Assembly: GCF_009258225.1 (NCBI RefSeq)
Contig: NZ_CP043617.1
Span: forward strand, 248,001 to 312,000
Source: Sulfurimonas lithotrophica
GTDB lineage: Bacteria > Campylobacterota > Campylobacteria > Campylobacterales > Sulfurimonadaceae
Reading direction: 5' to 3'
DNA: 64,000 nucleotides
The translations under genes were made by a program, and so were the position numbers. The notes under the pieces were generated by a model that was not told the origin of the DNA, did no database searches, and saw only the letters and a program-made list of their open reading frames with translations. Positions 1 to 64,000 of the stretch are shown here, piece after piece. Numbering within the stretch: position 1 is the stretch's first letter; every line of letters starts with the position of its first letter.

Positions 1-61
1 TTTAAATATTCTATTTTTCCAAAAACCATGGCGAAATTATACTAGATTTAACTTATCTTAG

Positions 62-67
62 TATAAT
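62..67 (+). promoter_or_regulatory. -10 box of moaD promoter
   Basis: A perfect TATAAT lies 37 nt before the moaD ATG. No convincing -35 hexamer is visible, which is common in this phylum. It would start transcription near 74 and serve moaD-moaE. Confidence 0.5.
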
Positions 68-104
68 CACTTTAAGAAATTTAGAACAAATGGAATTATA
101 AGAG

Positions 105-326
105 ATGGTAAGAATAGAGTTTTTAGGTCCTATACAAAAAGAACCATTAGAGTTGGAAATAACAAATTTAAAAGAACTGGCAACTGTTTTACAAGAAGAT
201 AAAGATATGAGTGAATGGTTAAAAAATTCCGCCGTGGCAGTGAATGATAACTTAGTGTCTTCACTTGATACAGACTTAAAAGACGGGGATAAAGTCTCAT
301 TACTTCCTCCTGTTTGCGGTGGATGA
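105..326 (+). CDS. moaD: Molybdopterin synthase sulfur carrier subunit MoaD
   Basis: Small ubiquitin-fold protein of 73 residues, the usual MoaD length. It ends in the double glycine (VCGG) that is adenylated by MoeB and converted to a thiocarboxylate, the sulfur donor for converting cPMP to molybdopterin. It acts in the cytoplasm as a heterotetramer with MoaE. The moaE frame starts around its stop codon, so the two subunits are translationally coupled. Family and context agree. Confidence 0.93.
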   Translation: MVRIEFLGPIQKEPLELEITNLKELATVLQEDKDMSEWLKNSAVAVNDNLVSSLDTDLKDGDKVSLLPPVCGG

Positions 327-327
327 T

Positions 328-765
328 ATGTTAGAACTTTATGATGGTTCTTTAGACGTTCCCGCAATTTTAGAGAGATGGTACAAAGAGGAAGAAAAAA
401 GTAATTACGGTGCATTTATTCCCTTTATCGGGACAATTAGAGATGAAGATGATATAGACGGACTTAGTTTTGACGTGTATGAGCCTATTTTAGAATCTTG
501 GTATAGCGCGTGGCAAGATAAGGCAAAAGAAAAGGGTGCGAAAATAAAAATGGCACACTCCCGCGGTGATGTGATGCTTCATGAATCATCTTATATAGCT
601 GCTGTTTTTTCTCCTAAACGTAGAGTTGCATTGGAATTTATAGATGAGTTTGTAGAAGACTTTAAAGCTTCAGCTCCAATCTGGAAATATGATTTAAAAA
701 ACGGGAAAAGAATATACGCAGAAGATCGCTCAACTGCTATAAAGGGGTCAGGCTTACTATCGTAA
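328..765 (+). CDS. moaE: Molybdopterin synthase catalytic subunit MoaE
   Basis: Large subunit of molybdopterin synthase, which inserts two dithiolene sulfurs into cPMP using MoaD thiocarboxylate. The HSRG segment and the C-terminal APIWKYDLKNGK stretch hold the conserved lysines of the family. A GTG at 319 and an ATG at 328 share the frame. ATG 328 is preferred because it gives the family-typical N-terminus MLELYDG and 145 residues; GTG 319 would overlap moaD by 8 nt. A GC-rich palindromic stretch and a hairpin follow the gene. Confidence 0.92.
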   Translation: MLELYDGSLDVPAILERWYKEEEKSNYGAFIPFIGTIRDEDDIDGLSFDVYEPILESWYSAWQDKAKEKGAKIKMAHSRGDVMLHESSYIAAVFSPKRRVALEFIDEFVEDFKASAPIWKYDLKNGKRIYAEDRSTAIKGSGLLS

Positions 766-769
766 GCTC

Positions 770-826
770 TTTAGTCGCCTCAGCGGCGCAAGCGAAGCTA
801 AGGGACTTCGTTCCTTCGCGGACTAA
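770..826 (+). repeat. GC-rich palindromic intergenic sequence
   Basis: The stretch after moaE is much richer in G and C than its surroundings. It contains nested inverted repeats: AGTCGC near 769 can face GCGGACT near 823, and CGAAG faces CTTCG within 795-815. It codes for nothing visible. It resembles a dispersed palindromic element or a strong 3'-end hairpin, but only this copy is in the window. Confidence 0.45.
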
Positions 827-827
827 T

Positions 828-848
828 AAATGAAGGGTTCCTTCATTT
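828..848 (+). terminator. Hairpin between moaE and moeA
   Basis: A perfect 9-bp inverted repeat (AAATGAAGG and CCTTCATTT) encloses a 3-nt loop (GTT) and is followed by a short T-rich run. It could end or attenuate the moaDE transcript before moeA, which has its own AAGGA Shine-Dalgarno. Confidence 0.55.
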
Positions 849-876
849 TATGAAATAAAATTAAGGATTTACTATC

Positions 877-2088
877 ATGAGTCTATTAAGTTATGAAACA
901 AGTCAAAATATGCTTTCATTGTTGAAAGTAAATAGTTCTAAAACTCAAAACTTACCTCTAAGTGCATCACTGGGCAGAATATTAGCCGAAGATATCGTTG
1001 CAAAATATAACGACCCGCAATTTCCGACTGCATCTATGGATGGTTACGCTATAAAATATGCAGATCAGGATTTAGAGGGCATCACAATACTTGGAGATAA
1101 TCCTGCCGGAAAAAATGAGACAAGGGTTGTAAACAAGGGTGAGTGTATCAAAACTTTTACGGGTTCAAAAATGCCGGAGGGTGCGGATACATTGATTCAG
1201 ATAGAAAACGTTTCAGTAAATGAAGGTAAGATAAGTATTGATGAGCGTGTAGCTCTTAACTCGTCCGTTCGTCCTGTAGGTGAAGGTTATAAAGCCGGTG
1301 ACGTGCTTATAAAAAAAGGTACAAAGATAGGTTTTGCCGAGATTGGTGTTATGGCTGCACTTAATAAAGTGATGGTAAAAGTAGCACTTAAACCACGTGT
1401 AGGCGTAATATCGACAGGAAGTGAGATACTTGATTTGGGTGAGGAGAGTGATAATCCTGCTCAAATCAGAAGTTCAAACAACTATACTCTAACTGCTTTA
1501 TTTGAACAAGCAGGAGCTGAGTCTTTGCAACTTGGAACGGTGGGTGATGATAAAGACAAAATCATGCAGATTTTCCAAGACGGACTTGAAGGTGTAGATA
1601 TCCTTGTAAGTACGGGCGGAGTTAGTGTGGGGGATTATGACTTTGTAAAAGATATAGTCCCTCGTCTCGGTGCAGAAGTTGTCTTTAAAGGTGTAGCCAT
1701 AAAGCCGGGTCGTCATATACTTGTAGCTCAAAAAGAAAACAAGTTTATCATAGCACTTCCGGGTTTTGCATACTCTTCAACCGTGACGGCTATACTTTAC
1801 GCCCTGCCATTGGTAGCAAAAATGTTAGGTCGTAAAGAGCCGTATAAGATTGTCGAAGCAAAACTTGCACAAGCTTTTAAAAAACGCTCAAAAAATACAG
1901 AATTCACGGCTTGTAACTTAGTTTTAGAAGACGGTGAATACTTTGTAAACTTTAAAGGTAAAAAAGTAGGAAGTTCGGCTATTTTAACAAATATGTTAAA
2001 TGAAAGTGCCTTGATGATTACAGGTGAAGAAGACGATGACTTGGAAGAAGGCACTTATGTAAATGTTATCTTGTTGGAGAGTATTTAA
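877..2088 (+). CDS. moeA: Molybdopterin molybdenumtransferase MoeA
   Basis: Inserts molybdate (or tungstate) into adenylated molybdopterin to give the active cofactor. At 403 residues it has full MoeA length. The central MoCF-binding domain carries the expected signatures VISTGSEIL, STGGVSVGDYDFVK and KPGRHILVA, and the N-terminal part has the family motif PTASMDGYA. The start is an ATG with AAGGA about 10 nt upstream. It overlaps the next gene by one base (TAATG). With moaD/moaE it indicates molybdoenzymes such as nitrate reductase or formate dehydrogenase elsewhere in the genome. Confidence 0.95.
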   Translation: MSLLSYETSQNMLSLLKVNSSKTQNLPLSASLGRILAEDIVAKYNDPQFPTASMDGYAIKYADQDLEGITILGDNPAGKNETRVVNKGECIKTFTGSKMPEGADTLIQIENVSVNEGKISIDERVALNSSVRPVGEGYKAGDVLIKKGTKIGFAEIGVMAALNKVMVKVALKPRVGVISTGSEILDLGEESDNPAQIRSSNNYTLTALFEQAGAESLQLGTVGDDKDKIMQIFQDGLEGVDILVSTGGVSVGDYDFVKDIVPRLGAEVVFKGVAIKPGRHILVAQKENKFIIALPGFAYSSTVTAILYALPLVAKMLGRKEPYKIVEAKLAQAFKKRSKNTEFTACNLVLEDGEYFVNFKGKKVGSSAILTNMLNESALMITGEEDDDLEEGTYVNVILLESI

Positions 2089-2639
2089 TGAGAGCAGTAT
2101 CAATAAACTCAGACACACTAGAAGCTAAAGAGATAGATATCCATCTTCAGGCAAATACCGTATATACTTTTTTTAACTCCATACTTATAGACGAGCTGGC
2201 TACTATAAACGACCATGTGATATACACGGATGCCGAAGCGCTTAGCAAAGATAAAAAAGCTTATTTTATAGGTGAACAACTAATTGTAGGAGATGCACTT
2301 ATAATCGGCAGGGATTCATTTGAAGAGGTTGAAGCTACTATACCTTTAAAAGATTTGGAATCACTTGTAAAATACGAACTGAGTGATTTTTATGTAGATG
2401 TTCTAAAACTGTTATCGGCTACTGATGTAAATCTTTACAGAGCTTTTGAAGTAGATGCAGAGGGGCAAAAACTGCAGTTAAATACGGAGTGGGTACTTTA
2501 CACTTTTAATCTTGCAGATGATAAAACTAAAAGTTATTTTATAGCTGAGTTACAAAAAAGTATAGATGCAAAAGACGATGCGATGGAGTTTATGAAAAGA
2601 ATGGCTAGTCTGGCTATACGCTCAGGTGCTGCCGCTTAA
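2088..2639 (+). CDS. Conserved hypothetical protein coupled to moeA
   Basis: A soluble 183-residue protein of unknown function. The start codon shares a base with the moeA stop, so co-translation with moeA is likely. There is no signal peptide, membrane segment or cysteine motif. The protein is acidic with mixed alpha/beta character and an alpha-helical, alanine-rich C-terminus ending in AAA. The context suggests a link to molybdenum-cofactor biology, but nothing in the sequence proves it. Confidence 0.72.
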   Translation: MRAVSINSDTLEAKEIDIHLQANTVYTFFNSILIDELATINDHVIYTDAEALSKDKKAYFIGEQLIVGDALIIGRDSFEEVEATIPLKDLESLVKYELSDFYVDVLKLLSATDVNLYRAFEVDAEGQKLQLNTEWVLYTFNLADDKTKSYFIAELQKSIDAKDDAMEFMKRMASLAIRSGAAA

Positions 2640-2779
2640 GTTTTGTTCTAAAATCTCTTTAGATTTGTGAGAATTCTAGATATAAACTTTTTATACACTT
2701 TCTGGAACACGAAGAACTTATAATTTTAATTTTATTCCAAATGTAAAAGCTTCTTTAGTTCATAAAGGACATTCCAGTA

Positions 2780-4129
2780 TTATTTAATTGAGTTAATAGA
2801 AAATATTAATTTATAAGCACCAGTTTCAAAGGATTCATGAATGATATTAATTTGTTTGTCATGAACCTCGGTATTTAAATTGTTGTTACTAATCAAAGAA
2901 TTGATTATATCTTCAGATAACTCATAATTGATAGATATTAAAGACAAGTCATTACACATATTAACAAAATAACTATAAGATTTTTCAATATTAATTTTAT
3001 CTTTTATATAAAAAAATAATTGCACTTCTAATTTATTTACATACTCAAGTGTTCCTTCGATTCTATAAACTATATGGCTGTTTTCATTTATAATATCCAT
3101 ATAGTTTGATGTTCCAGTCCATAAGTCATTATAACTTATACGATAATCATTAATATATATGTCATAGTCTTTTAAAAATGAGTTTGCTATAAAGGGATGC
3201 CATCCTTTTTCGATATCTATATCATGCATATTTTTTTTCATCTTATTATACTGTTTGATGTCTTGGATAGATTGTTTAATAGTTTCTTTAGATATATCAT
3301 AAGAAATTAGATTGTGTGCCCATTTTTCAAAACTTTTTCTATCAAAATTAAAAGCCAAGATACCTTTCAATTTAGCATACTTTAATAGTCCTTTATCTTT
3401 GATAGCATAACTTAATGATATAAAGCTACTTTCATATGTTACAAATATGAAAAATAAATAAAAGTAAGGAATAATCATAATAGACAAAAATGTTGGAACG
3501 AAAAAATCATATAAAGTTTTATAATCAGCAAATTCATCAAAGTTATATATATATTCTTTTGCAGTAAGGAAAATCATTATAAGTCCGATAAATAAAAGTA
3601 AGCTATTAATAACTTTAATTGCTGATTGATTTGCTTCTGTATCTTTTTCAATGAATATTTTAGTTATAGATAAAATTGATACTATTGAGATAAACAATAA
3701 TTCAAAAAATAAATTGAACGTATAAAAAGTAAGTATAAACTGAAATATAACTATTAATGATAAAGTCTCTTTTAAAACAGTTTTAAAACTATATGTATCC
3801 TTTTGAAAATGAGTTAATACTCCAACCCCTATGAGCCAGTATATATAATTTTTAATTTGATGATTTTCCCATAGTCCAAATACATTTAATATATATACTA
3901 AAAATAATGAGTATATAAACATTATAATAATAGGTGTCATGATTTTTTTGCTAAAAAAAGCTTTTAAAACTCCTTTGAAACTTTTGAATATTTCTATATG
4001 GTTTTTTGATATAGCATACCCTATAAAAAGTACAACAATAATTACTATTGCAATTTCTCTGTTATTAAAAATTTCATTTATAGTTGAAATCATATATTGA
4101 ATCTTATTATGAAATATTATAATCGGCAT
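2780..4129 (-). CDS. Polytopic membrane protein of unknown function
   Basis: I do not recognise a family for this 449-residue protein. About the first 270 residues hold seven or eight hydrophobic segments (for example IAIVIIVVLFIGYAIS and FLSIMIIPYFYLFFIFV). The remaining ~180 residues are charged and probably cytoplasmic. Codon use is strongly A/T-biased with many Ile, Asn and Lys residues, more so than in neighbouring housekeeping genes, consistent with acquired DNA. No Shine-Dalgarno precedes the first ATG; an internal ATG at 4093 (MISTINE) is an alternative start. It stands alone in orientation beside a toxin-antitoxin pair. Confidence 0.7.
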   Translation of the reverse strand: MPIIIFHNKIQYMISTINEIFNNREIAIVIIVVLFIGYAISKNHIEIFKSFKGVLKAFFSKKIMTPIIIMFIYSLFLVYILNVFGLWENHQIKNYIYWLIGVGVLTHFQKDTYSFKTVLKETLSLIVIFQFILTFYTFNLFFELLFISIVSILSITKIFIEKDTEANQSAIKVINSLLLFIGLIMIFLTAKEYIYNFDEFADYKTLYDFFVPTFLSIMIIPYFYLFFIFVTYESSFISLSYAIKDKGLLKYAKLKGILAFNFDRKSFEKWAHNLISYDISKETIKQSIQDIKQYNKMKKNMHDIDIEKGWHPFIANSFLKDYDIYINDYRISYNDLWTGTSNYMDIINENSHIVYRIEGTLEYVNKLEVQLFFYIKDKINIEKSYSYFVNMCNDLSLISINYELSEDIINSLISNNNLNTEVHDKQINIIHESFETGAYKLIFSINSIK

Positions 4130-4234
4130 ATTGTATGCTAATTAACATTTGTGTAAATATAACAAATTATTTTGTAGTAAATAAAAGATTATGGCACTTT
4201 GCAATATTTTTCTATAAAGAAAATTTTTTTGGTT

Positions 4235-4250
4235 AAGATATAAATATCTT
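4235..4250 (+). promoter_or_regulatory. Perfect dyad overlapping a putative -10
   Basis: AAGATAT-AA-ATATCTT is a 7-bp perfect inverted repeat with a 2-nt centre. It contains TATAAA (4239-4244), a plausible -10 for the small ORF that follows 20 nt downstream. The overlap suggests a repressor operator, which is inference. Confidence 0.4.
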
Positions 4251-4270
4251 ATGAAAGGAGGGGAAATATT

Positions 4271-4399
4271 ATGGGATTAAAACCGGGACCAAAGCCTAAA
4301 GCAAAATCTACAGGTAAGTTAGACCAAAGACGTAGAGATAACAAAAGTACACCAGGTAATAAACCATCTCTAAAACCATCAAAAAGTTCAAAAAAATAA
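4271..4399 (+). CDS. Small basic protein (42 aa), unannotated ORF
   Basis: The frame encodes 42 residues beginning MGLKPGPKPK and ending KPSKSSKK. A near-ideal Shine-Dalgarno (AAAGGAGG) lies about 9 nt before the ATG, the strongest argument that it is translated. The product has 11 Lys and 3 Arg against 2 Asp, is rich in Pro, Ser and Gly, has no hydrophobic segment and is probably disordered; nucleic-acid or ribosome binding would be a guess. A dyad lies upstream and a hairpin directly downstream, so it looks like a complete one-gene unit. Confidence 0.6.
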   Translation: MGLKPGPKPKAKSTGKLDQRRRDNKSTPGNKPSLKPSKSSKK

Positions 4400-4408
4400 A
4401 TTTTTTGA

Positions 4409-4433
4409 AAGAGGGTATAAGTATTACCCTCTT
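4409..4433 (+). terminator. Hairpin after the 42-aa ORF
   Basis: AAGAGGGTA and TACCCTCTT form a perfect 9-bp stem with a 7-nt loop, starting 10 nt after the stop codon. No T-run follows, so it may be a transcript-end stabiliser or a weak terminator. Confidence 0.5.
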
Positions 4434-4545
4434 CAATAATGCAGAAGTTAGGAATTAGAGCTTTGTATTATATATTTATTGTAAGTATCCCAAAACCTGT
4501 TCTTTTTGGAGCATAAGCATGTTTAATAGTTCTACTTACACCTTA

Positions 4546-4554
4546 TGATATAAT
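4546..4554 (+). promoter_or_regulatory. Extended -10 promoter of mntA, leaderless
   Basis: TGATATAAT is an extended -10 (TG-N-TATAAT). The hexamer ends 7 nt before the ATG at 4562, so transcription should begin at or next to the start codon. No Shine-Dalgarno is present. Confidence 0.6.
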
Positions 4555-4561
4555 ATTGCTT

Positions 4562-4870
4562 ATGAAAAAAGAATTTATCCTAAACTATCTTAGTACTGTT
4601 AAAAGCAAGTATCAAAACGAAGGCTTTCTAATAAAAGCACTTTTTGGCTCTTATTCTCGAGATGAAGCAGATGATAATAGTGACGTAGATATTCTTGTAG
4701 AAGCAACTCCTGAGTTTGCAAACAGATATGGTTTTGGGTCAATTGAACGTATTAAAGAAATTCAGTCTGAAATTTCAAGTGCATTAGGATTGCCTGTAGA
4801 TTTGGCTGATAGTAGTGGTATGGGAAAAACCGGTAAAAAGTTTATTATAGATAGAGCTATATATGTCTAA
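4562..4870 (+). CDS. mntA: MNT-domain nucleotidyltransferase antitoxin (MntA family)
   Basis: A minimal nucleotidyltransferase of 102 residues. The signature GSYSRDEADDNSDVDILVE spans residues 29-47, with the GS pair at 29-30 and the metal-binding acidic pair at D41 and D43. MntA proteins neutralise HepT toxins by transferring AMP to a tyrosine in the HepT active site. The frame extends to a TTG at 4556, but ATG 4562 fits the promoter position better. It overlaps the downstream HEPN gene by 8 nt, the classic order for this type VII module. Confidence 0.88.
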   Translation: MKKEFILNYLSTVKSKYQNEGFLIKALFGSYSRDEADDNSDVDILVEATPEFANRYGFGSIERIKEIQSEISSALGLPVDLADSSGMGKTGKKFIIDRAIYV

Positions 4871-5222
4871 AGAATCAATTAGTAAAGTTTATTTGATTCT
4901 AGAGAAGATAGAATATATAGAGCAAATTGTTGATAATAACGGTGGTATAGTAAAATCACTTGAAGATAGTGTTACATTAAGACCTGCAATACTTATGCAT
5001 CTAACAGCCATAGCTGAACAATTTAATAAATTAAAAAAAGATCACGCGGATGACATTTTAAGTGCTTTTGATGACAAAGATGTTAAAGGTATGTATGATG
5101 TTAGAACTTACATAGCTCATGAATATGAAGGTGTAAACCTATCTATAGTTGAGTGGATAATTAGAAACGGTCTGCCAAAATTTAAAAAGCAATGTACAGA
5201 AATTATAAATAGTTCTAAATGA
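4863..5222 (+). CDS. hepT: HEPN-domain RNase toxin (HepT/DUF86 family)
   Basis: An all-helical protein of 119 residues. It carries the R-x4-H-x-Y motif of HepT toxins at R81-H86-Y88 (RTYIAHEY). In characterised pairs the R and H form the RNase site and the Tyr is AMPylated by MntA. All three residues are intact, so the toxin is predicted to be active. The start lies inside mntA, ensuring coupled translation. It converges on rnhB with a 6-nt gap. Confidence 0.88.
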   Translation: MSKESISKVYLILEKIEYIEQIVDNNGGIVKSLEDSVTLRPAILMHLTAIAEQFNKLKKDHADDILSAFDDKDVKGMYDVRTYIAHEYEGVNLSIVEWIIRNGLPKFKKQCTEIINSSK

Positions 5223-5228
5223 GAATTC

Positions 5229-5777
5229 TTAAAAAAGACTCGGTTCTCTTAACTCTTTTATCTTATAGCTCATTCTGTGAATAGGGCTGTAGCCGTGTTT
5301 TTTTATAAGTTCTATATGCTTTTTCGTACCATAGCCTTTATGTGATTCAAACTCCCACTGAGGGTATTTTTTTGCTTCTTCTAGTATGTCTCTGTCATGT
5401 GTGACTTTTGCTATTATAGATGCGGCACTTACCTCTGCAACTTTTCCGTCGGCTTTTATCATGGTACTAAGACCATCTACACCAAAAGTAGAATTACCGT
5501 CAAACAGATACTCGTCTGCATCTAGTGTATCCAAAATTTCACAAAGACCGGACGAGATGCATTTTGATATCCCCAGATCATCTATCTCTTTAGGAGAAAA
5601 CTTAACTATATGGTAAGTTGAGTTTTGAATAATAAGTTCAAATAATTCTTCGCGTCTTCTCTCAGTTAATTTTTTGGAATCGTTTAAACCATCCACATCC
5701 GATGTTAGTATGCATCCAGCCATAACCAAGTCACCCGCACAAGGACCACGTCCTGCTTCATCTATTCCACACAACAT
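5229..5777 (-). CDS. rnhB: Ribonuclease HII
   Basis: Cleaves the RNA strand of RNA-DNA hybrids and initiates removal of single ribonucleotides from DNA. The N-terminus MLCGIDEAGRGPCAGDLV carries the hallmark G-I-D-E-A-G-R-G with catalytic Asp/Glu. SAASIIAKVTHDR and HKGYGTKKH are further RNase HII signatures. At 182 residues it is slightly short but complete. Its ATG overlaps the stop of the upstream kinase gene by one base, so it is the last gene of that operon. Confidence 0.95.
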   Translation of the reverse strand: MLCGIDEAGRGPCAGDLVMAGCILTSDVDGLNDSKKLTERRREELFELIIQNSTYHIVKFSPKEIDDLGISKCISSGLCEILDTLDADEYLFDGNSTFGVDGLSTMIKADGKVAEVSAASIIAKVTHDRDILEEAKKYPQWEFESHKGYGTKKHIELIKKHGYSPIHRMSYKIKELREPSLF

Positions 5778-7369
5778 TATATATCTTTACTTACAAGTTC
5801 TCTGGCATGGGGAAGGTGCACTTGAAAAAGTGCACCTTCATCAACATTTGAAGCTATTATTTTTCCTCCATGATCATCTATTATTCTTTTAGCTACATTT
5901 AGTCCTATCCCCATTCCGCCTTCTTCCTTGCTGCTTTGGAATGGGTTAAATATTTTTGGTAGTATATCTTCATCTATCCCGCCTGCATTGTCTTTAAAGT
6001 TGACGATAAGGTATTCATCCGTATTTTCTATATATATTTCAAATATTCTTGAATCAAAATCATCTTTTAGCTTTAGAGCATCTAGGGCATTGTTGATAAT
6101 TATTACAAATACTTGTTCGATTCTTTGTTTTTGAACAGAGATACTGAAGTTATATTTGTCTTTATTCATACCTATGTTAAATATTTCATCTATAAGTTTT
6201 ACATTCGAGATAAATTTTGATTTATTATAAGATAAAGTTAAAGCCGTTATTAAAGAGGCGTATATATTATTAATCTCAGGTTTTTCTTTTGCCTGAGAAG
6301 CAACCTCTCTCATAGACTCGACTATAGATGCTATTCTATTTATACCGCTAAATATGGTCTTGGAGTCTTCTAGTAAATAAGCTTTTTGTTTTACATCTTC
6401 ATCAAGACTGTCTATGTCTTTTAGTAAAAATTCCAAATTACCCCTGACATAAGTTAAAGGTGTATTTATCTCATGTGTAATACCTGCCGCCATTTTTCCT
6501 ATTATTGAAAATTTTTCTTCAAGCAGTTTAGCTTCTTCTTTTTCTTTGTGAAGTTGCAGATTTTTATCAACCTCTTCTTTGATTCTTTTTTTTAAATATT
6601 CTTCTTGATGAAACAGGTCGGTTATATCTTGCCTTAGGGCAATGTACTCTTCTATCTCATTGTCTTCGTTTATAATCGGTACTATGACAGAGTGTTGATA
6701 GTAGGTTCTGCCGTTTTTATTAAGGTTTTTTAATCTTCCGTGCCATATTTTTTTATTTGTAATGGTTTTCCACATATCAAGATATACGGCATCAATAGTC
6801 TCAGGATGCTTGACAATATTGTGTGCTTTTCCTATTAGTTCCTCTTTTGTATAACCGGACATTTCGCAAAATGCATCGTTTGCGTAGGTTATAACACCGT
6901 TTTTATCTGTCTTGGTAACTGCGGCACTTGCATCTATAGCACCTTTGTACTCCTCCAAAAGCTTTTGTTCATTAAGGAATTTTCTTTTTTGGATTATGCG
7001 GTTTTTATATTTGCAGAGTACTTTTTCTAACCTCTCTTTGGATATAGGTTTAAACAGGTAAGCATCTATACCGATATCGACGGCAGCTTCGGTAATCTCT
7101 TTTTCAAACAAAGACGTAAAAAGAATTATCGGGATATCTTCATTTATAGATTTAATATGTCTTGACATTTCAAGACCGTCTAAAATAGGCATACGTAAAT
7201 CTGTTAAAATTATATCTGGTTTATATTCGATATAGCTGTTTATACCCTCTTGGCCGTTTGTAACGGTATATATATTTTTAAAAGTATATTCTTGTAAATA
7301 CTCGGATATTTCAGCTCTTATATCGTCATCATCCTCTACAAAGAGTATAGAAATATCTTTTGAAGCCAT
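5777..7369 (-). CDS. REC-PAS histidine kinase (hybrid sensor)
   Basis: A 530-residue cytoplasmic sensor. An N-terminal receiver (about 1-125) has acidic residues at 12-14, phospho-acceptor D57 and K107. A PAS domain follows (about 145-255; GVITYANDAFCEMSGYT and the Aer-like NIVKHPE), then a coiled-coil linker, an H-box (GITHEINTPL), an N-box (IIINNALDAL) and ATP-binding G-boxes (DNAGGID, GMGIGL). No membrane segment is visible, so the signal is probably redox or another intracellular cue, or is relayed through the receiver. It lies 3 nt downstream of a single-domain response regulator, a likely partner. The output is unknown because no DNA-binding regulator is adjacent. Confidence 0.9.
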   Translation of the reverse strand: MASKDISILFVEDDDDIRAEISEYLQEYTFKNIYTVTNGQEGINSYIEYKPDIILTDLRMPILDGLEMSRHIKSINEDIPIILFTSLFEKEITEAAVDIGIDAYLFKPISKERLEKVLCKYKNRIIQKRKFLNEQKLLEEYKGAIDASAAVTKTDKNGVITYANDAFCEMSGYTKEELIGKAHNIVKHPETIDAVYLDMWKTITNKKIWHGRLKNLNKNGRTYYQHSVIVPIINEDNEIEEYIALRQDITDLFHQEEYLKKRIKEEVDKNLQLHKEKEEAKLLEEKFSIIGKMAAGITHEINTPLTYVRGNLEFLLKDIDSLDEDVKQKAYLLEDSKTIFSGINRIASIVESMREVASQAKEKPEINNIYASLITALTLSYNKSKFISNVKLIDEIFNIGMNKDKYNFSISVQKQRIEQVFVIIINNALDALKLKDDFDSRIFEIYIENTDEYLIVNFKDNAGGIDEDILPKIFNPFQSSKEEGGMGIGLNVAKRIIDDHGGKIIASNVDEGALFQVHLPHARELVSKDI

Positions 7370-7372
7370 ATG

Positions 7373-7744
7373 TTAATCGTTTAATATATTATCTATCTTT
7401 TTACTTAGCTCGTTTAATGAAGGAAATGGTTTCATTATATAATCGTTTGCACCGTTTCTATGGGCATTTAGAACTTTATCAAGGGTTGAAAAAGCAGTCA
7501 TTATAAGAACCTTTACATTAGGAAGCTTTTCTTGTAGTTTAGGTAAGGCATCCAAACCGTTCATTTGAGGCATCATGATATCTAGTAATATCAAGTCGGT
7601 ATCATTTGGAATAGAGGATATTGCATTAAGAGGATTGTCAAAAGTTTTTACTCTATATCCTTCTCTGGAGAGATGTTTTTCAAGCATTAATAAAATTTCA
7701 TTCTCATCGTCTATAATAGTAATTGTTCTTACACCTGTATCCAT
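7373..7744 (-). CDS. Single-domain response regulator (CheY-like)
   Basis: A lone receiver domain of 123 residues. It has the acidic pocket (IIDDENE, D12/D13), phospho-acceptor D55 (LILLDIMMP), the T of IMTAFS and the K of YIMKPF. No output domain is present, so it signals by protein contact or in a phosphorelay. An AAGGA Shine-Dalgarno precedes the ATG. It is the first gene of the operon with the hybrid kinase and rnhB. Confidence 0.9.
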   Translation of the reverse strand: MDTGVRTITIIDDENEILLMLEKHLSREGYRVKTFDNPLNAISSIPNDTDLILLDIMMPQMNGLDALPKLQEKLPNVKVLIMTAFSTLDKVLNAHRNGANDYIMKPFPSLNELSKKIDNILND

Positions 7745-7806
7745 TATATTCTAATCCTTATCAAACTATTTTTAGCTTATTAACAGCTACCGTTTTTAAT
7801 ATGTTG

Positions 7807-7826
7807 ATGATATTATAACATATCAT
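7807..7826 (-). promoter_or_regulatory. Dyad flanking the -10 of the response-regulator operon
   Basis: ATGATAT and ATATCAT form a 7-bp inverted repeat around a 6-nt centre. On the minus strand the dyad holds TATAAT (complement of 7812-7817), a good -10 for the gene starting at 7744. A regulator bound here would compete with RNA polymerase. An RNA hairpin ending the ppk2 transcript is the alternative. Confidence 0.45.
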
Positions 7827-7852
7827 AACAGTTAGATAAGATAAAAATAGTT

Positions 7853-8794
7853 TTATTGCTTATCTCTTGTTAATGACATATTATTTTGCATATTTTCTAT
7901 CTCTTTATTTGCAGGTATTACTATATTGTCATCTACTTTTAATTTTTTAGATTTCGTTTTATCTTCATACTTCATGTTCGATAAGATATGTTTTATCGTA
8001 TTTATACGTGCGACTTTTTTATCGTCTGAGCGAATAATAGTCCATGGTGCATGTTCGGTATGAGATGCCAAAAGCATGGAATATTTTGTCATAGAGTAAT
8101 CATCCCATAACTCTTGAGATTTTTGATCCACGTCGGAGAGTTTAAATTGTTTTAACGGATCTGTTTTGCGTTTTTCAAAACGTTTGTTTTGTTCATCTTT
8201 AGTGATAGAAAAATAAAACTTGAAAATTTTTATACCTGAATTATCGAGCATCTTCTCCAGTTCGGGAACTTCATGCAAAAACTCCGAGTGTTCCTCTTGT
8301 GTACAAAAATCCATAACCCTCTCAACTCCTGCACGGTTATACCAACTTCTGTCAAACAAAACCATTTCACCGGCAGATGGTAGATGCTGTACATATCGTT
8401 GAAAATACCATTGAGTTTTTTCTTTGTCGCTTGGTTTATCAAGTGCTACGACTCTTGCACCACGCGGGTTTAGATGCTCTATAACCCTTTTTATAGTACC
8501 GCCTTTTCCTGCAGCATCACGCCCTTCAAATATCATAAGAACTTTTAGACCGTGCTTTTTTACATGATTTTGCATCTTAAGAAGCTCAATCTGAAGCATA
8601 CGAAGCTCATCTTCATACTCTAGCACTTCTTCTTTTATCCAAACAGGGACACGTTTTTTCTTTTTGTCAAAGTTACGTTTTTCATCTTCTAAAAGTTGTT
8701 CTATCTCTTTTTTTCTTCTATCCGGATGCACAAAATCCGATTTATCCTTTGCATCGCCAAGTGCATCTTCAACCATTTTTCTTTTTGACCCCAT
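7853..8794 (-). CDS. ppk2: Polyphosphate kinase 2
   Basis: PPK2 enzymes move phosphate between polyphosphate and nucleotides. The Walker A-like GRDAAGKGGT is at residues 91-100, followed by the PPK2 signatures FDRSWYNRAGVERVM and KRKTDPLKQFKLSD. At 313 residues it is a single-domain enzyme with basic N- and C-terminal extensions. Substrate direction (ADP or GDP/AMP) cannot be read from these motifs. Start: ATG with AGGAG 7 nt upstream. It follows the ATPase gene by one base, so the two are probably co-transcribed. Confidence 0.93.
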   Translation of the reverse strand: MGSKRKMVEDALGDAKDKSDFVHPDRRKKEIEQLLEDEKRNFDKKKKRVPVWIKEEVLEYEDELRMLQIELLKMQNHVKKHGLKVLMIFEGRDAAGKGGTIKRVIEHLNPRGARVVALDKPSDKEKTQWYFQRYVQHLPSAGEMVLFDRSWYNRAGVERVMDFCTQEEHSEFLHEVPELEKMLDNSGIKIFKFYFSITKDEQNKRFEKRKTDPLKQFKLSDVDQKSQELWDDYSMTKYSMLLASHTEHAPWTIIRSDDKKVARINTIKHILSNMKYEDKTKSKKLKVDDNIVIPANKEIENMQNNMSLTRDKQ

Positions 8795-8795
8795 T

Positions 8796-9863
8796 TTAAT
8801 CTCCTAATGCCCATATATCAAATGGTATCATCTCTATCCTTGAAAAAGGATGAGAGATGGTAGCTTCATTATTCATTGTTATGGCAGTTATTTGAGTAAT
8901 GCCGTAGGTAATAATAAAAGCTTCTATAGACTCCACTTTTTTAAATAGAGTCCGCTCATCTGCAAAGGGCATCGATAAAATTATCTCACTGTCTTGTGGC
9001 AGATAAAAATCTATACCTTCTTCATAATATATTTCGTGATTATGTTTTAGCAACTCAAGATAAAGCATATTTTCAAATAGGCGACCAAAATGTTTTTGAC
9101 TCACAAGGGCTGATTTTAGTGAAATATCACAAAGATATATTTTTTTTGTAGCCCGTTGACTATTAAATTTTGAGAGTTGATGGATATAGTTTTTAGAGAC
9201 TAAATTATCATAACTCTTATATAGTTTGTCTTTTGAAACTCTTTGTGTTTGCTTTAGTCTTTCATATATAGAAAAAGGTGAGAGTTTTGTACTTGTCATT
9301 TTTGCACAATTTTTTAGTATCTCAAACTCTTGGGGTTCAAGTATGCACTGAAGAGATTTTTGTATGTATGTAATCCTTTCATCAGAATTTATTTTATGCA
9401 TAGCAGGATATCCGCCTAGTTGTACAAAATGGTTTAGTGCAGTTGAATCATACTTATGCTCATATGCTAAAAACTCTTCGTAATCAAGTGGATAAAGCGT
9501 TACTTGAGTTAAGTACTCATTTTGTATGGGCATTTGTGACGTGATTATAAGCTGAGATACATTTGGTATTTTAAACTCTTTTGTATAGTTATCATAAACA
9601 AGTACATCTATTCTGTTTTTTATGCAAAATTTGGATATATGTTTGTTAAACTCTTCTATATCAATTCTCACATCTGAACAATCTATATATATATAAGTAT
9701 TTTTTTTAAGGCTTAGAAGATAGTTTTTTACAAGTTTTGTCTTGCCTACTTGTGATATTCCGTTTATTTGATAAGAAATATTGTCTTCTATATATAGTTT
9801 TCTATATTGAAACTTATTGACGATTAAATCTGTTTTATAAAACTCTTCAAGTAAATTTTGCAT
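8796..9863 (-). CDS. P-loop ATPase, AAA/DUF4143-like
   Basis: A 355-residue protein with Walker A GISQVGKT at residues 35-42 and a Walker B-like YIYIDCSD. The central region (QLGGYPAMHK) and a C-terminal domain with acidic residues and a lone ADERTLFKKV stretch resemble the AAA_14/DUF4143 ATPases often seen in accessory DNA. Its cellular role is unknown. It has no Shine-Dalgarno; a TAAAAT hexamer ends 6 nt before the ATG, suggesting a leaderless transcript. Confidence 0.72.
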   Translation of the reverse strand: MQNLLEEFYKTDLIVNKFQYRKLYIEDNISYQINGISQVGKTKLVKNYLLSLKKNTYIYIDCSDVRIDIEEFNKHISKFCIKNRIDVLVYDNYTKEFKIPNVSQLIITSQMPIQNEYLTQVTLYPLDYEEFLAYEHKYDSTALNHFVQLGGYPAMHKINSDERITYIQKSLQCILEPQEFEILKNCAKMTSTKLSPFSIYERLKQTQRVSKDKLYKSYDNLVSKNYIHQLSKFNSQRATKKIYLCDISLKSALVSQKHFGRLFENMLYLELLKHNHEIYYEEGIDFYLPQDSEIILSMPFADERTLFKKVESIEAFIITYGITQITAITMNNEATISHPFSRIEMIPFDIWALGD

Positions 9864-9869
9864 AGTGTA

Positions 9870-9875
9870 ATTTTA
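9870..9875 (-). promoter_or_regulatory. -10 of the ATPase gene, leaderless spacing
   Basis: On the minus strand TAAAAT is separated from the ATG (9863) by 6 nt. The same spacing occurs at the radical SAM, ABC ATPase and crp/fnr genes in this window. The only Shine-Dalgarno-like AAGGAAG lies too far upstream to act. Confidence 0.45.
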
Positions 9876-9936
9876 CTACTTCCTTATTAAAAGGAAATAA
9901 AATATAAAATATTTTCAAATTTACCCCCTGTAAACC

Positions 9937-9965
9937 TTGAATATCAGAATGTATCTCGGTATAAT
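9937..9965 (+). promoter_or_regulatory. Promoter of the S10-spc ribosomal operon
   Basis: TTGAAT (9937-9942), a 17-bp spacer and TATAAT (9960-9965) make a near-consensus sigma-70 promoter, the best in the window. TCCGCTCCC follows the -10, a GC-rich discriminator typical of ppGpp-sensitive promoters. The predicted start is near 9972, giving a ~60-nt leader. Confidence 0.8.
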
Positions 9966-10031
9966 TCCGCTCCCTTAAATAGTTAGCACTAAAAAAATCA
10001 AATAGCTAACGAGTTCTTTAGAAGGAAAATT

Positions 10032-10343
10032 ATGGAAAAAATTCGTTTGAAATTGAAAGCTTACGATCATCGTGTATTAGATAGATCAGTAGCGTCAATC
10101 GTAGAGGCTGTAAAACGTACTGGTGCGGTTATCCGTGGTCCGATACCTTTACCGACAAAAATTCGTAAATATACAGTTTTAAAATCACCGCACGTAAACA
10201 AAAGTTCACGTGAGCAATTTGAAATTCGTATGCACGCTAGAATGATAGATATCGTTTCTGCAACTCCAGAAACTGTTGATTCATTAATGAAACTTGACTT
10301 AGCACCGGAAGTAGACGTAGAAGTACGTTCTATGGATAAGTAA
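10032..10343 (+). CDS. rpsJ: 30S ribosomal protein S10
   Basis: 103 residues with the S10 signature [21 protein letters not shown] 30S head protein that doubles as transcription antitermination factor NusE. First gene of the S10 operon, preceded by AGAAGGA. Confidence 0.98.
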
Positions 10344-10353
10344 GGAGAACATC

Positions 10354-10929
10354 GTGGAATATATTGTTGAAAAAATCGGTATGAGCCGTACTATCACTGT
10401 ACCTAGTAAACCAGTTACTTTATTAAAAGTAGTTGATGCTAAAGTATGTGAAGTTAACGATGGAACTGCTATTGTAGCTTACAACAGCGGTAAAAAAATG
10501 AATAAATCAATTGAAGGTCAACAAAAAAAGTATAGCCTTTCATCTGAGTTTAACCGTTTCGTTACTTTAGAAGTAGCAAACACTGAAGCCGGTGATTTAG
10601 ATTTAGCACCTTTAGCAGAAGCTAAAATTTTAAAATCTACTTTTACTACTAAAGGTCGCGGTTTTTCCGGTGCTATGAAGCGTTGGAACTTTGGTGGCGG
10701 TCCTGCATCTCACGGTCACAGATTCGGTCGTAGAGTAGGTTCAATCGGTAATGCTGAATGGCCAGGTCGTGTAATGAAAGGGCGTAAGATGCCTGGACAA
10801 TACGGAAATGTACAAAATAGTGTTAAAAATGAAATCGTTTCTTACGATGCTGAAAACGGTGTAATTGCTGTTTTAGGTTCAGTATCTGGTGCAAACGGTT
10901 CATTAGGTCGTGTAAAGGTAGCTAAATAA
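10354..10929 (+). CDS. rplC: 50S ribosomal protein L3
   Basis: 191 residues with the L3 core [19 protein letters not shown] and MPGQYGN, close to the peptidyl transferase centre. It starts with GTG behind a strong AAGGAG. Its stop overlaps the rplD ATG by one base. Confidence 0.97.
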
Positions 10930-11543
10930 TGAGCGCAATCGTTTTAAATGAAAAAATGGAAAAAGCATCTGAGTTAGCACTACCGGAGAGTTTCGCAGGT
11001 ATCAACCCTCATAACTTATACCTATATGTAAAGTCAGCTCAAGCAGCTGCACGTGCTAATACGGCATTTACAAAAGGTAGAAGTGACGTTAGAGGTGGTG
11101 GTAAGAAGCCATGGGCTCAAAAAGGTGGTGGACGTGCACGTGCCGGTTCACGTCGTTCTCCGGTATTCGTAGGCGGGGGTAAAGCTTTTGGTTCTCAAAA
11201 CAACCGTAATTACGATTTAAAAGTAAATAAAAAGCAGAAAAAACTTGCTTTAAACTTTGCTTTAAATGAGCATGCACAAAATGGTAGTTTATTTATCGTA
11301 GATAGCATCGCAGTTGAGTCTGGTAAAACTAAAGATGCATATGCAATGTTTAAAGCACTTGGTCAAAGAGATACTCTTTTTGTTAAGTCTTTATTAGATG
11401 AAAAAACTTTTTTAGCGTTTGAAAACATTGCTGATACTTATGTTATCGAGTCTAATGAATTAAACGCATACTTAGCTGCTAACTTCCGTTCAATCGTGAT
11501 CGAAAAAGCAGTATGGGAAACTCTAGTAGGTGAGGCGAAATAA
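10929..11543 (+). CDS. rplD: 50S ribosomal protein L4
   Basis: 204 residues. The tunnel-loop signature [20 protein letters not shown] is clear. In E. coli L4 represses the S10 operon; whether it does so here is unknown because the ~60-nt leader is much shorter than E. coli's. It overlaps rplC and rplW by one base each. Confidence 0.97.
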
Positions 11544-11824
11544 TGGCTGATATTACAGATATTAAATCTATACTATATACAGAGAAGACTCTTGGAATGC
11601 AAGAAGATGGTGTAATCGTTGTACAAACATCTCCTCGTATGACTAAGACTGGTCTTAAAGAGGTTTTTCGTGAGTATTTTGGAATCGTTCCAACAAATGT
11701 TAACTCACTTAATCAAAGCGGAAAAGTTAAACGTTTCCGTGGTGTACCTGGTAAACAAAATGACTTTAAAAAGTTCTATGTTAAGTTACCAGAAGGTGCA
11801 CAAATAGAAAGTTTGGCGGTGTAA
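11543..11824 (+). CDS. rplW: 50S ribosomal protein L23
   Basis: 93 residues, an early-assembly protein at the exit tunnel that docks SRP and trigger factor. N-terminal [11 protein letters not shown] and C-terminal [18 protein letters not shown] are typical. Confidence 0.96.
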
Positions 11825-11825
11825 C

Positions 11826-12671
11826 ATGGCAATGAAAACTTATAGACCGACTACTCCGTCACGTCGTTTTTATACAAATATTGACAGCTCAGACATTACG
11901 GCTAAAGCAAGTGTTCGTTCACTTCTTAAAAAGCTTCCTGTTCACTCAGGTCGTAATAATAACGGTCGTATCACTTCTCGTCATAAAGAGGGTGGAGCTA
12001 AGAAACTTTACCGTATCATAGATTTCAAAAGAAATAAGTTTGGAATTCAAGGTACAGTTAGTACAATTGAGTATGATCCATACCGTAACTGTCGTATCGC
12101 ACTTATCACATATGCTGATGGTGAAAAAAGATATATCCTACAACCTAAAGGTTTAAATGTAGGTGATAAAGTTGAATCTGCTGAAGCTGGTTTAGACGTT
12201 AAACCTGGTAACACTATGAAACTTAAAAATATCCCTGTTGGTACATTAGTTCACAACATTGAGCTTAAGACTGGTAAAGGTGGACAATTAGTTCGTTCAG
12301 CTGGAACATCTGCTCAAATCATGGGTCGTGATGGTAAATATGTATCTTTACGTATGCCTTCATCAGAGATGCGTTTAGTACTTGGTGAGTGTTTAGCTAC
12401 TTGTGGTGTTGTTGGAAACGAAGAATATACTAACATCGTTTTAGCTAAAGCTGGTCGTACTCGTCACATGGGTATCCGTCCTCAAACTCGTGGTTCTGCA
12501 ATGAACCCAATTGATCACCCGCATGGTGGTGGTGAAGGTAAAACGAACTCAGGTCGTCACCCAGTTACTCCTTGGGGTAAACCAACGAAGGGTGCTAAAA
12601 CTCGTCGTAAAAAAGCTAGTGATAAATTAATTATTACTCGCCGTAAACCAAATGCTAAAAGGGTAGGATAA
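11826..12671 (+). CDS. rplB: 50S ribosomal protein L2
   Basis: 281 residues, with the conserved His-containing [14 protein letters not shown] near the C-terminus that supports peptidyl transfer, and the basic [13 protein letters not shown] tail. Gap of one base after rplW. Confidence 0.98.
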
Positions 12672-12672
12672 T

Positions 12673-12948
12673 ATGGCTCGTTCAGTAAAAAAAGGTCCTT
12701 TCGTAGATGATCATTTAATGAAAAAAGTTATGGCTGCTAAAGAAAGCGGCGATAAAAAACCTATAAAAACTTGGTCAAGAAGATCTATGGTTCTTCCTGA
12801 TTTCGTTGGTTTAACATTAAATGTTCACAATGGTCGCCAATTTGTTCCTGTATATGTTACAGAGAACCACATTGGTTATAAACTTGGTGAATTCGCTCCA
12901 ACTCGTACATTTAAGGGCCACAAGGGCTCTGTTCAGAAGAAGGGGTAA
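12673..12948 (+). CDS. rpsS: 30S ribosomal protein S19
   Basis: 91 residues starting [15 protein letters not shown], the canonical S19 N-terminus. It sits in the 30S head and contacts S13 and tRNA. Confidence 0.98.
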
Positions 12949-12950
12949 TC

Positions 12951-13268
12951 ATGGCTAGAGCATTATTAAAATTTATTCGTGTATCACCGATCAAATCTCG
13001 CTTAATTGCTAGAGAGATTCAAGGTATGAACGCTGAAGAAGCGTTAGCAGCTTTAGAATTCACTCCAAACAAAGCAGCGAAAATTATCTCTAAAGTTGTT
13101 GCATCTGCAGTAGCTAACAGTGGTAATGAAGCTGAAGATTGTACAATCACATCATGTCGTGTTGACAATGGTCCGGTACTTAAACGTTTCCGTCCACGTG
13201 CTCGTGGTATGGCTTCAGGTATTAGAAAACCAACAGCACATATCTTAGTAGAAGTAGAGGGTAAATAG
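12951..13268 (+). CDS. rplV: 50S ribosomal protein L22
   Basis: 105 residues with the L22 pattern [19 protein letters not shown] and the tunnel-lining hairpin [20 protein letters not shown]. Macrolide-related residues lie in this loop. Confidence 0.97.
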
Positions 13269-13269
13269 A

Positions 13270-13977
13270 ATGGGTCAAAAAGTTAATCCTATTGGTTTAC
13301 GTCTTGGAATCAACCGTAACTGGGAAAGCAGATGGTTTCCTAACTTTAAAACTGCTCCTGCAGCTTTAGGTGAAGATCACAAGATTCGTACATATTTAAA
13401 GAAAGAGTTATACTATGCTGGTGTTTCTAACATTATCATTGAAAGAACTGTTAAGCGTCTTCGTGTAACTATCGTAGCAGCTCGTCCCGGTATTATCATC
13501 GGTAAAAAAGGTGCTGATATCGAGAAACTTAAAAACAATCTTCAAAAACTTATAGGGAAAGCTATCTCTGTAAATATTAAAGAAGAGAAAAAAGCTAACA
13601 TCTCCGGTCAATTAGTTGCTGAAAACGTAGCTACTCAACTAGAGCGTCGTGTTGCGTTTAGACGTGCGATGAAAAAAGTTATGCAAAACGCACAAAGAAG
13701 TGGTGCTAAAGGTATTAAAGTATCTGTAAGTGGTCGTCTTGGTGGAGCTGAAATGGCTCGTACTGAGTGGTACTTAGAAGGTCGTGTTCCTTTACATACT
13801 CTACGTGCTAAAATCGATTACGGTTTCGCAGAAGCTCATACTACATACGGAATTATCGGTATCAAAGTATGGATCTTCAAAGGTGAGGTACTAACTAAAG
13901 GTATCCCTCAAGAAGCTAAAGAAGAAAAAAAAGAGCGCCCTCGTAAACGTGCTCCAAGAAAAGAAAAGGCGGAATAG
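13270..13977 (+). CDS. rpsC: 30S ribosomal protein S3
   Basis: 235 residues. It contains the type II KH domain with the GxxG loop in [13 protein letters not shown] and the S3 C-terminal domain, ending in a Lys/Arg-rich tail ([12 protein letters not shown]). It lies at the mRNA entry channel. Confidence 0.98.
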
Positions 13978-13980
13978 ACT

Positions 13981-14406
13981 ATGTTAATGCCTAAAAGAAC
14001 TAAATACCGTAAAATGATGAAAGGGCGTAACCGTGGTTATGCTCGTAGTGGATACAAAATCGCTTTTGGTTCTATTGCTATTAAAGCAGTAGAAGCTGGT
14101 CGTATCAACTCTCGTCAAATTGAGGCTGCTCGTATCACATCTACTCGTGCGATTAATCGTCAAGGTAAGATTTGGATTCGTGTTTTTCCTGCTAAGCCGT
14201 TAACTAAACGTCCTCTTGAAGTACGTATGGGTAAAGGTAAAGGTCCAATCGATCAGTATGTTATGAACATTAAACCTGGTCGTATCATTTTTGAAATGGC
14301 TGGTGTAAATGAAGAGTTGGCTCGTAAAGCTTTAACTTTAGCACAACACAAGTTACCGTTCAAAACTAAAATTATTACTGCGGAGATGAGCAATGAAATA
14401 TTCTGA
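13981..14406 (+). CDS. rplP: 50S ribosomal protein L16
   Basis: 141 residues starting [15 protein letters not shown], the standard L16 N-terminus. It helps place tRNA in the A and P sites. Its 3' end overlaps rpmC by 14 nt, suggesting coupling. Confidence 0.97.
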
Positions 14407-14581
14407 TTTAGCAGATAAAACAGTGCACGAGCTTGAGGCAATGTTAAAAGAGAAGAAAACTGAACTTTTCACTCTTAAGATAAAAAAACAAATGATGCAA
14501 TTACAAAACACTAGTGAACTTAAAGTTGCTAAAAAAGATATTGCTCGTATTAACACTGCTATCACTGCAGCAGCGAAGTAG
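14393..14581 (+). CDS. rpmC: 50S ribosomal protein L29
   Basis: 62 residues, helical, with [20 protein letters not shown] typical of L29. Located near the exit tunnel. Its start lies inside rplP. Confidence 0.95.
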
Positions 14582-14591
14582 GGGTTTGTAG

Positions 14592-14840
14592 ATGACACAT
14601 AAACGTGAAATTCAAGGTAATGTGATTAAAATTGCAGGTAACAAGACTGCTACTATTTCAGTAGAGCGTCGTGTTATGCATCCACGTTACCACAAAGTTG
14701 TAAGAAAGTTCAAAAATTATCTTATCCATGATGAGAAAAATGAACTTAAAGTTGGTGACGAAGTTGTAGCAATAGAATGTCGTCCGCTTTCTAAGACTAA
14801 ATCTTTTAGACTTAAATCGGTTGTAAAAGGAGCAGAGTAA
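14592..14840 (+). CDS. rpsQ: 30S ribosomal protein S17
   Basis: 82 residues with OB-fold features and [18 protein letters not shown]. It binds 16S rRNA early in assembly. It overlaps rplN by one base. Confidence 0.97.
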
Positions 14841-15208
14841 TGATCCAAGGTTTTACTCGTTTAAACGTAGCTGATAATACAGGTGCTAAAGAGATTATGT
14901 GTATTAAGGTGCTTGGTGGTTCTAAACGTCGTTATGCTAGAGTAGGTGACGTTATCGTTGCTTCTGTTAAAAAAGCGACACCGACTGCTAAAGTTAAAAA
15001 AGGTAAAGTTGTAAAAGCTGTTATAGTTAGAAGTGCTAAAGAAGTTCACCGTGAAAACGGTTCTCTTATCCGTTTTGACGATAATGCAGCTGTTATACTT
15101 GATGACAAGAGAGAACCAATCGGTACTCGTATCTTCGGACCTGTTGCTCGTGAAGTACGTTATGCCGGTTTTATGAAAATCGTATCTCTTGCACCGGAGG
15201 TTGTTTAA
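14840..15208 (+). CDS. rplN: 50S ribosomal protein L14
   Basis: 122 residues starting [17 protein letters not shown], the invariant L14 N-terminus. It forms the docking site for RsfS and bridges to the 30S. It overlaps rplX by one base. Confidence 0.98.
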
Positions 15209-15438
15209 TGGCAAAGTTTAATTTCAAAAAAGGCGATACTGTAGAAATTATCGCTGGAGATGATAAAGGTACAAAAGCAACTGTTCTTTCTGTATTACCT
15301 AAGAAAAATAAGGTAATCGTTGAGGGTTGTAAAGTTGCTAAAAAAGCTATCAAACCTACAGAAGATAATACTAAAGGCGGACATATTAATAAAGAGATGC
15401 CGATAGATGTATCAAACGTTCGTAAAGTGGAGGCGTAA
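15208..15438 (+). CDS. rplX: 50S ribosomal protein L24
   Basis: 76 residues with a KOW motif ([20 protein letters not shown]). An assembly initiator of the large subunit. Shorter than the ~100-residue E. coli protein, with a trimmed C-terminus. Confidence 0.96.
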
Positions 15439-15440
15439 TT

Positions 15441-15986
15441 ATGGCTCGTATGAAAGAAAAATATTTAAGCCTTAAACCAGAACTTCAAAAAGAGTTAGAG
15501 ATAGCAAACGTAATGCAAGTTCCTGCATTAGAAAAAATCGTTATCTCTGTTGGTGCCGGTTTTGCAATGAAAGATAACAAGCTTATCCAAAACATTGAAG
15601 ACACAATTACTAAGATTGCCGGTCAAAAAGCATCTACTGTAATTGCTAAGAAATCTGTAGCTGGTTTTAAAGTTCGTGAAGGTATGCCTGTTGGTGTACG
15701 TGTTACGCTTCGTGGCGAGAACATGTACAACTTCTTTGATCGTTTAGTATCTATTGCACTTCCACGTGTGAAAGATTTCCGTGGTGTTGCTAGAAACGGT
15801 TTTGACGGTCGCGGTAACTATAACTTTGGTTTGCAAGAGCAATTAATCTTCCCGGAGATTACTTATGATTCAATTATGCAAATTCACGGTATGAACATTA
15901 CGGTTGTAACTACAGCTGAAAATGATAAGGCAGGATTTGCACTACTTGCAAAATTAGGTATGCCTTTTACTAAAGGGAGTAACTAA
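15441..15986 (+). CDS. rplE: 50S ribosomal protein L5
   Basis: 181 residues, with [20 protein letters not shown] and [19 protein letters not shown] as L5 hallmarks. It binds 5S rRNA and contacts P-site tRNA. Its stop overlaps the S14 start by one base. Confidence 0.98.
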
Positions 15987-16171
15987 TGGCTAAGAAGTCT
16001 ATGATAGCTAAAGCGGCACGTGAACCTAAGTTTAAAGTTCGTGGTTATACACGTTGTCAGATTTGTGGACGTCCACACTCTGTAATGAGAGATTTCGGTA
16101 TTTGTCGTGTTTGTTTTAGAAAAATGGCAAATGAAGGTATGATCCCAGGTGTTAGAAAGTCTTCTTGGTAA
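15986..16171 (+). CDS. rpsZ: 30S ribosomal protein S14, zinc-binding short form
   Basis: 61 residues with a zinc ribbon of two CxxC pairs (C24, C27, C40, C43; CQIC and CRVC). This is the short type Z (C+) form rather than the ~100-residue zinc-free form. A 59-nt gap to rpsH follows, the largest inside this operon. Confidence 0.97.
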
Positions 16172-16230
16172 TCCAAGAAGAAACTCCTAACAATAGCAGT
16201 CGAAAGACTTGCAAAATAAGGAATTAAAAA

Positions 16231-16626
16231 ATGATTAATGATTTAGTATCAGATGCGTTAACACGTATCCGTAATGCTGGTATGAGAAAGCTAGATGTTA
16301 CTACTCTTGTTCACTCTAAAAGTGTTGAAGCTTTAGCTAACATTCTAGTAGAAAAAGGTTATATTGATAGTTGTAACGTTATCGAAGACGGCGTTAAAAA
16401 AACTATTAAAGTTGTATTAAAGTATGATGAAAACGGTAACACTGTTATCAATGAAATGAAAAGAATCTCTAAACCGGGACGTCGTGTTTACAAAGGTAAA
16501 GAAGATATCAAACGTTTCAAAAACGGTTACGGTACTATCGTAGTATCTACATCTAAAGGCGTTCTTCCTAACGATAAAGCTTATGAGCTTGGTATCGGTG
16601 GTGAAGTAATGTGTACTATTTGGTAG
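16231..16626 (+). CDS. rpsH: 30S ribosomal protein S8
   Basis: 131 residues, starting [16 protein letters not shown] and ending [11 protein letters not shown], both characteristic. In E. coli S8 represses the spc operon by binding its mRNA near rplE. The 59-nt spacer before rpsH has no obvious 16S-like S8 site. Confidence 0.98.
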
Positions 16627-16638
16627 GAAGGAGTTAAC

Positions 16639-17175
16639 ATGTCAAGAATTGGAAAAAATCCGGTAGATTGTACAGCTGACGTTAAAGTTAGCAGCAATGG
16701 AAATGTTATCACTTTTTCTAAAGGTAACAAAAGCGTTGATTTAGATACAAAAGGAAATGTTGATTTTTCTATCGATGGAAATATTATTACTTTTGCAACA
16801 AAATCTGAAGATAGACAAGATAGAGCATACTGGGGTACTTACCGTGCACTAGCTCAAAACATAGTAACTGGTTTAACTACAGGTTATCAAAAACAACTTG
16901 AGATTAACGGTGTTGGTTACAGAGCTGCTGTACAAGGTAAAGTTCTTAACTTACAATTAGGTTTTTCACACGATATCAACTATGACCTACCGGAAGGTTT
17001 AGAAGCGGCAGTTGATAAAAACGTGATTACATTAAAAAGCCATGACAAACAATTAGTTGGTCAATGTGCAGCTGAAATCAGATCTTTCCGTCCACCGGAG
17101 CCTTATAAAGGTAAAGGTGTTAAATATGTTGAAGAACATATTGTACGTAAAGCTGGTAAGACAGCGGCTAAATAG
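16639..17175 (+). CDS. rplF: 50S ribosomal protein L6
   Basis: 178 residues with two L6 repeats and the C-terminal signature [14 protein letters not shown]. Located near the GTPase centre. GAAGGAG precedes the ATG. Confidence 0.98.
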
Positions 17176-17190
17176 AGGAGGGCATATTAG

Positions 17191-17547
17191 ATGAACGCAA
17201 AAGTATTAAAAAATAAATTAGCTTCTCGCATAAAGCGTAAGCGTCGTATTCGTGCAAAAATATCTGGTAGTGCTACACTTCCTCGTGTTTCTGTATTTCG
17301 TTCAAACCGTTATTTAACTGTTCAAGCTATAGATGATGCTACGGCTACTACAGTTATCGGTATGAATTCAAAAGCTATCAATCAAAAAGCTAACAAAGAG
17401 GGTGCTGCTGCACTTGGTGAAGCATTTGCTGCTAAACTAAAAGAAGCTAAAATCTCTGAGATCGTGTTTGATAGAAACGGTTACCAATACCACGGTGTAA
17501 TTGCTGCATTTGGTGACGCACTTCGTGCAAACGAAATTAAGTTCTAG
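17191..17547 (+). CDS. rplR: 50S ribosomal protein L18
   Basis: 118 residues, a 5S rRNA binder. [20 protein letters not shown] and [20 protein letters not shown] match L18. Confidence 0.97.
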
Positions 17548-17555
17548 GGGTTAAG

Positions 17556-17996
17556 ATGGAAATCAATAGAGAAGATTTTGAAGAATCAATTGTAAATATT
17601 GGTCGTGTTACTAAAGTTGTAAAAGGTGGTCGTAGATTTCGTTTTACTGCATTAGTTGTAGTTGGTGATAAAAACGGTACTGTTGGATTTGGAACCGGTA
17701 AAGCTAAAGAGGTTCCGGATGCAATCAAAAAAGCTGTAGATGAGGCATTTAAAAACTTATCGACAGTTAGTATTAAAGGTACTACTATTGCACATGATAT
17801 TGAGCATAAATTTAACGCTAGTCGTGTTTTATTAAAGCCGGCTTCTGAAGGTACGGGTGTTATCTCCGGTGGAGCTATGCGTCCTGTTTTGGAGCTTGCT
17901 GGTATTCAAGATATTTTGACTAAGTCAATTGGCTCAAATAATCCAAATACTGTTGTTCGTGCTACAGTTGAAGCACTTTCAAAATTAAAAGGATAG
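17556..17996 (+). CDS. rpsE: 30S ribosomal protein S5
   Basis: 146 residues with the S5 double-stranded RNA-binding N-domain ([18 protein letters not shown]) and C-domain ([19 protein letters not shown]). It acts in decoding fidelity. It is followed after 4 nt by rplO, so rpmD (L30), which lies here in many bacteria, is missing. Confidence 0.98.
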
Positions 17997-18000
17997 TCAA

Positions 18001-18399
18001 ATGGGTATTGAAAATTTAACTCCGGCTGAAGGTTCTACTTCTAGCCGCAAAAGAGTTGGACGCGGACAAGGTTCAGGTACTGGTAAGACTGCTGCTCGCG
18101 GTCAAAAAGGTCAAAAATCTCGTTCAGGTTATAAGCAAAAAAGAAACTTTATCGGTGGTCAGTTACCGTTAGCGAAGATTCTTCCAAAAATCGGTTTTAA
18201 CTCTAAAAACGTTAAACCTTATGTAATTAATGTTGAAAAAATCAAAGCAGTAGCTGAGTTAGATGAAATCACTATGGAGAGTATCCGTGGAGTTCATAAA
18301 ATAGCTGCTTCTGTTGAAAAAGTTAAATTGGTTGGTGCATCTGCAAAAGATTTAGCATCAAAAATTAAAGACGACAACATTACCACTACAGGAAAATAG
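18001..18399 (+). CDS. rplO: 50S ribosomal protein L15
   Basis: 132 residues. The Gly/Arg-rich N-terminus ([20 protein letters not shown]) and [17 protein letters not shown] identify L15. It lies just before secY. Confidence 0.97.
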
Positions 18400-18401
18400 T
18401 C

Positions 18402-19664
18402 GTGAATAAAAATCTAGTTAATAAGATACTTATTACAATCGGGTTTTTATTTATTTACCGCCTACTGGCATACGTGCCGGTTCCTGGCGTTGATACTGCT
18501 GTTATAGCTTCATTCTTCGATTCACATCAATCAGATGCATTAGGTCTTTTTAATATGTTCAGCGGAAATGCCGTTGAGAGATTATCTATCATTTCACTTG
18601 GTATTATGCCTTACATTACCGCTTCAATTATCATGGAACTACTTGCTGCAACTTTTGCACCGCTTGGTCAGATGAAAAAAGAACGTGACGGTATGGTTAA
18701 ATATATGCAAATTATTCGTTATGCGACAATTGCAATTACTCTTATACAAGCTGTAGGTGTTAGTGTAGGATTACAAAGTTTAACCGGACCAAATGGAAAT
18801 AGTGCAATATTAGCTGATCATAATACATTTATAATGTTGTCGGCTGTATCAATGCTTGCAGGTACTATGTTACTTATGTGGATAGGTGAGCAAATAACTC
18901 AAAGCGGTATCGGCAACGGAATATCTTTAATCATTTTTGCAGGTATAGTTTCGGCTATTCCGTCTGCAATAGGTCAAAGTATTGAGATGGTAAATACCGG
19001 TGCGATGAGTTTCTTAACTGTTTTAGCAATATTAGCTCTTATATTAGCTACCGTAGGTATTATTATCTATGTAGAGCTTGGTGAACGTCGTGTCCCTATT
19101 ACATATGCTAAAAAGACTATGATGCAAAACCAAAATAAAAGAGTGATGAACTATATACCTATTAAAGTTAACTTATCGGGTGTTATTCCGGTTATTTTTG
19201 CTTCGGCAATTTTAATGTTTCCTATGACGGTATTATCATCTAGTACTAATCCTACAATTCAAGCTATTGCCGATTTATTAAATCCAAATAGTTACTTCTT
19301 TAACTTTTTGACTTTTGTATTTGTTGTTTTCTTTGCATTTTTCTATGCATCTATTACATTTAACGCAAAAGATATCTCGGATAATCTAAAAAGACAAGGT
19401 GGATTTATACCCGGTATTCGTACAGGTGATGCTACAAAAGAGTTCTTAAATATGACTGCTTCAAACTTAACTGTTACGGGAGCGTTATATTTAGGTCTTA
19501 TTGCAACATTACCTTTTATGATTATAAAAGGTATGGGTGTTCCGTTCTTCTTTGGTGGTACTGCAGTTTTAATCGTAGTTCAAGTTGCACTTGATACTAT
19601 GAGAAAAATCGAGGCTCAAATTTACATGAGTAAATATGAAACTCTTAGTGCGGTTGGTCTATAA
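18402..19664 (+). CDS. secY: Preprotein translocase subunit SecY
   Basis: The pore subunit of the SecYEG channel in the inner membrane. 420 residues with about ten membrane segments; AYVPVPGVD at the N-terminus, IMPYITASIIMELL for the plug and TM2 region, and QSGIGNGISLIIFAGI for TM5 are conserved. Starts with GTG two bases after rplO. Confidence 0.97.
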   Translation: MNKNLVNKILITIGFLFIYRLLAYVPVPGVDTAVIASFFDSHQSDALGLFNMFSGNAVERLSIISLGIMPYITASIIMELLAATFAPLGQMKKERDGMVKYMQIIRYATIAITLIQAVGVSVGLQSLTGPNGNSAILADHNTFIMLSAVSMLAGTMLLMWIGEQITQSGIGNGISLIIFAGIVSAIPSAIGQSIEMVNTGAMSFLTVLAILALILATVGIIIYVELGERRVPITYAKKTMMQNQNKRVMNYIPIKVNLSGVIPVIFASAILMFPMTVLSSSTNPTIQAIADLLNPNSYFFNFLTFVFVVFFAFFYASITFNAKDISDNLKRQGGFIPGIRTGDATKEFLNMTASNLTVTGALYLGLIATLPFMIIKGMGVPFFFGGTAVLIVVQVALDTMRKIEAQIYMSKYETLSAVGL

Positions 19665-19667
19665 ATA

Positions 19668-20426
19668 ATGGCGATTTCGCTACGAAAACCACAAGAGATA
19701 GAAAAACTTCGCGCTGCTAACAAAATTGTTGCCGGCGCGTTAGAACTACTTAAACAAAACACTAAACCCGGAATCTCTTTAAAAGAGTTAGACGCTATGG
19801 CTGAAGAATATATCTTAAGTAATGGTGCAAAACCTTCTTTTAAAGGGCTTTACGGTTTTCCCGCTTCTGTATGTACATCATTAAATCAAGTTATTATTCA
19901 CGGTATTCCAAACGATTATAAACTTCAAGATGGTGATATAATCGGTTATGATATCGGTACTGAACTAAACGGCTGGTACGGAGATGCCGCTATAACTGTC
20001 GGTGTCGGTAAAATTTCCGAGCAAGATGAAAAACTAATAGCTTGTGCTAAAGAAGCTCTTTATGAAGCTATCGAAGCTATAAAAGACGGAATGAGATTTA
20101 AAGAACTATCAGCAGTTTTAGAAAACTCTATCCGTTCACGCGGTTTTGTACCTTTATATGACTTTTGCGGTCACGGTATCGGTAAAAAGCCTCATGAAGA
20201 ACCGGAAATTCCAAACTACTTGGAGCATGGAAGTCCGAAATCGGGTCCTAAGATAAAAAACGGAATGGTTTTTTGTTTAGAGCCTATGATTTGTCAAAAA
20301 GATAGTTCAAAAGTTATTTTGGAAAATGGCTGGGATGTAGTTAGTGCCGATGGGTTACGCGGTTCACACTATGAGCATACTGTTGCAATAATCAACGGTA
20401 AAGCTGAAATTTTATCAAAAATTTAA
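19668..20426 (+). CDS. map: Methionine aminopeptidase, type I
   Basis: Removes the initiator Met from nascent proteins after deformylation. 252 residues. The dinuclear metal ligands are recognisable in [17 protein letters not shown] (two Asp), [13 protein letters not shown] (His), CLEPMI (Glu) and HYEHTVAI (Glu). The location after secY is typical for the group. Confidence 0.97.
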
Positions 20427-20439
20427 AAGGTTAACAAAA

Positions 20440-20658
20440 ATGGCAAAAGCTGATGTTATCGAAGTAGATGGCAAGATTGTTGAGGCTTTACCTAATGCAA
20501 CATTTCGTGTTGAGTTAGATAATGGACACGTGATTTTATGTCACATCGCTGGTAAAATGCGTATGCATTACATTAAAATCCTACCTGGAGATAAAGTTAA
20601 ACTTGAACTTACTCCTTACTCTTTAGACAAAGGTCGTATCACTTACAGATACAAATAA
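20440..20658 (+). CDS. infA: Translation initiation factor IF-1
   Basis: 72 residues, a single OB fold; [20 protein letters not shown] and [22 protein letters not shown] are canonical. It binds the 30S A site during initiation. Last gene of the long ribosomal operon. In related genomes rpmJ usually follows directly; here an opposed cluster intervenes. Confidence 0.98.
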
Positions 20659-20689
20659 TAGACAAACACCTATTTTTGGTGTGTGTCTA
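20659..20689. terminator. Convergent terminator after infA
   Basis: TAGACAAACACC and GGTGTGTGTCTA pair over 12 positions with one mismatch around a 7-nt loop (TATTTTT). It lies directly after the infA stop and spans the stop of the opposed cytochrome gene, so it can serve both strands. Confidence 0.65.
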
Positions 20690-21044
20690 TATGACCTTTA
20701 TGCTTTTTTAAAAAGTCGGTATCGTATATATATTCGCTAATCTGTCTTAGTGTATCTTCATCATATCCAAGTTCGGGCATTAACTCATATTTTTTTACGG
20801 CATCGAGCATTATAGAAGTTTTGGCACTTGGTTTTAAAATCCATTTACTCATATAATCTACAAAATCTTTTTTTTTAGGAAATACTGCTTTATAACGCCT
20901 TTGTACCTCAGTAATAGAAGGAGCTGAAACTGCTTTATGCTCAAAGTGACAAGTGATGCAGTTACCGTGAAAAAGCAATGCACCCATATCGAATGAAAAC
21001 AGTTCTACAGATACTGCTATGGATGCAAAAAAAAACCTAAGCAT
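20670..21044 (-). CDS. Monoheme c-type cytochrome
   Basis: A periplasmic electron carrier of about 124 residues. The N-terminus MLRFFFASIAVSVELFS is a signal peptide or anchor, CITCH binds a single haem, and YELMPELGYDE supplies a plausible axial Met. ATG 21044 is preferred over an upstream GTG (21056) because GAGGGG lies at a workable distance and the signal peptide then starts cleanly. It slightly overlaps the NnrS gene it follows. Likely partner of the NnrS-cluster redox chemistry. Confidence 0.82.
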   Translation of the reverse strand: MLRFFFASIAVSVELFSFDMGALLFHGNCITCHFEHKAVSAPSITEVQRRYKAVFPKKKDFVDYMSKWILKPSAKTSIMLDAVKKYELMPELGYDEDTLRQISEYIYDTDFLKKHKGHIDTHQK

Positions 21045-21045
21045 C

Positions 21046-22245
21046 TTATTTTGCACCCCTCACTAACACAGGTAAAAATTTAGCAGCCCATAGTACAAAG
21101 AGAATTAACCATGTCGTAAATGAGATATCAAATAAAAAGTTTAAACCCCAAGAAAAACCAATATTTAAGCTGTATAAAAAACGAGTTAATACAACTATCT
21201 GGGTAAAGTAAAACAGACCCAATACCAAGCCTTCAGCTTGTGGTGGTTGACCTGAGTGACCGTATGTTACACGAGTACCAAAACCTATTAAAATAGTAGT
21301 TAGAAAACCTAAAGCTATTAAGTGAATACCTAAGAAGTAAAACGAAGTATCTAGGTATAGCTCAGCTATAAGAGAGATAGCATCTAATACAAATGCAGCA
21401 GGTAACCAAAATAAGCCTAGATGCAGTATCCAGATTATCGGATGTGCATTTTTGTCTAGTATTTTCCATTTTAAAAATTCACCAAGCATATATAATCCAA
21501 GAAGAATATCTACGATTATTTCTGCAATTTTCACATAATCATATGAATTAAATGTAGCCAGAATTGTTTTTATAATAAATAGTACAAATACTGTACCAAT
21601 AAACCTTTCATCTTTTTCTTCCATAGAGTGTGAGAAAAAAGGTATCATTCTTTGTCCAACCGCGAATGTTAAAAAGATTAAAAACATAAAAAAAGATAAA
21701 GCTATTGCAAACTGTTGTATCACCGGTATAAATATTGAAATAACCATTAAAATATTTCCGGCTAATCCAAATTTAAAAGCTCTAAGCATCCAAAAAGGAT
21801 CTTCTAAATTTGCAGCGGTAGAGTTTTCAAATAACTTTTTTAGTTTTTTTACTATAAGGTAGTTTCCGTATATTATAAGAGTCGTTGCAATCAATAAAAT
21901 AGTTACATGAGTTAATGCCCCTATTAAAAAAAGAATAAAACCAAATAAATTTATATAAAACAGCTTTTTATAAAAGGGCTTTTCTACATTGTTCATGCCT
22001 GTGTATTTAGGGTAGGTTGTAAATAAAAAGCCTGTAAATATATTTATGAAAACTATAAATATAAGCGAATATACATGAAAAAAAAGGGCATCTACACTAA
22101 GCGTTAGCACACCTTTATATCCCAAAGCAAATATAAGCATCATTATTATCGTATTTGATATCCCTAATGTAAAAAAAGGCTGATGCACTTGTGATAAAAA
22201 ATAGTTTTCTTTTTTAGTTTGCGGTTTTTCTTGTGAAAATGTCAA
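21046..22245 (-). CDS. nnrS: NnrS family membrane protein
   Basis: 399 residues with about twelve membrane segments. The motif GFGTRVTYGHSGQPP near residue 320 is the NnrS hallmark with conserved His. NnrS proteins are haem- and copper-binding membrane proteins that protect cells against nitric oxide stress and accompany denitrification. The start overlaps the upstream radical SAM gene by 4 nt and the stop overlaps the cytochrome gene's 5' region, so the three form one operon. Confidence 0.88.
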   Translation of the reverse strand: MTFSQEKPQTKKENYFLSQVHQPFFTLGISNTIIMMLIFALGYKGVLTLSVDALFFHVYSLIFIVFINIFTGFLFTTYPKYTGMNNVEKPFYKKLFYINLFGFILFLIGALTHVTILLIATTLIIYGNYLIVKKLKKLFENSTAANLEDPFWMLRAFKFGLAGNILMVISIFIPVIQQFAIALSFFMFLIFLTFAVGQRMIPFFSHSMEEKDERFIGTVFVLFIIKTILATFNSYDYVKIAEIIVDILLGLYMLGEFLKWKILDKNAHPIIWILHLGLFWLPAAFVLDAISLIAELYLDTSFYFLGIHLIALGFLTTILIGFGTRVTYGHSGQPPQAEGLVLGLFYFTQIVVLTRFLYSLNIGFSWGLNFLFDISFTTWLILFVLWAAKFLPVLVRGAK

Positions 22246-23516
22246 ATTAAAAACTCCATATCTAGTTTTTTTGCATATGCATTTAGCATAGCTTTTTCAA
22301 AGTCGTTGTTTGTAAAATAGTTATATCCAAAACATTTTTGCCATAATTCATGCGGTTCCATGCACATGTAAAAAAAGACTTTATTTTTACCGCTTTGCCA
22401 TGGTTTAAAAGCTTCATATGCCGATTTAAACATATCTATTTTGGTACTTTCCGGATAAGATGTTTTTCCGCTTGCATCTATGTGGGGGATTTGCGTGATT
22501 TTGGTCTTAAAGTCACGCCCCCGTAATTGTTTGATAACAGGTTTTATAAATGTTAAAGTACCAAAACTAACTAAAACAACTTCATATGAGTGAAATTGTA
22601 CTAAAAGCTTTTCATAAACTCTTTGATACTCATCAAGGTAACCTTCATACTCAACTATGGGATGAAAATGAAAGCCAACTTTTATGTCTTTGTCTGCTAA
22701 TTTTCTGGCACTGTTTATACGTTTTTCGAGTGATGCAGTTAGATGTTCTTCGTTATCGATTATAGTTTGTGTATTTAGACTCCAGGTAACTATTATATTT
22801 TTTGGTACATCGTTTTCTAAAAAGTATTTTATATTATCCGACTTTGTTTTAAACTCTAAGATTACGTTTGGATTATTTTTCGCGAAGTTAAATAGTGCAT
22901 CTAAAACACCTTCACGGTTTCCAAACATAAGCGAATCGGAACTTTGACCCGTACCTATATGGTATGTTTTGTTTTTATCGAGTTTTAGATTTTTTAGTTT
23001 ATCCGCAAAACCTTTGTCAAAAGTAATAGTGTTTTGATTGTAAAAACTTTGAATTGAGCAGTAGGAACAATCAAAGCCGCAACTCTCGACTGCATCTAAT
23101 GTTAAAAGATTACAGCACCTAGTCTTCTCAGATGCAACCGGACACAGACCAAGTCCAAAGCCTTCCTTCTCCTGTACCTTAAATGTGAACTTCTGTTCAG
23201 AGCTTTGTATATGGGGTGTAAAATCTTTATATGAGTTTGCTTTTGTTTTTAAAGCCTCGTAGTCTTTTTTAACTTTTTGCAAAATCGTTTTTTTTTCTCG
23301 AAGAGTGTGAAGTTCATACTCTGAAAATATATCCATTATACTTCCCTCATCCCAAAGAGTTAGATCTCTTGCGATATCTACGGTTTGTTTTATATCTTGA
23401 TGGGAAAAATTAAATTCTATTGCTTTTTTTTTGATAAATTCTTGTTCACCTAATGAAAGTTTTTTAAAAAATGTGTTTTCTATAGCTTTTGCAAACTTTT
23501 GTTCGTAATTGTTCAT
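22242..23516 (-). CDS. Radical SAM protein, spore photoproduct lyase-like
   Basis: 424 residues. C146, C150 and C153 form the CxxxCxxC cluster (CGFDCSYCS) that binds the [4Fe-4S] of radical SAM enzymes, preceded by LCPVASEKTRCC with extra cysteines. The middle (HIGTGQSSDSLMFGNREG and ITWSLNTQ-like stretches) matches the SplB-type family, whose members include DNA photoproduct lyases. A non-sporulating organism would use it for another radical reaction or repair; the substrate is unknown. No Shine-Dalgarno; TAAAAT ends 6 nt before the ATG. Confidence 0.8.
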   Translation of the reverse strand: MNNYEQKFAKAIENTFFKKLSLGEQEFIKKKAIEFNFSHQDIKQTVDIARDLTLWDEGSIMDIFSEYELHTLREKKTILQKVKKDYEALKTKANSYKDFTPHIQSSEQKFTFKVQEKEGFGLGLCPVASEKTRCCNLLTLDAVESCGFDCSYCSIQSFYNQNTITFDKGFADKLKNLKLDKNKTYHIGTGQSSDSLMFGNREGVLDALFNFAKNNPNVILEFKTKSDNIKYFLENDVPKNIIVTWSLNTQTIIDNEEHLTASLEKRINSARKLADKDIKVGFHFHPIVEYEGYLDEYQRVYEKLLVQFHSYEVVLVSFGTLTFIKPVIKQLRGRDFKTKITQIPHIDASGKTSYPESTKIDMFKSAYEAFKPWQSGKNKVFFYMCMEPHELWQKCFGYNYFTNNDFEKAMLNAYAKKLDMEFLI

Positions 23517-23522
23517 AAACGA

Positions 23523-23528
23523 ATTTTA
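23523..23528 (-). promoter_or_regulatory. -10 of the radical SAM/NnrS/cytochrome operon
   Basis: TAAAAT on the minus strand ends 6 nt before the ATG at 23516, predicting a leaderless transcript. No good -35 is seen. Confidence 0.45.
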
Positions 23529-23615
23529 GCGAAAATTTTGCAATTTGACATATTTTTTAGTCTTTTAAGATATTTATGGAAATATTTTTAATAGATATTT
23601 GATAAGGAAAAAAAT

Positions 23616-23960
23616 ATGATTTTAGGTAAGTGTCCATATTGCGATGATGGGATGATCGAAGTAAGAGATAAAGAAGTTAACGGGAAAAAAGTAAAACTAT
23701 ATGCTTGTTCAAATGCTCATTGGACTACAGAAGACGGAGAGATGTTTGAATTAAAAGAAGATTCAGGCTGTGATTTTCGTGTATGGCAAAATTCATTGGC
23801 AAGATACGGAAAATGGCTTAGCTATAAAGATGTGAAAGATTTATTAAAAGATGAATCGATTGAAGTTGAACTTCTTAGTAAAAAATACGGTAAAAAAACT
23901 TACTATAATAAACATATAACATTAAACCAAGAGTATGGAGTAAGCGTAATTTGGGATTAG
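23616..23960 (+). CDS. Zinc-ribbon protein of unknown function
   Basis: 114 residues. The N-terminus resembles a topoisomerase-type zinc finger: CPYC (C6, C9), a linker and YACSNAHW (C31, H35). The rest (RVWQNSLARYGKWLSY, KKYGKKTYYNKHITL) has no family I recognise, though the Lys/Tyr-rich C-terminus suggests nucleic-acid contact. AAGGA precedes the ATG. It stands alone between the opposed radical SAM operon and the alpha operon. Confidence 0.7.
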   Translation: MILGKCPYCDDGMIEVRDKEVNGKKVKLYACSNAHWTTEDGEMFELKEDSGCDFRVWQNSLARYGKWLSYKDVKDLLKDESIEVELLSKKYGKKTYYNKHITLNQEYGVSVIWD

Positions 23961-24010
23961 ATTTATAAAGTTATAATTTCGGCTTAATAAAATTTTTAAA
24001 AAGTTTTGGG

Positions 24011-24016
24011 TATAAT
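24011..24016 (+). promoter_or_regulatory. -10 of the alpha operon promoter
   Basis: TATAAT followed by TCGCGTC, a GC-rich discriminator like the one at rpsJ and rpsB. A second TATAAT lies at 23972-23977. The -35 region is poor. The predicted start near 24023 gives a leader of about 195 nt. Confidence 0.65.
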
Positions 24017-24019
24017 TCG

Positions 24020-24219
24020 CGTCTGCTTTGCTGTTTTAACATAAAAGTTAGAGTGTTTTTACCTATGTAATTATACATAGATAAAAGTATTGGCAAGCTC
24101 GTTTTCTCGCCACAAGGCGTAGCTTTAGTGACTGAATATAGTTTGGACTTATTCAAACATATGAGAAGACAATAGAACTGCCTAGAAGCAGCAAAGACAA
24201 CTAAACACAAGGACTTACG
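24020..24219 (+). ncRNA. Candidate structured leader of the alpha operon
   Basis: This non-coding stretch can fold into a closed multi-branch structure. CTTTGCTG (24026-24033) pairs perfectly with CAGCAAAG (24189-24196). Inside it CTATGTA/TACATAG (24063-24080, loop ATTA), TGGC/GCCA (24091-24112) and GTTTGGA/TTCAAAC (24141-24158) form hairpins. The operon encodes S4, which autoregulates alpha operons in E. coli and B. subtilis by binding the leader. That role here is inference from the pairing and position. Confidence 0.45.
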
Positions 24220-24333
24220 ATGAAAGTAAGAGCTTCAGTAAAGAAGATGTGTGATGACTGTAAAGTTATCAAGAGAAAAGGTATTGTAAGAGTGATCTGC
24301 AAGAACCCAAAACATAAACAAAGACAAGGGTAA
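24220..24333 (+). CDS. rpmJ: 50S ribosomal protein L36, zinc form
   Basis: The smallest ribosomal protein, 37 residues, starting [21 protein letters not shown]11, C14, C27 and H32 form the zinc site of the C+ type. The ATG follows AAGGAC. It opens the alpha operon and is followed 2 nt later by rpsM. Confidence 0.96.
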
Positions 24334-24335
24334 TT

Positions 24336-24698
24336 ATGGCTCGTATATCAGGTGTTGATTTACCAAAGAAAAAAAGAGTAGAGTATGGTCTAACATATAT
24401 CTACGGAGTTGGTTTACATACTTCACGTCTTATCTTGGACGCTACAGGTATTGACTATAACAAAAGAGTTTTTGAATTAAGTGAAGATGAAGTAGCTGCA
24501 ATTACAAAAGAAATTCGTGCTAACCATATGGTTGAGGGTGATCTTCGTAAACAAGTTGCAATGGATATCAAAGCACTTATGGATTTAGGTTCGTACAGAG
24601 GTTTACGTCACCGTCGTGGTCTTCCATGTCGTGGTCAAAAAACTAAAACGAATGCTCGTACTCGTAAGGGTAAGAAAAAAACTGTTGGCGCAGCGTAA
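24336..24698 (+). CDS. rpsM: 30S ribosomal protein S13
   Basis: 120 residues with the helix-two-turn-helix ([17 protein letters not shown]) and basic C-terminus ([20 protein letters not shown]). A 30S head protein bridging to L5. Confidence 0.98.
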
Positions 24699-24718
24699 GT
24701 TAAGGTAGGATAAATAGT

Positions 24719-25111
24719 ATGGCAAAAAGAAAAGCTGTTAGAAAAAAAGTAGTAAAGAAAAATATTGCTCGTGGTATCTGTCATATCGCAGCATCATTTA
24801 ACAACACTTTAGTGACTATCACAGATGAGATGGGTAATATGATTGCTTGGAGTTCTGCTGGTTCTTTAGGATTCAAAGGTTCTAAAAAATCTACTCCGTT
24901 CGCTGCACAGGCTGCTGTTGAAGCTGCAGTTGAAAAAGCGCAAGTACATGGTATTAAAGAGCTTGGAATTAAAGTACAAGGTCCAGGTAGTGGTCGTGAG
25001 ACTGCAGTAAAATCAGTTGGTGCTATAGAGGGTATCCGTGTTACATTCATGAAAGATGTTACTCCATTACCACATAACGGTTGTCGCGCACCTAAGCGTC
25101 GTAGAGTTTAA
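24719..25111 (+). CDS. rpsK: 30S ribosomal protein S11
   Basis: 130 residues; [18 protein letters not shown] and [13 protein letters not shown] are invariant S11 segments. It forms part of the platform near the E-site mRNA. Confidence 0.98.
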
Positions 25112-25122
25112 GGAGATTACTA

Positions 25123-25749
25123 ATGGCAAGATATAGAGGTCCAGTAGAAAAAATCGAAAGAAGATTTGGTGTAAGCCTTAACCTTAAAGGTGAGCGTCGT
25201 TTAGCAGGTAAATCTGCTTTAGACAAAAGACCATATGCTCCGGGTCAACACGGTCAACGTCGTGGTAAAGCTAGTGAGTACGGTTTACAGTTAAATGAAA
25301 AACAAAAAGCTAAATTTATGTATGGTGTATCTGAGAAGCAATTCCGCGCACTATTCGTAGAAGCTAAAAGACGTGACGGTAATACAGGTACAAACCTTGT
25401 TACATTAATCGAGCAAAGACTAGATAACGTAGTTTACAGAATGGGATTCGCATCTACTCGTAGATTCGCTCGTCAACTTGTAACTCACGGTCACATCTTA
25501 GTAGATGGTAAAAAACTAGACATCCCTTCATACCGCGTTAAAGTTGGTCAAAAAGTTGAAGTTAAAGAATCTAGCAAAACAAATGCACAGATTGTTCGTG
25601 CTATGGAATTAACTAGCCAAACTGGTTTAGCTCCATGGGTTGATACTGACAATGAAAAAGTTTTCGGAATCTTTACTCGTTTACCGGAGCGTGAAGAAGT
25701 TGTAATTCCTGTAGAAGAGCGTTTAATCGTTGAGCTTTACTCAAAATAA
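25123..25749 (+). CDS. rpsD: 30S ribosomal protein S4
   Basis: 208 residues. It lacks the N-terminal zinc cysteines (C- form) and has the S4 RNA-binding fold ([40 protein letters not shown]). A primary 16S binder and, by analogy with other bacteria, the likely autoregulator of this operon. Confidence 0.98.
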
Positions 25750-25769
25750 AAAATAACAAAGGCGTATAA

Positions 25770-26762
25770 ATGAAAAAGATCAAAACTACTCCACTAGCTC
25801 CACAGCAATTTGAGGTAGAACAAATTAGTGATAATGAAGCTAACATTATGGCATACCCGTTTGAAACCGGTTATGCAATATCTTTAGCACATCCACTTCG
25901 CCGTTTTTTATTAAGTAGTTCAGTTGGTTATGCTCCGATTGCTATAAAAATCGAGGGTGCTAAGCACGAATTTGACTCTGTGCGCGGTATGCTTGAAGAT
26001 ATTTCCGATTTCATCTTAAATCTTAAAGATATTCGCTTTAAGTTAAACGGTGATGCCGACTCGGCAAAAATCGACTATAGCTTTGCAGGACCTTGTTCAG
26101 TTAAAGGTAGTGATTTAACTAATGATGAAGTTGAAGTTGTAACTCCGGATGCACACTTAGCTACATTAAATGAAGACTCTACTTTAAACTTTACTATCAA
26201 AATAGCTCAAGGTATCGGGTATGTTCCAAGTGAAGATACTTCAGATGAGCTAGAAGATGGATACATCGCTCTAGATGCATTTTTTACACCTGTTAGAAGT
26301 GTAACTTATAAAATAGAGAATGTACTTGTTGAAGATAATCCTAACTTTGAAAGAGTTGTATTAAACATTAAAACTGATGGACAAATTTCACCTGTTGATG
26401 CGTTTAGAAACTCTTTAGAAGTTATGTATGCTCAACTTGCTGTATTTAACAGTGAGATTAGTGTAAAAGCTCCGACTACAATTGAGAGAGTTGAAGAGTC
26501 ACCGGATCTTAAAAAACTTACTACACATATTGATTCTTTAGGATTAAGTGCTAGAAGTTTTAACTGTCTTGACCGTTCAAGCATAACTCTAGTCGGTGAA
26601 ATTGTACTTATGAGTGTAAATGATCTTAAAAACGTTAAAAACCTTGGTAAAAAATCTTATGATGAGATAGTTGAAAAGGTTCAAGAGTTTGGTTACGAAG
26701 TCGGTGCTGATTTAGCAGACGATGTAGTTAACGCTCTAAAAAAACAAATAGAAGCAAAATAA
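25770..26762 (+). CDS. rpoA: RNA polymerase alpha subunit
   Basis: 330 residues. The N-terminal dimerisation/assembly domain ([20 protein letters not shown]) and the C-terminal domain from about 255 ([35 protein letters not shown]) are both intact. The C-terminal domain contacts UP elements and activators such as the Crp/Fnr proteins encoded in this window. Confidence 0.98.
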
Positions 26763-26772
26763 GGAAATAATG

Positions 26773-27123
26773 ATGAGACACCGTCATGGATACCGTAAAC
26801 TAGGACGTACAAGTGCACACCGTAAGGCACTTTTAGCAAATCTTAGTATTTCGTTAATTGAACATGGTAAAATTGAAACTACTGCAGTTAAAGCAAAAGA
26901 GTTACGTTCTTACGTAGAAAAATTAATTACAGTAGCTGGAAAGGGTGATTCAAATGCTCACAGAGCTGTATTTGCATCACTTCAAAGTAAAACTGCAACT
27001 AAAAAACTAGTTGAGGAGATTGCACCACAGTACGTTGAGCGTCAAGGTGGTTACACTAGAATTACTCGTACTCGTATTCGTCGTGGAGATGCTACGACTA
27101 TGGCTTTTATCGAATTAGTATAA
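26773..27123 (+). CDS. rplQ: 50S ribosomal protein L17
   Basis: 116 residues starting [20 protein letters not shown]. Two ATGs are adjacent; the second gives the canonical N-terminus and a better distance from AAGGA. It surrounds the exit tunnel and ends the alpha operon. Confidence 0.97.
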
Positions 27124-27171
27124 TTTAATATTTTATACGGTTATAGAGTAAATCTCTCTAACTTACGCTAA

Positions 27172-27190
27172 CGCTGAGTTTGACTCGGCG
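27172..27190 (+). terminator. Possible terminator hairpin after rplQ
   Basis: CGCTGAG and CTCGGCG pair over 7 positions (one G-T) around TTTGA, within a locally GC-rich stretch. No T-run follows, so it may be a Rho-type end or a transcript-stabilising hairpin. Confidence 0.4.
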
Positions 27191-27255
27191 TAAAGCCCAC
27201 ACGCAGTAACTTCGCCCTAAATAATTTCCCCCTAAATAATCAACTTAGGATAATC

Positions 27256-28383
27256 ATGAAAAAAATCATATTCGGTACACAAAGAATTTCTGAACACAAT
27301 CCACAGCATCTGCAAGCTTTAAAAGAGGCTATAAAATCAGGTATTAAAATAATTGACACGTCACCCTCGTATATTGACGGAAGTGCACAAAGAACAATTG
27401 CTTTAGCCTTTAGAGAGCTTGAAGATGATATTAAACAAAATATTGAGATTATTTCAAAGTTTGACATAAACTCTAATCCAACTGAAGTCTTAGAAAAATC
27501 TTTAAAAGATTTAGAAATAGATTATATTGATTGTTTATTGATTGAAAATCCAGAGAGTATTTTATATAAAGCCTTAGAAGAAGGTTTAAGTAAAGATGAG
27601 AGATTGGATGAGATGAATAGGGTTATTTTTGATGCTTTTTTAGAATGTGAATCTCTTATCCAAAACGGTAAGATTAAATCATACGGTATAAGCAGTGAAG
27701 CCTTCTCTATAGTGCATAATAATGATAAATTCTTACCCTACGAAGACTTAATCACTTTAGCGCATAATGCGGCTGAAGAATTAAAAAACAACAATCACGG
27801 TTTTAGCACGATAGAGTTACCGATAAATATTTTAGAGTCAGAAGGCTTAATTTGTGCAAAATGGGCTAAAGAAAATTCTCTGCGTGTTATAGCTACAAGG
27901 CCATTAAATGCAATAACTAACAATCAAGTTTACAGACTTGCAGATTATGACGAATCACATGAATATTATCATCATTTAAATGAACTTTTAGAAGTTACGG
28001 ATAATGAGATGCTAAAACCATTGTTTAACTTGTTTGAAGAGCTTGACGCATCCAAGCATAAATTTGGCTGGATAGGTGACTATGAGACTTTTTTATATAC
28101 TCAAGCCATACCGCATATACAAAAATCTTTAAAGTCTATAGATGAAAAAAATGCTCAAACTATGTTAAATTTTATAGATTTATTTTTGATAGAGTATAAA
28201 AAGATGGTAGCTTATGAGTGCTCAAAAAAGACGAAAATAGCCTTAAAAGAGGTGTTTAAAGATTGCCGTTTAAGCATGCAGGAGTGTGCATTAAGCTATT
28301 TACTAAATATTGACGATATAGATTATATAGCGGTGGGGATGCGTAAACCTTCCTATGTTCATGAAATTATGAGTTTAGGATGA
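27256..28383 (+). CDS. Aldo/keto reductase family protein
   Basis: 375 residues. The N-terminus (IKSGIKIIDTSPSYIDGSAQ, then EIISKFDI and YIDCLLIENPES) follows the AKR TIM-barrel pattern, with D, Y and K at the expected catalytic places; a His-equivalent is less clear. SYGISSEAFSIV matches the later barrel strand. The ~100-residue C-terminal helical part is longer than in standard AKRs. Substrate unknown. AGGA lies 9 nt before the ATG. Confidence 0.8.
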   Translation: MKKIIFGTQRISEHNPQHLQALKEAIKSGIKIIDTSPSYIDGSAQRTIALAFRELEDDIKQNIEIISKFDINSNPTEVLEKSLKDLEIDYIDCLLIENPESILYKALEEGLSKDERLDEMNRVIFDAFLECESLIQNGKIKSYGISSEAFSIVHNNDKFLPYEDLITLAHNAAEELKNNNHGFSTIELPINILESEGLICAKWAKENSLRVIATRPLNAITNNQVYRLADYDESHEYYHHLNELLEVTDNEMLKPLFNLFEELDASKHKFGWIGDYETFLYTQAIPHIQKSLKSIDEKNAQTMLNFIDLFLIEYKKMVAYECSKKTKIALKEVFKDCRLSMQECALSYLLNIDDIDYIAVGMRKPSYVHEIMSLG

Positions 28384-28467
28384 TAAATTTATCAATTGTT
28401 AAGCGCTTTTATCATATTTTATGTTATTAATATTTTTTAATGAATAAGTTGTGGTAAAAGGAAAAAA

Positions 28468-28743
28468 ATGATACCCTTTAGTGATGAAGAACTTGTAGGA
28501 CCTGTAAAGAGTGTTATTGATAAAGTCAGACCCTCTATAGCATTAGACGGTGGGGATATTGAATTTATAGCCGTTAAAAACGGGAGTGTCTATGTACAGT
28601 TAAAAGGTGCATGTATAGGCTGTGCAAGCAGCGGTACGACTTTAAAATACGGGGTTGAGCGTCAACTTCGTATGGATATACACCCTGAACTGACAGTAGT
28701 AAATGTTCCTGCAGGTATGGAAAACGATATAGATAATCTTTAG
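28468..28743 (+). CDS. nfu: NifU C-terminal-like Fe-S scaffold (Nfu)
   Basis: 91 residues. The CxxC of GACIGCASSG (C49, C52) binds an Fe-S cluster for transfer to target proteins. DKVRPSIALDGGDIEFIAV is the standard NifU-C pattern. GGTAAAAGGA precedes the ATG. It leads a short run with a TPR-like gene and murE. Confidence 0.92.
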   Translation: MIPFSDEELVGPVKSVIDKVRPSIALDGGDIEFIAVKNGSVYVQLKGACIGCASSGTTLKYGVERQLRMDIHPELTVVNVPAGMENDIDNL

Positions 28744-28756
28744 TAAGGAGGATGTT

Positions 28757-29350
28757 ATGGGTGTAATAAGCAAATACAAAATATTATCACAAGCAAAAGA
28801 TAGCTTCTCAAAAGCAGAGTTTGATGTTGCCTTAAAAAAGTTTGCTACCGTATTACAAAACTATCCTAATTCCAAAGAAGCTTACAACGGTGTTATACTA
28901 TCTGAAATGGCAATGAGTGGAGAAGGCGGTGCTGAAGCACTGTTTGATTATTATGAAATACTTAAAGAAGAGGATAGTGAGCAAGCAGATGTAATTATGG
29001 CTGATTTATTGTCAAATATGGATGGAGCTATCGATACTTTAGGAGAGATGTTTGCCGAGCCTATACGCGATAGATTAGAATATGAAGATGGGATACTTTA
29101 TAGTGATTTTAAAAAGATAATAGAAGAAGGTGCTACTTTTAAAGAAACTTTTGAAAATATAATGTTTTCAACTCGTGTGATTATTACCGATAAAGAAGAT
29201 TTTCTTGAATTTTTAGACTCTTTGATTGAACACGGATTTAACAAAATGGCTATAAACTATTTAGAAGGTGCATTAAGTGCTTATCCATCGGATGAAAAAT
29301 TAAGAAATTTATTAACAAAACTATCACAAGGTAAGATGATTGAAAATTGA
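28757..29350 (+). CDS. TPR-like protein of unknown function
   Basis: 197 residues, all helical. AKDSFSKAEFDVALKKFATV and NKMAINYLEGALSAYPSDEK resemble tetratricopeptide repeats at both ends, with an acidic centre (MADLLSNMDGAIDTLGEMF). No signal peptide, so cytoplasmic. AAGGAGG precedes the ATG. The last 11 nt overlap murE. Confidence 0.75.
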   Translation: MGVISKYKILSQAKDSFSKAEFDVALKKFATVLQNYPNSKEAYNGVILSEMAMSGEGGAEALFDYYEILKEEDSEQADVIMADLLSNMDGAIDTLGEMFAEPIRDRLEYEDGILYSDFKKIIEEGATFKETFENIMFSTRVIITDKEDFLEFLDSLIEHGFNKMAINYLEGALSAYPSDEKLRNLLTKLSQGKMIEN

Positions 29351-30635
29351 GCTGCCTGATCAGGCTTTTAAATACGTAAGTGAAAATTCAAAAGAGTGTG
29401 ACGAACAAACGGCATTTGTTCTAACCAAACAAAATGAAAAGTATCTTCAAAATGCAAAAGATAATAACGCCCACTCCATTATAAAAATAGAAGAAATTGC
29501 AAAACTCTTTGCAATAGATAGTATTAAAATAGTAGGTATTACGGGTACAAACGGTAAAACTACAACGGCAAGTGCTATATATTCGTTTTTGTTAGATTTA
29601 GGCTATAAGGCAGCCTTCCAAGGTACCCGCGGTTTTTTTATGAACGATGAAATAGCCGAAGGTAAAAGTCTTACAACTCCAAGTGTTTTAAATACATATC
29701 TGCACATTTACCAAGCTGTTGAAGCGGGATGTGATTTTTTCATCATGGAAGTAAGTTCACATGCAATTGTGCAACAAAGAGTTGAAGGTTTAAACTTTGA
29801 ATTGAAAATTTTAACGAATATTACACAAGATCATTTGGATTATCATAAAACTCTAGGTGAGTATATATCCGTAAAAAACAGTTTTTTCCAAGATGGGTCT
29901 AAAAAACTTATAAATAAAGATGAGCCTAAAGCATCTTTTAACATTAAAAACACAATGACATATGGCATAGAAAATCCGGCTACATATAAACTTATGGCAT
30001 ATTCACTTAACAATGCATCTAGCGGAATAATACAATATATGCAAGATGAAGTAGTACCTTTTACATCTTCATTACACGGTTTTTTCAATCTTTACAACTT
30101 AATGGCGGCAATTTCAGCCGTGCATATACTTACCGGTAAAAAACTTGAGGAAATTGTACAAGTAGTCGATAATTTTGCAGGTGTCAGCGGTAGAATGGAA
30201 CAGGTTAGTGATGAACCCAATGTTATAGTCGATTTTGCTCATACGCCTGATGGTATGGCTCAAGTTTTAAATGCATTAAAAGAGAAAGACCTGCTTGTTG
30301 TTTTTGGCGCAGGCGGAGATAGAGATAAAACTAAACGTCCTCTTATGGGTAAGGTTGCATCTACTCTTGCTAAAAAAGTTTATATCACAAGTGATAACCC
30401 CCGCACGGAAGATCCGGATGCTATCATAAAAGATATACTTGAAGGTATTGAAGATAAAACAGACGTAGCTGTTGAAGTTAACCGTAAAAAAGCTATTGAG
30501 ATGGCACTAAAAGACCAAAAAGACGATGAAGTCGTGGTTGTCCTTGGAAAGGGTGACGAGGCTTATCAGATCATATACGATCAAAAACTTCCCTTTGATG
30601 ACAGGGAAGTTATTAGAGAGATATTAAACTCTTAG
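29340..30635 (+). CDS. murE: UDP-MurNAc-tripeptide synthetase MurE
   Basis: Adds meso-diaminopimelate to UDP-MurNAc-Ala-Glu in peptidoglycan synthesis. The P-loop GITGTNGKTTT is at residues 66-76, and DNPRTEDP contains the DNPR motif specific for diaminopimelate. At 431 residues it is about 60 shorter than E. coli MurE, with a compact N-terminal domain. It uses a TTG start inside the upstream gene, and its stop overlaps the convergent lipoprotein gene by 4 nt. Confidence 0.94.
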   Translation: MKIELPDQAFKYVSENSKECDEQTAFVLTKQNEKYLQNAKDNNAHSIIKIEEIAKLFAIDSIKIVGITGTNGKTTTASAIYSFLLDLGYKAAFQGTRGFFMNDEIAEGKSLTTPSVLNTYLHIYQAVEAGCDFFIMEVSSHAIVQQRVEGLNFELKILTNITQDHLDYHKTLGEYISVKNSFFQDGSKKLINKDEPKASFNIKNTMTYGIENPATYKLMAYSLNNASSGIIQYMQDEVVPFTSSLHGFFNLYNLMAAISAVHILTGKKLEEIVQVVDNFAGVSGRMEQVSDEPNVIVDFAHTPDGMAQVLNALKEKDLLVVFGAGGDRDKTKRPLMGKVASTLAKKVYITSDNPRTEDPDAIIKDILEGIEDKTDVAVEVNRKKAIEMALKDQKDDEVVVVLGKGDEAYQIIYDQKLPFDDREVIREILNS

Positions 30636-31252
30636 TTTACTGTGTAAGTTCTTGTGATTGGTGCTAAAGTCGCAGCAGATGTATTCGTTTCTTCAAATAC
30701 GGTAGCTGTGACATTTGTATCGCCTGTTAAAATGGTTATAGTAGCTACATAGTTTTCATCAACTGAAATTACTGCACCGTTATCTGCACTCCATTCAATA
30801 TTTCTTTTTATTACTTTTGAAGTATTGTCTTCAAAAGTACCTGTAGCTTCCAAAATATAACTGCCTGTAGAATTTATATCTGCATTAGTGATATTGAAAT
30901 CGGTAAGTTTGATTATACTAACATTTATCTCATCGCTAAATCTTCCTGAGCTTATACCTACAATTGAGCTTCCTCCGTTACTTGCGGCACTTACACTTCC
31001 GTTATACATATACAAAGTGTTGTAATCACTGTTATTCCAAATAGCAGCATCATTGATTTGAGCAGTAGTTGAATCGGTATATGTAGCCATGGCAGTTAAG
31101 TCCGTAGCTTCATCGGTTGAGTAAATTGAAATATTTCCTTCAACGATTTCAATAGATGCTATATCTGCAACTACGGCTGTTTTTGTGTTTTCTCCACACG
31201 CGGTAAAAAATACGCTAAGTAGTATTAACAATGAGTAAAAAGTCTTTTTCAT
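30632..31252 (-). CDS. Lipoprotein with Ig-like (BIG2-type) repeats
   Basis: 206 residues. The signal peptide ends in a lipobox, FFTACG with C19, so the protein should be lipid-anchored and exported. Two beta-rich segments (about 30-110 and 115-206) with TAMATYTDSTTAQIND-like and ATGTFEDNTSKVIK-like patterns resemble bacterial Ig-like domains. Ligand unknown. AGGA precedes the ATG. It follows the beta-barrel protein gene by 10 nt; the two may form an envelope pair. Confidence 0.75.
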   Translation of the reverse strand: MKKTFYSLLILLSVFFTACGENTKTAVVADIASIEIVEGNISIYSTDEATDLTAMATYTDSTTAQINDAAIWNNSDYNTLYMYNGSVSAASNGGSSIVGISSGRFSDEINVSIIKLTDFNITNADINSTGSYILEATGTFEDNTSKVIKRNIEWSADNGAVISVDENYVATITILTGDTNVTATVFEETNTSAATLAPITRTYTVN

Positions 31253-31262
31253 AATCTGTTTC

Positions 31263-31805
31263 CTAATATCTTATATTAAATCCGAAGTAAAATGTGTCAA
31301 CATTAGACTTATATTTTAGTTCGTATGCAATTGTATCAACAGCTTCATAGGATAAATCTTTATAATTATAAGCTATTTCAAAATCCAGATATTCGTTTAT
31401 AGGTATGTATGTACCGACTTCAGCATTGAAACTTCCGAAATTCAGTTTTGATTGAAGCTCCCTGTTTACATCCATATATCCAGCACCGAAACCCAGTTTT
31501 ATAAATGGAAGTACGTATATATCAAAGTCAAATGTTTTTACAAGTGCTATATTTAGAGCATATTTTTCTCCGTCATTATTTGAGAAGATTTTAGAATCAT
31601 TATCTAAAGCTTCTAAAGCAAATTCTATAGAATAGTTTTCTCTTATCCCGTAACCTAATTTAAGTCTAACAGACTCAGATGAAGATTTTGCTGCTATATT
31701 GCTAAAATCTTCGTTAAATTTTCCATAATCAAGACCAAAATAAATTTTGGCTTCGGAATAAAGTGACGTTGTTAAAAGTGTTAAAATTATTATCAATGAT
31801 TTCAA
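31263..31805 (-). CDS. Outer-membrane beta-barrel protein
   Basis: About 180 residues with a signal peptide (KSLIIILTLLTTSLYSEA) and alternating beta strands ending FYFGFNIRY, whose terminal aromatic is typical of outer-membrane barrels. I chose the TTG at 31805. The open frame continues to 32039, but that extension has no signal peptide and would lie antisense to the ferredoxin-like gene and its promoter. Confidence 0.75.
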   Translation of the reverse strand: MKSLIIILTLLTTSLYSEAKIYFGLDYGKFNEDFSNIAAKSSSESVRLKLGYGIRENYSIEFALEALDNDSKIFSNNDGEKYALNIALVKTFDFDIYVLPFIKLGFGAGYMDVNRELQSKLNFGSFNAEVGTYIPINEYLDFEIAYNYKDLSYEAVDTIAYELKYKSNVDTFYFGFNIRY

Positions 31806-31883
31806 GTGAATGTTCCCAATATTAATATTTTTTGAATTATATCCAAATAAGTTATCTCTTAACTTATATATATGGATATATTT

Positions 31884-31892
31884 TGTTATAAT
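31884..31892 (+). promoter_or_regulatory. Extended -10 promoter upstream of the panD cluster
   Basis: TGTTATAAT fits an extended -10 (TG-N-TATAAT). It is followed by TCCGCTATT, nearly the same discriminator as at rpsJ. It drives the ferredoxin-like gene 30 nt downstream and probably the genes to tkt. Confidence 0.65.
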
Positions 31893-31922
31893 TCCGCTAT
31901 TAAATTTAAAATAGGATAAATT

Positions 31923-32306
31923 ATGGGAATTCCACAACCGGCTTTTTATATATTTAAGTGTGAACAATCGGCACCTCCCGGTATGCCAAAACCTTCTTGT
32001 GTATCTGCGCAAAATCCAGAGTCTCAAGAGTTGTTTCAATACTTAGCACAAAAACTTATGCAAGAGGGTGTAATGGGAACGGTACAACCTATTCGTACAG
32101 GCTGTATGAATCGTTGTAATGTAGGTCCGGTTATGCTGGTAGAACCTGGTCATATAATGTACACAGGCTTAACTAAAGAAAAAATTGATAGAATTATAAA
32201 AGAGCATATCATGGAAGGCAAAGTAGTAGAGGAGTATGTAATAGACTCTGAACTATGGGATGAACCAATCTCACCGGCAGATATGAAAAAACAGATGGGA
32301 ATGTAG
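31923..32306 (+). CDS. Thioredoxin-like [2Fe-2S] ferredoxin
   Basis: 127 residues. Four cysteines (C13, C26, C61, C65) in the pattern C-x12-C ... C-x3-C fit the thioredoxin-fold [2Fe-2S] ferredoxins, with CMNRCNVGPVMLVEPG typical of that family. It is probably a cytoplasmic electron carrier. TAGGA precedes the ATG. It leads the run to panD. Confidence 0.82.
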   Translation: MGIPQPAFYIFKCEQSAPPGMPKPSCVSAQNPESQELFQYLAQKLMQEGVMGTVQPIRTGCMNRCNVGPVMLVEPGHIMYTGLTKEKIDRIIKEHIMEGKVVEEYVIDSELWDEPISPADMKKQMGM

Positions 32307-32315
32307 GAAGATTTG

Positions 32316-32681
32316 ATGAATATTGAGATGTTATATAGTAAAATTCATCGTGCAACCGTTACGGATGCTAATTTAAACTATGTTGGTTCTATCACTATTG
32401 ATGAAGAGTTAATGGAAGCTGCAAAGATGCGTGTCGGTCAAAAAGTTGAGATTTTAAACATCAATAACGGTGAGCGTTTTTCAACTTACATCATCTTGGG
32501 TGAACGTGGTAAGCGTGATATATGTCTAAACGGTGCAGCTGCTCGTAAAGTGCATAAAGGCGATAAAATTATCATTGTTGCATACGCTTCGTACACTGAA
32601 AAAGATTTAGAGACATATAAACCAAAAGTTGTTTTATTAAACGATGAAAACAACATCGACGAGATAGTGGATTCAATCTAA
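32316..32681 (+). CDS. panD: Aspartate 1-decarboxylase
   Basis: Makes beta-alanine for pantothenate and coenzyme A. The proenzyme self-cleaves between G24 and S25 in NYVGSITID to form the pyruvoyl cofactor. 121 residues. ATG 32316 is preferred over TTG 32313, with AGGAAG upstream. It overlaps the ybaB homologue by one base. Confidence 0.95.
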
Positions 32682-32998
32682 TGTTTGGTAACTTGGGTGA
32701 TATGACTAAGATGCTAGAAGGGATGCAGGAAAATGCTTCCAAACTTCAAGCAGAGTTGGAGTCTAAAACTTTTAGCGTAAAAGCCGGCGGCGGTATGGTT
32801 GAAGTTAGTATTAACGGGAAAGGGGAAATTGTTGATTTAGAGATTGACGATTCTCTTTTAGAAGATAAAGACTCTCTTCAAATTTTACTTATCGGTGCAA
32901 TGAACGATGCATATGATATGGTTCAAAAAAACCAGCAAAACTCCGCACTTAGTATGCTTGGTGGAATGGGTGGAAAAAATCCATTTGGAGCTGCGTAG
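32681..32998 (+). CDS. ybaB: YbaB/EbfC nucleoid-associated protein
   Basis: 105 residues; [16 protein letters not shown] and the repeated GGMGGKNPF end match the YbaB family, a dimeric DNA-binding protein often beside recombination genes. Here it sits between panD and a PDZ protein. Confidence 0.93.
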   Translation: MFGNLGDMTKMLEGMQENASKLQAELESKTFSVKAGGGMVEVSINGKGEIVDLEIDDSLLEDKDSLQILLIGAMNDAYDMVQKNQQNSALSMLGGMGGKNPFGAA

Positions 32999-33979
32999 AT
33001 GTTAAGAGTGTTTTTCGCTCTTAATTTTCTTATTTTAAACCTATTAGCCTGCAAAGGCGGATATCAAACTTGTATACAAAAAGTTCAAGACTCAAACTCT
33101 ATCCAAAGACAGACTATTCAAATCCCAATTTCAAAAAAACAAAAACTTATATACTCAAATATTGCCCCTGATGCTAAAATAATCAAACACGATCCATTTT
33201 TAAATTTGTATCTTATAGAAGCTAACAAAAGTTTCAAATATCCTTTTAGAACTAATTATAAATTATCCTTAGGTCATGCTGCAGTTGATAATACAATGGC
33301 AATTGAGGGTAAATTCAAAAGAAAACAGATAGGGCTTAACAGACTTGCCAATTTTACAGAAGTTGTAAATACTCCGGCACTTTTACTTAATTCATGTTGT
33401 GCACTGGAAGGTTTAGTTACGCCAAAAGGGATAATTCAAAAAGAATATATTGATAACTTTTTAAAAAATAAAAAAGTTGCTTATGGCGATATCGGTATAA
33501 GAGCCGATGATAAAAACGATAAAGTTATAATCAGCAGGATTAATCCTTTTGATAACTCTATTAAGCTAAAAAAAGGTGATATCGTTTTAGCAATAGATTC
33601 AAAAGAGGTAAAAGATGCTTCTTTTTTAATGTGTGAAATATTATTTAGCGATATAGGTAAAAAACATAAGTTAAAAATAAAAAGAGATAAAAAGATATTA
33701 ACCATAGAGGCTATAACGAAAAAACGTTTTGGCGGTGGTGCTATAAGCGATACTTTTTTAGAAACAAAAGGTTTATACTTCGCTAATGATTTAACAATCT
33801 TAAAAATCTCAAAAAATTTTAAGAGTTACGGCATAAAAGTTGGAGACAAACTTCTTCAAGTTAATGGGAAAAAAGTGAGTTCAACATTTGATATAAGAAA
33901 AAATATAGATGACTTTAAATCTCATGCATCTTTACTTTTTGTAAGAGATGATTTTCAGTTTTTTGTAAATATCAACTAA
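32999..33979 (+). CDS. PDZ-domain exported protein
   Basis: 326 residues. The N-terminus has a hydrophobic signal and a LLAC lipobox-like sequence (C18). Two PDZ-like segments are visible (about 165-240, INPFDNSIKLKKGDIVLAI; and about 270-326, YGIKVGDKLLQVNGKKV). No Ser/His/Asp protease triad is evident, so it is probably a periplasmic adaptor. It starts immediately after the ybaB stop (no gap). Confidence 0.72.
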   Translation: MLRVFFALNFLILNLLACKGGYQTCIQKVQDSNSIQRQTIQIPISKKQKLIYSNIAPDAKIIKHDPFLNLYLIEANKSFKYPFRTNYKLSLGHAAVDNTMAIEGKFKRKQIGLNRLANFTEVVNTPALLLNSCCALEGLVTPKGIIQKEYIDNFLKNKKVAYGDIGIRADDKNDKVIISRINPFDNSIKLKKGDIVLAIDSKEVKDASFLMCEILFSDIGKKHKLKIKRDKKILTIEAITKKRFGGGAISDTFLETKGLYFANDLTILKISKNFKSYGIKVGDKLLQVNGKKVSSTFDIRKNIDDFKSHASLLFVRDDFQFFVNIN

Positions 33980-34021
33980 ATATCTCTTGTAATATTAATA
34001 TGTAATTAACAAGAAAAACAA

Positions 34022-34027
34022 TAAAAT
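34022..34027 (+). promoter_or_regulatory. Weak -10 candidate before ispA, leaderless spacing
   Basis: TAAAAT ends 5 nt before the ispA ATG, and no Shine-Dalgarno is present. This is the least certain example of the leaderless pattern. Confidence 0.3.
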
Positions 34028-34032
34028 TTCAT

Positions 34033-34878
34033 ATGCAAAATTTTGAGAAGTTTTTACAAGATAATTTACCGGTATCTAAGTCAATTCATCCGACATATGA
34101 AAAAGCGTTGCATGAGATGTTAAAAGCTGGTGGAAAAAGGTTCCGTCCTGCTCTTTTGTTAGGTGTTGTAGGTGCGTATAACAATCTATTGATCGATGGT
34201 GCTAGACATGCAGCTTATGCAATAGAGTTACTTCACACATACTCACTTATTCATGATGATTTGCCTGCAATGGACGACTCGCCTCTTCGCCGTGGAAAGC
34301 CGACACTTCATGTAGTGTATGACGAAGTTACGGCTATACTTGTTGGTGATGCTTTAAATACTTACAGTTTTGAAGTTTTAGCAGATGCACCGTTTTCGGA
34401 TGCTATAAGGGTTAAGCTGATTCGTGAGCTCGCATATAACGGCGGTTTAAACGGTATGGTATTGGGGCAGGCTATTGATTGTTACTTTGAAAACCAGCCA
34501 CTAAGTATAGATGATGTAAAGATACTTCATACTAACAAAACAGCTAAACTCATAGCGGCTTCACTTAAGATGGGGGCAATTATAGTAGGAGAAGAGGAAT
34601 TAGGTGAAAAACTTTATGATTTTGGTATAAAACTTGGAGTATTATTTCAAATTCAAGATGATATTTTGGATGTTACTCAGACAAGTGAAGAGGCCGGGAA
34701 GTTAACTAATAACGACGAAGATAAAAATAGTTTTGTGACTTTAATAGGGCTTGAAAACTCTATGAAAGAAGCAAATATTTTAGCAGATGAACTCACTATG
34801 GAGTTAAACAACTTTGATGAGAATTTAAAAGAATCTCTCTCATCATTACTTACAAAATATATTAACAGACACAGATAA
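34033..34878 (+). CDS. ispA: Polyprenyl diphosphate synthase (farnesyl/geranylgeranyl type)
   Basis: Condenses isopentenyl diphosphate with allylic diphosphates. 281 residues with the first aspartate motif DDLPAMDD (D75-D82) and the second in QIQDDILDVT. The short chain-length region suggests farnesyl or geranylgeranyl product. Feeds menaquinone and undecaprenyl synthesis; a UbiA-type prenyltransferase lies 2.7 kb downstream. Confidence 0.92.
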   Translation: MQNFEKFLQDNLPVSKSIHPTYEKALHEMLKAGGKRFRPALLLGVVGAYNNLLIDGARHAAYAIELLHTYSLIHDDLPAMDDSPLRRGKPTLHVVYDEVTAILVGDALNTYSFEVLADAPFSDAIRVKLIRELAYNGGLNGMVLGQAIDCYFENQPLSIDDVKILHTNKTAKLIAASLKMGAIIVGEEELGEKLYDFGIKLGVLFQIQDDILDVTQTSEEAGKLTNNDEDKNSFVTLIGLENSMKEANILADELTMELNNFDENLKESLSSLLTKYINRHR

Positions 34879-34891
34879 GGAACAACAGACA

Positions 34892-36811
34892 ATGAGCAAT
34901 CAAATGCGTCAAAAGATGGCAGATACAATTAGGTTTTTAGCAGCAGATATGGTTCAAGCGGCAAATTCGGGTCACCCGGGTGCACCTATGGGATTAGCTG
35001 ACATCGCAGTAGTTTTAAGTGAGCATTTAAATCACAACCCTAAAAACCCGTCTTGGTTAAACCGTGACCGTCTTGTATTCTCAGGTGGACACGGAACTGG
35101 ACTTATATATTCTTTATACTATCTTTGGGGGTATGGTTTAGAGATAGATGATTTAAAGAATTTTCGTCAACTTGATTCTAAAACACCTGGACATCCTGAA
35201 TACGGTCATACAAAAGGTGTTGAGATTACTACCGGACCTCTTGGTCAAGGTATTGCAAATGCTGTCGGTTTTGCAATGGCTAGTAAATTTATGGGTGCTC
35301 AGGTTAACAGCGAGACAGCATCTATGATAGACCACAACGTCTATTGTCTGTGTGGTGATGGCGATTTGGAAGAGGGTATAAGCTATGAGGCCTGTTCAAT
35401 CGCAGGTCACAATAAACTTGATAACTTAATTCTTATTTATGATTCAAACCGTATCACTATTGAGGGTTCTACTGATTTAAGCATCTCAGAAGATATCCGC
35501 GGTAGATTTATCTCTCAAGGTTGGGACGTATTAGAGTGTGACGGTCACAACTTTGATGAGATAGACAGCTCAATCACAACAGCTAAGGCTAATTCAAAAC
35601 CGACACTTATCATAGCAAATACGGTTATTGCAAAAGGTGCGGGTGAGCTGGAAGGTTCACACCACTCTCACGGTGCTCCTCTTGGTGAAGATATCATCAA
35701 AAAAGCAAAAGAGGCAGCAGGGTTTGATCCTAAAAAATTATTCCATGTAGATGAAGATGTAATGGTGCGTTTTAGATGTGCTATAGAAGAGGGAGATTTA
35801 AAAGAACGTGAGTGGATACACTCTCAAAAAACAATGCCTCTAATGGAGCAAAACGAAGCCCTTGAAGCACTTCAAAATCCTGATTTTTCACGTATCCAGT
35901 GGCCTGAATTTGACAAGGCTGATGCTACTCGTTCTACTAACGGAAAAATTATGAACGCTATTGCAAAAGCGGTGCCTAGTTTTATAGGCGGGTCTGCTGA
36001 TTTAAGTCCGTCTAACAAAACTGACTTAAAAGATATGGGAGTATTTCCAAAGGGAAGAAATATTTACTTCGGTATCCGTGAGCATGCTATGGCATCTATT
36101 GTAAATGCAATGGGATTATACGGTGGACTTTTACCGTTCTCTGCAACATTCTTCGTGTTCTCAGATTATTTAAAACCGTCTGCTCGTATAGCTGCACTTT
36201 CTGGAATCCAGCACTTTTTCGTATGGACGCATGATTCTATCGGTGTAGGTGAAGACGGTCCGACTCACCAGCCAATTGAACATCTTTCGCAGTTTCGTGC
36301 ATTACCTAACTTTTATGTATGGCGTCCGGCAGATGGAGCTGAGAATATTGAAGCTTGGAAAAAAGCATTAGAGATGAAAAACTCTCCAAGTGCATTCGTA
36401 TGTTCACGTCAAAATCTTTCAGTGCTTCCACAAGCAGTTAGCGGAGATGCTTCTAAGGGTGGTTACTTACTTGCATCTGATAGCGATGCTGTAATAACTC
36501 TAATGGCTAGTGGATCTGAAGTTGAATTGGCACTAGATGTAAAAACGGCACTTAATGAAAAAGGTGTATCTGTAAACGTTGTATCTGTTCCTTGTTTTGA
36601 TTTACTTATAGAACAAGATAAATCATATATAGACTCAATTATCCAAGAAGGTACTAAAAAAGTAGCTATTGAAGCGGCTCGCGGTATGGAGTGGTACAGA
36701 CTTGCGGATGAGGTTATCGGGATGGATAGCTTTGGTGCATCTGCTCCTGCAGGAGAGTTATTTAAGAAATTCGGTTTCTCTGTAGATAGTGTTGTAGAAA
36801 AAATAAAATAA
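34892..36811 (+). CDS. tkt: Transketolase
   Basis: 639 residues, close to usual transketolase length. The thiamine diphosphate motif CGDGDLEEGISYEACSIAGH (GDG...N) is intact, as are HSHGAPLG and FGIREHAMASI. It links the non-oxidative pentose phosphate pathway with sugar synthesis. AAGGAACA precedes the ATG, 13 nt after ispA. Confidence 0.97.
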   Translation: MSNQMRQKMADTIRFLAADMVQAANSGHPGAPMGLADIAVVLSEHLNHNPKNPSWLNRDRLVFSGGHGTGLIYSLYYLWGYGLEIDDLKNFRQLDSKTPGHPEYGHTKGVEITTGPLGQGIANAVGFAMASKFMGAQVNSETASMIDHNVYCLCGDGDLEEGISYEACSIAGHNKLDNLILIYDSNRITIEGSTDLSISEDIRGRFISQGWDVLECDGHNFDEIDSSITTAKANSKPTLIIANTVIAKGAGELEGSHHSHGAPLGEDIIKKAKEAAGFDPKKLFHVDEDVMVRFRCAIEEGDLKEREWIHSQKTMPLMEQNEALEALQNPDFSRIQWPEFDKADATRSTNGKIMNAIAKAVPSFIGGSADLSPSNKTDLKDMGVFPKGRNIYFGIREHAMASIVNAMGLYGGLLPFSATFFVFSDYLKPSARIAALSGIQHFFVWTHDSIGVGEDGPTHQPIEHLSQFRALPNFYVWRPADGAENIEAWKKALEMKNSPSAFVCSRQNLSVLPQAVSGDASKGGYLLASDSDAVITLMASGSEVELALDVKTALNEKGVSVNVVSVPCFDLLIEQDKSYIDSIIQEGTKKVAIEAARGMEWYRLADEVIGMDSFGASAPAGELFKKFGFSVDSVVEKIK

Positions 36812-36849
36812 TTTTCTCTTAAAGTTTTAACAAACAGGAGGGTTAGCTT

Positions 36850-37527
36850 ATGTCTGAACAAAATGTAGTTCACGGTATCGTAAAAGATGAAGAGCTGACC
36901 CTTAACTTACCCGACTTAGTCTCCAAGAAAAAACTCATTAAATACCAACGCGGTGAAATGGCTTTTGACAGTTATGACACAATGAATTATTTTTATTTTG
37001 TAATGAGCGGAAAAATAAAAATATCTCAAATAAATTCAAAAAATGCAAAAGAACAAACTATAAATATTTTAACACGCGGTGATATGTTTGATACCGTAAC
37101 ATTACTTGATGGAAAAGAGCATGATTATATCTCTACCGTAATTGAAGAGAGTGAGGTTGTTGAAGTTCCAATAGCACATGTTAGGGAGTTAATAGAGAAT
37201 GACAGTGCATTTAAGAGTTTCTTTTTTCCATATTTGGCAAAACAGATGCGCCAAATTGAAGACTTGGCGGTTGATTTATCTTTATATGACGTATATAACC
37301 GTTTACTTAGACTGATCGGAAGAAATATAGACAAAACGAAAAACGTAACAAAACTAAATTTAATTGATAATTTGTCACATGAAGAGTTGGCTTCTTTAGT
37401 CGGAAGTGTCAGAAAAGTGGTGAACAGAAATCTTCAAAAACTAAAAGAAGAGGGTGTAATAGAACTCTCGAGAAAACATATAAAGTTAAAAAATCTACAA
37501 GATTTATTAGAAAAATTAAAGTATTAG
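36850..37527 (+). CDS. Crp/Fnr family regulator (cysteine-free)
   Basis: 225 residues with an N-terminal cNMP-type sensory domain (about 30-145) and a C-terminal winged helix (LSHEELASLVGSVRKVVNRN). There is no cysteine, so it is not an Fe-S Fnr. The recognition helix reads VRKVVNRNL and lacks the E-x-x-S-R of Fnr or the R-E-x-x-x-R of Crp, so its DNA site is not predictable. AGGAGG precedes the ATG. It lies between tkt and a quinone gene. Confidence 0.85.
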   Translation: MSEQNVVHGIVKDEELTLNLPDLVSKKKLIKYQRGEMAFDSYDTMNYFYFVMSGKIKISQINSKNAKEQTINILTRGDMFDTVTLLDGKEHDYISTVIEESEVVEVPIAHVRELIENDSAFKSFFFPYLAKQMRQIEDLAVDLSLYDVYNRLLRLIGRNIDKTKNVTKLNLIDNLSHEELASLVGSVRKVVNRNLQKLKEEGVIELSRKHIKLKNLQDLLEKLKY

Positions 37528-37587
37528 TTTTAAAGTTTAATCAATCTTTGGATAAAATATCTAAAATAGTATTTTATAGGAATTTAT

Positions 37588-38448
37588 TTGCAAAAGTACA
37601 TAGACAAAATAAAAGATTTTAACGAACTGGTAATGTTTGAGCACTCTATATTTTCATTGCCGTTTATTTTTATAGCTATGGTCGTGGCTGCGGATGGATG
37701 GTTTGGCTTTACGCTTCTTATTTTTGGAGTTTTAGCAGCTGTTAGTGCAAGAAACTTTGCAATGGGATTAAACCGTTTTGCAGACCGTGATATAGATGCA
37801 GATAATCCTAGAACCGAGAGTCGTCCGAGTGTGGATGGACGTATAGATGCGAGTAGCATCTTAATCTTCATAGCTGTAAATGCTTTTGTTTTTGTAGCGG
37901 TAGCTTATATGATAAACTCTCTGGCATTTTGGTTAAGTTTTCCTATTTTATTTGTGCTTGGCAGTTATTCATATTTTAAACGTTTTTCATCTTTGGCACA
38001 TATTATTTTAGGTATATCTTTGGGACTTGCTCCAATCGCCGGTGTAATAGCCGTAAGTGCAGAGATAACTCCTTGGTCGGTTTTACTATCACTCGGTGTA
38101 ATATTTTGGGTTGCGGGATTTGATTTGTTATACTCACTTCAAGATATAGAGTTTGATATACAAAATAACCTGCATTCTATCCCTTCAAAATACGGCTCGG
38201 ATGCTACACTTTTTATATCTTCAATTTTTCACGGTTTAAGTGTTGTGTTTTGGGCAATGTTCGTATGGGTAGCATCACTTGGTGTTTTTGCATGGACGGC
38301 AGTAGTCCTTAGTGCTTTTATGCTTGGGTATGAGCACCATTTGGTGAGGAAAGATTTTACAAAGATAGATAGAGCTTTTTTTACGGTAAATGGATATCTT
38401 GGCATTTTCTTTTTTATTTTAGTAGTAATGGATAGGTTGGCAGTATGA
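37588..38448 (+). CDS. mqnP: UbiA-family prenyltransferase (MqnP-like)
   Basis: 286 residues, with about eight membrane segments. N62-RFADRDIDADNPR carries the N-x-x-x-D-x-x-x-D metal-diphosphate motif, and DLLYSLQDIEFD is the second motif. It attaches a polyprenyl chain to an aromatic acid. In this phylum menaquinone comes from the futalosine route, so MqnP is more likely than UbiA, but that is inference. Starts with TTG behind TAGGAAT. It overlaps the next gene by 4 nt. Confidence 0.85.
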   Translation: MQKYIDKIKDFNELVMFEHSIFSLPFIFIAMVVAADGWFGFTLLIFGVLAAVSARNFAMGLNRFADRDIDADNPRTESRPSVDGRIDASSILIFIAVNAFVFVAVAYMINSLAFWLSFPILFVLGSYSYFKRFSSLAHIILGISLGLAPIAGVIAVSAEITPWSVLLSLGVIFWVAGFDLLYSLQDIEFDIQNNLHSIPSKYGSDATLFISSIFHGLSVVFWAMFVWVASLGVFAWTAVVLSAFMLGYEHHLVRKDFTKIDRAFFTVNGYLGIFFFILVVMDRLAV

Positions 38449-38972
38449 GTGTGCGTTTAATTCCCGCTCCGATAAGTTTGGAGTTTTCAAAATTATCAGA
38501 CGAAAAAAAAGAAGAGTATGCAAGAGAGTTCCAACAACTAAGTGACAGTGATGAAGATCCGATAAGCCAATGGCTGAAACTCGCAAAAGCCAGAGGTGAG
38601 ACTCGCGATACGGATGATGTACTTTTAAATCTTATGGTTGAATTGCACAGAAAGATTGATAAGTTGGAGATGACCATAAAAGGCGATAAACCAAAAAGAA
38701 TTGAACTTGACGTATCTGCAGATATCGACTCTATAGGGCATGAACATTTTCATATAAAAGAGCCTGTTTTAGAAAAAGGCTTAGAGTATTACGGTCGTAT
38801 AACTATGCCTGTGCATCCAAAAAGAGATGTTGCGGTATATTTTAAAGCAGTAGATAACTCCTTAGCCGAAATTATTCAAATACATGAGAGAGATGCAAAA
38901 GAGTGGAGTTCATATCTGGCTGCCCGTGAACGTGTACTTATCCGTGAAGCAAAACAAAAGAAGGACTCTTGA
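38445..38972 (+). CDS. Conserved hypothetical protein
   Basis: 175 residues, soluble and charged, with no membrane segment. The N-terminal half contains a possible coiled coil (VELHRKIDKLEMTIKGDK) and the C-terminal half a beta-rich domain (YYGRITMPVHPKRDVAVYF). I do not see PilZ Arg motifs. It overlaps mqnP and the next gene, so the three are co-translated. Confidence 0.7.
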   Translation: MSVRLIPAPISLEFSKLSDEKKEEYAREFQQLSDSDEDPISQWLKLAKARGETRDTDDVLLNLMVELHRKIDKLEMTIKGDKPKRIELDVSADIDSIGHEHFHIKEPVLEKGLEYYGRITMPVHPKRDVAVYFKAVDNSLAEIIQIHERDAKEWSSYLAARERVLIREAKQKKDS

Positions 38973-39499
38973 TGCCATCAGAGCTTTTAGAGTATTTTCA
39001 GTTAGAATATATCGTAGTGATTATGGCGGGAATTATCCTTTATCTGCTTTATTATGTTTACTCTAAGGATGCACTCTACAATAGAAATATCCACTCTATT
39101 GCATCTGTTGTAGAAGAGTTAAACAGAGAAATTTTTTATTTGAAAAAAAATACTAAAGAGTTAGAAGTTAAGAGTAAAGTGAATTCAAAGCACATGAGTG
39201 ATGAAGAGATTTATCAAGAGATAGAGCGAAGCGTGTATGACTTAGTCCACCCTTTGTCTCAGGCACTTAAGCAGATGCAAGAGAGTGTAGATATGATTGA
39301 AGCTCAGGTTGATACTCGCGTATCAAACTTAGAGAGCGGTGTTAAACAGATATCGATTCCCGGTTCAATCCATGCAAATGATGACACAAAAGTAATCTCA
39401 CTTTATAAACAAGGTGTTAATATTGAAACCATATCCAAAGAGTTGCATATTTCAAAAGCGGAAGTTGAATTTGTATTAAAAATTAATGAGATAAAGTAA
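38972..39499 (+). CDS. Coiled-coil membrane-anchored protein
   Basis: About 175 residues. One membrane segment near the N-terminus (YIVVIMAGIILYLLYYVY), then coiled-coil regions (VVEELNREIFYLKKNTKELE) and a C-terminal helix-turn-helix-like stretch (GVNIETISKELHISKAEVEF). A cytoplasmic partner on a membrane anchor is plausible; no family recognised. ATG 38972 shares a base with the preceding stop; TTG 38969 is the alternative. Confidence 0.68.
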   Translation: MPSELLEYFQLEYIVVIMAGIILYLLYYVYSKDALYNRNIHSIASVVEELNREIFYLKKNTKELEVKSKVNSKHMSDEEIYQEIERSVYDLVHPLSQALKQMQESVDMIEAQVDTRVSNLESGVKQISIPGSIHANDDTKVISLYKQGVNIETISKELHISKAEVEFVLKINEIK

Positions 39500-39519
39500 C
39501 AGTGTTATGGGTATGAATC

Positions 39520-40692
39520 TTGGCAGATAGAAAACTTTTTACATTAGTAGTAATTCTAATCGGTATTAGTATTATTTTAGCCTATAGTCTGTCTGCTTAT
39601 ACAACTATACTTTTTGGAGTCGGTGAATTTCATTTTGCGATTAGACAAAGTATTTTCGGTTTTATAAGTATATTGACTATTTGGAGTATAGCTCAGCTAA
39701 ATCCCGATAAGCATCTGACACCTCTTGGATTTACACTTTTTTTTGGTTCTATTATTTTAATGATAGCTATGCCGTTTTTGCCCGAGTCTTTGGTTTCGGC
39801 AGTCGGAGGTGCTAAGAGATGGATTAAAATTTTAGGTTTCTCAATTGCACCAGTAGAATTTTTTAAAATAGGTTTTATATATTTTTTGGCATGGAGTTTT
39901 ACGAGAAAACTAGGACATCACGACGGTATGGGACTTACAAACGAGTTTAAACGTTTTGCTCCTTATGCTTTAGTATTTATAGGTGTTATGTTTATTATTG
40001 CATTTGTTCAAAACGACTTGGGTCAAGTTGTAGTTTTAGGACTTACTTTACTGTTTATGTTAATGTTTGCAGGTAGTAGTTTTAGATTTTTCCTTACCTT
40101 ACTCCTTGGGGCATTGATATTTTTCTTGCTTTTTATTTTTACGGCCGAGCACAGAATTTTACGTATAAAATCATGGTGGGCATCGGCACAAGATACCGTT
40201 CTTTCATTTTTGCCCGATATATTGGCAAACGAGTTAAGAGTTCCTACAGATGTCGTGCCATACCAGATAGGGCATTCACTAAATGCTATACACAACGGCG
40301 GTTTATTTGGAGTAGGTCTTGCAAACGGTACTTTTAAACTTGGATTTTTATCTGAGGTCCATACCGATTTTGTATTGGCGGGACTTGCCGAAGAATTTGG
40401 TTTTGCAGGGGTAGTTTTTGTTGTTTTTATCTTTATGTGGATAATAAAACGTATATTTACAATAGCAAATCGCTCAGATGATTCTCGTATCTATCTTTTT
40501 TCACTGGGAATAGGTCTTATGCTTAGTTTTGCATTTTTGGTAAATGCTTACGGGATTAGTGGGATTACGCCTATTAAAGGTATATCTGTTCCGTTTTTAA
40601 GTTACGGCGGTAGTGCGATACTCGCTTCCTCTATCGGGATAGGTATGATTTTAATGGCAAGTAAAAAAGTAAATCTGGAGAAAAAACTGTGA
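39520..40692 (+). CDS. ftsW: FtsW/RodA-type SEDS glycosyltransferase
   Basis: Polymerises lipid II in septal or lateral wall growth. 390 residues with about ten membrane segments. The conserved loops KRWIKI near residue 105, NDLGQVVVLG and the C-terminal GITPIKGISVPFLSYGGSA are SEDS signatures. Position directly before murG favours FtsW over RodA. TTG start; the stop overlaps murG by 4 nt. Confidence 0.88.
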   Translation: MADRKLFTLVVILIGISIILAYSLSAYTTILFGVGEFHFAIRQSIFGFISILTIWSIAQLNPDKHLTPLGFTLFFGSIILMIAMPFLPESLVSAVGGAKRWIKILGFSIAPVEFFKIGFIYFLAWSFTRKLGHHDGMGLTNEFKRFAPYALVFIGVMFIIAFVQNDLGQVVVLGLTLLFMLMFAGSSFRFFLTLLLGALIFFLLFIFTAEHRILRIKSWWASAQDTVLSFLPDILANELRVPTDVVPYQIGHSLNAIHNGGLFGVGLANGTFKLGFLSEVHTDFVLAGLAEEFGFAGVVFVVFIFMWIIKRIFTIANRSDDSRIYLFSLGIGLMLSFAFLVNAYGISGITPIKGISVPFLSYGGSAILASSIGIGMILMASKKVNLEKKL

Positions 40693-41711
40693 AGTTGTGT
40701 ATAACCGGCGGTGGAACGGGAGGGCATCTTGTGATAGCGGAGGCTTTAGTAGAAGCTGCCGTTAAAGAAGGGCATCAGGCTATTTTTATAGGGTCACTAA
40801 AAGGTCAAGACAGAAAATATTTTGAGTCTAATTCCAAGTTTTCTCATGTTTATTTTTTAGATACAACGGGTGTAGTTAACCAAAAAGGATTTGGAAAACT
40901 AAAAGCATTATATAAAGTATTTTTAGCCTTTTTAAAATCTCGTAAGATATTAAAACAGCATAACATAGATGCTACATACAGTGTAGGCGGTTTTTCCGCA
41001 GCACCTGCATCTTTTGCGACTCTCAGTATGTTTAAACCTTTATTTATACATGAACAAAATGCAATTGAGGGTAGATTAAACTCTTTGTTAAAACCATATG
41101 CAAAACGTTTTATATCTGCGTATGACAGTGCATCTATTATACAAGGATATCCGGTGAAAGATGTATTTTTCAAAAATGCACGTGTAAGAGATGAGCTAAA
41201 AACAATTATATTTATGGGTGGAAGTCAAGGTGCTAAAGCGATAAACGATTTGGCACTCAGTGTAGCAGAGGAGCTTAAAAATAAGGGCATCTATATTATA
41301 CATCAAGCAGGCGAAACAGATTTTGATAGGGTAAAAAACGAGTATGAAAAGCTAGGGGTAGATGCAGAACTTTATGCTTTTACGAAAGAATTGCCGAGTT
41401 TAATTACAAAAGCTGATTTGGCAGTAAGCCGAGCAGGTGCTTCTACACTTTGGGAGCTAACGGCATCAGGATGTCCCGCTTTATATGTGCCGTATCCATA
41501 TGCAGCAAAAGATCACCAGTTTTATAATGCTTCATTTATTGTTGAGAATGATTTGGGTTGGTGTGAGCGAGAGGGTGAAGGTCTTAAAACTAAACTCTTA
41601 CATATTTTAAAAGAGCCTTTAAAAGAAAAAAGTCAGACACTTTTACAATACTCACATAAAGATGTGGCAAAAAAAATGATAGACGATGTTTTCAGGGTAT
41701 TAAATGATTAG
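40689..41711 (+). CDS. murG: UDP-GlcNAc transferase MurG
   Basis: Converts lipid I to lipid II at the inner face of the membrane. 340 residues; the N-terminal ITGGGTGGHLVIAEAL and the donor-binding SRAGASTLWELTASGCPALYVPYP are diagnostic. GTG start inside the ftsW end, so coupled. It overlaps the next gene by 8 nt. Confidence 0.95.
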   Translation: MKLCITGGGTGGHLVIAEALVEAAVKEGHQAIFIGSLKGQDRKYFESNSKFSHVYFLDTTGVVNQKGFGKLKALYKVFLAFLKSRKILKQHNIDATYSVGGFSAAPASFATLSMFKPLFIHEQNAIEGRLNSLLKPYAKRFISAYDSASIIQGYPVKDVFFKNARVRDELKTIIFMGGSQGAKAINDLALSVAEELKNKGIYIIHQAGETDFDRVKNEYEKLGVDAELYAFTKELPSLITKADLAVSRAGASTLWELTASGCPALYVPYPYAAKDHQFYNASFIVENDLGWCEREGEGLKTKLLHILKEPLKEKSQTLLQYSHKDVAKKMIDDVFRVLND

Positions 41712-42303
41712 GGAATTAGCACAAGATTTAGTTGATTTAATCTTTGATTGGGGGTATCTAGGGATATTTTTACTAATGGCAGTCGAGTCGTCGTTTATAC
41801 CGTTTCCTAGTGAAATAATTATGGTTCCTGCCGGTTTTTTGGCAGCCGAGGGCAGGATGAGTATATCTATGGTAATGTTAAGCGGAGTGGGCGGAAGTTT
41901 ACTTGGTGCATTTATAAATTACTACTTGGCACTTCTGCTGGGTAGAAAAATATTGCAAAAATACGGTAAATATTTTTTTATTAAAGAGAGTGCCCTCTCT
42001 AAAATGGATAAGTTTTTTGAATCACACGGAGCAATATCAACTTTTACGGGAAGATTATTACCGGGCATCCGTCAGCTGATATCGATACCTGCGGGATTAA
42101 GCCGTATGAATATAGCCGTTTTTTCTGTTTATACAGCTTTAGGTGCAGGAATTTGGGCGTTAATATTGACTTTGCTTGGATATTTCATAGGTCAAAATCA
42201 AGAGTTGATTAGCCTATATCTTAAGCAAATTACTTATATTATCCTAATCAGCTTAGGTATAATAGGATTTATGTATTATAAGTATCAAAAAAATAAAGGA
42301 TAA
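41704..42303 (+). CDS. DedA family membrane protein
   Basis: 199 residues with four to six membrane segments. ESSFIPFPSEIIMVPAGFL and GRLLPGIRQLISIPAGLSRM are DedA (SNARE-associated) signatures. Family members act in membrane homeostasis, and some flip undecaprenyl phosphate, consistent with the murG neighbour. Starts inside murG. Confidence 0.9.
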   Translation: MIRELAQDLVDLIFDWGYLGIFLLMAVESSFIPFPSEIIMVPAGFLAAEGRMSISMVMLSGVGGSLLGAFINYYLALLLGRKILQKYGKYFFIKESALSKMDKFFESHGAISTFTGRLLPGIRQLISIPAGLSRMNIAVFSVYTALGAGIWALILTLLGYFIGQNQELISLYLKQITYIILISLGIIGFMYYKYQKNKG

Positions 42304-42308
42304 TTTAG

Positions 42309-42764
42309 ATGAATTATATGTTTGAAAATGGTTTTTTAGGCACAAGAGCTCCGTTTTTTATGGACTTTGTAACAATTATTGTAGCTTTTTTACCATTTTT
42401 AATGATGGTTGCAATACTTTTTGCAAAAAGAAAAAAATATAAAATACACCAACTAGCTCAATACACGTTGTTTGTAACATCTTTAATAGTAGTTACATAT
42501 TTTGAGATGGGTGTTAGAATCGGTGGCGGCTTTGATGCTTTTATGAAGGGAAGCAGTGTATCGCACAATTATGCATTTATAGTATTAATAGCCCATATTA
42601 TAATAGCAACTATTACACTTTTTGTCTGGGTAATGGCTATTACAAGAGCAAAAAAATATTTAAGAGAAAACAGGCATGTGAAAATAGGTAAAATAACTTT
42701 TAGCGGAGTGGTTCTAACCTCTTTAAGCGGGATATGGGTTTATCTGCTTTTATTCGTATATTAA
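42309..42764 (+). CDS. DUF420-type small membrane protein
   Basis: 151 residues with four membrane segments. HQLAQYTLFVTSLIVVTYFEMG and SHNYAFIVLIAHIIIA place His residues in the pattern of DUF420, a family often near cytochrome oxidase genes. Function unproven. It follows the DedA gene by 5 nt. Confidence 0.72.
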   Translation: MNYMFENGFLGTRAPFFMDFVTIIVAFLPFLMMVAILFAKRKKYKIHQLAQYTLFVTSLIVVTYFEMGVRIGGGFDAFMKGSSVSHNYAFIVLIAHIIIATITLFVWVMAITRAKKYLRENRHVKIGKITFSGVVLTSLSGIWVYLLLFVY

Positions 42765-42785
42765 TTATAAAAAGGAAAGTTAATA

Positions 42786-43253
42786 ATGTTGAAAATCGAT
42801 GAAAAAATGCCGGAGTTTTGTCTTCCAAATCAAGATGATGTAGAGATATGTTCTCGTGATTTAAAAGGAAAGTGGATGGTTTTGTACTTTTATCCAAAAG
42901 ACAATACTCCGGGTTGTACTACTGAAGCGTGTGAATTTACACAAGCTTTGCCTGATTTTAGTGACTTGGATGCAATTATTTTAGGCGTAAGTGCCGACTC
43001 TACAAAAAAACATCGTAATTTTATAGAGAAAAAAGATTTAGGTATTACACTGTTAAGTGATGAAGATACCTCAATGATGCAAAAATTCGGTGTATGGCAA
43101 CTAAAGAAAAACTATGGAAAAGAGTATATGGGGATTGTGCGTTCAACATATATTATAAATCCCGAAGGAATAGTAAAAGCGGTTTTTGAAAATGTACGTG
43201 TAAAAGACCATGTTGCCAAAGTGAAAGAAGAGCTAAAAGCTCTTCAGGGTTAA
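42786..43253 (+). CDS. bcp: Thiol peroxidase Bcp (PrxQ type)
   Basis: 155 residues. C44 is the peroxidatic and C49 the resolving cysteine in NTPGCTTEACEFTQ, the atypical 2-Cys PrxQ pattern. It reduces peroxides using thioredoxin. AAAGGAAA precedes the ATG. The stop overlaps the convergent porin gene by 4 nt. Confidence 0.95.
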   Translation: MLKIDEKMPEFCLPNQDDVEICSRDLKGKWMVLYFYPKDNTPGCTTEACEFTQALPDFSDLDAIILGVSADSTKKHRNFIEKKDLGITLLSDEDTSMMQKFGVWQLKKNYGKEYMGIVRSTYIINPEGIVKAVFENVRVKDHVAKVKEELKALQG

Positions 43254-44833
43254 TACGAATATCTTATGTAAAATCTAATGTCTTGTGCTTTATCCACAAT
43301 CATCGGTAGCATAGCTTGTGACGCGGCATCTCCTGCCGCAGCTGCCGTTTTAATCTTGTCTATCTCCATAGATGCTCCGCTTGTTGCTCCAAAGAAACCG
43401 TTGCTTCCGGTATATTTGTAATCTATATATGTAGCACGTATTTGCATACTTAAGTATTTTTCTACAAGATATTCCGTAAAATAAGCTTCATAAGCATTAC
43501 CGCGAGCAGCAACTTTAGAACCGATATTTGTATCTTCAGCATATGTAATACTTCTAAAATATCTGCTTCCGTGGTTAAACTCCAAGCCCCAATTTCCGTC
43601 TTTGCTTATAAGAGAAGGAAATTGAGCCCCAATCCAGTAAGAATAACCTGTTTTGGAATCTCCTGTTTGTGTAGCTCCGTTTTCATCCGTTGCACCGTAA
43701 AGCATACGTTTATTGTCTTTTGGATCGGTTTTAGTGTAAGCTCCACTTATAAAAAAAGTACTCTCGTCTAAAAAATCACTCCACTCATTTCCGATACCTT
43801 TAAATAAAAGATTAGCCGTAAAGCTATGCATACCCCCGACCGTATCAAAGCCTAGAGTTTGATCTGTTGGGCTTACGGAATCTATAAGGTTATTGGCATA
43901 ATAGTATTGCGTATTTAATGAATACTGACCGCTATTGAAAGGAACAAAGATAAGGCCGAGCAAATCAATTTCAGGTATATCGGTAGTCTCGGCATACGGC
44001 GCATATGAAAATTTAGGTGCTGCATTGCTTAAACCGCGACCTGCACAAAACTTTACATATGTACCCCACTCTTTTGAGAGAGTAAATTTTGAACTTAATC
44101 CGTCAAATTCAACATTTACCGTATGAGCCATAGGGGATGAACTTATATCGTTATCGCGGTAGTTTATAAGATGACCGTTTGTAGATGGACGACGACCTAT
44201 ACTGAATGTCCAAGGTACGTCTAAAGATGCAAAAGTATCATTTTTATAAAAAAAGTAAGCATTTTTAAGTCTCATATTTCCATCATATGCATTTTCGTTT
44301 GTAACCCAGTCAAAATTTTCATACGATGATGAAGCAGGATTGGATGCACCGCTTCTAGCTCCGTATGCTTTTTGATATGCAACTTGGGCACGAAAACTTA
44401 GTTCATTGTTTGCTTTCCAAAACATATTTATCCATAAGCGGTTAGTCATAAGAGCATCGTTTTTGGCTTTACTTTTATCAGCCATCGTATATTTGATATT
44501 ATCTAAAGTAAAACGATAATCTGCCCCAAATTTTAGGCGATTACCGCTTGTAGCTTTATTTAGTTGGGAGATTTTAGAATCAAAGAATTCTAATGTTTCT
44601 TCTAAATCGTCATCTTCCTCTTCTATTGAAATAGCTTCTTCTTCATCTGTATCTTTTTCAGCCATTTGTGCTTCAGGCTCAGAATTCTTTTCTTTTTTTA
44701 GAGTTGCTACTTCTTGTTTTAGCATCTGCATCTCTTTTTGCATAGCTTCAAATTTTTCATACATGGATTGTGCGTAAACATTCGTACTTAGTAAAGTAGC
44801 AGTTACAAGAGATATAACGAGTGGCTTTTTCAT
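43250..44833 (-). CDS. DUF3373-type outer-membrane porin
   Basis: 527 residues. A signal peptide (KPLVISLVTATLLSTNVYAQ), a coiled-coil segment (MYEKFEAMQKEMQMLKQEV), an acidic linker and a long beta-rich domain ending in an aromatic (YIRYSY) fit the DUF3373 porin family common in Campylobacterota. It probably forms a solute channel; substrate unknown. A 13-bp inverted repeat sits in its 5' leader. AAGG precedes the ATG. Confidence 0.82.
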   Translation of the reverse strand: MKKPLVISLVTATLLSTNVYAQSMYEKFEAMQKEMQMLKQEVATLKKEKNSEPEAQMAEKDTDEEEAISIEEEDDDLEETLEFFDSKISQLNKATSGNRLKFGADYRFTLDNIKYTMADKSKAKNDALMTNRLWINMFWKANNELSFRAQVAYQKAYGARSGASNPASSSYENFDWVTNENAYDGNMRLKNAYFFYKNDTFASLDVPWTFSIGRRPSTNGHLINYRDNDISSSPMAHTVNVEFDGLSSKFTLSKEWGTYVKFCAGRGLSNAAPKFSYAPYAETTDIPEIDLLGLIFVPFNSGQYSLNTQYYYANNLIDSVSPTDQTLGFDTVGGMHSFTANLLFKGIGNEWSDFLDESTFFISGAYTKTDPKDNKRMLYGATDENGATQTGDSKTGYSYWIGAQFPSLISKDGNWGLEFNHGSRYFRSITYAEDTNIGSKVAARGNAYEAYFTEYLVEKYLSMQIRATYIDYKYTGSNGFFGATSGASMEIDKIKTAAAAGDAASQAMLPMIVDKAQDIRFYIRYSY

Positions 44834-44848
44834 TTATTTACCTTTATG

Positions 44849-44879
44849 AAAAAAGTATTATGTAATATAATACTTTTTT
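44849..44879 (-). promoter_or_regulatory. 13-bp perfect inverted repeat in the porin 5' region
   Basis: AAAAAAGTATTAT and ATAATACTTTTTT are exact inverse complements around a 5-nt loop (GTAAT). On the porin strand the right arm ends in six T's about 15 nt before the ATG, so it resembles a weak intrinsic terminator or operator just before the Shine-Dalgarno. Confidence 0.5.
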
Positions 44880-45163
44880 ATACTTCATAGCAAACTATAC
44901 AAAAAAAATATAAAAATAATTTTAAATTGTGATAAAAATGTAATAAAAGCTATAAATATATATAAATCAAGCTTTAATTAAATGTTTTTTTAGTATAATT
45001 GCGCGATTTTTCTTCTGCAAAGCACAAGGAAATATTAAACAGATTGTGTCAAAAAGCTAGTGCAACTCTCTATTTTTAGAAAGACCTGTCCGACATTTTC
45101 AAAGAAAACTAGTAAAAATTCTGGCTCCGCAAAAAGAAGACGGAAGCCTTTAAAGGACCTTAT
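44880..45163 (+). promoter_or_regulatory. Promoter and leader of rpsB-tsf
   Basis: This is the longest gene-free stretch (44834-45163, 330 nt), shared with the divergent porin. A TATAAT at 44994-44999 followed by TGCGCG is the likely rpsB -10; upstream it is almost pure A/T. The ~155-nt leader ends in a hairpin, GGCTCCG (45123-45129) with CGG-A-AGCC (45141-45148), just before the Shine-Dalgarno AAAGGA (45152-45157). Long rpsB leaders are autoregulatory targets of S2 in other bacteria; here this is inference. Confidence 0.5.
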
Positions 45164-45961
45164 ATGGTAACTATGAAAGACCTATTGGAGTGTGGTGTAC
45201 ACTTCGGACACCAAACTCGTCGTTGGAACCCAAAAATGAAAAAATACATTTTCGGTGTTCGTAAAAATATCTATATTATCGATTTACAAAAAACTTTACG
45301 TTATTTCCGTAACACATACCAAATCGTTGTAGATGCAGCAGCTGAAGGACAAACTGTTCTTTTCGTTGGTACAAAAAAACAAGCTCGCGTTTCAGTTCGT
45401 GATGCAGCTATCGCTTGTGGTATGCCGTATGTAGATAACAGATGGTTAGGCGGTATGCTTACTAACTTTCCAACTATTCAAAAATCTATTCGTAAACTTG
45501 ATGCTATCACGGAGATGCAAGAAAACGGTCAAATCGATCTTTTAACTAAAAAAGAAGCTTTAATGCTTTCTCGTACAAAAGAGAAATTAGAGCAGTATTT
45601 CGGTGGTATCCGTGATATGAAAAGATTACCTGATATGATGTTTGTTGTAGATGCCGTTAAAGAGCACACTGCAGTTTTAGAAGCAAACAAACTAGGAATC
45701 AAAGTTGTAGCTCCACTAGATACTAACTGTGACCCTGACGTAATCGATTATCCAATTCCGGGTAATGATGATGCTATCCGTTCAATTCAACTATTTTGTA
45801 AAGAGATGGCTGAAGCTATAAATGAAGGTAAAGCATTACGTGATGGTCAAAGTGAAGATGCTGAAGCTAAAATAGAAGAAGCACAAGCGGAAGTAGCGGC
45901 AGAAGAAGCTCCGGCTGAAGAAGAAGCTGCTAAAACAGAAGAAACTACAGAGGAAGCATAA
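45164..45961 (+). CDS. rpsB: 30S ribosomal protein S2
   Basis: 265 residues. [28 protein letters not shown] and [19 protein letters not shown] are diagnostic. The last ~35 residues form an Ala/Glu-rich tail ([15 protein letters not shown]) absent from E. coli S2. Co-transcribed with tsf, 2 nt downstream. Confidence 0.97.
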
Positions 45962-45963
45962 TC

Positions 45964-47019
45964 ATGGCAGTTACAGCAGCACAAGTAAAAGAATTACGCG
46001 CAGCTACTGATGCGCCGATGATGGATTGTAAAAAAGCATTAGTTGAAAATGACGGAGACATGGCAAAAGCGACTGAGTGGCTAAAAGAGCGTGGTATCGC
46101 TAAAGCTGCTAAAAAAGCTTCTGAGCGTGTTGCAGCTGAAGGTCTTGTCGGACTTAAAATTGCTGATGATTTTTCAAAAGCTACCGTAGTTGAGATTAAC
46201 TCTGAAACTGACTTCGTTGCAAAAAATGAAGGTTTCCAAAACCTTGTTCTTAAAACTACTGAAGAAGTATATTCAAACAATCCTGCTGATGTAGATACAG
46301 TTATGTCAACAGAATTCGGTAGATACTTCACAGAAGAAACAGCTAAAATCGGTGAGAAAATCGAACTTCGTCGTTTTGGTACATTGGAAGCTGAAGATGA
46401 TACTATTGCGATGAACGGTTATGTTCACTCAAACAACCGTATCGCAGTTATCGTTAAAGCTAAATGTGATTCAGCTAAAACTGCTGAAGGTATGAGAGAC
46501 GTTATGAAACAAGTTGCAATGCACGCATCTGCAATGAAACCTCAAACTCTTTCATTTAAAGATTTTGACCCTGCGTTTGTAGAGTCTGAAACAAAAGGTA
46601 GAATCGAAGCTATCAAAAAAGAAAACGAAGAGTTATCACGTTTAGGTAAGACTCTTAAAAATGTTCCTACATACGTTTCAATGATGCAACTTACTGATGA
46701 AGTTATAGCTCAAGCAGAAGAAGATATCAAAGCTACGTTAAAAGAGCAGGGTAAACCTGAGCAAATTTGGGACAAAATCGTTCCTGGTTCATTAGCTCGT
46801 TTTATCGATGACAATACTACTTTAGATAAAGAGCAAGCTTTACTTGATCAAACTTATGTACTAGATGATAAAAAAACTGTAGCAGAAGCTGTTGAGGCAC
46901 ATGCAAAAGCTCTTGGCGGAACTGCTGAGATTGTTGATTTTATCCGTCTTGAAGTTGGTGAAGGTATCGAAAAAGCTACTGATGATTTCGCGGCAGAAGT
47001 TGCTGCACAAATGGGTTAA
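45964..47019 (+). CDS. tsf: Elongation factor Ts
   Basis: The nucleotide exchange factor of EF-Tu. 351 residues, longer than the ~283 of E. coli because of an extended dimerisation region. [21 protein letters not shown] and [17 protein letters not shown] are canonical. A strong terminator follows. Confidence 0.97.
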
Positions 47020-47049
47020 TGCCCTTAATTAGACTTTCTAATTTCTTTT

Positions 47050-47083
47050 AAGGCTGGGACTTCGGTTCTAGCCTTTTTTTTTT
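47050..47083 (+). terminator. Rho-independent terminator of rpsB-tsf
   Basis: An 11-bp stem (47050-47060 with 47065-47075, two G-T pairs) is capped by a TTCG tetraloop closed by C-G, the most stable RNA loop, and followed by a T-run of about ten. Best terminator in the window. Confidence 0.92.
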
Positions 47084-47091
47084 GCTATAAT
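47083..47091 (+). promoter_or_regulatory. Extended -10 of the ABC ATPase gene, leaderless
   Basis: TGCTATAAT (TG-N-TATAAT) starts at the last T of the tsf terminator and ends 6 nt before the ATG at 47098. No Shine-Dalgarno is present. Confidence 0.6.
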
Positions 47092-47097
47092 TCATGC

Positions 47098-47742
47098 ATG
47101 AATTTATTAAAAGCAAATAACCTTTCGCATTCTTTCGATACTGAACTTTTTTCAAACGTTTCATTGAACTTAGATGCAAAGCAAAGCATGGCTATTATAG
47201 GTTTAAGCGGAAGCGGAAAATCCACTCTGTTAAATATACTCTCGACATTATTAGTACCAAGTGAAGGGGAAGTTTATCTTTTTGGTAAAAACGTAACCTC
47301 AATGAAAGAAAAAGAGTTGGAACGTGTTAAGAGAAAAGACCTTGGGCTTGTATTTCAGCAACACTATCTTTTTCGCGGTTTTTCGGTTGAAGAAAATCTT
47401 GAAATATCTGCAATTTTATCTGATGAGGATATTGATAAAAAGTTATTAAAGAGATTAGGGGTAGAAAATACGCTACAACAAAAAGTTACAGAACTCTCAG
47501 GCGGACAACAGCAACGCATCTCCATCGCCAGAGTTTTAACAAAAAAACCTAAAATTCTTTTTGTGGATGAACCTACGGGAAACTTAGATAACGTAACAGG
47601 AGATGAAGTTAAAAAAATCTTTTTTGACTATATAGATGAAGAAGAAGCCGGAATGGTGCTCGTTACGCACAATGAAGAGTTTGCAATGGATTGCAATATA
47701 GTATATAAACTACAAAACAAAGAGTTAGTTAGGGTTAAGTAA
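47098..47742 (+). CDS. ABC transporter ATPase, LolD/FtsE-like
   Basis: 214 residues. Walker A GLSGSGKST is at 35-43, the signature LSGGQQQR, Walker B ILFVDEPTGNLD and the H-loop VTHNEE. The small size and TGNLD pattern fit the MacB/LolD/FtsE branch, so lipoprotein release is a possible role, but no permease is adjacent. Predicted leaderless. fliR follows by one base. Confidence 0.85.
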   Translation: MNLLKANNLSHSFDTELFSNVSLNLDAKQSMAIIGLSGSGKSTLLNILSTLLVPSEGEVYLFGKNVTSMKEKELERVKRKDLGLVFQQHYLFRGFSVEENLEISAILSDEDIDKKLLKRLGVENTLQQKVTELSGGQQQRISIARVLTKKPKILFVDEPTGNLDNVTGDEVKKIFFDYIDEEEAGMVLVTHNEEFAMDCNIVYKLQNKELVRVK

Positions 47743-47743
47743 G

Positions 47744-48508
47744 ATGTCCTGGGCGCAAGTTTTCACTCAAGATTACGTAGTCGGTTTTATACTTTTATTT
47801 TTTAGATTTGCCGCTATGTTTATGGCAGCGCCTATATTTTCACACCAAAATATTCCTCAAAGTATAAAAGCGGCTTTAGCTTTTGTATTTGCAATCGTAT
47901 TTTACTCATCAATGCCCCCGTTGGATATTCCGTTAAATATTTTAAGTGTAATAATTGCAATACTTAGCGAGGTATTATTTGGTTTAGCCATAGGGGTAGT
48001 CCTTCAAGTGGCTTATAACGTTATAACATTTGCAGGTGGGCAGATATCGTTTATGATGGGCTTTTCCATGGCAAGTGCTATTGACCCTCAGACCGGTGTT
48101 TCGATGCCTATAATTTCACAGTTTTTATCTCTTCTTGCACTTATGGTTCTTTTATCTATAGATATGCATCATTGGTTGCTTTTATTTATAAATGATTCAT
48201 TATCTCAAATTCCACTCGGCGGATTTTTAATGCAGGAAAATTTATTTAGATATACGATTGAAGCATCTTCAAAAATGTTTTTGGTCGGATTTATCATAGC
48301 ATTTCCTATTATAGCTCTTACATTTTTACAAGATGTTATTTTTGGGATGCTTATGAAAACAATGCCGCAGTTTAATCTTCTTGTAATCGGGTTTCCTATT
48401 AAAATCGCATTTGCGTTTATAGTATTAATAGCGATACTTACTTCTACGATGTTAGTATTTAAAAGTCATGTTCAAGAAGCTTTTAACTATCTGGAGATAC
48501 TTTTTTAG
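47744..48508 (+). CDS. fliR: Flagellar biosynthesis protein FliR
   Basis: A membrane component of the flagellar type III export gate (FliPQR). 254 residues with about seven hydrophobic segments; FAAMFMAAPIFSHQNIPQSIK and GGQISFMMGFSMASAIDPQTG are FliR signatures. It shows the organism is flagellate and sits before a chemotaxis-linked gene. Confidence 0.93.
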   Translation: MSWAQVFTQDYVVGFILLFFRFAAMFMAAPIFSHQNIPQSIKAALAFVFAIVFYSSMPPLDIPLNILSVIIAILSEVLFGLAIGVVLQVAYNVITFAGGQISFMMGFSMASAIDPQTGVSMPIISQFLSLLALMVLLSIDMHHWLLLFINDSLSQIPLGGFLMQENLFRYTIEASSKMFLVGFIIAFPIIALTFLQDVIFGMLMKTMPQFNLLVIGFPIKIAFAFIVLIAILTSTMLVFKSHVQEAFNYLEILF

Positions 48509-48544
48509 GTTTTTTTTGATACAATAACTACAAAGGAAAAAGTC

Positions 48545-50134
48545 TTGAAAATTTTACTCTTAAATGATAATCCGGTTGTAAATAAATTAGTAACTTTAAG
48601 TGCTCAAAAAACTTCTGATGAAGTAGAAATAGTCGCAAATATTGAAGAAATATCTGCAGGCTCATATGATTTAGTTGTTGTTGATGATAGTATGTTTAGC
48701 CAAGAGTTGATGCAGGAACTAAAAGAAAAAATCACATATACTAAATCTTTATATATTTTTGCAAAAGACGGACAAGCAGAAGAAGGTTTTACTTCTACGC
48801 TTAAAAAACCTTTTTTACCTACGGATATGGTAGAACTTTTCTCAAACTTAGGTCGTGATGAGGAAGTTGAAGAAGACGATAATGAACTTGATGAAATTGA
48901 AGAAGATGAAGAGATAAACCTGGATGAAGAAGACGCAATAAATGATGATTTAGAGCTAGACAGTATTGAAGATGACGGTTTAGACAAAGAAGATATGGAA
49001 GAACTTGATGCAGAGCTAGATTTAGATGATATTGAAGTTGAAGATTCACAAGAGCTTGATGCAGATTTGGATTTAAATGATTTGGAAGATGAAGACTCCG
49101 AAGATGATGAATTAAATCTAGACGATTTGGATGAGGAAGAAGATTTAGAATCTATTTTAGATAAAGATGAACTTCAAGAGGTACAAAATCTTTTGGAAGA
49201 AAATGAAGAAGATATTGAAGATGAAGATAAAACTCTCGATGAAGATTTAGACTTGGACGAATTGGATTTAGATGAAAAAGAAAATGCCGAGAGTGACGAA
49301 GAGTTAGACTTAGACGATATAGAAAGTTTTGAGGATGAAGGCTCGGAAACAGAGAGTGATGAGGCAGAGGAAGAAGATTTAGAACTAGATGAAGAGTTAA
49401 GTTTAGAAGATGAAGAAGTAGATGCTGAAAGTAACGAAGAATTAGATTTAGATGATATTGAAGATGCAGATAATACTCACGATGAAGAGTTAGACTTAGA
49501 CGATATAGAAAGTTTTGAAGATGAAGGCTCAGAAATAGAGAATGATGAGGCAGAGGAAGAAGATTTAGAACTAGATGAAGAATTAAGTTTAGAAGATGAA
49601 CATGATTTAAATTTGGATGATATTGAAGATGCAGATAATACTCACGATGAAGAGTTAGATTTGGATGATACAGAAGGTTTTGAGGATGAAAACTTAGAAA
49701 CTGATAGTGATGAAGCAGAAGAAGATTTAGAACTAGATGAAGAATTAAGTTTAGAAGATGAGAGTATTTTAGGGGATGAAAATTTAGAAGAACTTATAGA
49801 ATCAGCTGAAGAGGAATTAACGGAAGAGGAGTTAAATTCCGAAATAGATATGGACGAATTTGCTTCTTTAACTGCAGATAGTTTAAGAATGGCAGTCGGA
49901 GAGATGAACGAGGATGACTTAGAAGCAGAAGAAGCACCAAGCGATATAGAAACGACTTTAGATGAAGAAGAACCTGAAATTCCTGCAAATACTAATATAG
50001 AAGCAAATAATGATGGTGTAGAATCACTTAAAAAACTTCTAAAAGCTTTAACCAATGAAGACGTAGCCGCTTCAATGAAGGGTATGAAAATTAATATAAA
50101 TATAGAATTAGGCGGCGATAAAAGTGAATCATAA
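48545..50134 (+). CDS. chePep: ChePep-like receiver and poly-acidic chemotaxis protein
   Basis: 529 residues in three parts. Residues 1-100 form a receiver-like domain (MKILLLNDNPVVNK, VVVDDS, LKKPFLP), probably degenerate since the N-terminal acidic pair is reduced. Residues ~105-450 are extremely rich in Glu, Asp and Leu and contain near-identical repeats. The end (LKKLLKALTNEDVAASMKGM) is a conserved basic helix. The same order, acidic protein-gmk-tatA-argS, occurs around H. pylori HP0322, ChePep, a pole-localised protein needed for chemotactic reversals. TTG start behind AAAGGAA. The last 11 nt overlap gmk. Confidence 0.82.
   Translation: MKILLLNDNPVVNKLVTLSAQKTSDEVEIVANIEEISAGSYDLVVVDDSMFSQELMQELKEKITYTKSLYIFAKDGQAEEGFTSTLKKPFLPTDMVELFSNLGRDEEVEEDDNELDEIEEDEEINLDEEDAINDDLELDSIEDDGLDKEDMEELDAELDLDDIEVEDSQELDADLDLNDLEDEDSEDDELNLDDLDEEEDLESILDKDELQEVQNLLEENEEDIEDEDKTLDEDLDLDELDLDEKENAESDEELDLDDIESFEDEGSETESDEAEEEDLELDEELSLEDEEVDAESNEELDLDDIEDADNTHDEELDLDDIESFEDEGSEIENDEAEEEDLELDEELSLEDEHDLNLDDIEDADNTHDEELDLDDTEGFEDENLETDSDEAEEDLELDEELSLEDESILGDENLEELIESAEEELTEEELNSEIDMDEFASLTADSLRMAVGEMNEDDLEAEEAPSDIETTLDEEEPEIPANTNIEANNDGVESLKKLLKALTNEDVAASMKGMKININIELGGDKSES
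49298..49760 (+). repeat. Tandem acidic repeats inside chePep
   Basis: Three copies of a ~40-residue unit (EELDLDDIESFEDEGSE followed by DEAEEEDLELDEELSLED) start at 49298, 49484 and 49649. Between them a linker LDLDDIEDADNTHD occurs twice. A 44-bp stretch is exactly duplicated (49451-49494 and 49616-49659), so the array is recent or homogenised and may vary in copy number. Confidence 0.8.
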
Positions 50135-50744
50135 AAGTGGTGCTATATTAGTACTTTCAGGCCCAAGCGGGGCAGGTAAAAGTACACTTTTAAATGAGAT
50201 AATTAATGATGTAGGGGAGTGTTATTTTTCTATTTCAACTACAACCCGTCCTATGCGCGAAGGGGAAATAGACGGTGTTCATTATCATTTTGTAGATGAA
50301 AAAGAGTTCGAAAAAGATATAGAAGAAGAGATGTTTTTAGAATATGCCCATGTCCACGGTAACTACTACGGTACATCCATAAAACCGGTAAAAGAAGCTT
50401 TAAAAGACGGTAAACTTGTTATATTTGATATAGATGTGCAAGGTAATACCGTTGTAACTAACAGACTTGGGGATATTACAACCTCCGTTTTTATTTCTCC
50501 ACCTACACTCTCAGAGTTAAAGCATCGCTTAGAGGCTAGACAAACAGACTCACAAGAAGTTATAGACAGACGTATAAAGATGGCTAAAAGAGAGATCCAA
50601 CGTATAAGTGAATATGATTTTTTGATAGTTAACGATGATTTAGATAAAGCAGCTCAAATTTTAAGAACGATTGCTAAAGCGGCAAGATTAAAAATAGCAG
50701 GTAATGAGATAAACGAATTTGCTCAAATGTGGGAAGATATTTAA
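50124..50744 (+). CDS. gmk: Guanylate kinase
   Basis: Phosphorylates GMP to GDP. 206 residues; P-loop LSGPSGAGKSTL, GMP-binding STTTRPMREGEIDGVHYHFV and EYAHVHGNYYGTS are diagnostic. GTG start inside chePep. Confidence 0.96.
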   Translation: MNHKSGAILVLSGPSGAGKSTLLNEIINDVGECYFSISTTTRPMREGEIDGVHYHFVDEKEFEKDIEEEMFLEYAHVHGNYYGTSIKPVKEALKDGKLVIFDIDVQGNTVVTNRLGDITTSVFISPPTLSELKHRLEARQTDSQEVIDRRIKMAKREIQRISEYDFLIVNDDLDKAAQILRTIAKAARLKIAGNEINEFAQMWEDI

Positions 50745-50755
50745 CAAACTCGTAA

Positions 50756-50761
50756 TATAAT
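50756..50761 (+). promoter_or_regulatory. -10 candidate upstream of tatA
   Basis: A perfect TATAAT lies 12 nt after the gmk stop and 72 nt before tatA, so tatA-argS may have its own promoter. Confidence 0.4.
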
Positions 50762-50832
50762 ACACGATAAGAGTATTTACAGCAAAAAAAAGATATACTC
50801 ACAGAATTTAATTTTAAAACAAGGAAACAACT

Positions 50833-51066
50833 ATGGGAATGCCTAGTGGAACAGAACTACTTATAATTTTTGGAATAATTGTATTGTTATTTGGTGCGAA
50901 AAAAATACCTGACCTAGCTAAAGGTCTTGGAAAAGGTATCAAAAACTTCAAAGCAGAGATGAAAGACGACTCTACGGAAGTTGCATCAAATGAACCTAAA
51001 AAAGTTGAGGGTTCAGAAGAGGACTCGACATCTACAGAAGCTCCAAAAAATACTACACAAGCGTAA
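50833..51066 (+). CDS. tatA: Twin-arginine translocase subunit TatA/TatE
   Basis: 77 residues: a single N-terminal membrane helix ([20 protein letters not shown]), an amphipathic helix ([17 protein letters not shown]) and an acidic tail. It builds the pore for folded cofactor-bearing proteins such as molybdoenzymes. AAGGAAA precedes the ATG. Confidence 0.93.
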
Positions 51067-51069
51067 GCC

Positions 51070-52686
51070 TTGAAACAACGTGTACAATCATATCTTCACG
51101 ACAAGTTAGGTCGTGAAGTAGTTTTAGAAAAACCGCGTGACCGTTCTTTTGGTCATTTTGCCACCCCAATCGCTTTTTCACTTGCTAAAGAATTAAGAAA
51201 ATCACCGATGGTTATTGCTGAAGAGCTTGCTTCTTCTTTTGATGAGAGTAATGAAGTTTTTTCAAAAGTTGAATCTGTAAAAGGTTATTTGAATTTTCGT
51301 TTGAGTGAAGATTTTTTAAACGAATATGGTTCGTGGGCTTTGGATAACTCTCAAATGTTTGGAACTGATGAGAAAAAAGAAAAAATCCTTTTAGAGTTCG
51401 TTAGTGCAAATCCGACAGGACCGCTTCATATAGGACATGCCCGTGGAGCAGTTTACGGTGATACGCTTTATCGTTTGGCAAAACATTTAGGTTATGATAT
51501 CACGGCTGAGTATTATGTAAACGATGCCGGTAACCAAATAGACTTACTGGGTCTATCTATCCAACTATATGCAAAAGAAAACATACTAAAGCAAGAGGTT
51601 GAATATCCAGAGAGTTATTATCGTGGCGAGTATCTAGATGCATTGGCTCGTGATGCTATAAAAAAATTCGGCGAAGAAATAATCACGGATGAATCTCGTC
51701 AAAAAGAGCTCGCTATTTGGGCAAAAGACGGAGTAATGGAGATTGTTACAAAAACTTTAGCCGATACAAATATCTTTTTTGATACTTTTGTAAATGAGTC
51801 CTCTTTGTATGATGACTGGGACAGAGTTATGTCTAAAATGGCAAACAACGATGCAAATGCCATTTATGAAAAAGATGAGAAAATCTGGCTGGCATCTGAA
51901 GTTAAGGGTGATGATAACGACAGAGTTGTAGTTCGTGAAGACAAACGTCCAACTTATCTTGCGGGAGACATAGTTTACCATAACCAAAAATTTGAGCGCG
52001 GGTATGATCACTATATAAATATATGGGGTGCTGACCACCATGGGTATATTCCGCGTGTGAATGCAGCTATCGAATATCTTGGATACGATTCAAATAAATT
52101 AGAGGTACTGCTTTCTCAGATGGTTAGTCTGTTAAAAGACGGTGAGCCGTATAAGATGAGTAAACGTGCAGGTAACGTTATACTTATGAGTGATATAGTA
52201 GATGAGATAGGTGCAGATGCATTACGTTTTATCTTTGCATCTAAAAAGAGCGACACCTCTTTGGAATTTGATGTAGAATCACTAAAAAAACAAGATAGCT
52301 CAAACCCTATCTTTTATATACAGTATGCTCATGCGCGCATCAAAACTATAATCTCAAAAAGTGATTTAAGTGAAGATGATATCATGGCTGCGTCACTTAA
52401 AGGTTTTGATGAACAGGCAGATACCCTGCTATTTGATGCATTATTGCTTCCTGAGGTAATCGAAGATGCATTCAGCTCACGTCAAGTTCAAAAACTGCCT
52501 GATTATCTACAGTCTTTAGCGGCATCTCTACATAAATTTTATTATGATGTTCGTATAATAGGGCGTGAAGATGAAGCAAAACTGCTTAAACTTTTGATGG
52601 TAGTTGCACTCTCTATTAAAACAGGTCTATCTTTAATGGGCATAGAAGCAAAAGATAGAATGTTTAAAGATGACGAAGCTAATTAA
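51070..52686 (+). CDS. argS: Arginyl-tRNA synthetase
   Basis: 538 residues, class I. HIGH-type GPLHIGHARGAVYG and KMSKRAGNV are present, with the ArgRS C-terminal domain. TTG start 3 nt after tatA. The stop lies within a hairpin that may end the transcript. Confidence 0.96.
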   Translation: MKQRVQSYLHDKLGREVVLEKPRDRSFGHFATPIAFSLAKELRKSPMVIAEELASSFDESNEVFSKVESVKGYLNFRLSEDFLNEYGSWALDNSQMFGTDEKKEKILLEFVSANPTGPLHIGHARGAVYGDTLYRLAKHLGYDITAEYYVNDAGNQIDLLGLSIQLYAKENILKQEVEYPESYYRGEYLDALARDAIKKFGEEIITDESRQKELAIWAKDGVMEIVTKTLADTNIFFDTFVNESSLYDDWDRVMSKMANNDANAIYEKDEKIWLASEVKGDDNDRVVVREDKRPTYLAGDIVYHNQKFERGYDHYINIWGADHHGYIPRVNAAIEYLGYDSNKLEVLLSQMVSLLKDGEPYKMSKRAGNVILMSDIVDEIGADALRFIFASKKSDTSLEFDVESLKKQDSSNPIFYIQYAHARIKTIISKSDLSEDDIMAASLKGFDEQADTLLFDALLLPEVIEDAFSSRQVQKLPDYLQSLAASLHKFYYDVRIIGREDEAKLLKLLMVVALSIKTGLSLMGIEAKDRMFKDDEAN

Positions 52687-52710
52687 TAAGAGGTTTTTTG
52701 TCCTCTTATT
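52685..52710 (+). terminator. Hairpin after argS
   Basis: AATAAGAGG and CCTCTTATT form a perfect 9-bp stem around an 8-nt loop (TTTTTTGT). The right arm runs into the regulatory box at 52709, so the terminator and operator share two bases. Confidence 0.6.
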
Positions 52711-52722
52711 GATACAAATCAA
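52709..52722 (+). promoter_or_regulatory. Fnr-type box upstream of the pentaheme cytochrome
   Basis: TTGATACAAATCAA is a perfect TTGAT-N4-ATCAA site. TAGAAT at 52744-52749, 21 nt downstream, is a plausible -10, placing the box centre near -41. It would activate the cytochrome and hemerythrin-PAS genes. Confidence 0.75.
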
Positions 52723-52778
52723 GTAAAAATATTTATTCTTAGATAGAATTCAACCTATATCAAAAATAAGGTTTAGGT

Positions 52779-53885
52779 ATGAAAGTTTTACTTTATATTT
52801 TATCTATTACTACAATTCTTTTTGCATCTACACACGATACGGCTGCATGTAAAAAATGTCATCCGTTAATAGCACAAGAGTTTGAGAACTCAATGCATAA
52901 AAAATCATCTATATATGATGACAAAATTCATAAAGCCGTATGGGATAAACACCCCGCATCTGCCAAAGGTAATTATAAATGTGCAAAATGCCATACTCCA
53001 AACGCTAAAGAAGCTAAGGCTCAAAAAGAGGGTATTTCATGTATAAGTTGCCATACTATTTCAAATGTAGAAAAACACGCCCAATCAAATAAAAATATTT
53101 ATTCCGGTGAGAAAAAGAAGTTTTACTCTGCTGAGATTGGTAGAGAAAATGAAAAAGTAATTTATAAAAAAGAGAGTTCACTTTTTGGTATGAACGTTAC
53201 AACTACGGGTTCTGCATACCATGATCTGGATTATACAAATGAAAATTTTTATAACGCAAATGTATGTATGGGTTGTCATTCACATAAACAAAATTCACAT
53301 GAGTTTTCAGTATGTACAACAGAAGAAGAGGGTGCTAAGGATAAAAAAACAAACTGTATAACTTGTCATATGCCAAAAGTTGACGGCTCGGCTACAACGG
53401 TTCGTATAAGCAAACAACACTCTTTTCACGGATTTGCAGGTGCTCACACAAAACCTCAAATGCTTAAAAAATACGTAGAATTCGGATTTGAAAAAAATTC
53501 AAACAGTTTTGAAATTATTGTGCATAATAAAGCTCCGCATAACTTGATGACACATCCTCTAAGGGTTGTACAATTAAGAGTAAATCATATTAGAGATGCA
53601 AAATCTACGGCATTGAAAACCCAAACTTTTGTAAAAGTAATCGGTACCGAAGGTAAACCTTCTATGCCTTGGTTGGCTACCGAAGTTGTTAAAGATACCA
53701 TGATTAAAGCTAATGAAAAACGTAAAGTAAAATATGATAAAAAATTAAAAAGCGGTGATACGGTAGAAGTTATACTTGGATACTATATAGTAAATCCAAA
53801 AGCTGTTGAAAAGTTAAATTTACAAGATGACAAAGCAGCTACCGAATTCAAAATTTTAAAAAGTCAAAATATAAATATAGAGTAG
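52779..53885 (+). CDS. Pentaheme c-type cytochrome
   Basis: 368 residues with a signal peptide (KVLLYILSITTILFAS). Five CxxCH motifs are visible: C24-H28, C68-H72, C88-H92, C163-H167 and C193-H197. The spacing resembles the cytochrome c554-like multihaem group. The C-terminal ~160 residues lack haem motifs and look beta-rich. It is probably a periplasmic electron carrier or nitrogen/sulfur-oxide reductase component; which one is not readable. It lies in an operon with the next gene (6-nt gap). Confidence 0.85.
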   Translation: MKVLLYILSITTILFASTHDTAACKKCHPLIAQEFENSMHKKSSIYDDKIHKAVWDKHPASAKGNYKCAKCHTPNAKEAKAQKEGISCISCHTISNVEKHAQSNKNIYSGEKKKFYSAEIGRENEKVIYKKESSLFGMNVTTTGSAYHDLDYTNENFYNANVCMGCHSHKQNSHEFSVCTTEEEGAKDKKTNCITCHMPKVDGSATTVRISKQHSFHGFAGAHTKPQMLKKYVEFGFEKNSNSFEIIVHNKAPHNLMTHPLRVVQLRVNHIRDAKSTALKTQTFVKVIGTEGKPSMPWLATEVVKDTMIKANEKRKVKYDKKLKSGDTVEVILGYYIVNPKAVEKLNLQDDKAATEFKILKSQNINIE

Positions 53886-53891
53886 GCAATA

Positions 53892-54872
53892 ATGAGTGAA
53901 TACTTAGGAAATAACCCATATTCAAATTTACCGGAGGGTCATCCGGTCAGAGTTTATTTAGAAGAAAATCAGTATATCAGAGAACTAATATCGGCTATTA
54001 ATTCACTCGATATAGGAGCTGAATATGAAGAATTTGAGAAACTTTTTGAGAAACTTTGCTTAGTTGAAAAACATTTTGCAAGAAAAGAGAATCAGCTTTT
54101 TCCATATTTGGAAAAATACGGTTGGACATCGCCGTCTCAAAATATGTGGGCATTTCACGATGATATACGTGCAATTATAAAAGTAACCAGGACTCTTGTA
54201 AAAAATAAAGAATTTCAAACTCTTATGATGTCGTTGCAAAATCTTTTTAGAAATCTAGATCATATAATGCAGGTTGAAGAGGGAAGACTTTTACCAAATG
54301 CACTAAATATGTTAGAAGATGATGACTGGTTGGAGATGTATGAAGGTGATGAAGAGATAGGTTGGATGTTTGATACTCCGCCAACTCCATATCCTGCAAA
54401 AAGTGAAGAGTATGTGCATCCATCACAAGACACTAAAAAAAGAAAACTACCTTTTTCACTTGATGGAAGAATTGATTTAGACCAAGGTCATATGTTGCCT
54501 GAACAAATAAATCTGCTTTTAAAGTTTATGCCTGTAGATATTACCTATGTAGATGAAAATGATATAGTGATTTTTTATAATCGCGGGGATAACAGGGTGT
54601 TTCCTAGAAGTGCAGGAATAATAGGACGTGAAGTAAAATTCTGCCATCCGCCAAAAAGTGTGGATCAAGTGCTTATGATATTAAGAGAGTTTAAAGCCGG
54701 ACGTCGTGACGAAGCTGAGTTTTGGATAGAGTTTAAAGGCAGATTTATACATATAAGATATTTTGCTATCAGGGATGATGAGGGAACATACAAAGGTGTT
54801 ATAGAAGTATCTCAGGATGTTACGGATATAAGGGCTCTAAAAGGTCAGCAAAGACTACTAGACTGGGAATAA
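53892..54872 (+). CDS. Hemerythrin-like and PAS domain protein (DUF438 type)
   Basis: 326 residues, cytoplasmic. Residues about 25-140 form a hemerythrin-like four-helix unit with spaced His and Glu (EKHFARKENQLFPYL, FHDDIRAII, LDHIMQVEEGRLLP). Residues ~200-320 form a PAS domain (FMPVDITYVDENDIVIFYN, GVIEVSQDVTDIRAL). This resembles DUF438 proteins, proposed sensors or NO/O2 binders. No output domain is present. It shares the box at 52709 with the cytochrome. Confidence 0.82.
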   Translation: MSEYLGNNPYSNLPEGHPVRVYLEENQYIRELISAINSLDIGAEYEEFEKLFEKLCLVEKHFARKENQLFPYLEKYGWTSPSQNMWAFHDDIRAIIKVTRTLVKNKEFQTLMMSLQNLFRNLDHIMQVEEGRLLPNALNMLEDDDWLEMYEGDEEIGWMFDTPPTPYPAKSEEYVHPSQDTKKRKLPFSLDGRIDLDQGHMLPEQINLLLKFMPVDITYVDENDIVIFYNRGDNRVFPRSAGIIGREVKFCHPPKSVDQVLMILREFKAGRRDEAEFWIEFKGRFIHIRYFAIRDDEGTYKGVIEVSQDVTDIRALKGQQRLLDWE

Positions 54873-54897
54873 CCCTATTTTTTAGGGTTGTTTTTTT
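54871..54897 (+). terminator. Terminator of the cytochrome/hemerythrin operon
   Basis: AACCCTA and TAGGGTT form a perfect 7-bp stem around a T-rich loop, followed by G and a run of seven T's. It begins at the stop of the hemerythrin-PAS gene and overlaps the 3' end of the opposed small membrane protein gene. Confidence 0.82.
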
Positions 54898-55168
54898 GAT
54901 AACTCTGCATAATGCCCAGCATCTCATAGATTGAAATTTCTTCACCTGCTTCTTTAATTAGTGCATCGGTATCCGGAAATTGACCTTGAATCTTTTTTAT
55001 ATCTTCATAACCTTTAGGTTTAATCTCACTCATAGCCATATTAATGCCGCCTGCCCACATTAAAATTATCATTATCCAGACAATTTTTTTAGCATTTGCA
55101 TATACACCAATAAAATGAAAAATAATACTCAAAATAAAAGCTGCAAAAAGTATAATACTTAAGCTCAT
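54875..55168 (-). CDS. Small membrane protein
   Basis: 97 residues with two hydrophobic segments (IILFAAFILSIIFHFIGVY and KIVWIMIILMWAGGINMAM), then a soluble helical tail. No family recognised. Its ATG overlaps the stop of the 53-residue gene (ATGA), so it is the last of four co-translated genes starting with the siroheme decarboxylase homologue. Confidence 0.7.
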   Translation of the reverse strand: MSLSIILFAAFILSIIFHFIGVYANAKKIVWIMIILMWAGGINMAMSEIKPKGYEDIKKIQGQFPDTDALIKEAGEEISIYEMLGIMQSYQKNNPKK

Positions 55169-55326
55169 TTATTTAACCTTTCTCCTCTTGGTTTCATTTT
55201 TACATCTACATCTTCAAACATTTTATCTCCAAAGCTTTTAACACCTAAAGTTCCGCCTATCATTAAAATGATAACAAGAGTAAGAAAAATAAGTGCAACG
55301 CCAAAACGTTTTAAAAAAGCAATCAT
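55165..55326 (-). CDS. Very small membrane protein (53 aa)
   Basis: An ORF starting MIAFLKRFGVALIFL and ending KPRGERLNK. One membrane helix (about 9-27) is followed by a charged tail. Its start and stop both form ATGA overlaps with the flanking genes, strong evidence for translation, and AAAGAGG-like purine-rich sequence precedes the next start. Probably a subunit or assembly factor of a membrane complex. Confidence 0.7.
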   Translation of the reverse strand: MIAFLKRFGVALIFLTLVIILMIGGTLGVKSFGDKMFEDVDVKMKPRGERLNK

Positions 55327-55718
55327 TTAGTTACTTCCGGTACATCATCCAATATATGTTCTATACATCTTGAAGTGTGAAAGCTCCTTGTATGATTATC
55401 CGAAACAAATTCATCGCCTTCAAGTCTCCATTCTAATTCTTTAGATATCAAAACCGAACGAGATATGGTTCTTTGCATTTTGTTTTCACAAATTACTGTT
55501 TCACCGTTATTAAATATCTCTTTAACACCGGCCATTCTTTTAGTAGTTATATAGAAGTGAGAACCTATCATTATAATTAAAAATCCACTTACCAAAATCA
55601 TTCCACGTTTAAATGCAACACGCGGTACAAAATCTCTAGTTGTTACAAAAGCCGTAACAGCGAGTATAAAAAGACCTATTACTATATATGCAATTTCTAG
55701 CTCAAAAAAAAGTTCCAT
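55323..55718 (-). CDS. Membrane protein of unknown function (131 aa)
   Basis: Two N-terminal membrane segments (IAYIVIGLFILAVTAFV and GMILVSGFLIIMIGSHFYI) and a soluble domain with two cysteines (VICENK, SRCIEHIL). No family recognised. It starts 8 nt after the siroheme decarboxylase homologue. Confidence 0.7.
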   Translation of the reverse strand: MELFFELEIAYIVIGLFILAVTAFVTTRDFVPRVAFKRGMILVSGFLIIMIGSHFYITTKRMAGVKEIFNNGETVICENKMQRTISRSVLISKELEWRLEGDEFVSDNHTRSFHTSRCIEHILDDVPEVTK

Positions 55719-55726
55719 TTTTATCC

Positions 55727-56725
55727 TTATTTATATTTTTCTTCCCAAGCTTCAAAAGCCGGTGTAAAGTATTCTATACGAACCTTTTTAAATTCACGTG
55801 AACTATAAAGAGGCATATATGATCGGTTCTCTATCTCCTTAGACATCTCTTCTATGATAGAGTTTGTTTCATCCGTAGTTTTGCCGTGAACCATGGTAAA
55901 AAGATTATATGGCCAATTTTGGTATTTAGGACGAAGGTAACAGTGGCTTACTGCGGAGAATGCAGCAGCTTTTTCTCCGATATCTTCACCTTTTTTACCT
56001 TCATCTACATCCCATACAACCATGGCATTAGCGTTAAAGCCAGCTTTACGGTGATTTAATATAGATGCAAAACGTCTCATTATACCCGCATCTTGAAGCT
56101 CTTGCAATACTTCAAAAAATCTATCATATGATATATTTAGTTGATCTACTATATTTTTAAAAGGCTCACCGGTAATTTCTATATCATATTGAGCCATGCG
56201 GATAATATCGTGATGCAAAGGTGTTAGCTCTATATCTTTATGTACTACTTTTTTAACTTCTTCTTTTTTCTCGTCTTTTCCGGTTGTATTTAGTTTTACG
56301 TTGATTTTAAACAGTTTAAGTGTAGGAAGCATAATATAATCATCTGCATTTGTTAGTTTAGCTAACACTTCGAGAGTCTTTTCTAATCCGAATTTGCTAT
56401 CAGGTGCAACTGCCAATGTGAACCAAATATTAAAATCATGGTTTCTCTCATAATTATGTGAAATACCAGGATGAGAATTTATAATTTTAACGGCAGAATT
56501 GATAAGTTCAGGTTTAACTTTAAATGCTACCAGAGACGACTTATATCCTAGCCTCTTGGTGTCAAATATAGCAGATGTTTGACGAATAATTTTATTCTTT
56601 TTTTCTTCCTTTAGGATGTTTAAAACTTCATCTTCACTTATACCGAGTTCATCTGCTATTACTGCAAACGGTTTAGCAACCAATGGAAATTTTTTTTGAA
56701 TCCTTGATAGTATTTCATCTTTCAT
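55727..56725 (-). CDS. Fused siroheme decarboxylase homologue (AhbAB/NirDL-GH type)
   Basis: 332 residues made of two homologous Lrp/AsnC-type halves (about 1-150 and 165-332), each with a winged helix (ADELGISEDEVLNILKEE; VDQLNISYDRFFEVLQEL) and a RAM-like domain. NirDLGH and AhbAB proteins of this type decarboxylate siroheme on the route to haem d1 or haem, and the second half has HCYLRPKYQNWPYNLFTMVHG resembling their catalytic region. Both halves in one chain is the notable point. Divergent from precorrin-2 dehydrogenase, which makes siroheme. Confidence 0.83.
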   Translation of the reverse strand: MKDEILSRIQKKFPLVAKPFAVIADELGISEDEVLNILKEEKKNKIIRQTSAIFDTKRLGYKSSLVAFKVKPELINSAVKIINSHPGISHNYERNHDFNIWFTLAVAPDSKFGLEKTLEVLAKLTNADDYIMLPTLKLFKINVKLNTTGKDEKKEEVKKVVHKDIELTPLHHDIIRMAQYDIEITGEPFKNIVDQLNISYDRFFEVLQELQDAGIMRRFASILNHRKAGFNANAMVVWDVDEGKKGEDIGEKAAAFSAVSHCYLRPKYQNWPYNLFTMVHGKTTDETNSIIEEMSKEIENRSYMPLYSSREFKKVRIEYFTPAFEAWEEKYK

Positions 56726-56772
56726 TAAAAGCCTTATTGTAATTTATATTTAAAGTTTTATTATTATACATT

Positions 56773-56786
56773 ATGATTGTAATCAA
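56773..56786 (-). promoter_or_regulatory. Imperfect Fnr-type box (13/14) in the haem d1 divergent region
   Basis: ATGATTGTAATCAA matches TTGAT-N4-ATCAA at all but the first base. It is nearer to the minus-strand gene at 56725, where TATAAA (complement of 56743-56748) lies 24 nt away. Confidence 0.5.
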
Positions 56787-56803
56787 AATTAAAATATAAG
56801 CCA

Positions 56804-56817
56804 TTGATACAAATCAA
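56804..56817 (+). promoter_or_regulatory. Fnr-type box of the precorrin-2 dehydrogenase promoter
   Basis: A perfect TTGATACAAATCAA, identical over all 14 bp to the box at 52709. TATTAT at 56841-56846 begins 23 nt downstream, so the box centre falls near -42 relative to a start near 56853. Confidence 0.75.
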
Positions 56818-56867
56818 TTATATAATTTATCAGAATATGCTATTATACTAAAAAAAGAAGGTTGCTT

Positions 56868-57446
56868 GTGGCATATTTTCCTGCGTTTTTTAAATTAGAC
56901 AATAAAAAAATTTTAATAGTCGGCGGTGGTTATATCGCTTATGAAAAATTAGATCATCTATTAGACTTCACAAAAGATATTTCCGTAATCGCATTGGAAC
57001 TCTCCGCTGATATGAAAAAATTAATTGAAACAAATAATTTAAGTTACGAACAACGTGCTTATAAAGTAGGAGATATTAAAGATTTTGCAGTTGTTATCGT
57101 TGCAGTAGATGATATACCTCTTCAAGCAGATATATTTAAAGAGTCTAAAAAATATAACTGTTTATGTAATGCAGTCGATTCGGTAGATTATTGCGACTTT
57201 ATTTTCCCTTCTTATATCAAAAAAGACGATTTAACCATAGCAGTATCTACTTCAGGTGCATCTCCTGCTATGGCAAAACGCATCAGGATGTATCTTGAAG
57301 ATACAATCCCAGACAGTGTAGGCGAGTTTTTAAAAGAGATGAAAAAGTTACGTAGCACACTTCCTAAAGGAAAAGAAAGAATGAAGATGCTTGATGAAAA
57401 AGCAAAAAAATATATACAAGGTTGGAAAAATGGTAATGAATCCTAA
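56868..57446 (+). CDS. Precorrin-2 dehydrogenase (siroheme synthase N-domain)
   Basis: About 192 residues, with an NAD-binding GGGYIAYEKL and CNAVDSVDYCDFIFPSYI, matching the Met8/CysG N-domain that oxidises precorrin-2 to sirohydrochlorin. Iron chelation then yields siroheme, the substrate of the divergent decarboxylase homologue. GTG 56868 is chosen because AAGAAGG lies 6 nt upstream; the TTG at 56862 would have no spacing. The predicted transcript start is only ~15 nt upstream. Confidence 0.88.
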   Translation: MAYFPAFFKLDNKKILIVGGGYIAYEKLDHLLDFTKDISVIALELSADMKKLIETNNLSYEQRAYKVGDIKDFAVVIVAVDDIPLQADIFKESKKYNCLCNAVDSVDYCDFIFPSYIKKDDLTIAVSTSGASPAMAKRIRMYLEDTIPDSVGEFLKEMKKLRSTLPKGKERMKMLDEKAKKYIQGWKNGNES

Positions 57447-57813
57447 AAAAGGTTTAATGTTTGGACTGTTATTTGGATTTTTAGTTTTGGGATTTTTGGC
57501 TATGCAAAGAGCAACCCCGGAGGCTAAAGAGGATAGAATATATAAAGCTGTAATAAAATACAGTCCATATCAACTTGAAAAAAGACTCGGTGGTTTAACT
57601 ATTATAAATACTGTAACAGGGACAAAAGAAAAACCGAGTGCCGCAGAGGTTCTTCTTCGTAAAGATGAACTGGATAAAAAATGGGCGAAAGAACATTTAA
57701 AAGTTGAAAATAACGATGTTATAATTCTTGGAGATAACAACCAAACTGTTGTAAAAATATTTATAGAGAATGCTAAAGAGAGAAAATTTATAAAAAGTTT
57801 TTTTGGGATTTAA
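57430..57813 (+). CDS. Membrane-anchored protein of unknown function
   Basis: About 127 residues with one N-terminal membrane segment (GLMFGLLFGFLVLGFLAM) and a charged periplasmic or cytoplasmic domain (VIKYSPYQLEKRLGGLTI). No family recognised. ATG 57430 or 57436 overlaps the preceding gene by about 15 nt, so the two are translationally coupled. The frame extends to 57391, but the upstream part is only the tail of the preceding gene read in another frame. Confidence 0.68.
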   Translation: MVMNPKKGLMFGLLFGFLVLGFLAMQRATPEAKEDRIYKAVIKYSPYQLEKRLGGLTIINTVTGTKEKPSAAEVLLRKDELDKKWAKEHLKVENNDVIILGDNNQTVVKIFIENAKERKFIKSFFGI

Positions 57814-57818
57814 GAGTA

Positions 57819-59054
57819 CTAACTCTTAAATCTAATCATATATATTATATCTTTTAAAACAAATAAGCTTCCAACTGATAAAAAGCTAACTCCGCTATAA
57901 AAAATTTCATTTGATGCAAACAATATCCCTGCAGTAGATATAATAATACCTAAGGCATTAAGCCAAAACTGAAGATTTGCACTCTTTTGAGGAATCATAT
58001 CTGCAAGCATAGGGACTTTTTCTTTTCCTACAAGCGGTGAAAATCTTTCATACCATACTAAAAAAGGTACTATTTTATATAGATGTCCGATAATTAAAAA
58101 ACTAACGTATCCACCAATTAGTAACCATCCTATAGAGATAATAAGATTCTCACTCGGAATTAAAAGATATAACATTGCTAAAATTAAAGCTGCAAGTAAA
58201 GATATATAAGAAAAAATAAGCGATATAAAATATATGTCATTTTCGATTCTAACTCTTTTTTTATATATAATATATACTTGGTAAAAGTATAATGTAGATG
58301 CAATAATGCTTAGGATATATCCTATAGTATCTAAAATAGCAATATCAAGTATGGGAGACAAAGTTATAGAAGTAACTCCTAGGGATAATGTAAGTAGTGC
58401 ACTTTTAACATAGTCCCAGCTAAAACCGTGGGAGAGCCAAAACATAGGTAGTAGAATTAAACTCATACCCATAATCGTTACACCGACATAACCTACAAAT
58501 ACTAAAAATATATGTGCATGAAGTAAAGCTGGTATATCTACAACGATAACACCGGCATATCCTAATGCCATTATTATTCCAAATATCATACCTACAGCTA
58601 AAAAAATATTTGCTATAAGTACACTAATTATTACAAAGTTATATTTTTCAACCTTTTTAATTGTTAAAAATGTCTCAAATAAAAATACTGATAATGCTAT
58701 TAAAACGGTAAGTCCGCCAAAGGGCAATAGTATAGGTACAAAAACAAAACCTATAGCCATCAAAATTGTTCCGATTAAAAGAAGAGGATATATTATGTAG
58801 TATAAATCAACTGCAAAATGACCGACTTCAAGTACTACAGGAACAAGTTGAGCCATTGCACCGAAAATTACCATCATTACAAAACCGAGTAAAAAAAGAT
58901 GCACCCATGCAAGTAGATTAGGTTCTACACTTTGAATCGTTGTAGTATCAAAGGTAAAAAGTAAAAAAGTGCTAAGAACGAAAACAACAGCACCTATAAT
59001 AAAGTATGGTGCTATAAGTTTAAACGGCGGTGCAAAATCAGTTGATACTGCCAA
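57819..59054 (-). CDS. Polytopic membrane protein, haem-copper oxidase I/NnrS-like
   Basis: 411 residues with about twelve membrane segments. Repeated His in membrane helices (AWVHLFLLGFVMMVIFGAM, ALLHAHIFLVFVGYVG) and the loop HLYKIVPFLVWYERFSPLVG are reminiscent of cytochrome oxidase subunit I relatives and NnrS. It may bind haem, but the copper ligands of real oxidases are not apparent. TTG start, 7 nt after the DUF2249-like gene, so part of that operon. Confidence 0.65.
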   Translation of the reverse strand: MAVSTDFAPPFKLIAPYFIIGAVVFVLSTFLLFTFDTTTIQSVEPNLLAWVHLFLLGFVMMVIFGAMAQLVPVVLEVGHFAVDLYYIIYPLLLIGTILMAIGFVFVPILLPFGGLTVLIALSVFLFETFLTIKKVEKYNFVIISVLIANIFLAVGMIFGIIMALGYAGVIVVDIPALLHAHIFLVFVGYVGVTIMGMSLILLPMFWLSHGFSWDYVKSALLTLSLGVTSITLSPILDIAILDTIGYILSIIASTLYFYQVYIIYKKRVRIENDIYFISLIFSYISLLAALILAMLYLLIPSENLIISIGWLLIGGYVSFLIIGHLYKIVPFLVWYERFSPLVGKEKVPMLADMIPQKSANLQFWLNALGIIISTAGILFASNEIFYSGVSFLSVGSLFVLKDIIYMIRFKS

Positions 59055-59061
59055 AGTTTAT

Positions 59062-59403
59062 TTATCCGTTACAAGTATTTGAGGCAAAATCAGTAGTAGC
59101 CTCTGCACCGTCTTTTCTGGTAAAAACGACTTTTACGTTTCCGTTATCAAGATCCTGAATAACATAGTTAAATTCAGCATCTATTTTTGGAAATAAACCA
59201 CCCGGAGATTTATGATTAATCATAACAAGTGCACTGTTTTCATCAAGCAGTCTAAGACCTGCCATAGCATTTACCATAGGATCCGGCGGTGTACACATAC
59301 TAGTATCGAACTGATAAACATCCACACCTTCATTTGTATATTTGAAAAAATCAACAGTAGAACCTGCAACATCTATTTTTTGAGCATCATTAGGTAAACT
59401 CAT
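59062..59403 (-). CDS. DUF2249-like protein
   Basis: 113 residues; DTSMCTPPDPMVNAMAGLRLL and NHKSPGGLFPKIDAEF resemble the DUF2249/TusA-like fold. The conserved Cys (MCTPPDP) takes the place of the sulfur-carrier Cys, so sulfur or metal chemistry is possible. It sits between a SufT-like gene and the polytopic membrane gene. Confidence 0.68.
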   Translation of the reverse strand: MSLPNDAQKIDVAGSTVDFFKYTNEGVDVYQFDTSMCTPPDPMVNAMAGLRLLDENSALVMINHKSPGGLFPKIDAEFNYVIQDLDNGNVKVVFTRKDGAEATTDFASNTCNG

Positions 59404-59427
59404 TTTTTATCCTTTTATTATTTTAAA

Positions 59428-59733
59428 TTACATTCCGCCAAGTTTTGCTTTTACTTCATCTGTTGCCATGGATATGTTCCACTCAGGCTCCCAAACAAGT
59501 TCCACATCAGCTTCTGCTACACTAGGCAGTTCTCTCAAAACAGCCTCTTTTACCCATTGCACAATCATTTGATGAAGAGGACAAGCTTTCGTACTTAAAG
59601 TCATAGTTACTAAAACCTTCATATCTTCATCACATGTTGCATCGTATATTAGTCCCATTTCGACAAGGTTAAACCCGACTTCCGGATCATTAACGGTTGA
59701 AACAGCTTTAAAAATTTGCTCTTTTGTTACCAT
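59428..59733 (-). CDS. SufT/PaaD-like Fe-S maturation protein (DUF59)
   Basis: 101 residues of the MIP18/DUF59 fold. NDPEVGFNLVEMGLIYD and TLSTKACPLHQMIVQWV are characteristic, including the conserved Cys. Members help insert Fe-S clusters in target proteins. It opens the operon with the DUF2249-like and membrane genes, downstream of a perfect Fnr-type box. Leader ~18 nt, AAGG near the ATG. Confidence 0.86.
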   Translation of the reverse strand: MVTKEQIFKAVSTVNDPEVGFNLVEMGLIYDATCDEDMKVLVTMTLSTKACPLHQMIVQWVKEAVLRELPSVAEADVELVWEPEWNISMATDEVKAKLGGM

Positions 59734-59786
59734 AAATTAGTGCCTTATTTTTGAGAGATTATAACTAAGAGGATATACAAAGGTCT

Positions 59787-59800
59787 TTGATATATATCAA
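59787..59800 (-). promoter_or_regulatory. Fnr-type box of the SufT-like operon
   Basis: TTGATATATATCAA is a perfect palindromic box. On the minus strand TATAAT (complement of 59758-59763) begins 23 nt away, giving a centre near -42. The box contains the TGA stop of the upstream MFS gene. Confidence 0.75.
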
Positions 59801-61002
59801 TCTTTTAGTTTTAATGAGAAGTAAAATGAAAAAAGTAACAAAATTATTGTGAAAATGTATAAAAATGTGTATCCAAACAGGTGCAACAAGATTCCGCCAA
59901 AGAAAGAGAAAAATATTCCAAAGGAGACTATATTTATATGCAAGGCTACATATACGGGTCTTTTATCTTCGGGGGCAATAGAGAGCATCAAGTTCCCGGA
60001 TGCTATACGGTTTCCGTCGATTGCCGCTCCGATTAGAAAAAAGATTAACATATATTCAAAAAGCGTAGATGCACTAAATGCTATAGTTATAGCAGAGATT
60101 AAAAATATAATAGATATGTTTGTCGTAAGTTTGTTTAAACCTCTTGAACTTAATGCTCCCCATAAAAAATTACTAAGTATCGCTCCCGCCATTTGGGTCG
60201 TTATTAAACTTCCTATTGCTACACCGTCCAGATCTATTTTGTTTTGCGCATCCAAGATTATAAATGGTAATGACAGTAAGTAGCCGTAAGCTAAAAAAAA
60301 TGTTTTAAGTTGGTTTTGTAGTTTTTTGTCCGTTTTTAAGATGCCCAGTGCATTTTGTAAAAACAGGCTAAATTTTTTTTCTCTCTTTGATACTTTTTCT
60401 TTTTTTGGCTCATCAATAAGTGCAAATGAGATATAACCCGCTGCCATAATAAATGAACTTATAATAAATAAAATTCCAAAACTAAGGGGTGCATCATATG
60501 TATGTAGTATATATCCGGCAAGTGAACCGCTTAGCAGTCCTCCAAGTCCGCTAAAAAATTGTCTGTAAGACATAGTTTTACCGCGAAATTTATGGGTAAA
60601 TATTTTTGCGATTATATCTTTAAAATAGATTGCTCCAAATCCGGCACTAAAGGAAAAGAAAAATAAACCAATCCCTATACAAAATAGTGTAAATGTCGGA
60701 TAATCATCACCGAAAATAATGATATTTACACCAATTAAAAACCATGATATAAAGCGTATAAAAAAGACACGGCGTATATATGGCATCATATATTCATAGC
60801 TTTGTGCTTTAAATGCTGCAAAAAGCTGAACGAGTATTGCACCGCCCCTTAGAAGTGCTGCAAAAAAACCTACAAGGATAGAACTGCCCCCGAAATAATT
60901 AACTATAAGGGGCAGTATAGTTGAAGGTTCTGCTATAGTAGTACCGATACTTAGAAAAAAACCATGTGAAATATTTTTTACATGGTTTGAATTTTTATCC
61001 AT
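59797..61002 (-). CDS. MFS transporter
   Basis: 401 residues with twelve membrane segments and the loop FRGKTMSYRQFFSGLGGLLSG between helices, typical of major facilitator proteins. Substrate unknown; nitrite/nitrate carriers have different signatures, which I do not see. It overlaps the TrpD-like gene by 8 nt. Confidence 0.82.
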   Translation of the reverse strand: MDKNSNHVKNISHGFFLSIGTTIAEPSTILPLIVNYFGGSSILVGFFAALLRGGAILVQLFAAFKAQSYEYMMPYIRRVFFIRFISWFLIGVNIIIFGDDYPTFTLFCIGIGLFFFSFSAGFGAIYFKDIIAKIFTHKFRGKTMSYRQFFSGLGGLLSGSLAGYILHTYDAPLSFGILFIISSFIMAAGYISFALIDEPKKEKVSKREKKFSLFLQNALGILKTDKKLQNQLKTFFLAYGYLLSLPFIILDAQNKIDLDGVAIGSLITTQMAGAILSNFLWGALSSRGLNKLTTNISIIFLISAITIAFSASTLFEYMLIFFLIGAAIDGNRIASGNLMLSIAPEDKRPVYVALHINIVSFGIFFSFFGGILLHLFGYTFLYIFTIILLLFSFYFSLKLKD

Positions 61003-61891
61003 TTAAAAGCTCAAAGCCCTCATCTATGCTTTTTACTTTTTGGGCTATAAAAAGATATATGGCTGCATTTAGTTTAGCTAGTTTTATAAACTCTTCACTA
61101 GGATTTTTAATCTGATTTAGAGATTCTTCAAAACTTATTTCATCCCAGGACTTTGTATAGTTTATTCCATAATATGCAGGATCAATTATAAATTCATCAG
61201 TTCCACTCTCACTACCTATCCACATTCTACCTTTGCTAAAAAGCTCAGGTGTACCTTCATTCCCTTGTATAAGTGCAAACCTTTTATATCTGTCTGAAAA
61301 TATTTCAACATATTTTTTTACATATGGTTTATGAAATACACCTGTAATTGCAAAATCACTTTTAGCCACGTGTGGCAGTTTTTCTATAGTATTAAAAGCA
61401 GTTCTGAGTCCTAATCTCATTCTAATCTCTGTTAAATCACTCATATTTTTAAAAAAATCAGCCCTGTCAAAATATTTGATACCGTTTGGTAATTCTAAGG
61501 ATGTACAAACTTCTTTAGTTGTAATACCGTGTTTTGCAGGTTGAAGTTCATCACCGATTACAATTAAATCTAAACCTGAGTTTTCAAGCTCTTTAGCTAC
61601 AAGAGGAAAAATATACGGATTTCTCCTTTTTCCGTCAAACGGATAACCAAGTTCTATAGAATCGGGAATTTCAGTATATTTTATTAGTTCATCGCAAGCA
61701 TTGAGTGCCCCTCTAAATTCATCTACCGTTTCAGGTTTAAGTCTCCATCCAAGTAAAAAAGCCGATATTTGTTCTGGATGAACGGATTGTTCGAGTATCT
61801 GTTTCATCATATCTATAGATTCTTCATATGTTAAATCTCTATTGCCTTTTGGTCCTGTTCCGACTGCATGTATATACTTTCTAAAACTCAT
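60995..61891 (-). CDS. TrpD-like (anthranilate phosphoribosyltransferase-related) protein
   Basis: 298 residues from ATG 61891, chosen because GAGG lies 8 nt upstream and the N-terminus then reads MSFRKYIHAVG; an upstream ATG (61924) would add an unlikely stretch. DLTYEESIDMMKQILEQSVHPEQISAFLLGWRLK follows the TrpD/YbiB N-terminal helical domain. The nucleotide-phosphoribosyl Gly-rich loop (GTGGD-like) is not visible, so it is probably a non-canonical relative, like YbiB. It shares a divergent region with the regulator gene. Confidence 0.72.
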   Translation of the reverse strand: MSFRKYIHAVGTGPKGNRDLTYEESIDMMKQILEQSVHPEQISAFLLGWRLKPETVDEFRGALNACDELIKYTEIPDSIELGYPFDGKRRNPYIFPLVAKELENSGLDLIVIGDELQPAKHGITTKEVCTSLELPNGIKYFDRADFFKNMSDLTEIRMRLGLRTAFNTIEKLPHVAKSDFAITGVFHKPYVKKYVEIFSDRYKRFALIQGNEGTPELFSKGRMWIGSESGTDEFIIDPAYYGINYTKSWDEISFEESLNQIKNPSEEFIKLAKLNAAIYLFIAQKVKSIDEGFELLNG

Positions 61892-61980
61892 AATATACCT
61901 CATAAAAAAAATATTAAACATCATATAATTACTTAACTTAACTTACACTATAGATTTACTTAAACTTAAAAAATAAATTA

Positions 61981-61986
61981 TATAAT
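61981..61986 (+). promoter_or_regulatory. -10 of the crp/fnr gene, leaderless
   Basis: TATAAT ends exactly 6 nt before the ATG at 61993, so transcription should start at the start codon. No Shine-Dalgarno is present. Upstream, ACTTAACTTAACTTA contains overlapping CTTAA direct repeats (61931-61945), a possible operator. Confidence 0.6.
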
Positions 61987-61992
61987 GTTCCC

Positions 61993-62622
61993 ATGAAAAC
62001 TCAACTACAAAATATAGTTCTTTTTGATAATCTGGATGAAGAAACAATCCTAAACATTGAGAGCTTTACAACTGAACATAAAGCAAGTAAAGATGAACTT
62101 CTGTTTTATGAAGGCGATGATTCTAAATACTTATATCTTTTAACAAAAGGCATAGTAAAACTTTATAAAACTTCATCTCAACATAAAGAGATAGTTTTAA
62201 AATATTTTAATTCCAACGAATTAATAGGTGAAGTTGCAAATTTTGAACATATACCTTATCCGGCTACTGCTAAAGCTTATACAGATGTCGAGTATTTAAA
62301 AATAGATTTTGACAAATTAAAAGAGGTAATTTTAACATCACCTGTTTTATCTCTTAGAATGCTTACATCTTTAATATATAAAATAAAAAATTTAGAAAAT
62401 CTAATATCTACAAACTTGGTTTTAGATTCTAAAGAGAGAATAGCTAAATATCTTTATTCTCATTCCGAAGATTTTTTTGAAACCAAAAATATTATAATTG
62501 CCGAGGTACTTGGAGTTTCTCCTGAAACATTGTCTAGAATTTTAAAGTTTTTTAAAGATGAAGATATCATAGATGTCAAAGATAAAAAGATAGATAAACA
62601 AAGACTTGAAGAATATTTTTAG
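61993..62622 (+). CDS. Crp/Fnr regulator with Fnr-type recognition helix (DNR/NnrR-like)
   Basis: 209 residues: a sensory beta-barrel (about 10-120; LFYEGDDSKYLYLLTKGIVKL), dimer helix and winged helix. There is no cysteine, so no Fnr Fe-S cluster. The recognition helix is GVSPETLSRIL, with E-x-x-S-R as in Fnr, which reads TTGAT-N4-ATCAA. Dnr and NnrR proteins of this form sense nitric oxide through haem. Boxes of that type flank several operons within 10 kb. Predicted leaderless. A hairpin follows. Confidence 0.88.
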   Translation: MKTQLQNIVLFDNLDEETILNIESFTTEHKASKDELLFYEGDDSKYLYLLTKGIVKLYKTSSQHKEIVLKYFNSNELIGEVANFEHIPYPATAKAYTDVEYLKIDFDKLKEVILTSPVLSLRMLTSLIYKIKNLENLISTNLVLDSKERIAKYLYSHSEDFFETKNIIIAEVLGVSPETLSRILKFFKDEDIIDVKDKKIDKQRLEEYF

Positions 62623-62635
62623 AGAATTATTTATA

Positions 62636-62670
62636 TACAACTTGATTTAAATATATTTAATCAAGTTGTA
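62636..62670. terminator. Convergent terminator hairpin
   Basis: TACAACTTGATT and AATCAAGTTGTA form a perfect 12-bp stem with an 11-nt loop, between the regulator (+) and the lipoprotein gene (-). It probably ends both transcripts. Confidence 0.7.
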
Positions 62671-62683
62671 TAAAATAGTTTAT

Positions 62684-63085
62684 TTAGTGTCCAGATGAAT
62701 TTTTCTCAGCTTCATCTTCTATAGCATCACGTAAATCTGAAATATCAGAATCAGAAGTTTCACTTCCTTTTTCAAATTCAATACATCTTTCACGCTCAAA
62801 GAATTTTAAAGTAGCAGAGTACGTTGTGTCTCCGTCAATTTTTTCAGCTATTACTCTATCGCTTTTGAATTTTGTTATGCTCCAGCCAGAATTTTTAGCA
62901 GCACTCTCGACAATCTCTTCTAAAGAATTTTTATTACTATTATCAAGATATAAAGTACCCTCGGGATGTTTTTCTTTTTCTACTGAAATACCTGCAGATG
63001 TATTCGGCGAAGCTCCAATACAACCAGTTAAAAATACAAATGGGACAGCTAAGATTAAAGCGACAGACATAAAACCTTTTTTCAT
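62684..63085 (-). CDS. Small lipoprotein of unknown function
   Basis: 133 residues with a signal peptide ending in a lipobox (FLTGC), so lipid-anchored. The mature part is a small alpha/beta domain (SLEEIVESAAKNSGWSITKF, TTYSATLKFFERERCIEF) followed by an acidic end. No family recognised. AAGGAG precedes the ATG. A near-consensus Fnr-type box lies 59 nt upstream of its ATG. Confidence 0.75.
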   Translation of the reverse strand: MKKGFMSVALILAVPFVFLTGCIGASPNTSAGISVEKEKHPEGTLYLDNSNKNSLEEIVESAAKNSGWSITKFKSDRVIAEKIDGDTTYSATLKFFERERCIEFEKGSETSDSDISDLRDAIEDEAEKNSSGH

Positions 63086-63143
63086 TACACACTCCTTAAG
63101 TTTAAAAGTAATTATATGATATAATAACGCTCATAAAAAGGAA

Positions 63144-63157
63144 TTGATGCAAGTCAA
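63144..63157. promoter_or_regulatory. Near-consensus Fnr-type box (63.15 kb)
   Basis: TTGATGCAAGTCAA differs from TTGAT-N4-ATCAA at one base. It lies between the divergent lipoprotein and the 63-residue gene. Which gene it serves is unclear; TATAAT on the minus strand at 63111-63116 would place it about 46 nt from that start. Confidence 0.5.
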
Positions 63158-63196
63158 TTTAAATATTAAATAAAAAATTAAAAAAAAGTTTTAAAA

Positions 63197-63388
63197 ATGG
63201 TTTTAGATATCGTAATAATTTTGGCAATGTGTTTTCCTATGCTGCTTTTTACAGTGTATCCAGGTTTAAAGTTAGGTGATTATTTGGAGCAAAAGCACGC
63301 TATCAGCGAGGCTTCTAAGCGAAAAGTAGTCATTATATTTACAGTTGTTTTTACCGTAACACTCTCCTCTTTGCTATACTATATATAA
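63197..63388 (+). CDS. Small membrane protein (63 aa)
   Basis: 63 residues, two membrane segments (VLDIVIILAMCFPMLLFTVY and VVIIFTVVFTVTLSSLLYYI) with a short charged loop. No Shine-Dalgarno is visible, only A-rich sequence before the ATG. A terminator follows, so it forms a single-gene unit. No family recognised. Confidence 0.6.
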   Translation: MVLDIVIILAMCFPMLLFTVYPGLKLGDYLEQKHAISEASKRKVVIIFTVVFTVTLSSLLYYI

Positions 63389-63412
63389 TAATACTAAACA
63401 AAAATAACTTGA

Positions 63413-63451
63413 CAATATTATGACATTATCATAAAATATTGTTGTTTTTTT
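63413..63451 (+). terminator. Terminator of the 63-aa gene
   Basis: CAATATT...AATATTG and inner ATGA/TCAT form an 11-bp A/T-rich stem with a 2-nt bulge, followed by TTG and a T-run of seven. Rho-independent type. Confidence 0.7.
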
Positions 63452-63516
63452 AACATTGTTTCATAAGGTAACAGATACTCTTAATAGAAACTTAAAATAA
63501 TAATTAAATAAAAAAA

Positions 63517-63530
63517 TTGATTTAAGTCAA
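63517..63530 (+). promoter_or_regulatory. Near-consensus Fnr-type box upstream of the 108-aa gene
   Basis: TTGATTTAAGTCAA differs from the consensus at one base, the same base as in the 63144 box. A GATAAA/TAAACT -10 candidate begins 20-22 nt downstream, matching the class II position at the other boxes. Confidence 0.6.
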
Positions 63531-63604
63531 TAGAAGCAGTTTTAAATAGTGATAAACTTCATATGATTCTGAAGAACTAAAAATGAATCTAGAGGAGTAA
63601 AAAA

Positions 63605-63931
63605 ATGATTGAACCAGCTATAATTAGACCGGAAATTGCCTTGAATGATTTCTTGCCAATCTTTGTCTCTTCTGCGTTTGTTTTAATATTTGGAGGTTTC
63701 TATGTTGGTATATATACGGCTGTAAAAGTTAATTTACTTAAAAAATGGACAATGCCTATTGGGTATTTTTTTTGGGTGTTAACAGCATACTGTTTATATA
63801 TAATGGGAAATTTAATGCATGTTGGTGAGTTTACGGCAAAAGCATTAGTTGTTGCTGCTTTTGGGCTGTTATTACTTCCACATGCAGTCTATTACATGCA
63901 AGATAGTGTTCATGAAGAAAATGAACATTAA
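63605..63931 (+). CDS. Membrane protein of unknown function (108 aa)
   Basis: 108 residues with three membrane segments (LPIFVSSAFVLIFGGFYVGIYT, MPIGYFFWVLTAYCLYIMGNL, AKALVVAAFGLLLLPHAVYYM) and two conserved-looking His near the ends of helices. AGAGGAG precedes the ATG. It may be a subunit of a membrane redox complex whose main gene follows. No family recognised. Confidence 0.72.
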   Translation: MIEPAIIRPEIALNDFLPIFVSSAFVLIFGGFYVGIYTAVKVNLLKKWTMPIGYFFWVLTAYCLYIMGNLMHVGEFTAKALVVAAFGLLLLPHAVYYMQDSVHEENEH

Positions 63932-63969
63932 TTTAAGTATATATTCAACTATAAAAATAGGAGGGTACA

Positions 63970-64000
63970 GTGGCTAAAAAATCTGTATGGAGTGACAATC
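63970..64000 (+). CDS. Start of a gene cut by the window edge
   Basis: A GTG start reading V(M)AKKSVWSDN, preceded by AGGAGGG 4-5 nt upstream. Only ten codons are present, so the product cannot be named. It follows the 108-residue membrane gene by 38 nt and is probably in its operon. Confidence 0.5.
   Translation, partial: MAKKSVWSDN

Follow-up and report, generated by a model that had tools for sequence, protein, structure and literature searches.

Proteins of the DUF2249 family (COG4309) were noted in 2005 beside nor genes, under the control of NnrR, NsrR or DNR and with function unknown (accessible parts of PMC1274295). In the available portions of a 2024 study the function was still called unknown, although DUF2249 genes of Haloferax mediterranei were induced under denitrification and the family was tied to the heme-copper-oxidase (HCO) superfamily through a citation of Pei et al. 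2014 (PMC11218638). In Thermus thermophilus NAR1, the DUF2249 proteins DrpA and DrpB, the latter beginning with a DUF1858 domain, were read by their authors as nitrate sensors, and in a drpAB double mutant the NarG produced had roughly one tenth of the activity (available sections of PMC6282519). Among membrane proteins, NnrS (PF05940) is an HCO-like protein of NO-type regulons, and NorB and CcoN are catalytic subunits of the HCO superfamily; SufT, PaaD and MIP18 have the DUF59 domain. The heme-copper-oxidase-homology (HCOH) proteins of Pei et al. 2014 reportedly combine a 12-helix HCO scaffold with few conserved histidines in a denitrification context, features in which they resemble the membrane protein described below.

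Here we analysed a 64,000-nucleotide stretch of the Sulfurimonas lithotrophica genome (NZ_CP043617.1, positions 248,001 to 312,000; hereafter the window), in which a DUF59 gene, a DUF2249 gene and a gene for a membrane protein, MemP, stand together. This three-gene unit was not described in the literature searched (themes DUF2249, COG4309, HCOH, NnrR and NO in Campylobacterota); the available part of a study of the Bradyrhizobium NnrR regulon names no 'metal-sulfur', SufT or PaaD protein, and its four 'DUF' names are different ones (PMC6710368). Within these searches, the separate parts are known and what appears to be new is MemP, DUF59 and DUF2249 as a unit.

Layout, linkage and distribution of the cassette

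A preliminary description had placed an operon of three genes at 57819-59800, and three co-directional minus-strand genes are indeed found there, separated by intergenic gaps of 24 and 7 bases (Table 1). Directly past the window end follow norC, norB, nirS, a cytochrome c gene preceded by a further perfect box, and genes resembling nirJ, nirF and nirE, the names resting on reading of the sequence and, for nirS, on PF02239. A gene for NnrS lies elsewhere in the window (21046-22245), behind another gene (22242-23516) that carries a perfect box inside it at 22623.

Table 1 Features of the cassette and its surroundings in the window
Feature	Position	Strand	Remark
DUF59 / FeS_assembly_P protein (PaaD/MIP18-like)	59428..59733	-	101 aa
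DUF2249 protein, TusA-like fold (model)	59062..59403	-	113 aa
MemP, predicted 12-helix membrane protein, predicted heme-copper-oxidase fold	57819..59054	-	411 aa, TTG start
Fnr-type box TTGATATATATCAA, perfect	59787..59800	-	centre ~-42 from inferred start
Putative -10 TATAAT	59758..59763	-	read from sequence
CRP/FNR-family regulator, candidate reader of the box	61993..62622	+	0 Cys, ETLSR in recognition helix
NirD-like siroheme decarboxylase (heme d1 pathway)	55727..56725	-	context, downstream of perfect box
Siroheme-synthase-like NAD-binding protein	56862..57446	+	context, other side of box 56804-56817
Perfect box between the heme d1 pathway pair	56804-56817

Co-occurrence of the genes in other denitrifiers had been proposed as a check, and the linkage was recovered both in relatives and across phyla. 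By tblastn, both partners lay beside MemP, on the same strand and within 156 bp, in 73 of 80 loci (of 512 confirmed), with DUF59 present in 76 and DUF2249 in 77 of the 80. Three of the seven loci without the full set are located at contig ends (L041, L087 and L108); DUF59 was missing at L053, L066 and L104, and DUF2249 at L080. Among other relatives, the 29 best MemP loci (L004-L032) included 26 with both small genes next to MemP, and 11 of the 29 are also among the 80. The gene order was DUF2249-MemP-DUF59 in all 73 complete loci, and the DUF59-first order was that of the window and its closest relative, L004. When 878 ORFs from the 80 loci were clustered, the three cassette genes were recovered in 80, 73 and 69 loci and no fourth neighbour cluster exceeded 27 of 80, a lower bound given the restriction to ORFs of at least 80 aa and the unequal flanks; on this basis, conservation is confined to these three genes and does not reflect more extended synteny.

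The loci of the closest MemP relatives were titled Sulfurimonas, Arcobacter and other Campylobacterota, along with a few other titles. Two metagenome-assembled genomes titled Helicobacter pylori (L037) and Candidatus Methylomirabilis (L047) encode a MemP 66% and 61% identical to that of the window, and these titles may be misnomers or reflect contamination. A DUF1858-like gene, recognized by reading, occurs near the cassette in 5 of the 80 loci, for example at about +1.9 kb in L100, and a DUF1858 is annotated near the Mesorhizobium cassette. DUF59 is less exclusive to the cassette than MemP. Short DUF59 frames apart from MemP were found in several relatives (among them G006, G007, G011, G013, G043 and G044), including two with neither MemP nor a cassette-type DUF2249 (G043 and G044). 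In G020 the cassette DUF59 (C26:40032-40250) shares a contig with nirS, at a distance of about 8 kb, and is separated from MemP and DUF2249. Long DUF59 frames of 340-410 aa also occur in relatives and would represent Mrp-type fusions.

Beyond Campylobacterota, a tblastn search of plasmids returned MemP relatives in 88 records, including 46 from Sinorhizobium and 18 from Thermus, and 16 plasmid stretches were examined. Two T. thermophilus plasmids carry an island of the nar operon, DrpA, DrpB, a small protein, a protoglobin, MemP and DUF59, which in one of the two is interrupted by a transposase around the small protein, and the T. parvatiensis stretch contains the drp genes and MemP, with DUF59 matched only in part. 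The stretch from T. thermophilus HB8 (L119 5707-6563) holds DUF59 and part of MemP, without nar or drpAB. Nine of the ten rhizobial stretches are arranged as DUF2249-MemP-DUF2249-DUF59, and the Mesorhizobium one as MemP-DUF2249-DUF59; nnrS follows the cassette in all ten, nirK is present in eight, and where annotation extends further upstream it shows norD (or a VWA gene) together with hemN ahead of the cassette. These nar, nnrS and nirK genes, together with the nor-nir cluster adjoining the window, bear out the denitrifier setting assumed in the preliminary description. On a haloarchaeal plasmid, the gene for a MemP relative has a DrpA-like DUF2249 gene in its vicinity, and no DUF59 match was found in this stretch; the MemP relative and a second membrane protein there share similar motifs (L207 3011-4369 and 4428-5606). 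In an Aliarcobacter butzleri plasmid, MemP and DUF59 lie near a Tn3 transposase. The cassette genes of this plasmid (L114 1683-7540) have both Tn3 and IS21 transposases as neighbours, which suggests that the cassette is mobile.

Predicted fold and ligands of MemP and its partners

Searches of Pfam, NCBIfam, PHROGs and PDB sequences yielded nothing for MemP at the thresholds applied. Its AF2 model, built from a 54-sequence alignment (the window sequence and 53 from the set of 80 loci, with L049 excluded for a stop in frame), reached a pLDDT of 89.3 and a pTM of 0.89 and contains 12 long helices. A Foldseek search with this model had a best E of 1e-5, and in the VIA comparison CcoN (8smr_E) aligned with Z 32.5 and rmsd 3.5 over 386 residues; across CcoN and NorB, Z ranged from 30.5 to 32.5 and rmsd from 3.5 to 3.7 over 372-389 residues, at 12-14% identity. 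We are thus confident that the modelled MemP has the fold of subunit I of the heme-copper-oxidase superfamily, as the preliminary description had anticipated in calling it a haem-copper-like protein of about 12 helices. Against the Pfam COX1 profile (cut-off 34.8 bits), the haloarchaeal MemP relative scored 27.5 bits and a 144-aa protein of the Thermus MemP island 23.1 bits, and these scores below the cut-off support descent of MemP from the superfamily. The 144-aa protein (L113 6665-7099) matches positions 344-406 only of the profile and is possibly a four-helix HCO fragment protein. A profile comparison of MemP and NorB, based on shallow alignments, gave an uninformative probability of 0.7; MemP and NnrS matched weakly, with a probability of 58 and E 1e-4, at an offset of one four-helix unit.

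While the fold is shared with NorB and CcoN, the copper/FeB ligand set is not. Five histidines are invariant among the 54 orthologues (H52, H79, H181, H209 and H324). H52 and H181 alone remain invariant in a ten-sequence panel that spans three phyla and takes in two paralogues as well as proteins from Thermus, Sinorhizobium and Mesorhizobium. No conserved histidine was found in TM7, where any histidine occurs in 5 of 54 rows and in at most three rows at one position. The HxH pair of TM10 is likewise missing, with H324 in 54 of 54 rows followed by Y or F at +2, and with N, M or Q at the H324 position in paralogues and other phyla. Identification of MemP as NorB or an oxidase was rejected on these TM7 and TM10 ligands: given the absence of a conserved TM7 histidine, MemP should be neither an oxidase nor an NO reductase. 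NnrS was rejected as well, as MemP has no PF05940 match at E<=1 whereas the NnrS of the window matches at 1e-55. In canonical HCOs, the low-spin haem is held by ligands from TM2 and TM10, and a haem between TM2 and TM6 of MemP would be unusual. Haem binding by MemP is a prediction that goes beyond the modelled structure, since an HCO fold alone does not establish haem.

Two further copies of MemP are encoded in the same genome. The second paralogue (L002 1501-2724; C1:2058323-2059519) is 36% identical, has N at the H324 position and is divergent from a gene read as truncated-haemoglobin-like. The third (L003 1345-2646; C1:1784739-1785869) is 29% identical and lies directly behind genes read as hemerythrin-like and as coding for a NosZ-like C-terminus that bears a haem c motif. 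This third type may also account for the weaker MemP matches found in 26 relatives (E 1e-24 to 1e-11).

The small partners were assigned to their families at different strengths. The DUF59 protein matched Pfam FeS_assembly_P with E=2.5e-14 and 53.7 bits (cut-off 23.5). Its earlier label 'SufT-like' proved loose: the NCBIfam models for SUF_assoc (84.1 of 143.4 bits), SufT (74.7 of 202.6) and PaaD (78.2 of 180 and 33.3 of 108.15) all matched under their cut-offs. The protein shares with SufT, PaaD and MIP18 the domain and the DPE and T-x-x-CP motifs, and eight of its residues are invariant in 77 of 77 rows (D16, E18, S47, T48, C51, P52, H54 and W60); it differs from SufT and PaaD in being encoded beside MemP in most cassette loci. 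The DUF2249 protein reached E=1.2e-4 and 22.3 bits against Pfam DUF2249, under the gathering score of 29.5, compared with 118.9 and 121.6 bits for one Thermus and one Sinorhizobium protein. The DUF2249 alignment covers the window protein and 36 of the 74 loci usable for this gene. For the model (pLDDT 87), TusA-like chains occupy the four best VIA rows, with Z 8.2-6.9 and rmsd 2.2-2.6 over 70-73 residues, and unrelated rows reach 6.4; the best Foldseek match (E 0.026) is to an unrelated chain, with the SirA-like 3hz7 at rank 38. The modelled fold is TusA-like, with Z values only just above those of unrelated rows. Accordingly, the sulfur-carrier fold proposed earlier stands at the level of the model, but the carrier cysteine does not: at position 39, which corresponds to the TusA CPxP cysteine in the motif register, P is found in 66 of 78 and H in 12 of 78 sequences, and the nearest cysteine, at position 37, is present in 41 of 78. 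N63 and K65 are invariant and enclose H (68 of 78) or S (10 of 78) at position 64 in an Asn-His/Ser-Lys motif. DrpA and DrpB, which share an island with MemP and DUF59 homologues in Thermus, are comparable in part: the single DUF2249 domain of the window protein resembles the PPxPM domain of DrpB, but the operon contains no DrpB, and DrpA aligns as a different subtype of DUF2249.

The upstream box and its candidate reader

The preliminary description had also noted a perfect Fnr-type box at -42. The sequence TTGATATATATCAA is present at 59787-59800 and is centred at about -42 from a transcription start near 59751, as inferred from the TATAAT hexamer. Judged by its frequency in the window, the box alone is weak evidence, with four perfect sites and, at up to one mismatch, 12 sites compared with 6.4 expected, a number reached by 6 of 100 shuffles. 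The 2.4-Mb genome contains 16 perfect boxes vs 6 for the reversed pattern. It is instead the footprint upstream of cassette operons, and not the frequency in the window, that identifies the box as a real conserved element. Among 76 operons in which DUF2249 immediately precedes MemP and the upstream sequence extends for 150 bp or more, which come from related genomes and are non-independent, the box was perfect in 45 and within one mismatch in 61, of which 51 placed it 55-70 bp from the start codon; the window's own operon, with DUF59 first, is outside this set. The reversed pattern was found perfect in 0 and within one mismatch in 1 of 76 regions, and shuffles gave 4 and 63 of 1520, respectively. 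No box within one mismatch was found upstream of the remaining 15 of the 76 operons.

Six of the 16 perfect genomic boxes are intergenic and the other ten overlap ORFs. Two of the intergenic ones precede multihaem cytochromes (L124 and L210) and one separates the heme d1 pathway pair (L125); the other three stand in front of the window cassette operon (L126), the cytochrome c past the window end (L127) and a NosL-like gene (L129). The two multihaem cytochrome c genes, similar to each other and distant in the genome, each stand behind a perfect box (window 52709-53885 and L210 325-1514), and a hemerythrin-PAS protein follows the one in the window.

The CRP/FNR-family protein encoded near the cassette (Table 1) is a candidate reader of the box; it has no cysteine and carries the motif ETLSR in its recognition helix. 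In 18 of the 80 loci (of 512 confirmed) and in 12 of the 29 best loci of relatives, a CRP/FNR gene is located no more than 4 kb from MemP; no such gene was found nearby in the other 62 of the 80, some of which have short flanks. Expression under NO or low oxygen had been anticipated from the box, which is indeed conserved and stands in a denitrification setting. Of the two signals, NO (or nitrate) appears likelier, and low oxygen less likely because the nearby CRP/FNR protein lacks cysteine and because an FNR orthologue is not known in Campylobacterota, according to the available part of a review (PMC6682613).

Denitrification context and proposed role

Among 59 relatives, MemP orthologues (E<1e-100) were detected in 28. 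In raw counts that ignore ancestry, and in which absences from incomplete genomes may be false, nirS (E<1e-20) was found in 26 of these 28 genomes vs 3 of the 31 without a MemP orthologue, and norB (E<1e-200) in 23 of 28 vs 4 of 31. When the divergent cassettes found in G042, G046 and G055 were counted, nirS was present in 27 of 31 genomes with vs 2 of 28 without a cassette, and outside the genus in 5 of 7 vs 1 of 16 (p 0.003). The association has exceptions on both sides. In four genomes a cassette is present but neither nirS nor norB was matched (G002, G023, G046 and G055), and in G002 the cassette adjoins NnrS, which is its neighbour in rhizobia as well. Conversely, G007 and G044 have nirS and no cassette was found in them, so that the cassette appears dispensable for denitrification.

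We propose, with a probability of roughly 0.4, that the cassette is induced by NO or nitrate, that MemP binds NO at a haem, and that its two partners repair iron or Fe-S centres; more generally, the cassette probably aids survival or repair of nitric oxide damage. A CRP/FNR-family regulator responsive to NO or nitrate would act at the box and switch the cassette on together with denitrification. MemP would have lost the copper/FeB ligands but retained the HCO scaffold of 12 helices and a pair of invariant histidines that could hold a single haem b, and may bind NO at the haem while reducing neither O2 nor NO. DUF59, whose domain is found in Fe-S assembly factors, and DUF2249 would be cytosolic partners that dock to MemP and re-supply or repair the iron or Fe-S centres hurt by NO during nitrate or N-oxide respiration. 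A bolder version, in which the oxidase-derived membrane haem protein of a mobile cross-phylum repair cassette senses NO, with its haem between helices 2 and 6, not 2 and 10, and calls in a machine of two proteins to rebuild iron centres damaged by NO, seems to us unlikely.

The main competing explanation, possible although we hold it to be rather doubtful, is that the cassette serves the maturation of one particular enzyme of denitrification (Nor, Nir or Nar), for instance through insertion of haem or iron. This would fit the adjoining nor-nir cluster, the co-occurrence with nirS and norB, the proposal that COG4309 genes, co-transcribed with nor under NnrR or NsrR, are relevant for NO reductase (available part of PMC1274295), and the drpAB mutant, in which NarG is present but Nar activity is low (PMC6282519, in part). 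The presumed client enzyme nevertheless changes from group to group, with nirS in Campylobacterota, nirK in rhizobia and nar in Thermus, and NAR1 is described as taking nitrate only to nitrite (same sections of PMC6282519). Since neighbour enzymes vary and some cassettes occur without nirS and norB, NO tolerance fits better than Nir/Nor assembly, and repair of NO-damaged centres is, by a small margin, preferred to dedicated maturation of these enzymes.

A pure sensor would be unlikely as well; here MemP would act at the membrane to perceive NO, nitrate or nitrite and would signal via DUF2249 to denitrification regulators. The proposed nitrate sensing by DrpA/DrpB and the loss of nitrate dependence of nar expression in the mutants (PMC6282519, available sections) would agree with such a role, as would the CRP/FNR genes near a minority of loci, but such genes were not found near most of the 80, some with short flanks, and DUF59 would have no obvious place in this scheme. 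Repair is preferred to sensing because of the presence of DUF59 and because NarG of the drpAB mutant is poorly active. Finally, it is very improbable that MemP is itself catalytic, as an HCO-superfamily NO reductase or oxidase that the two small proteins mature: the fold match to CcoN and NorB and the operon shared with an Fe-S-assembly-type protein point in this direction, but the scarcity of TM7 histidines and the retention of only H52 and H181 in the wider panel argue against it, and norC and norB already adjoin the cassette.

Taken together, a fixed three-gene unit combined with a structural prediction makes the function of DUF2249 testable in tractable organisms, and the cassette may explain how denitrifiers keep their metal enzymes working while producing nitric oxide.
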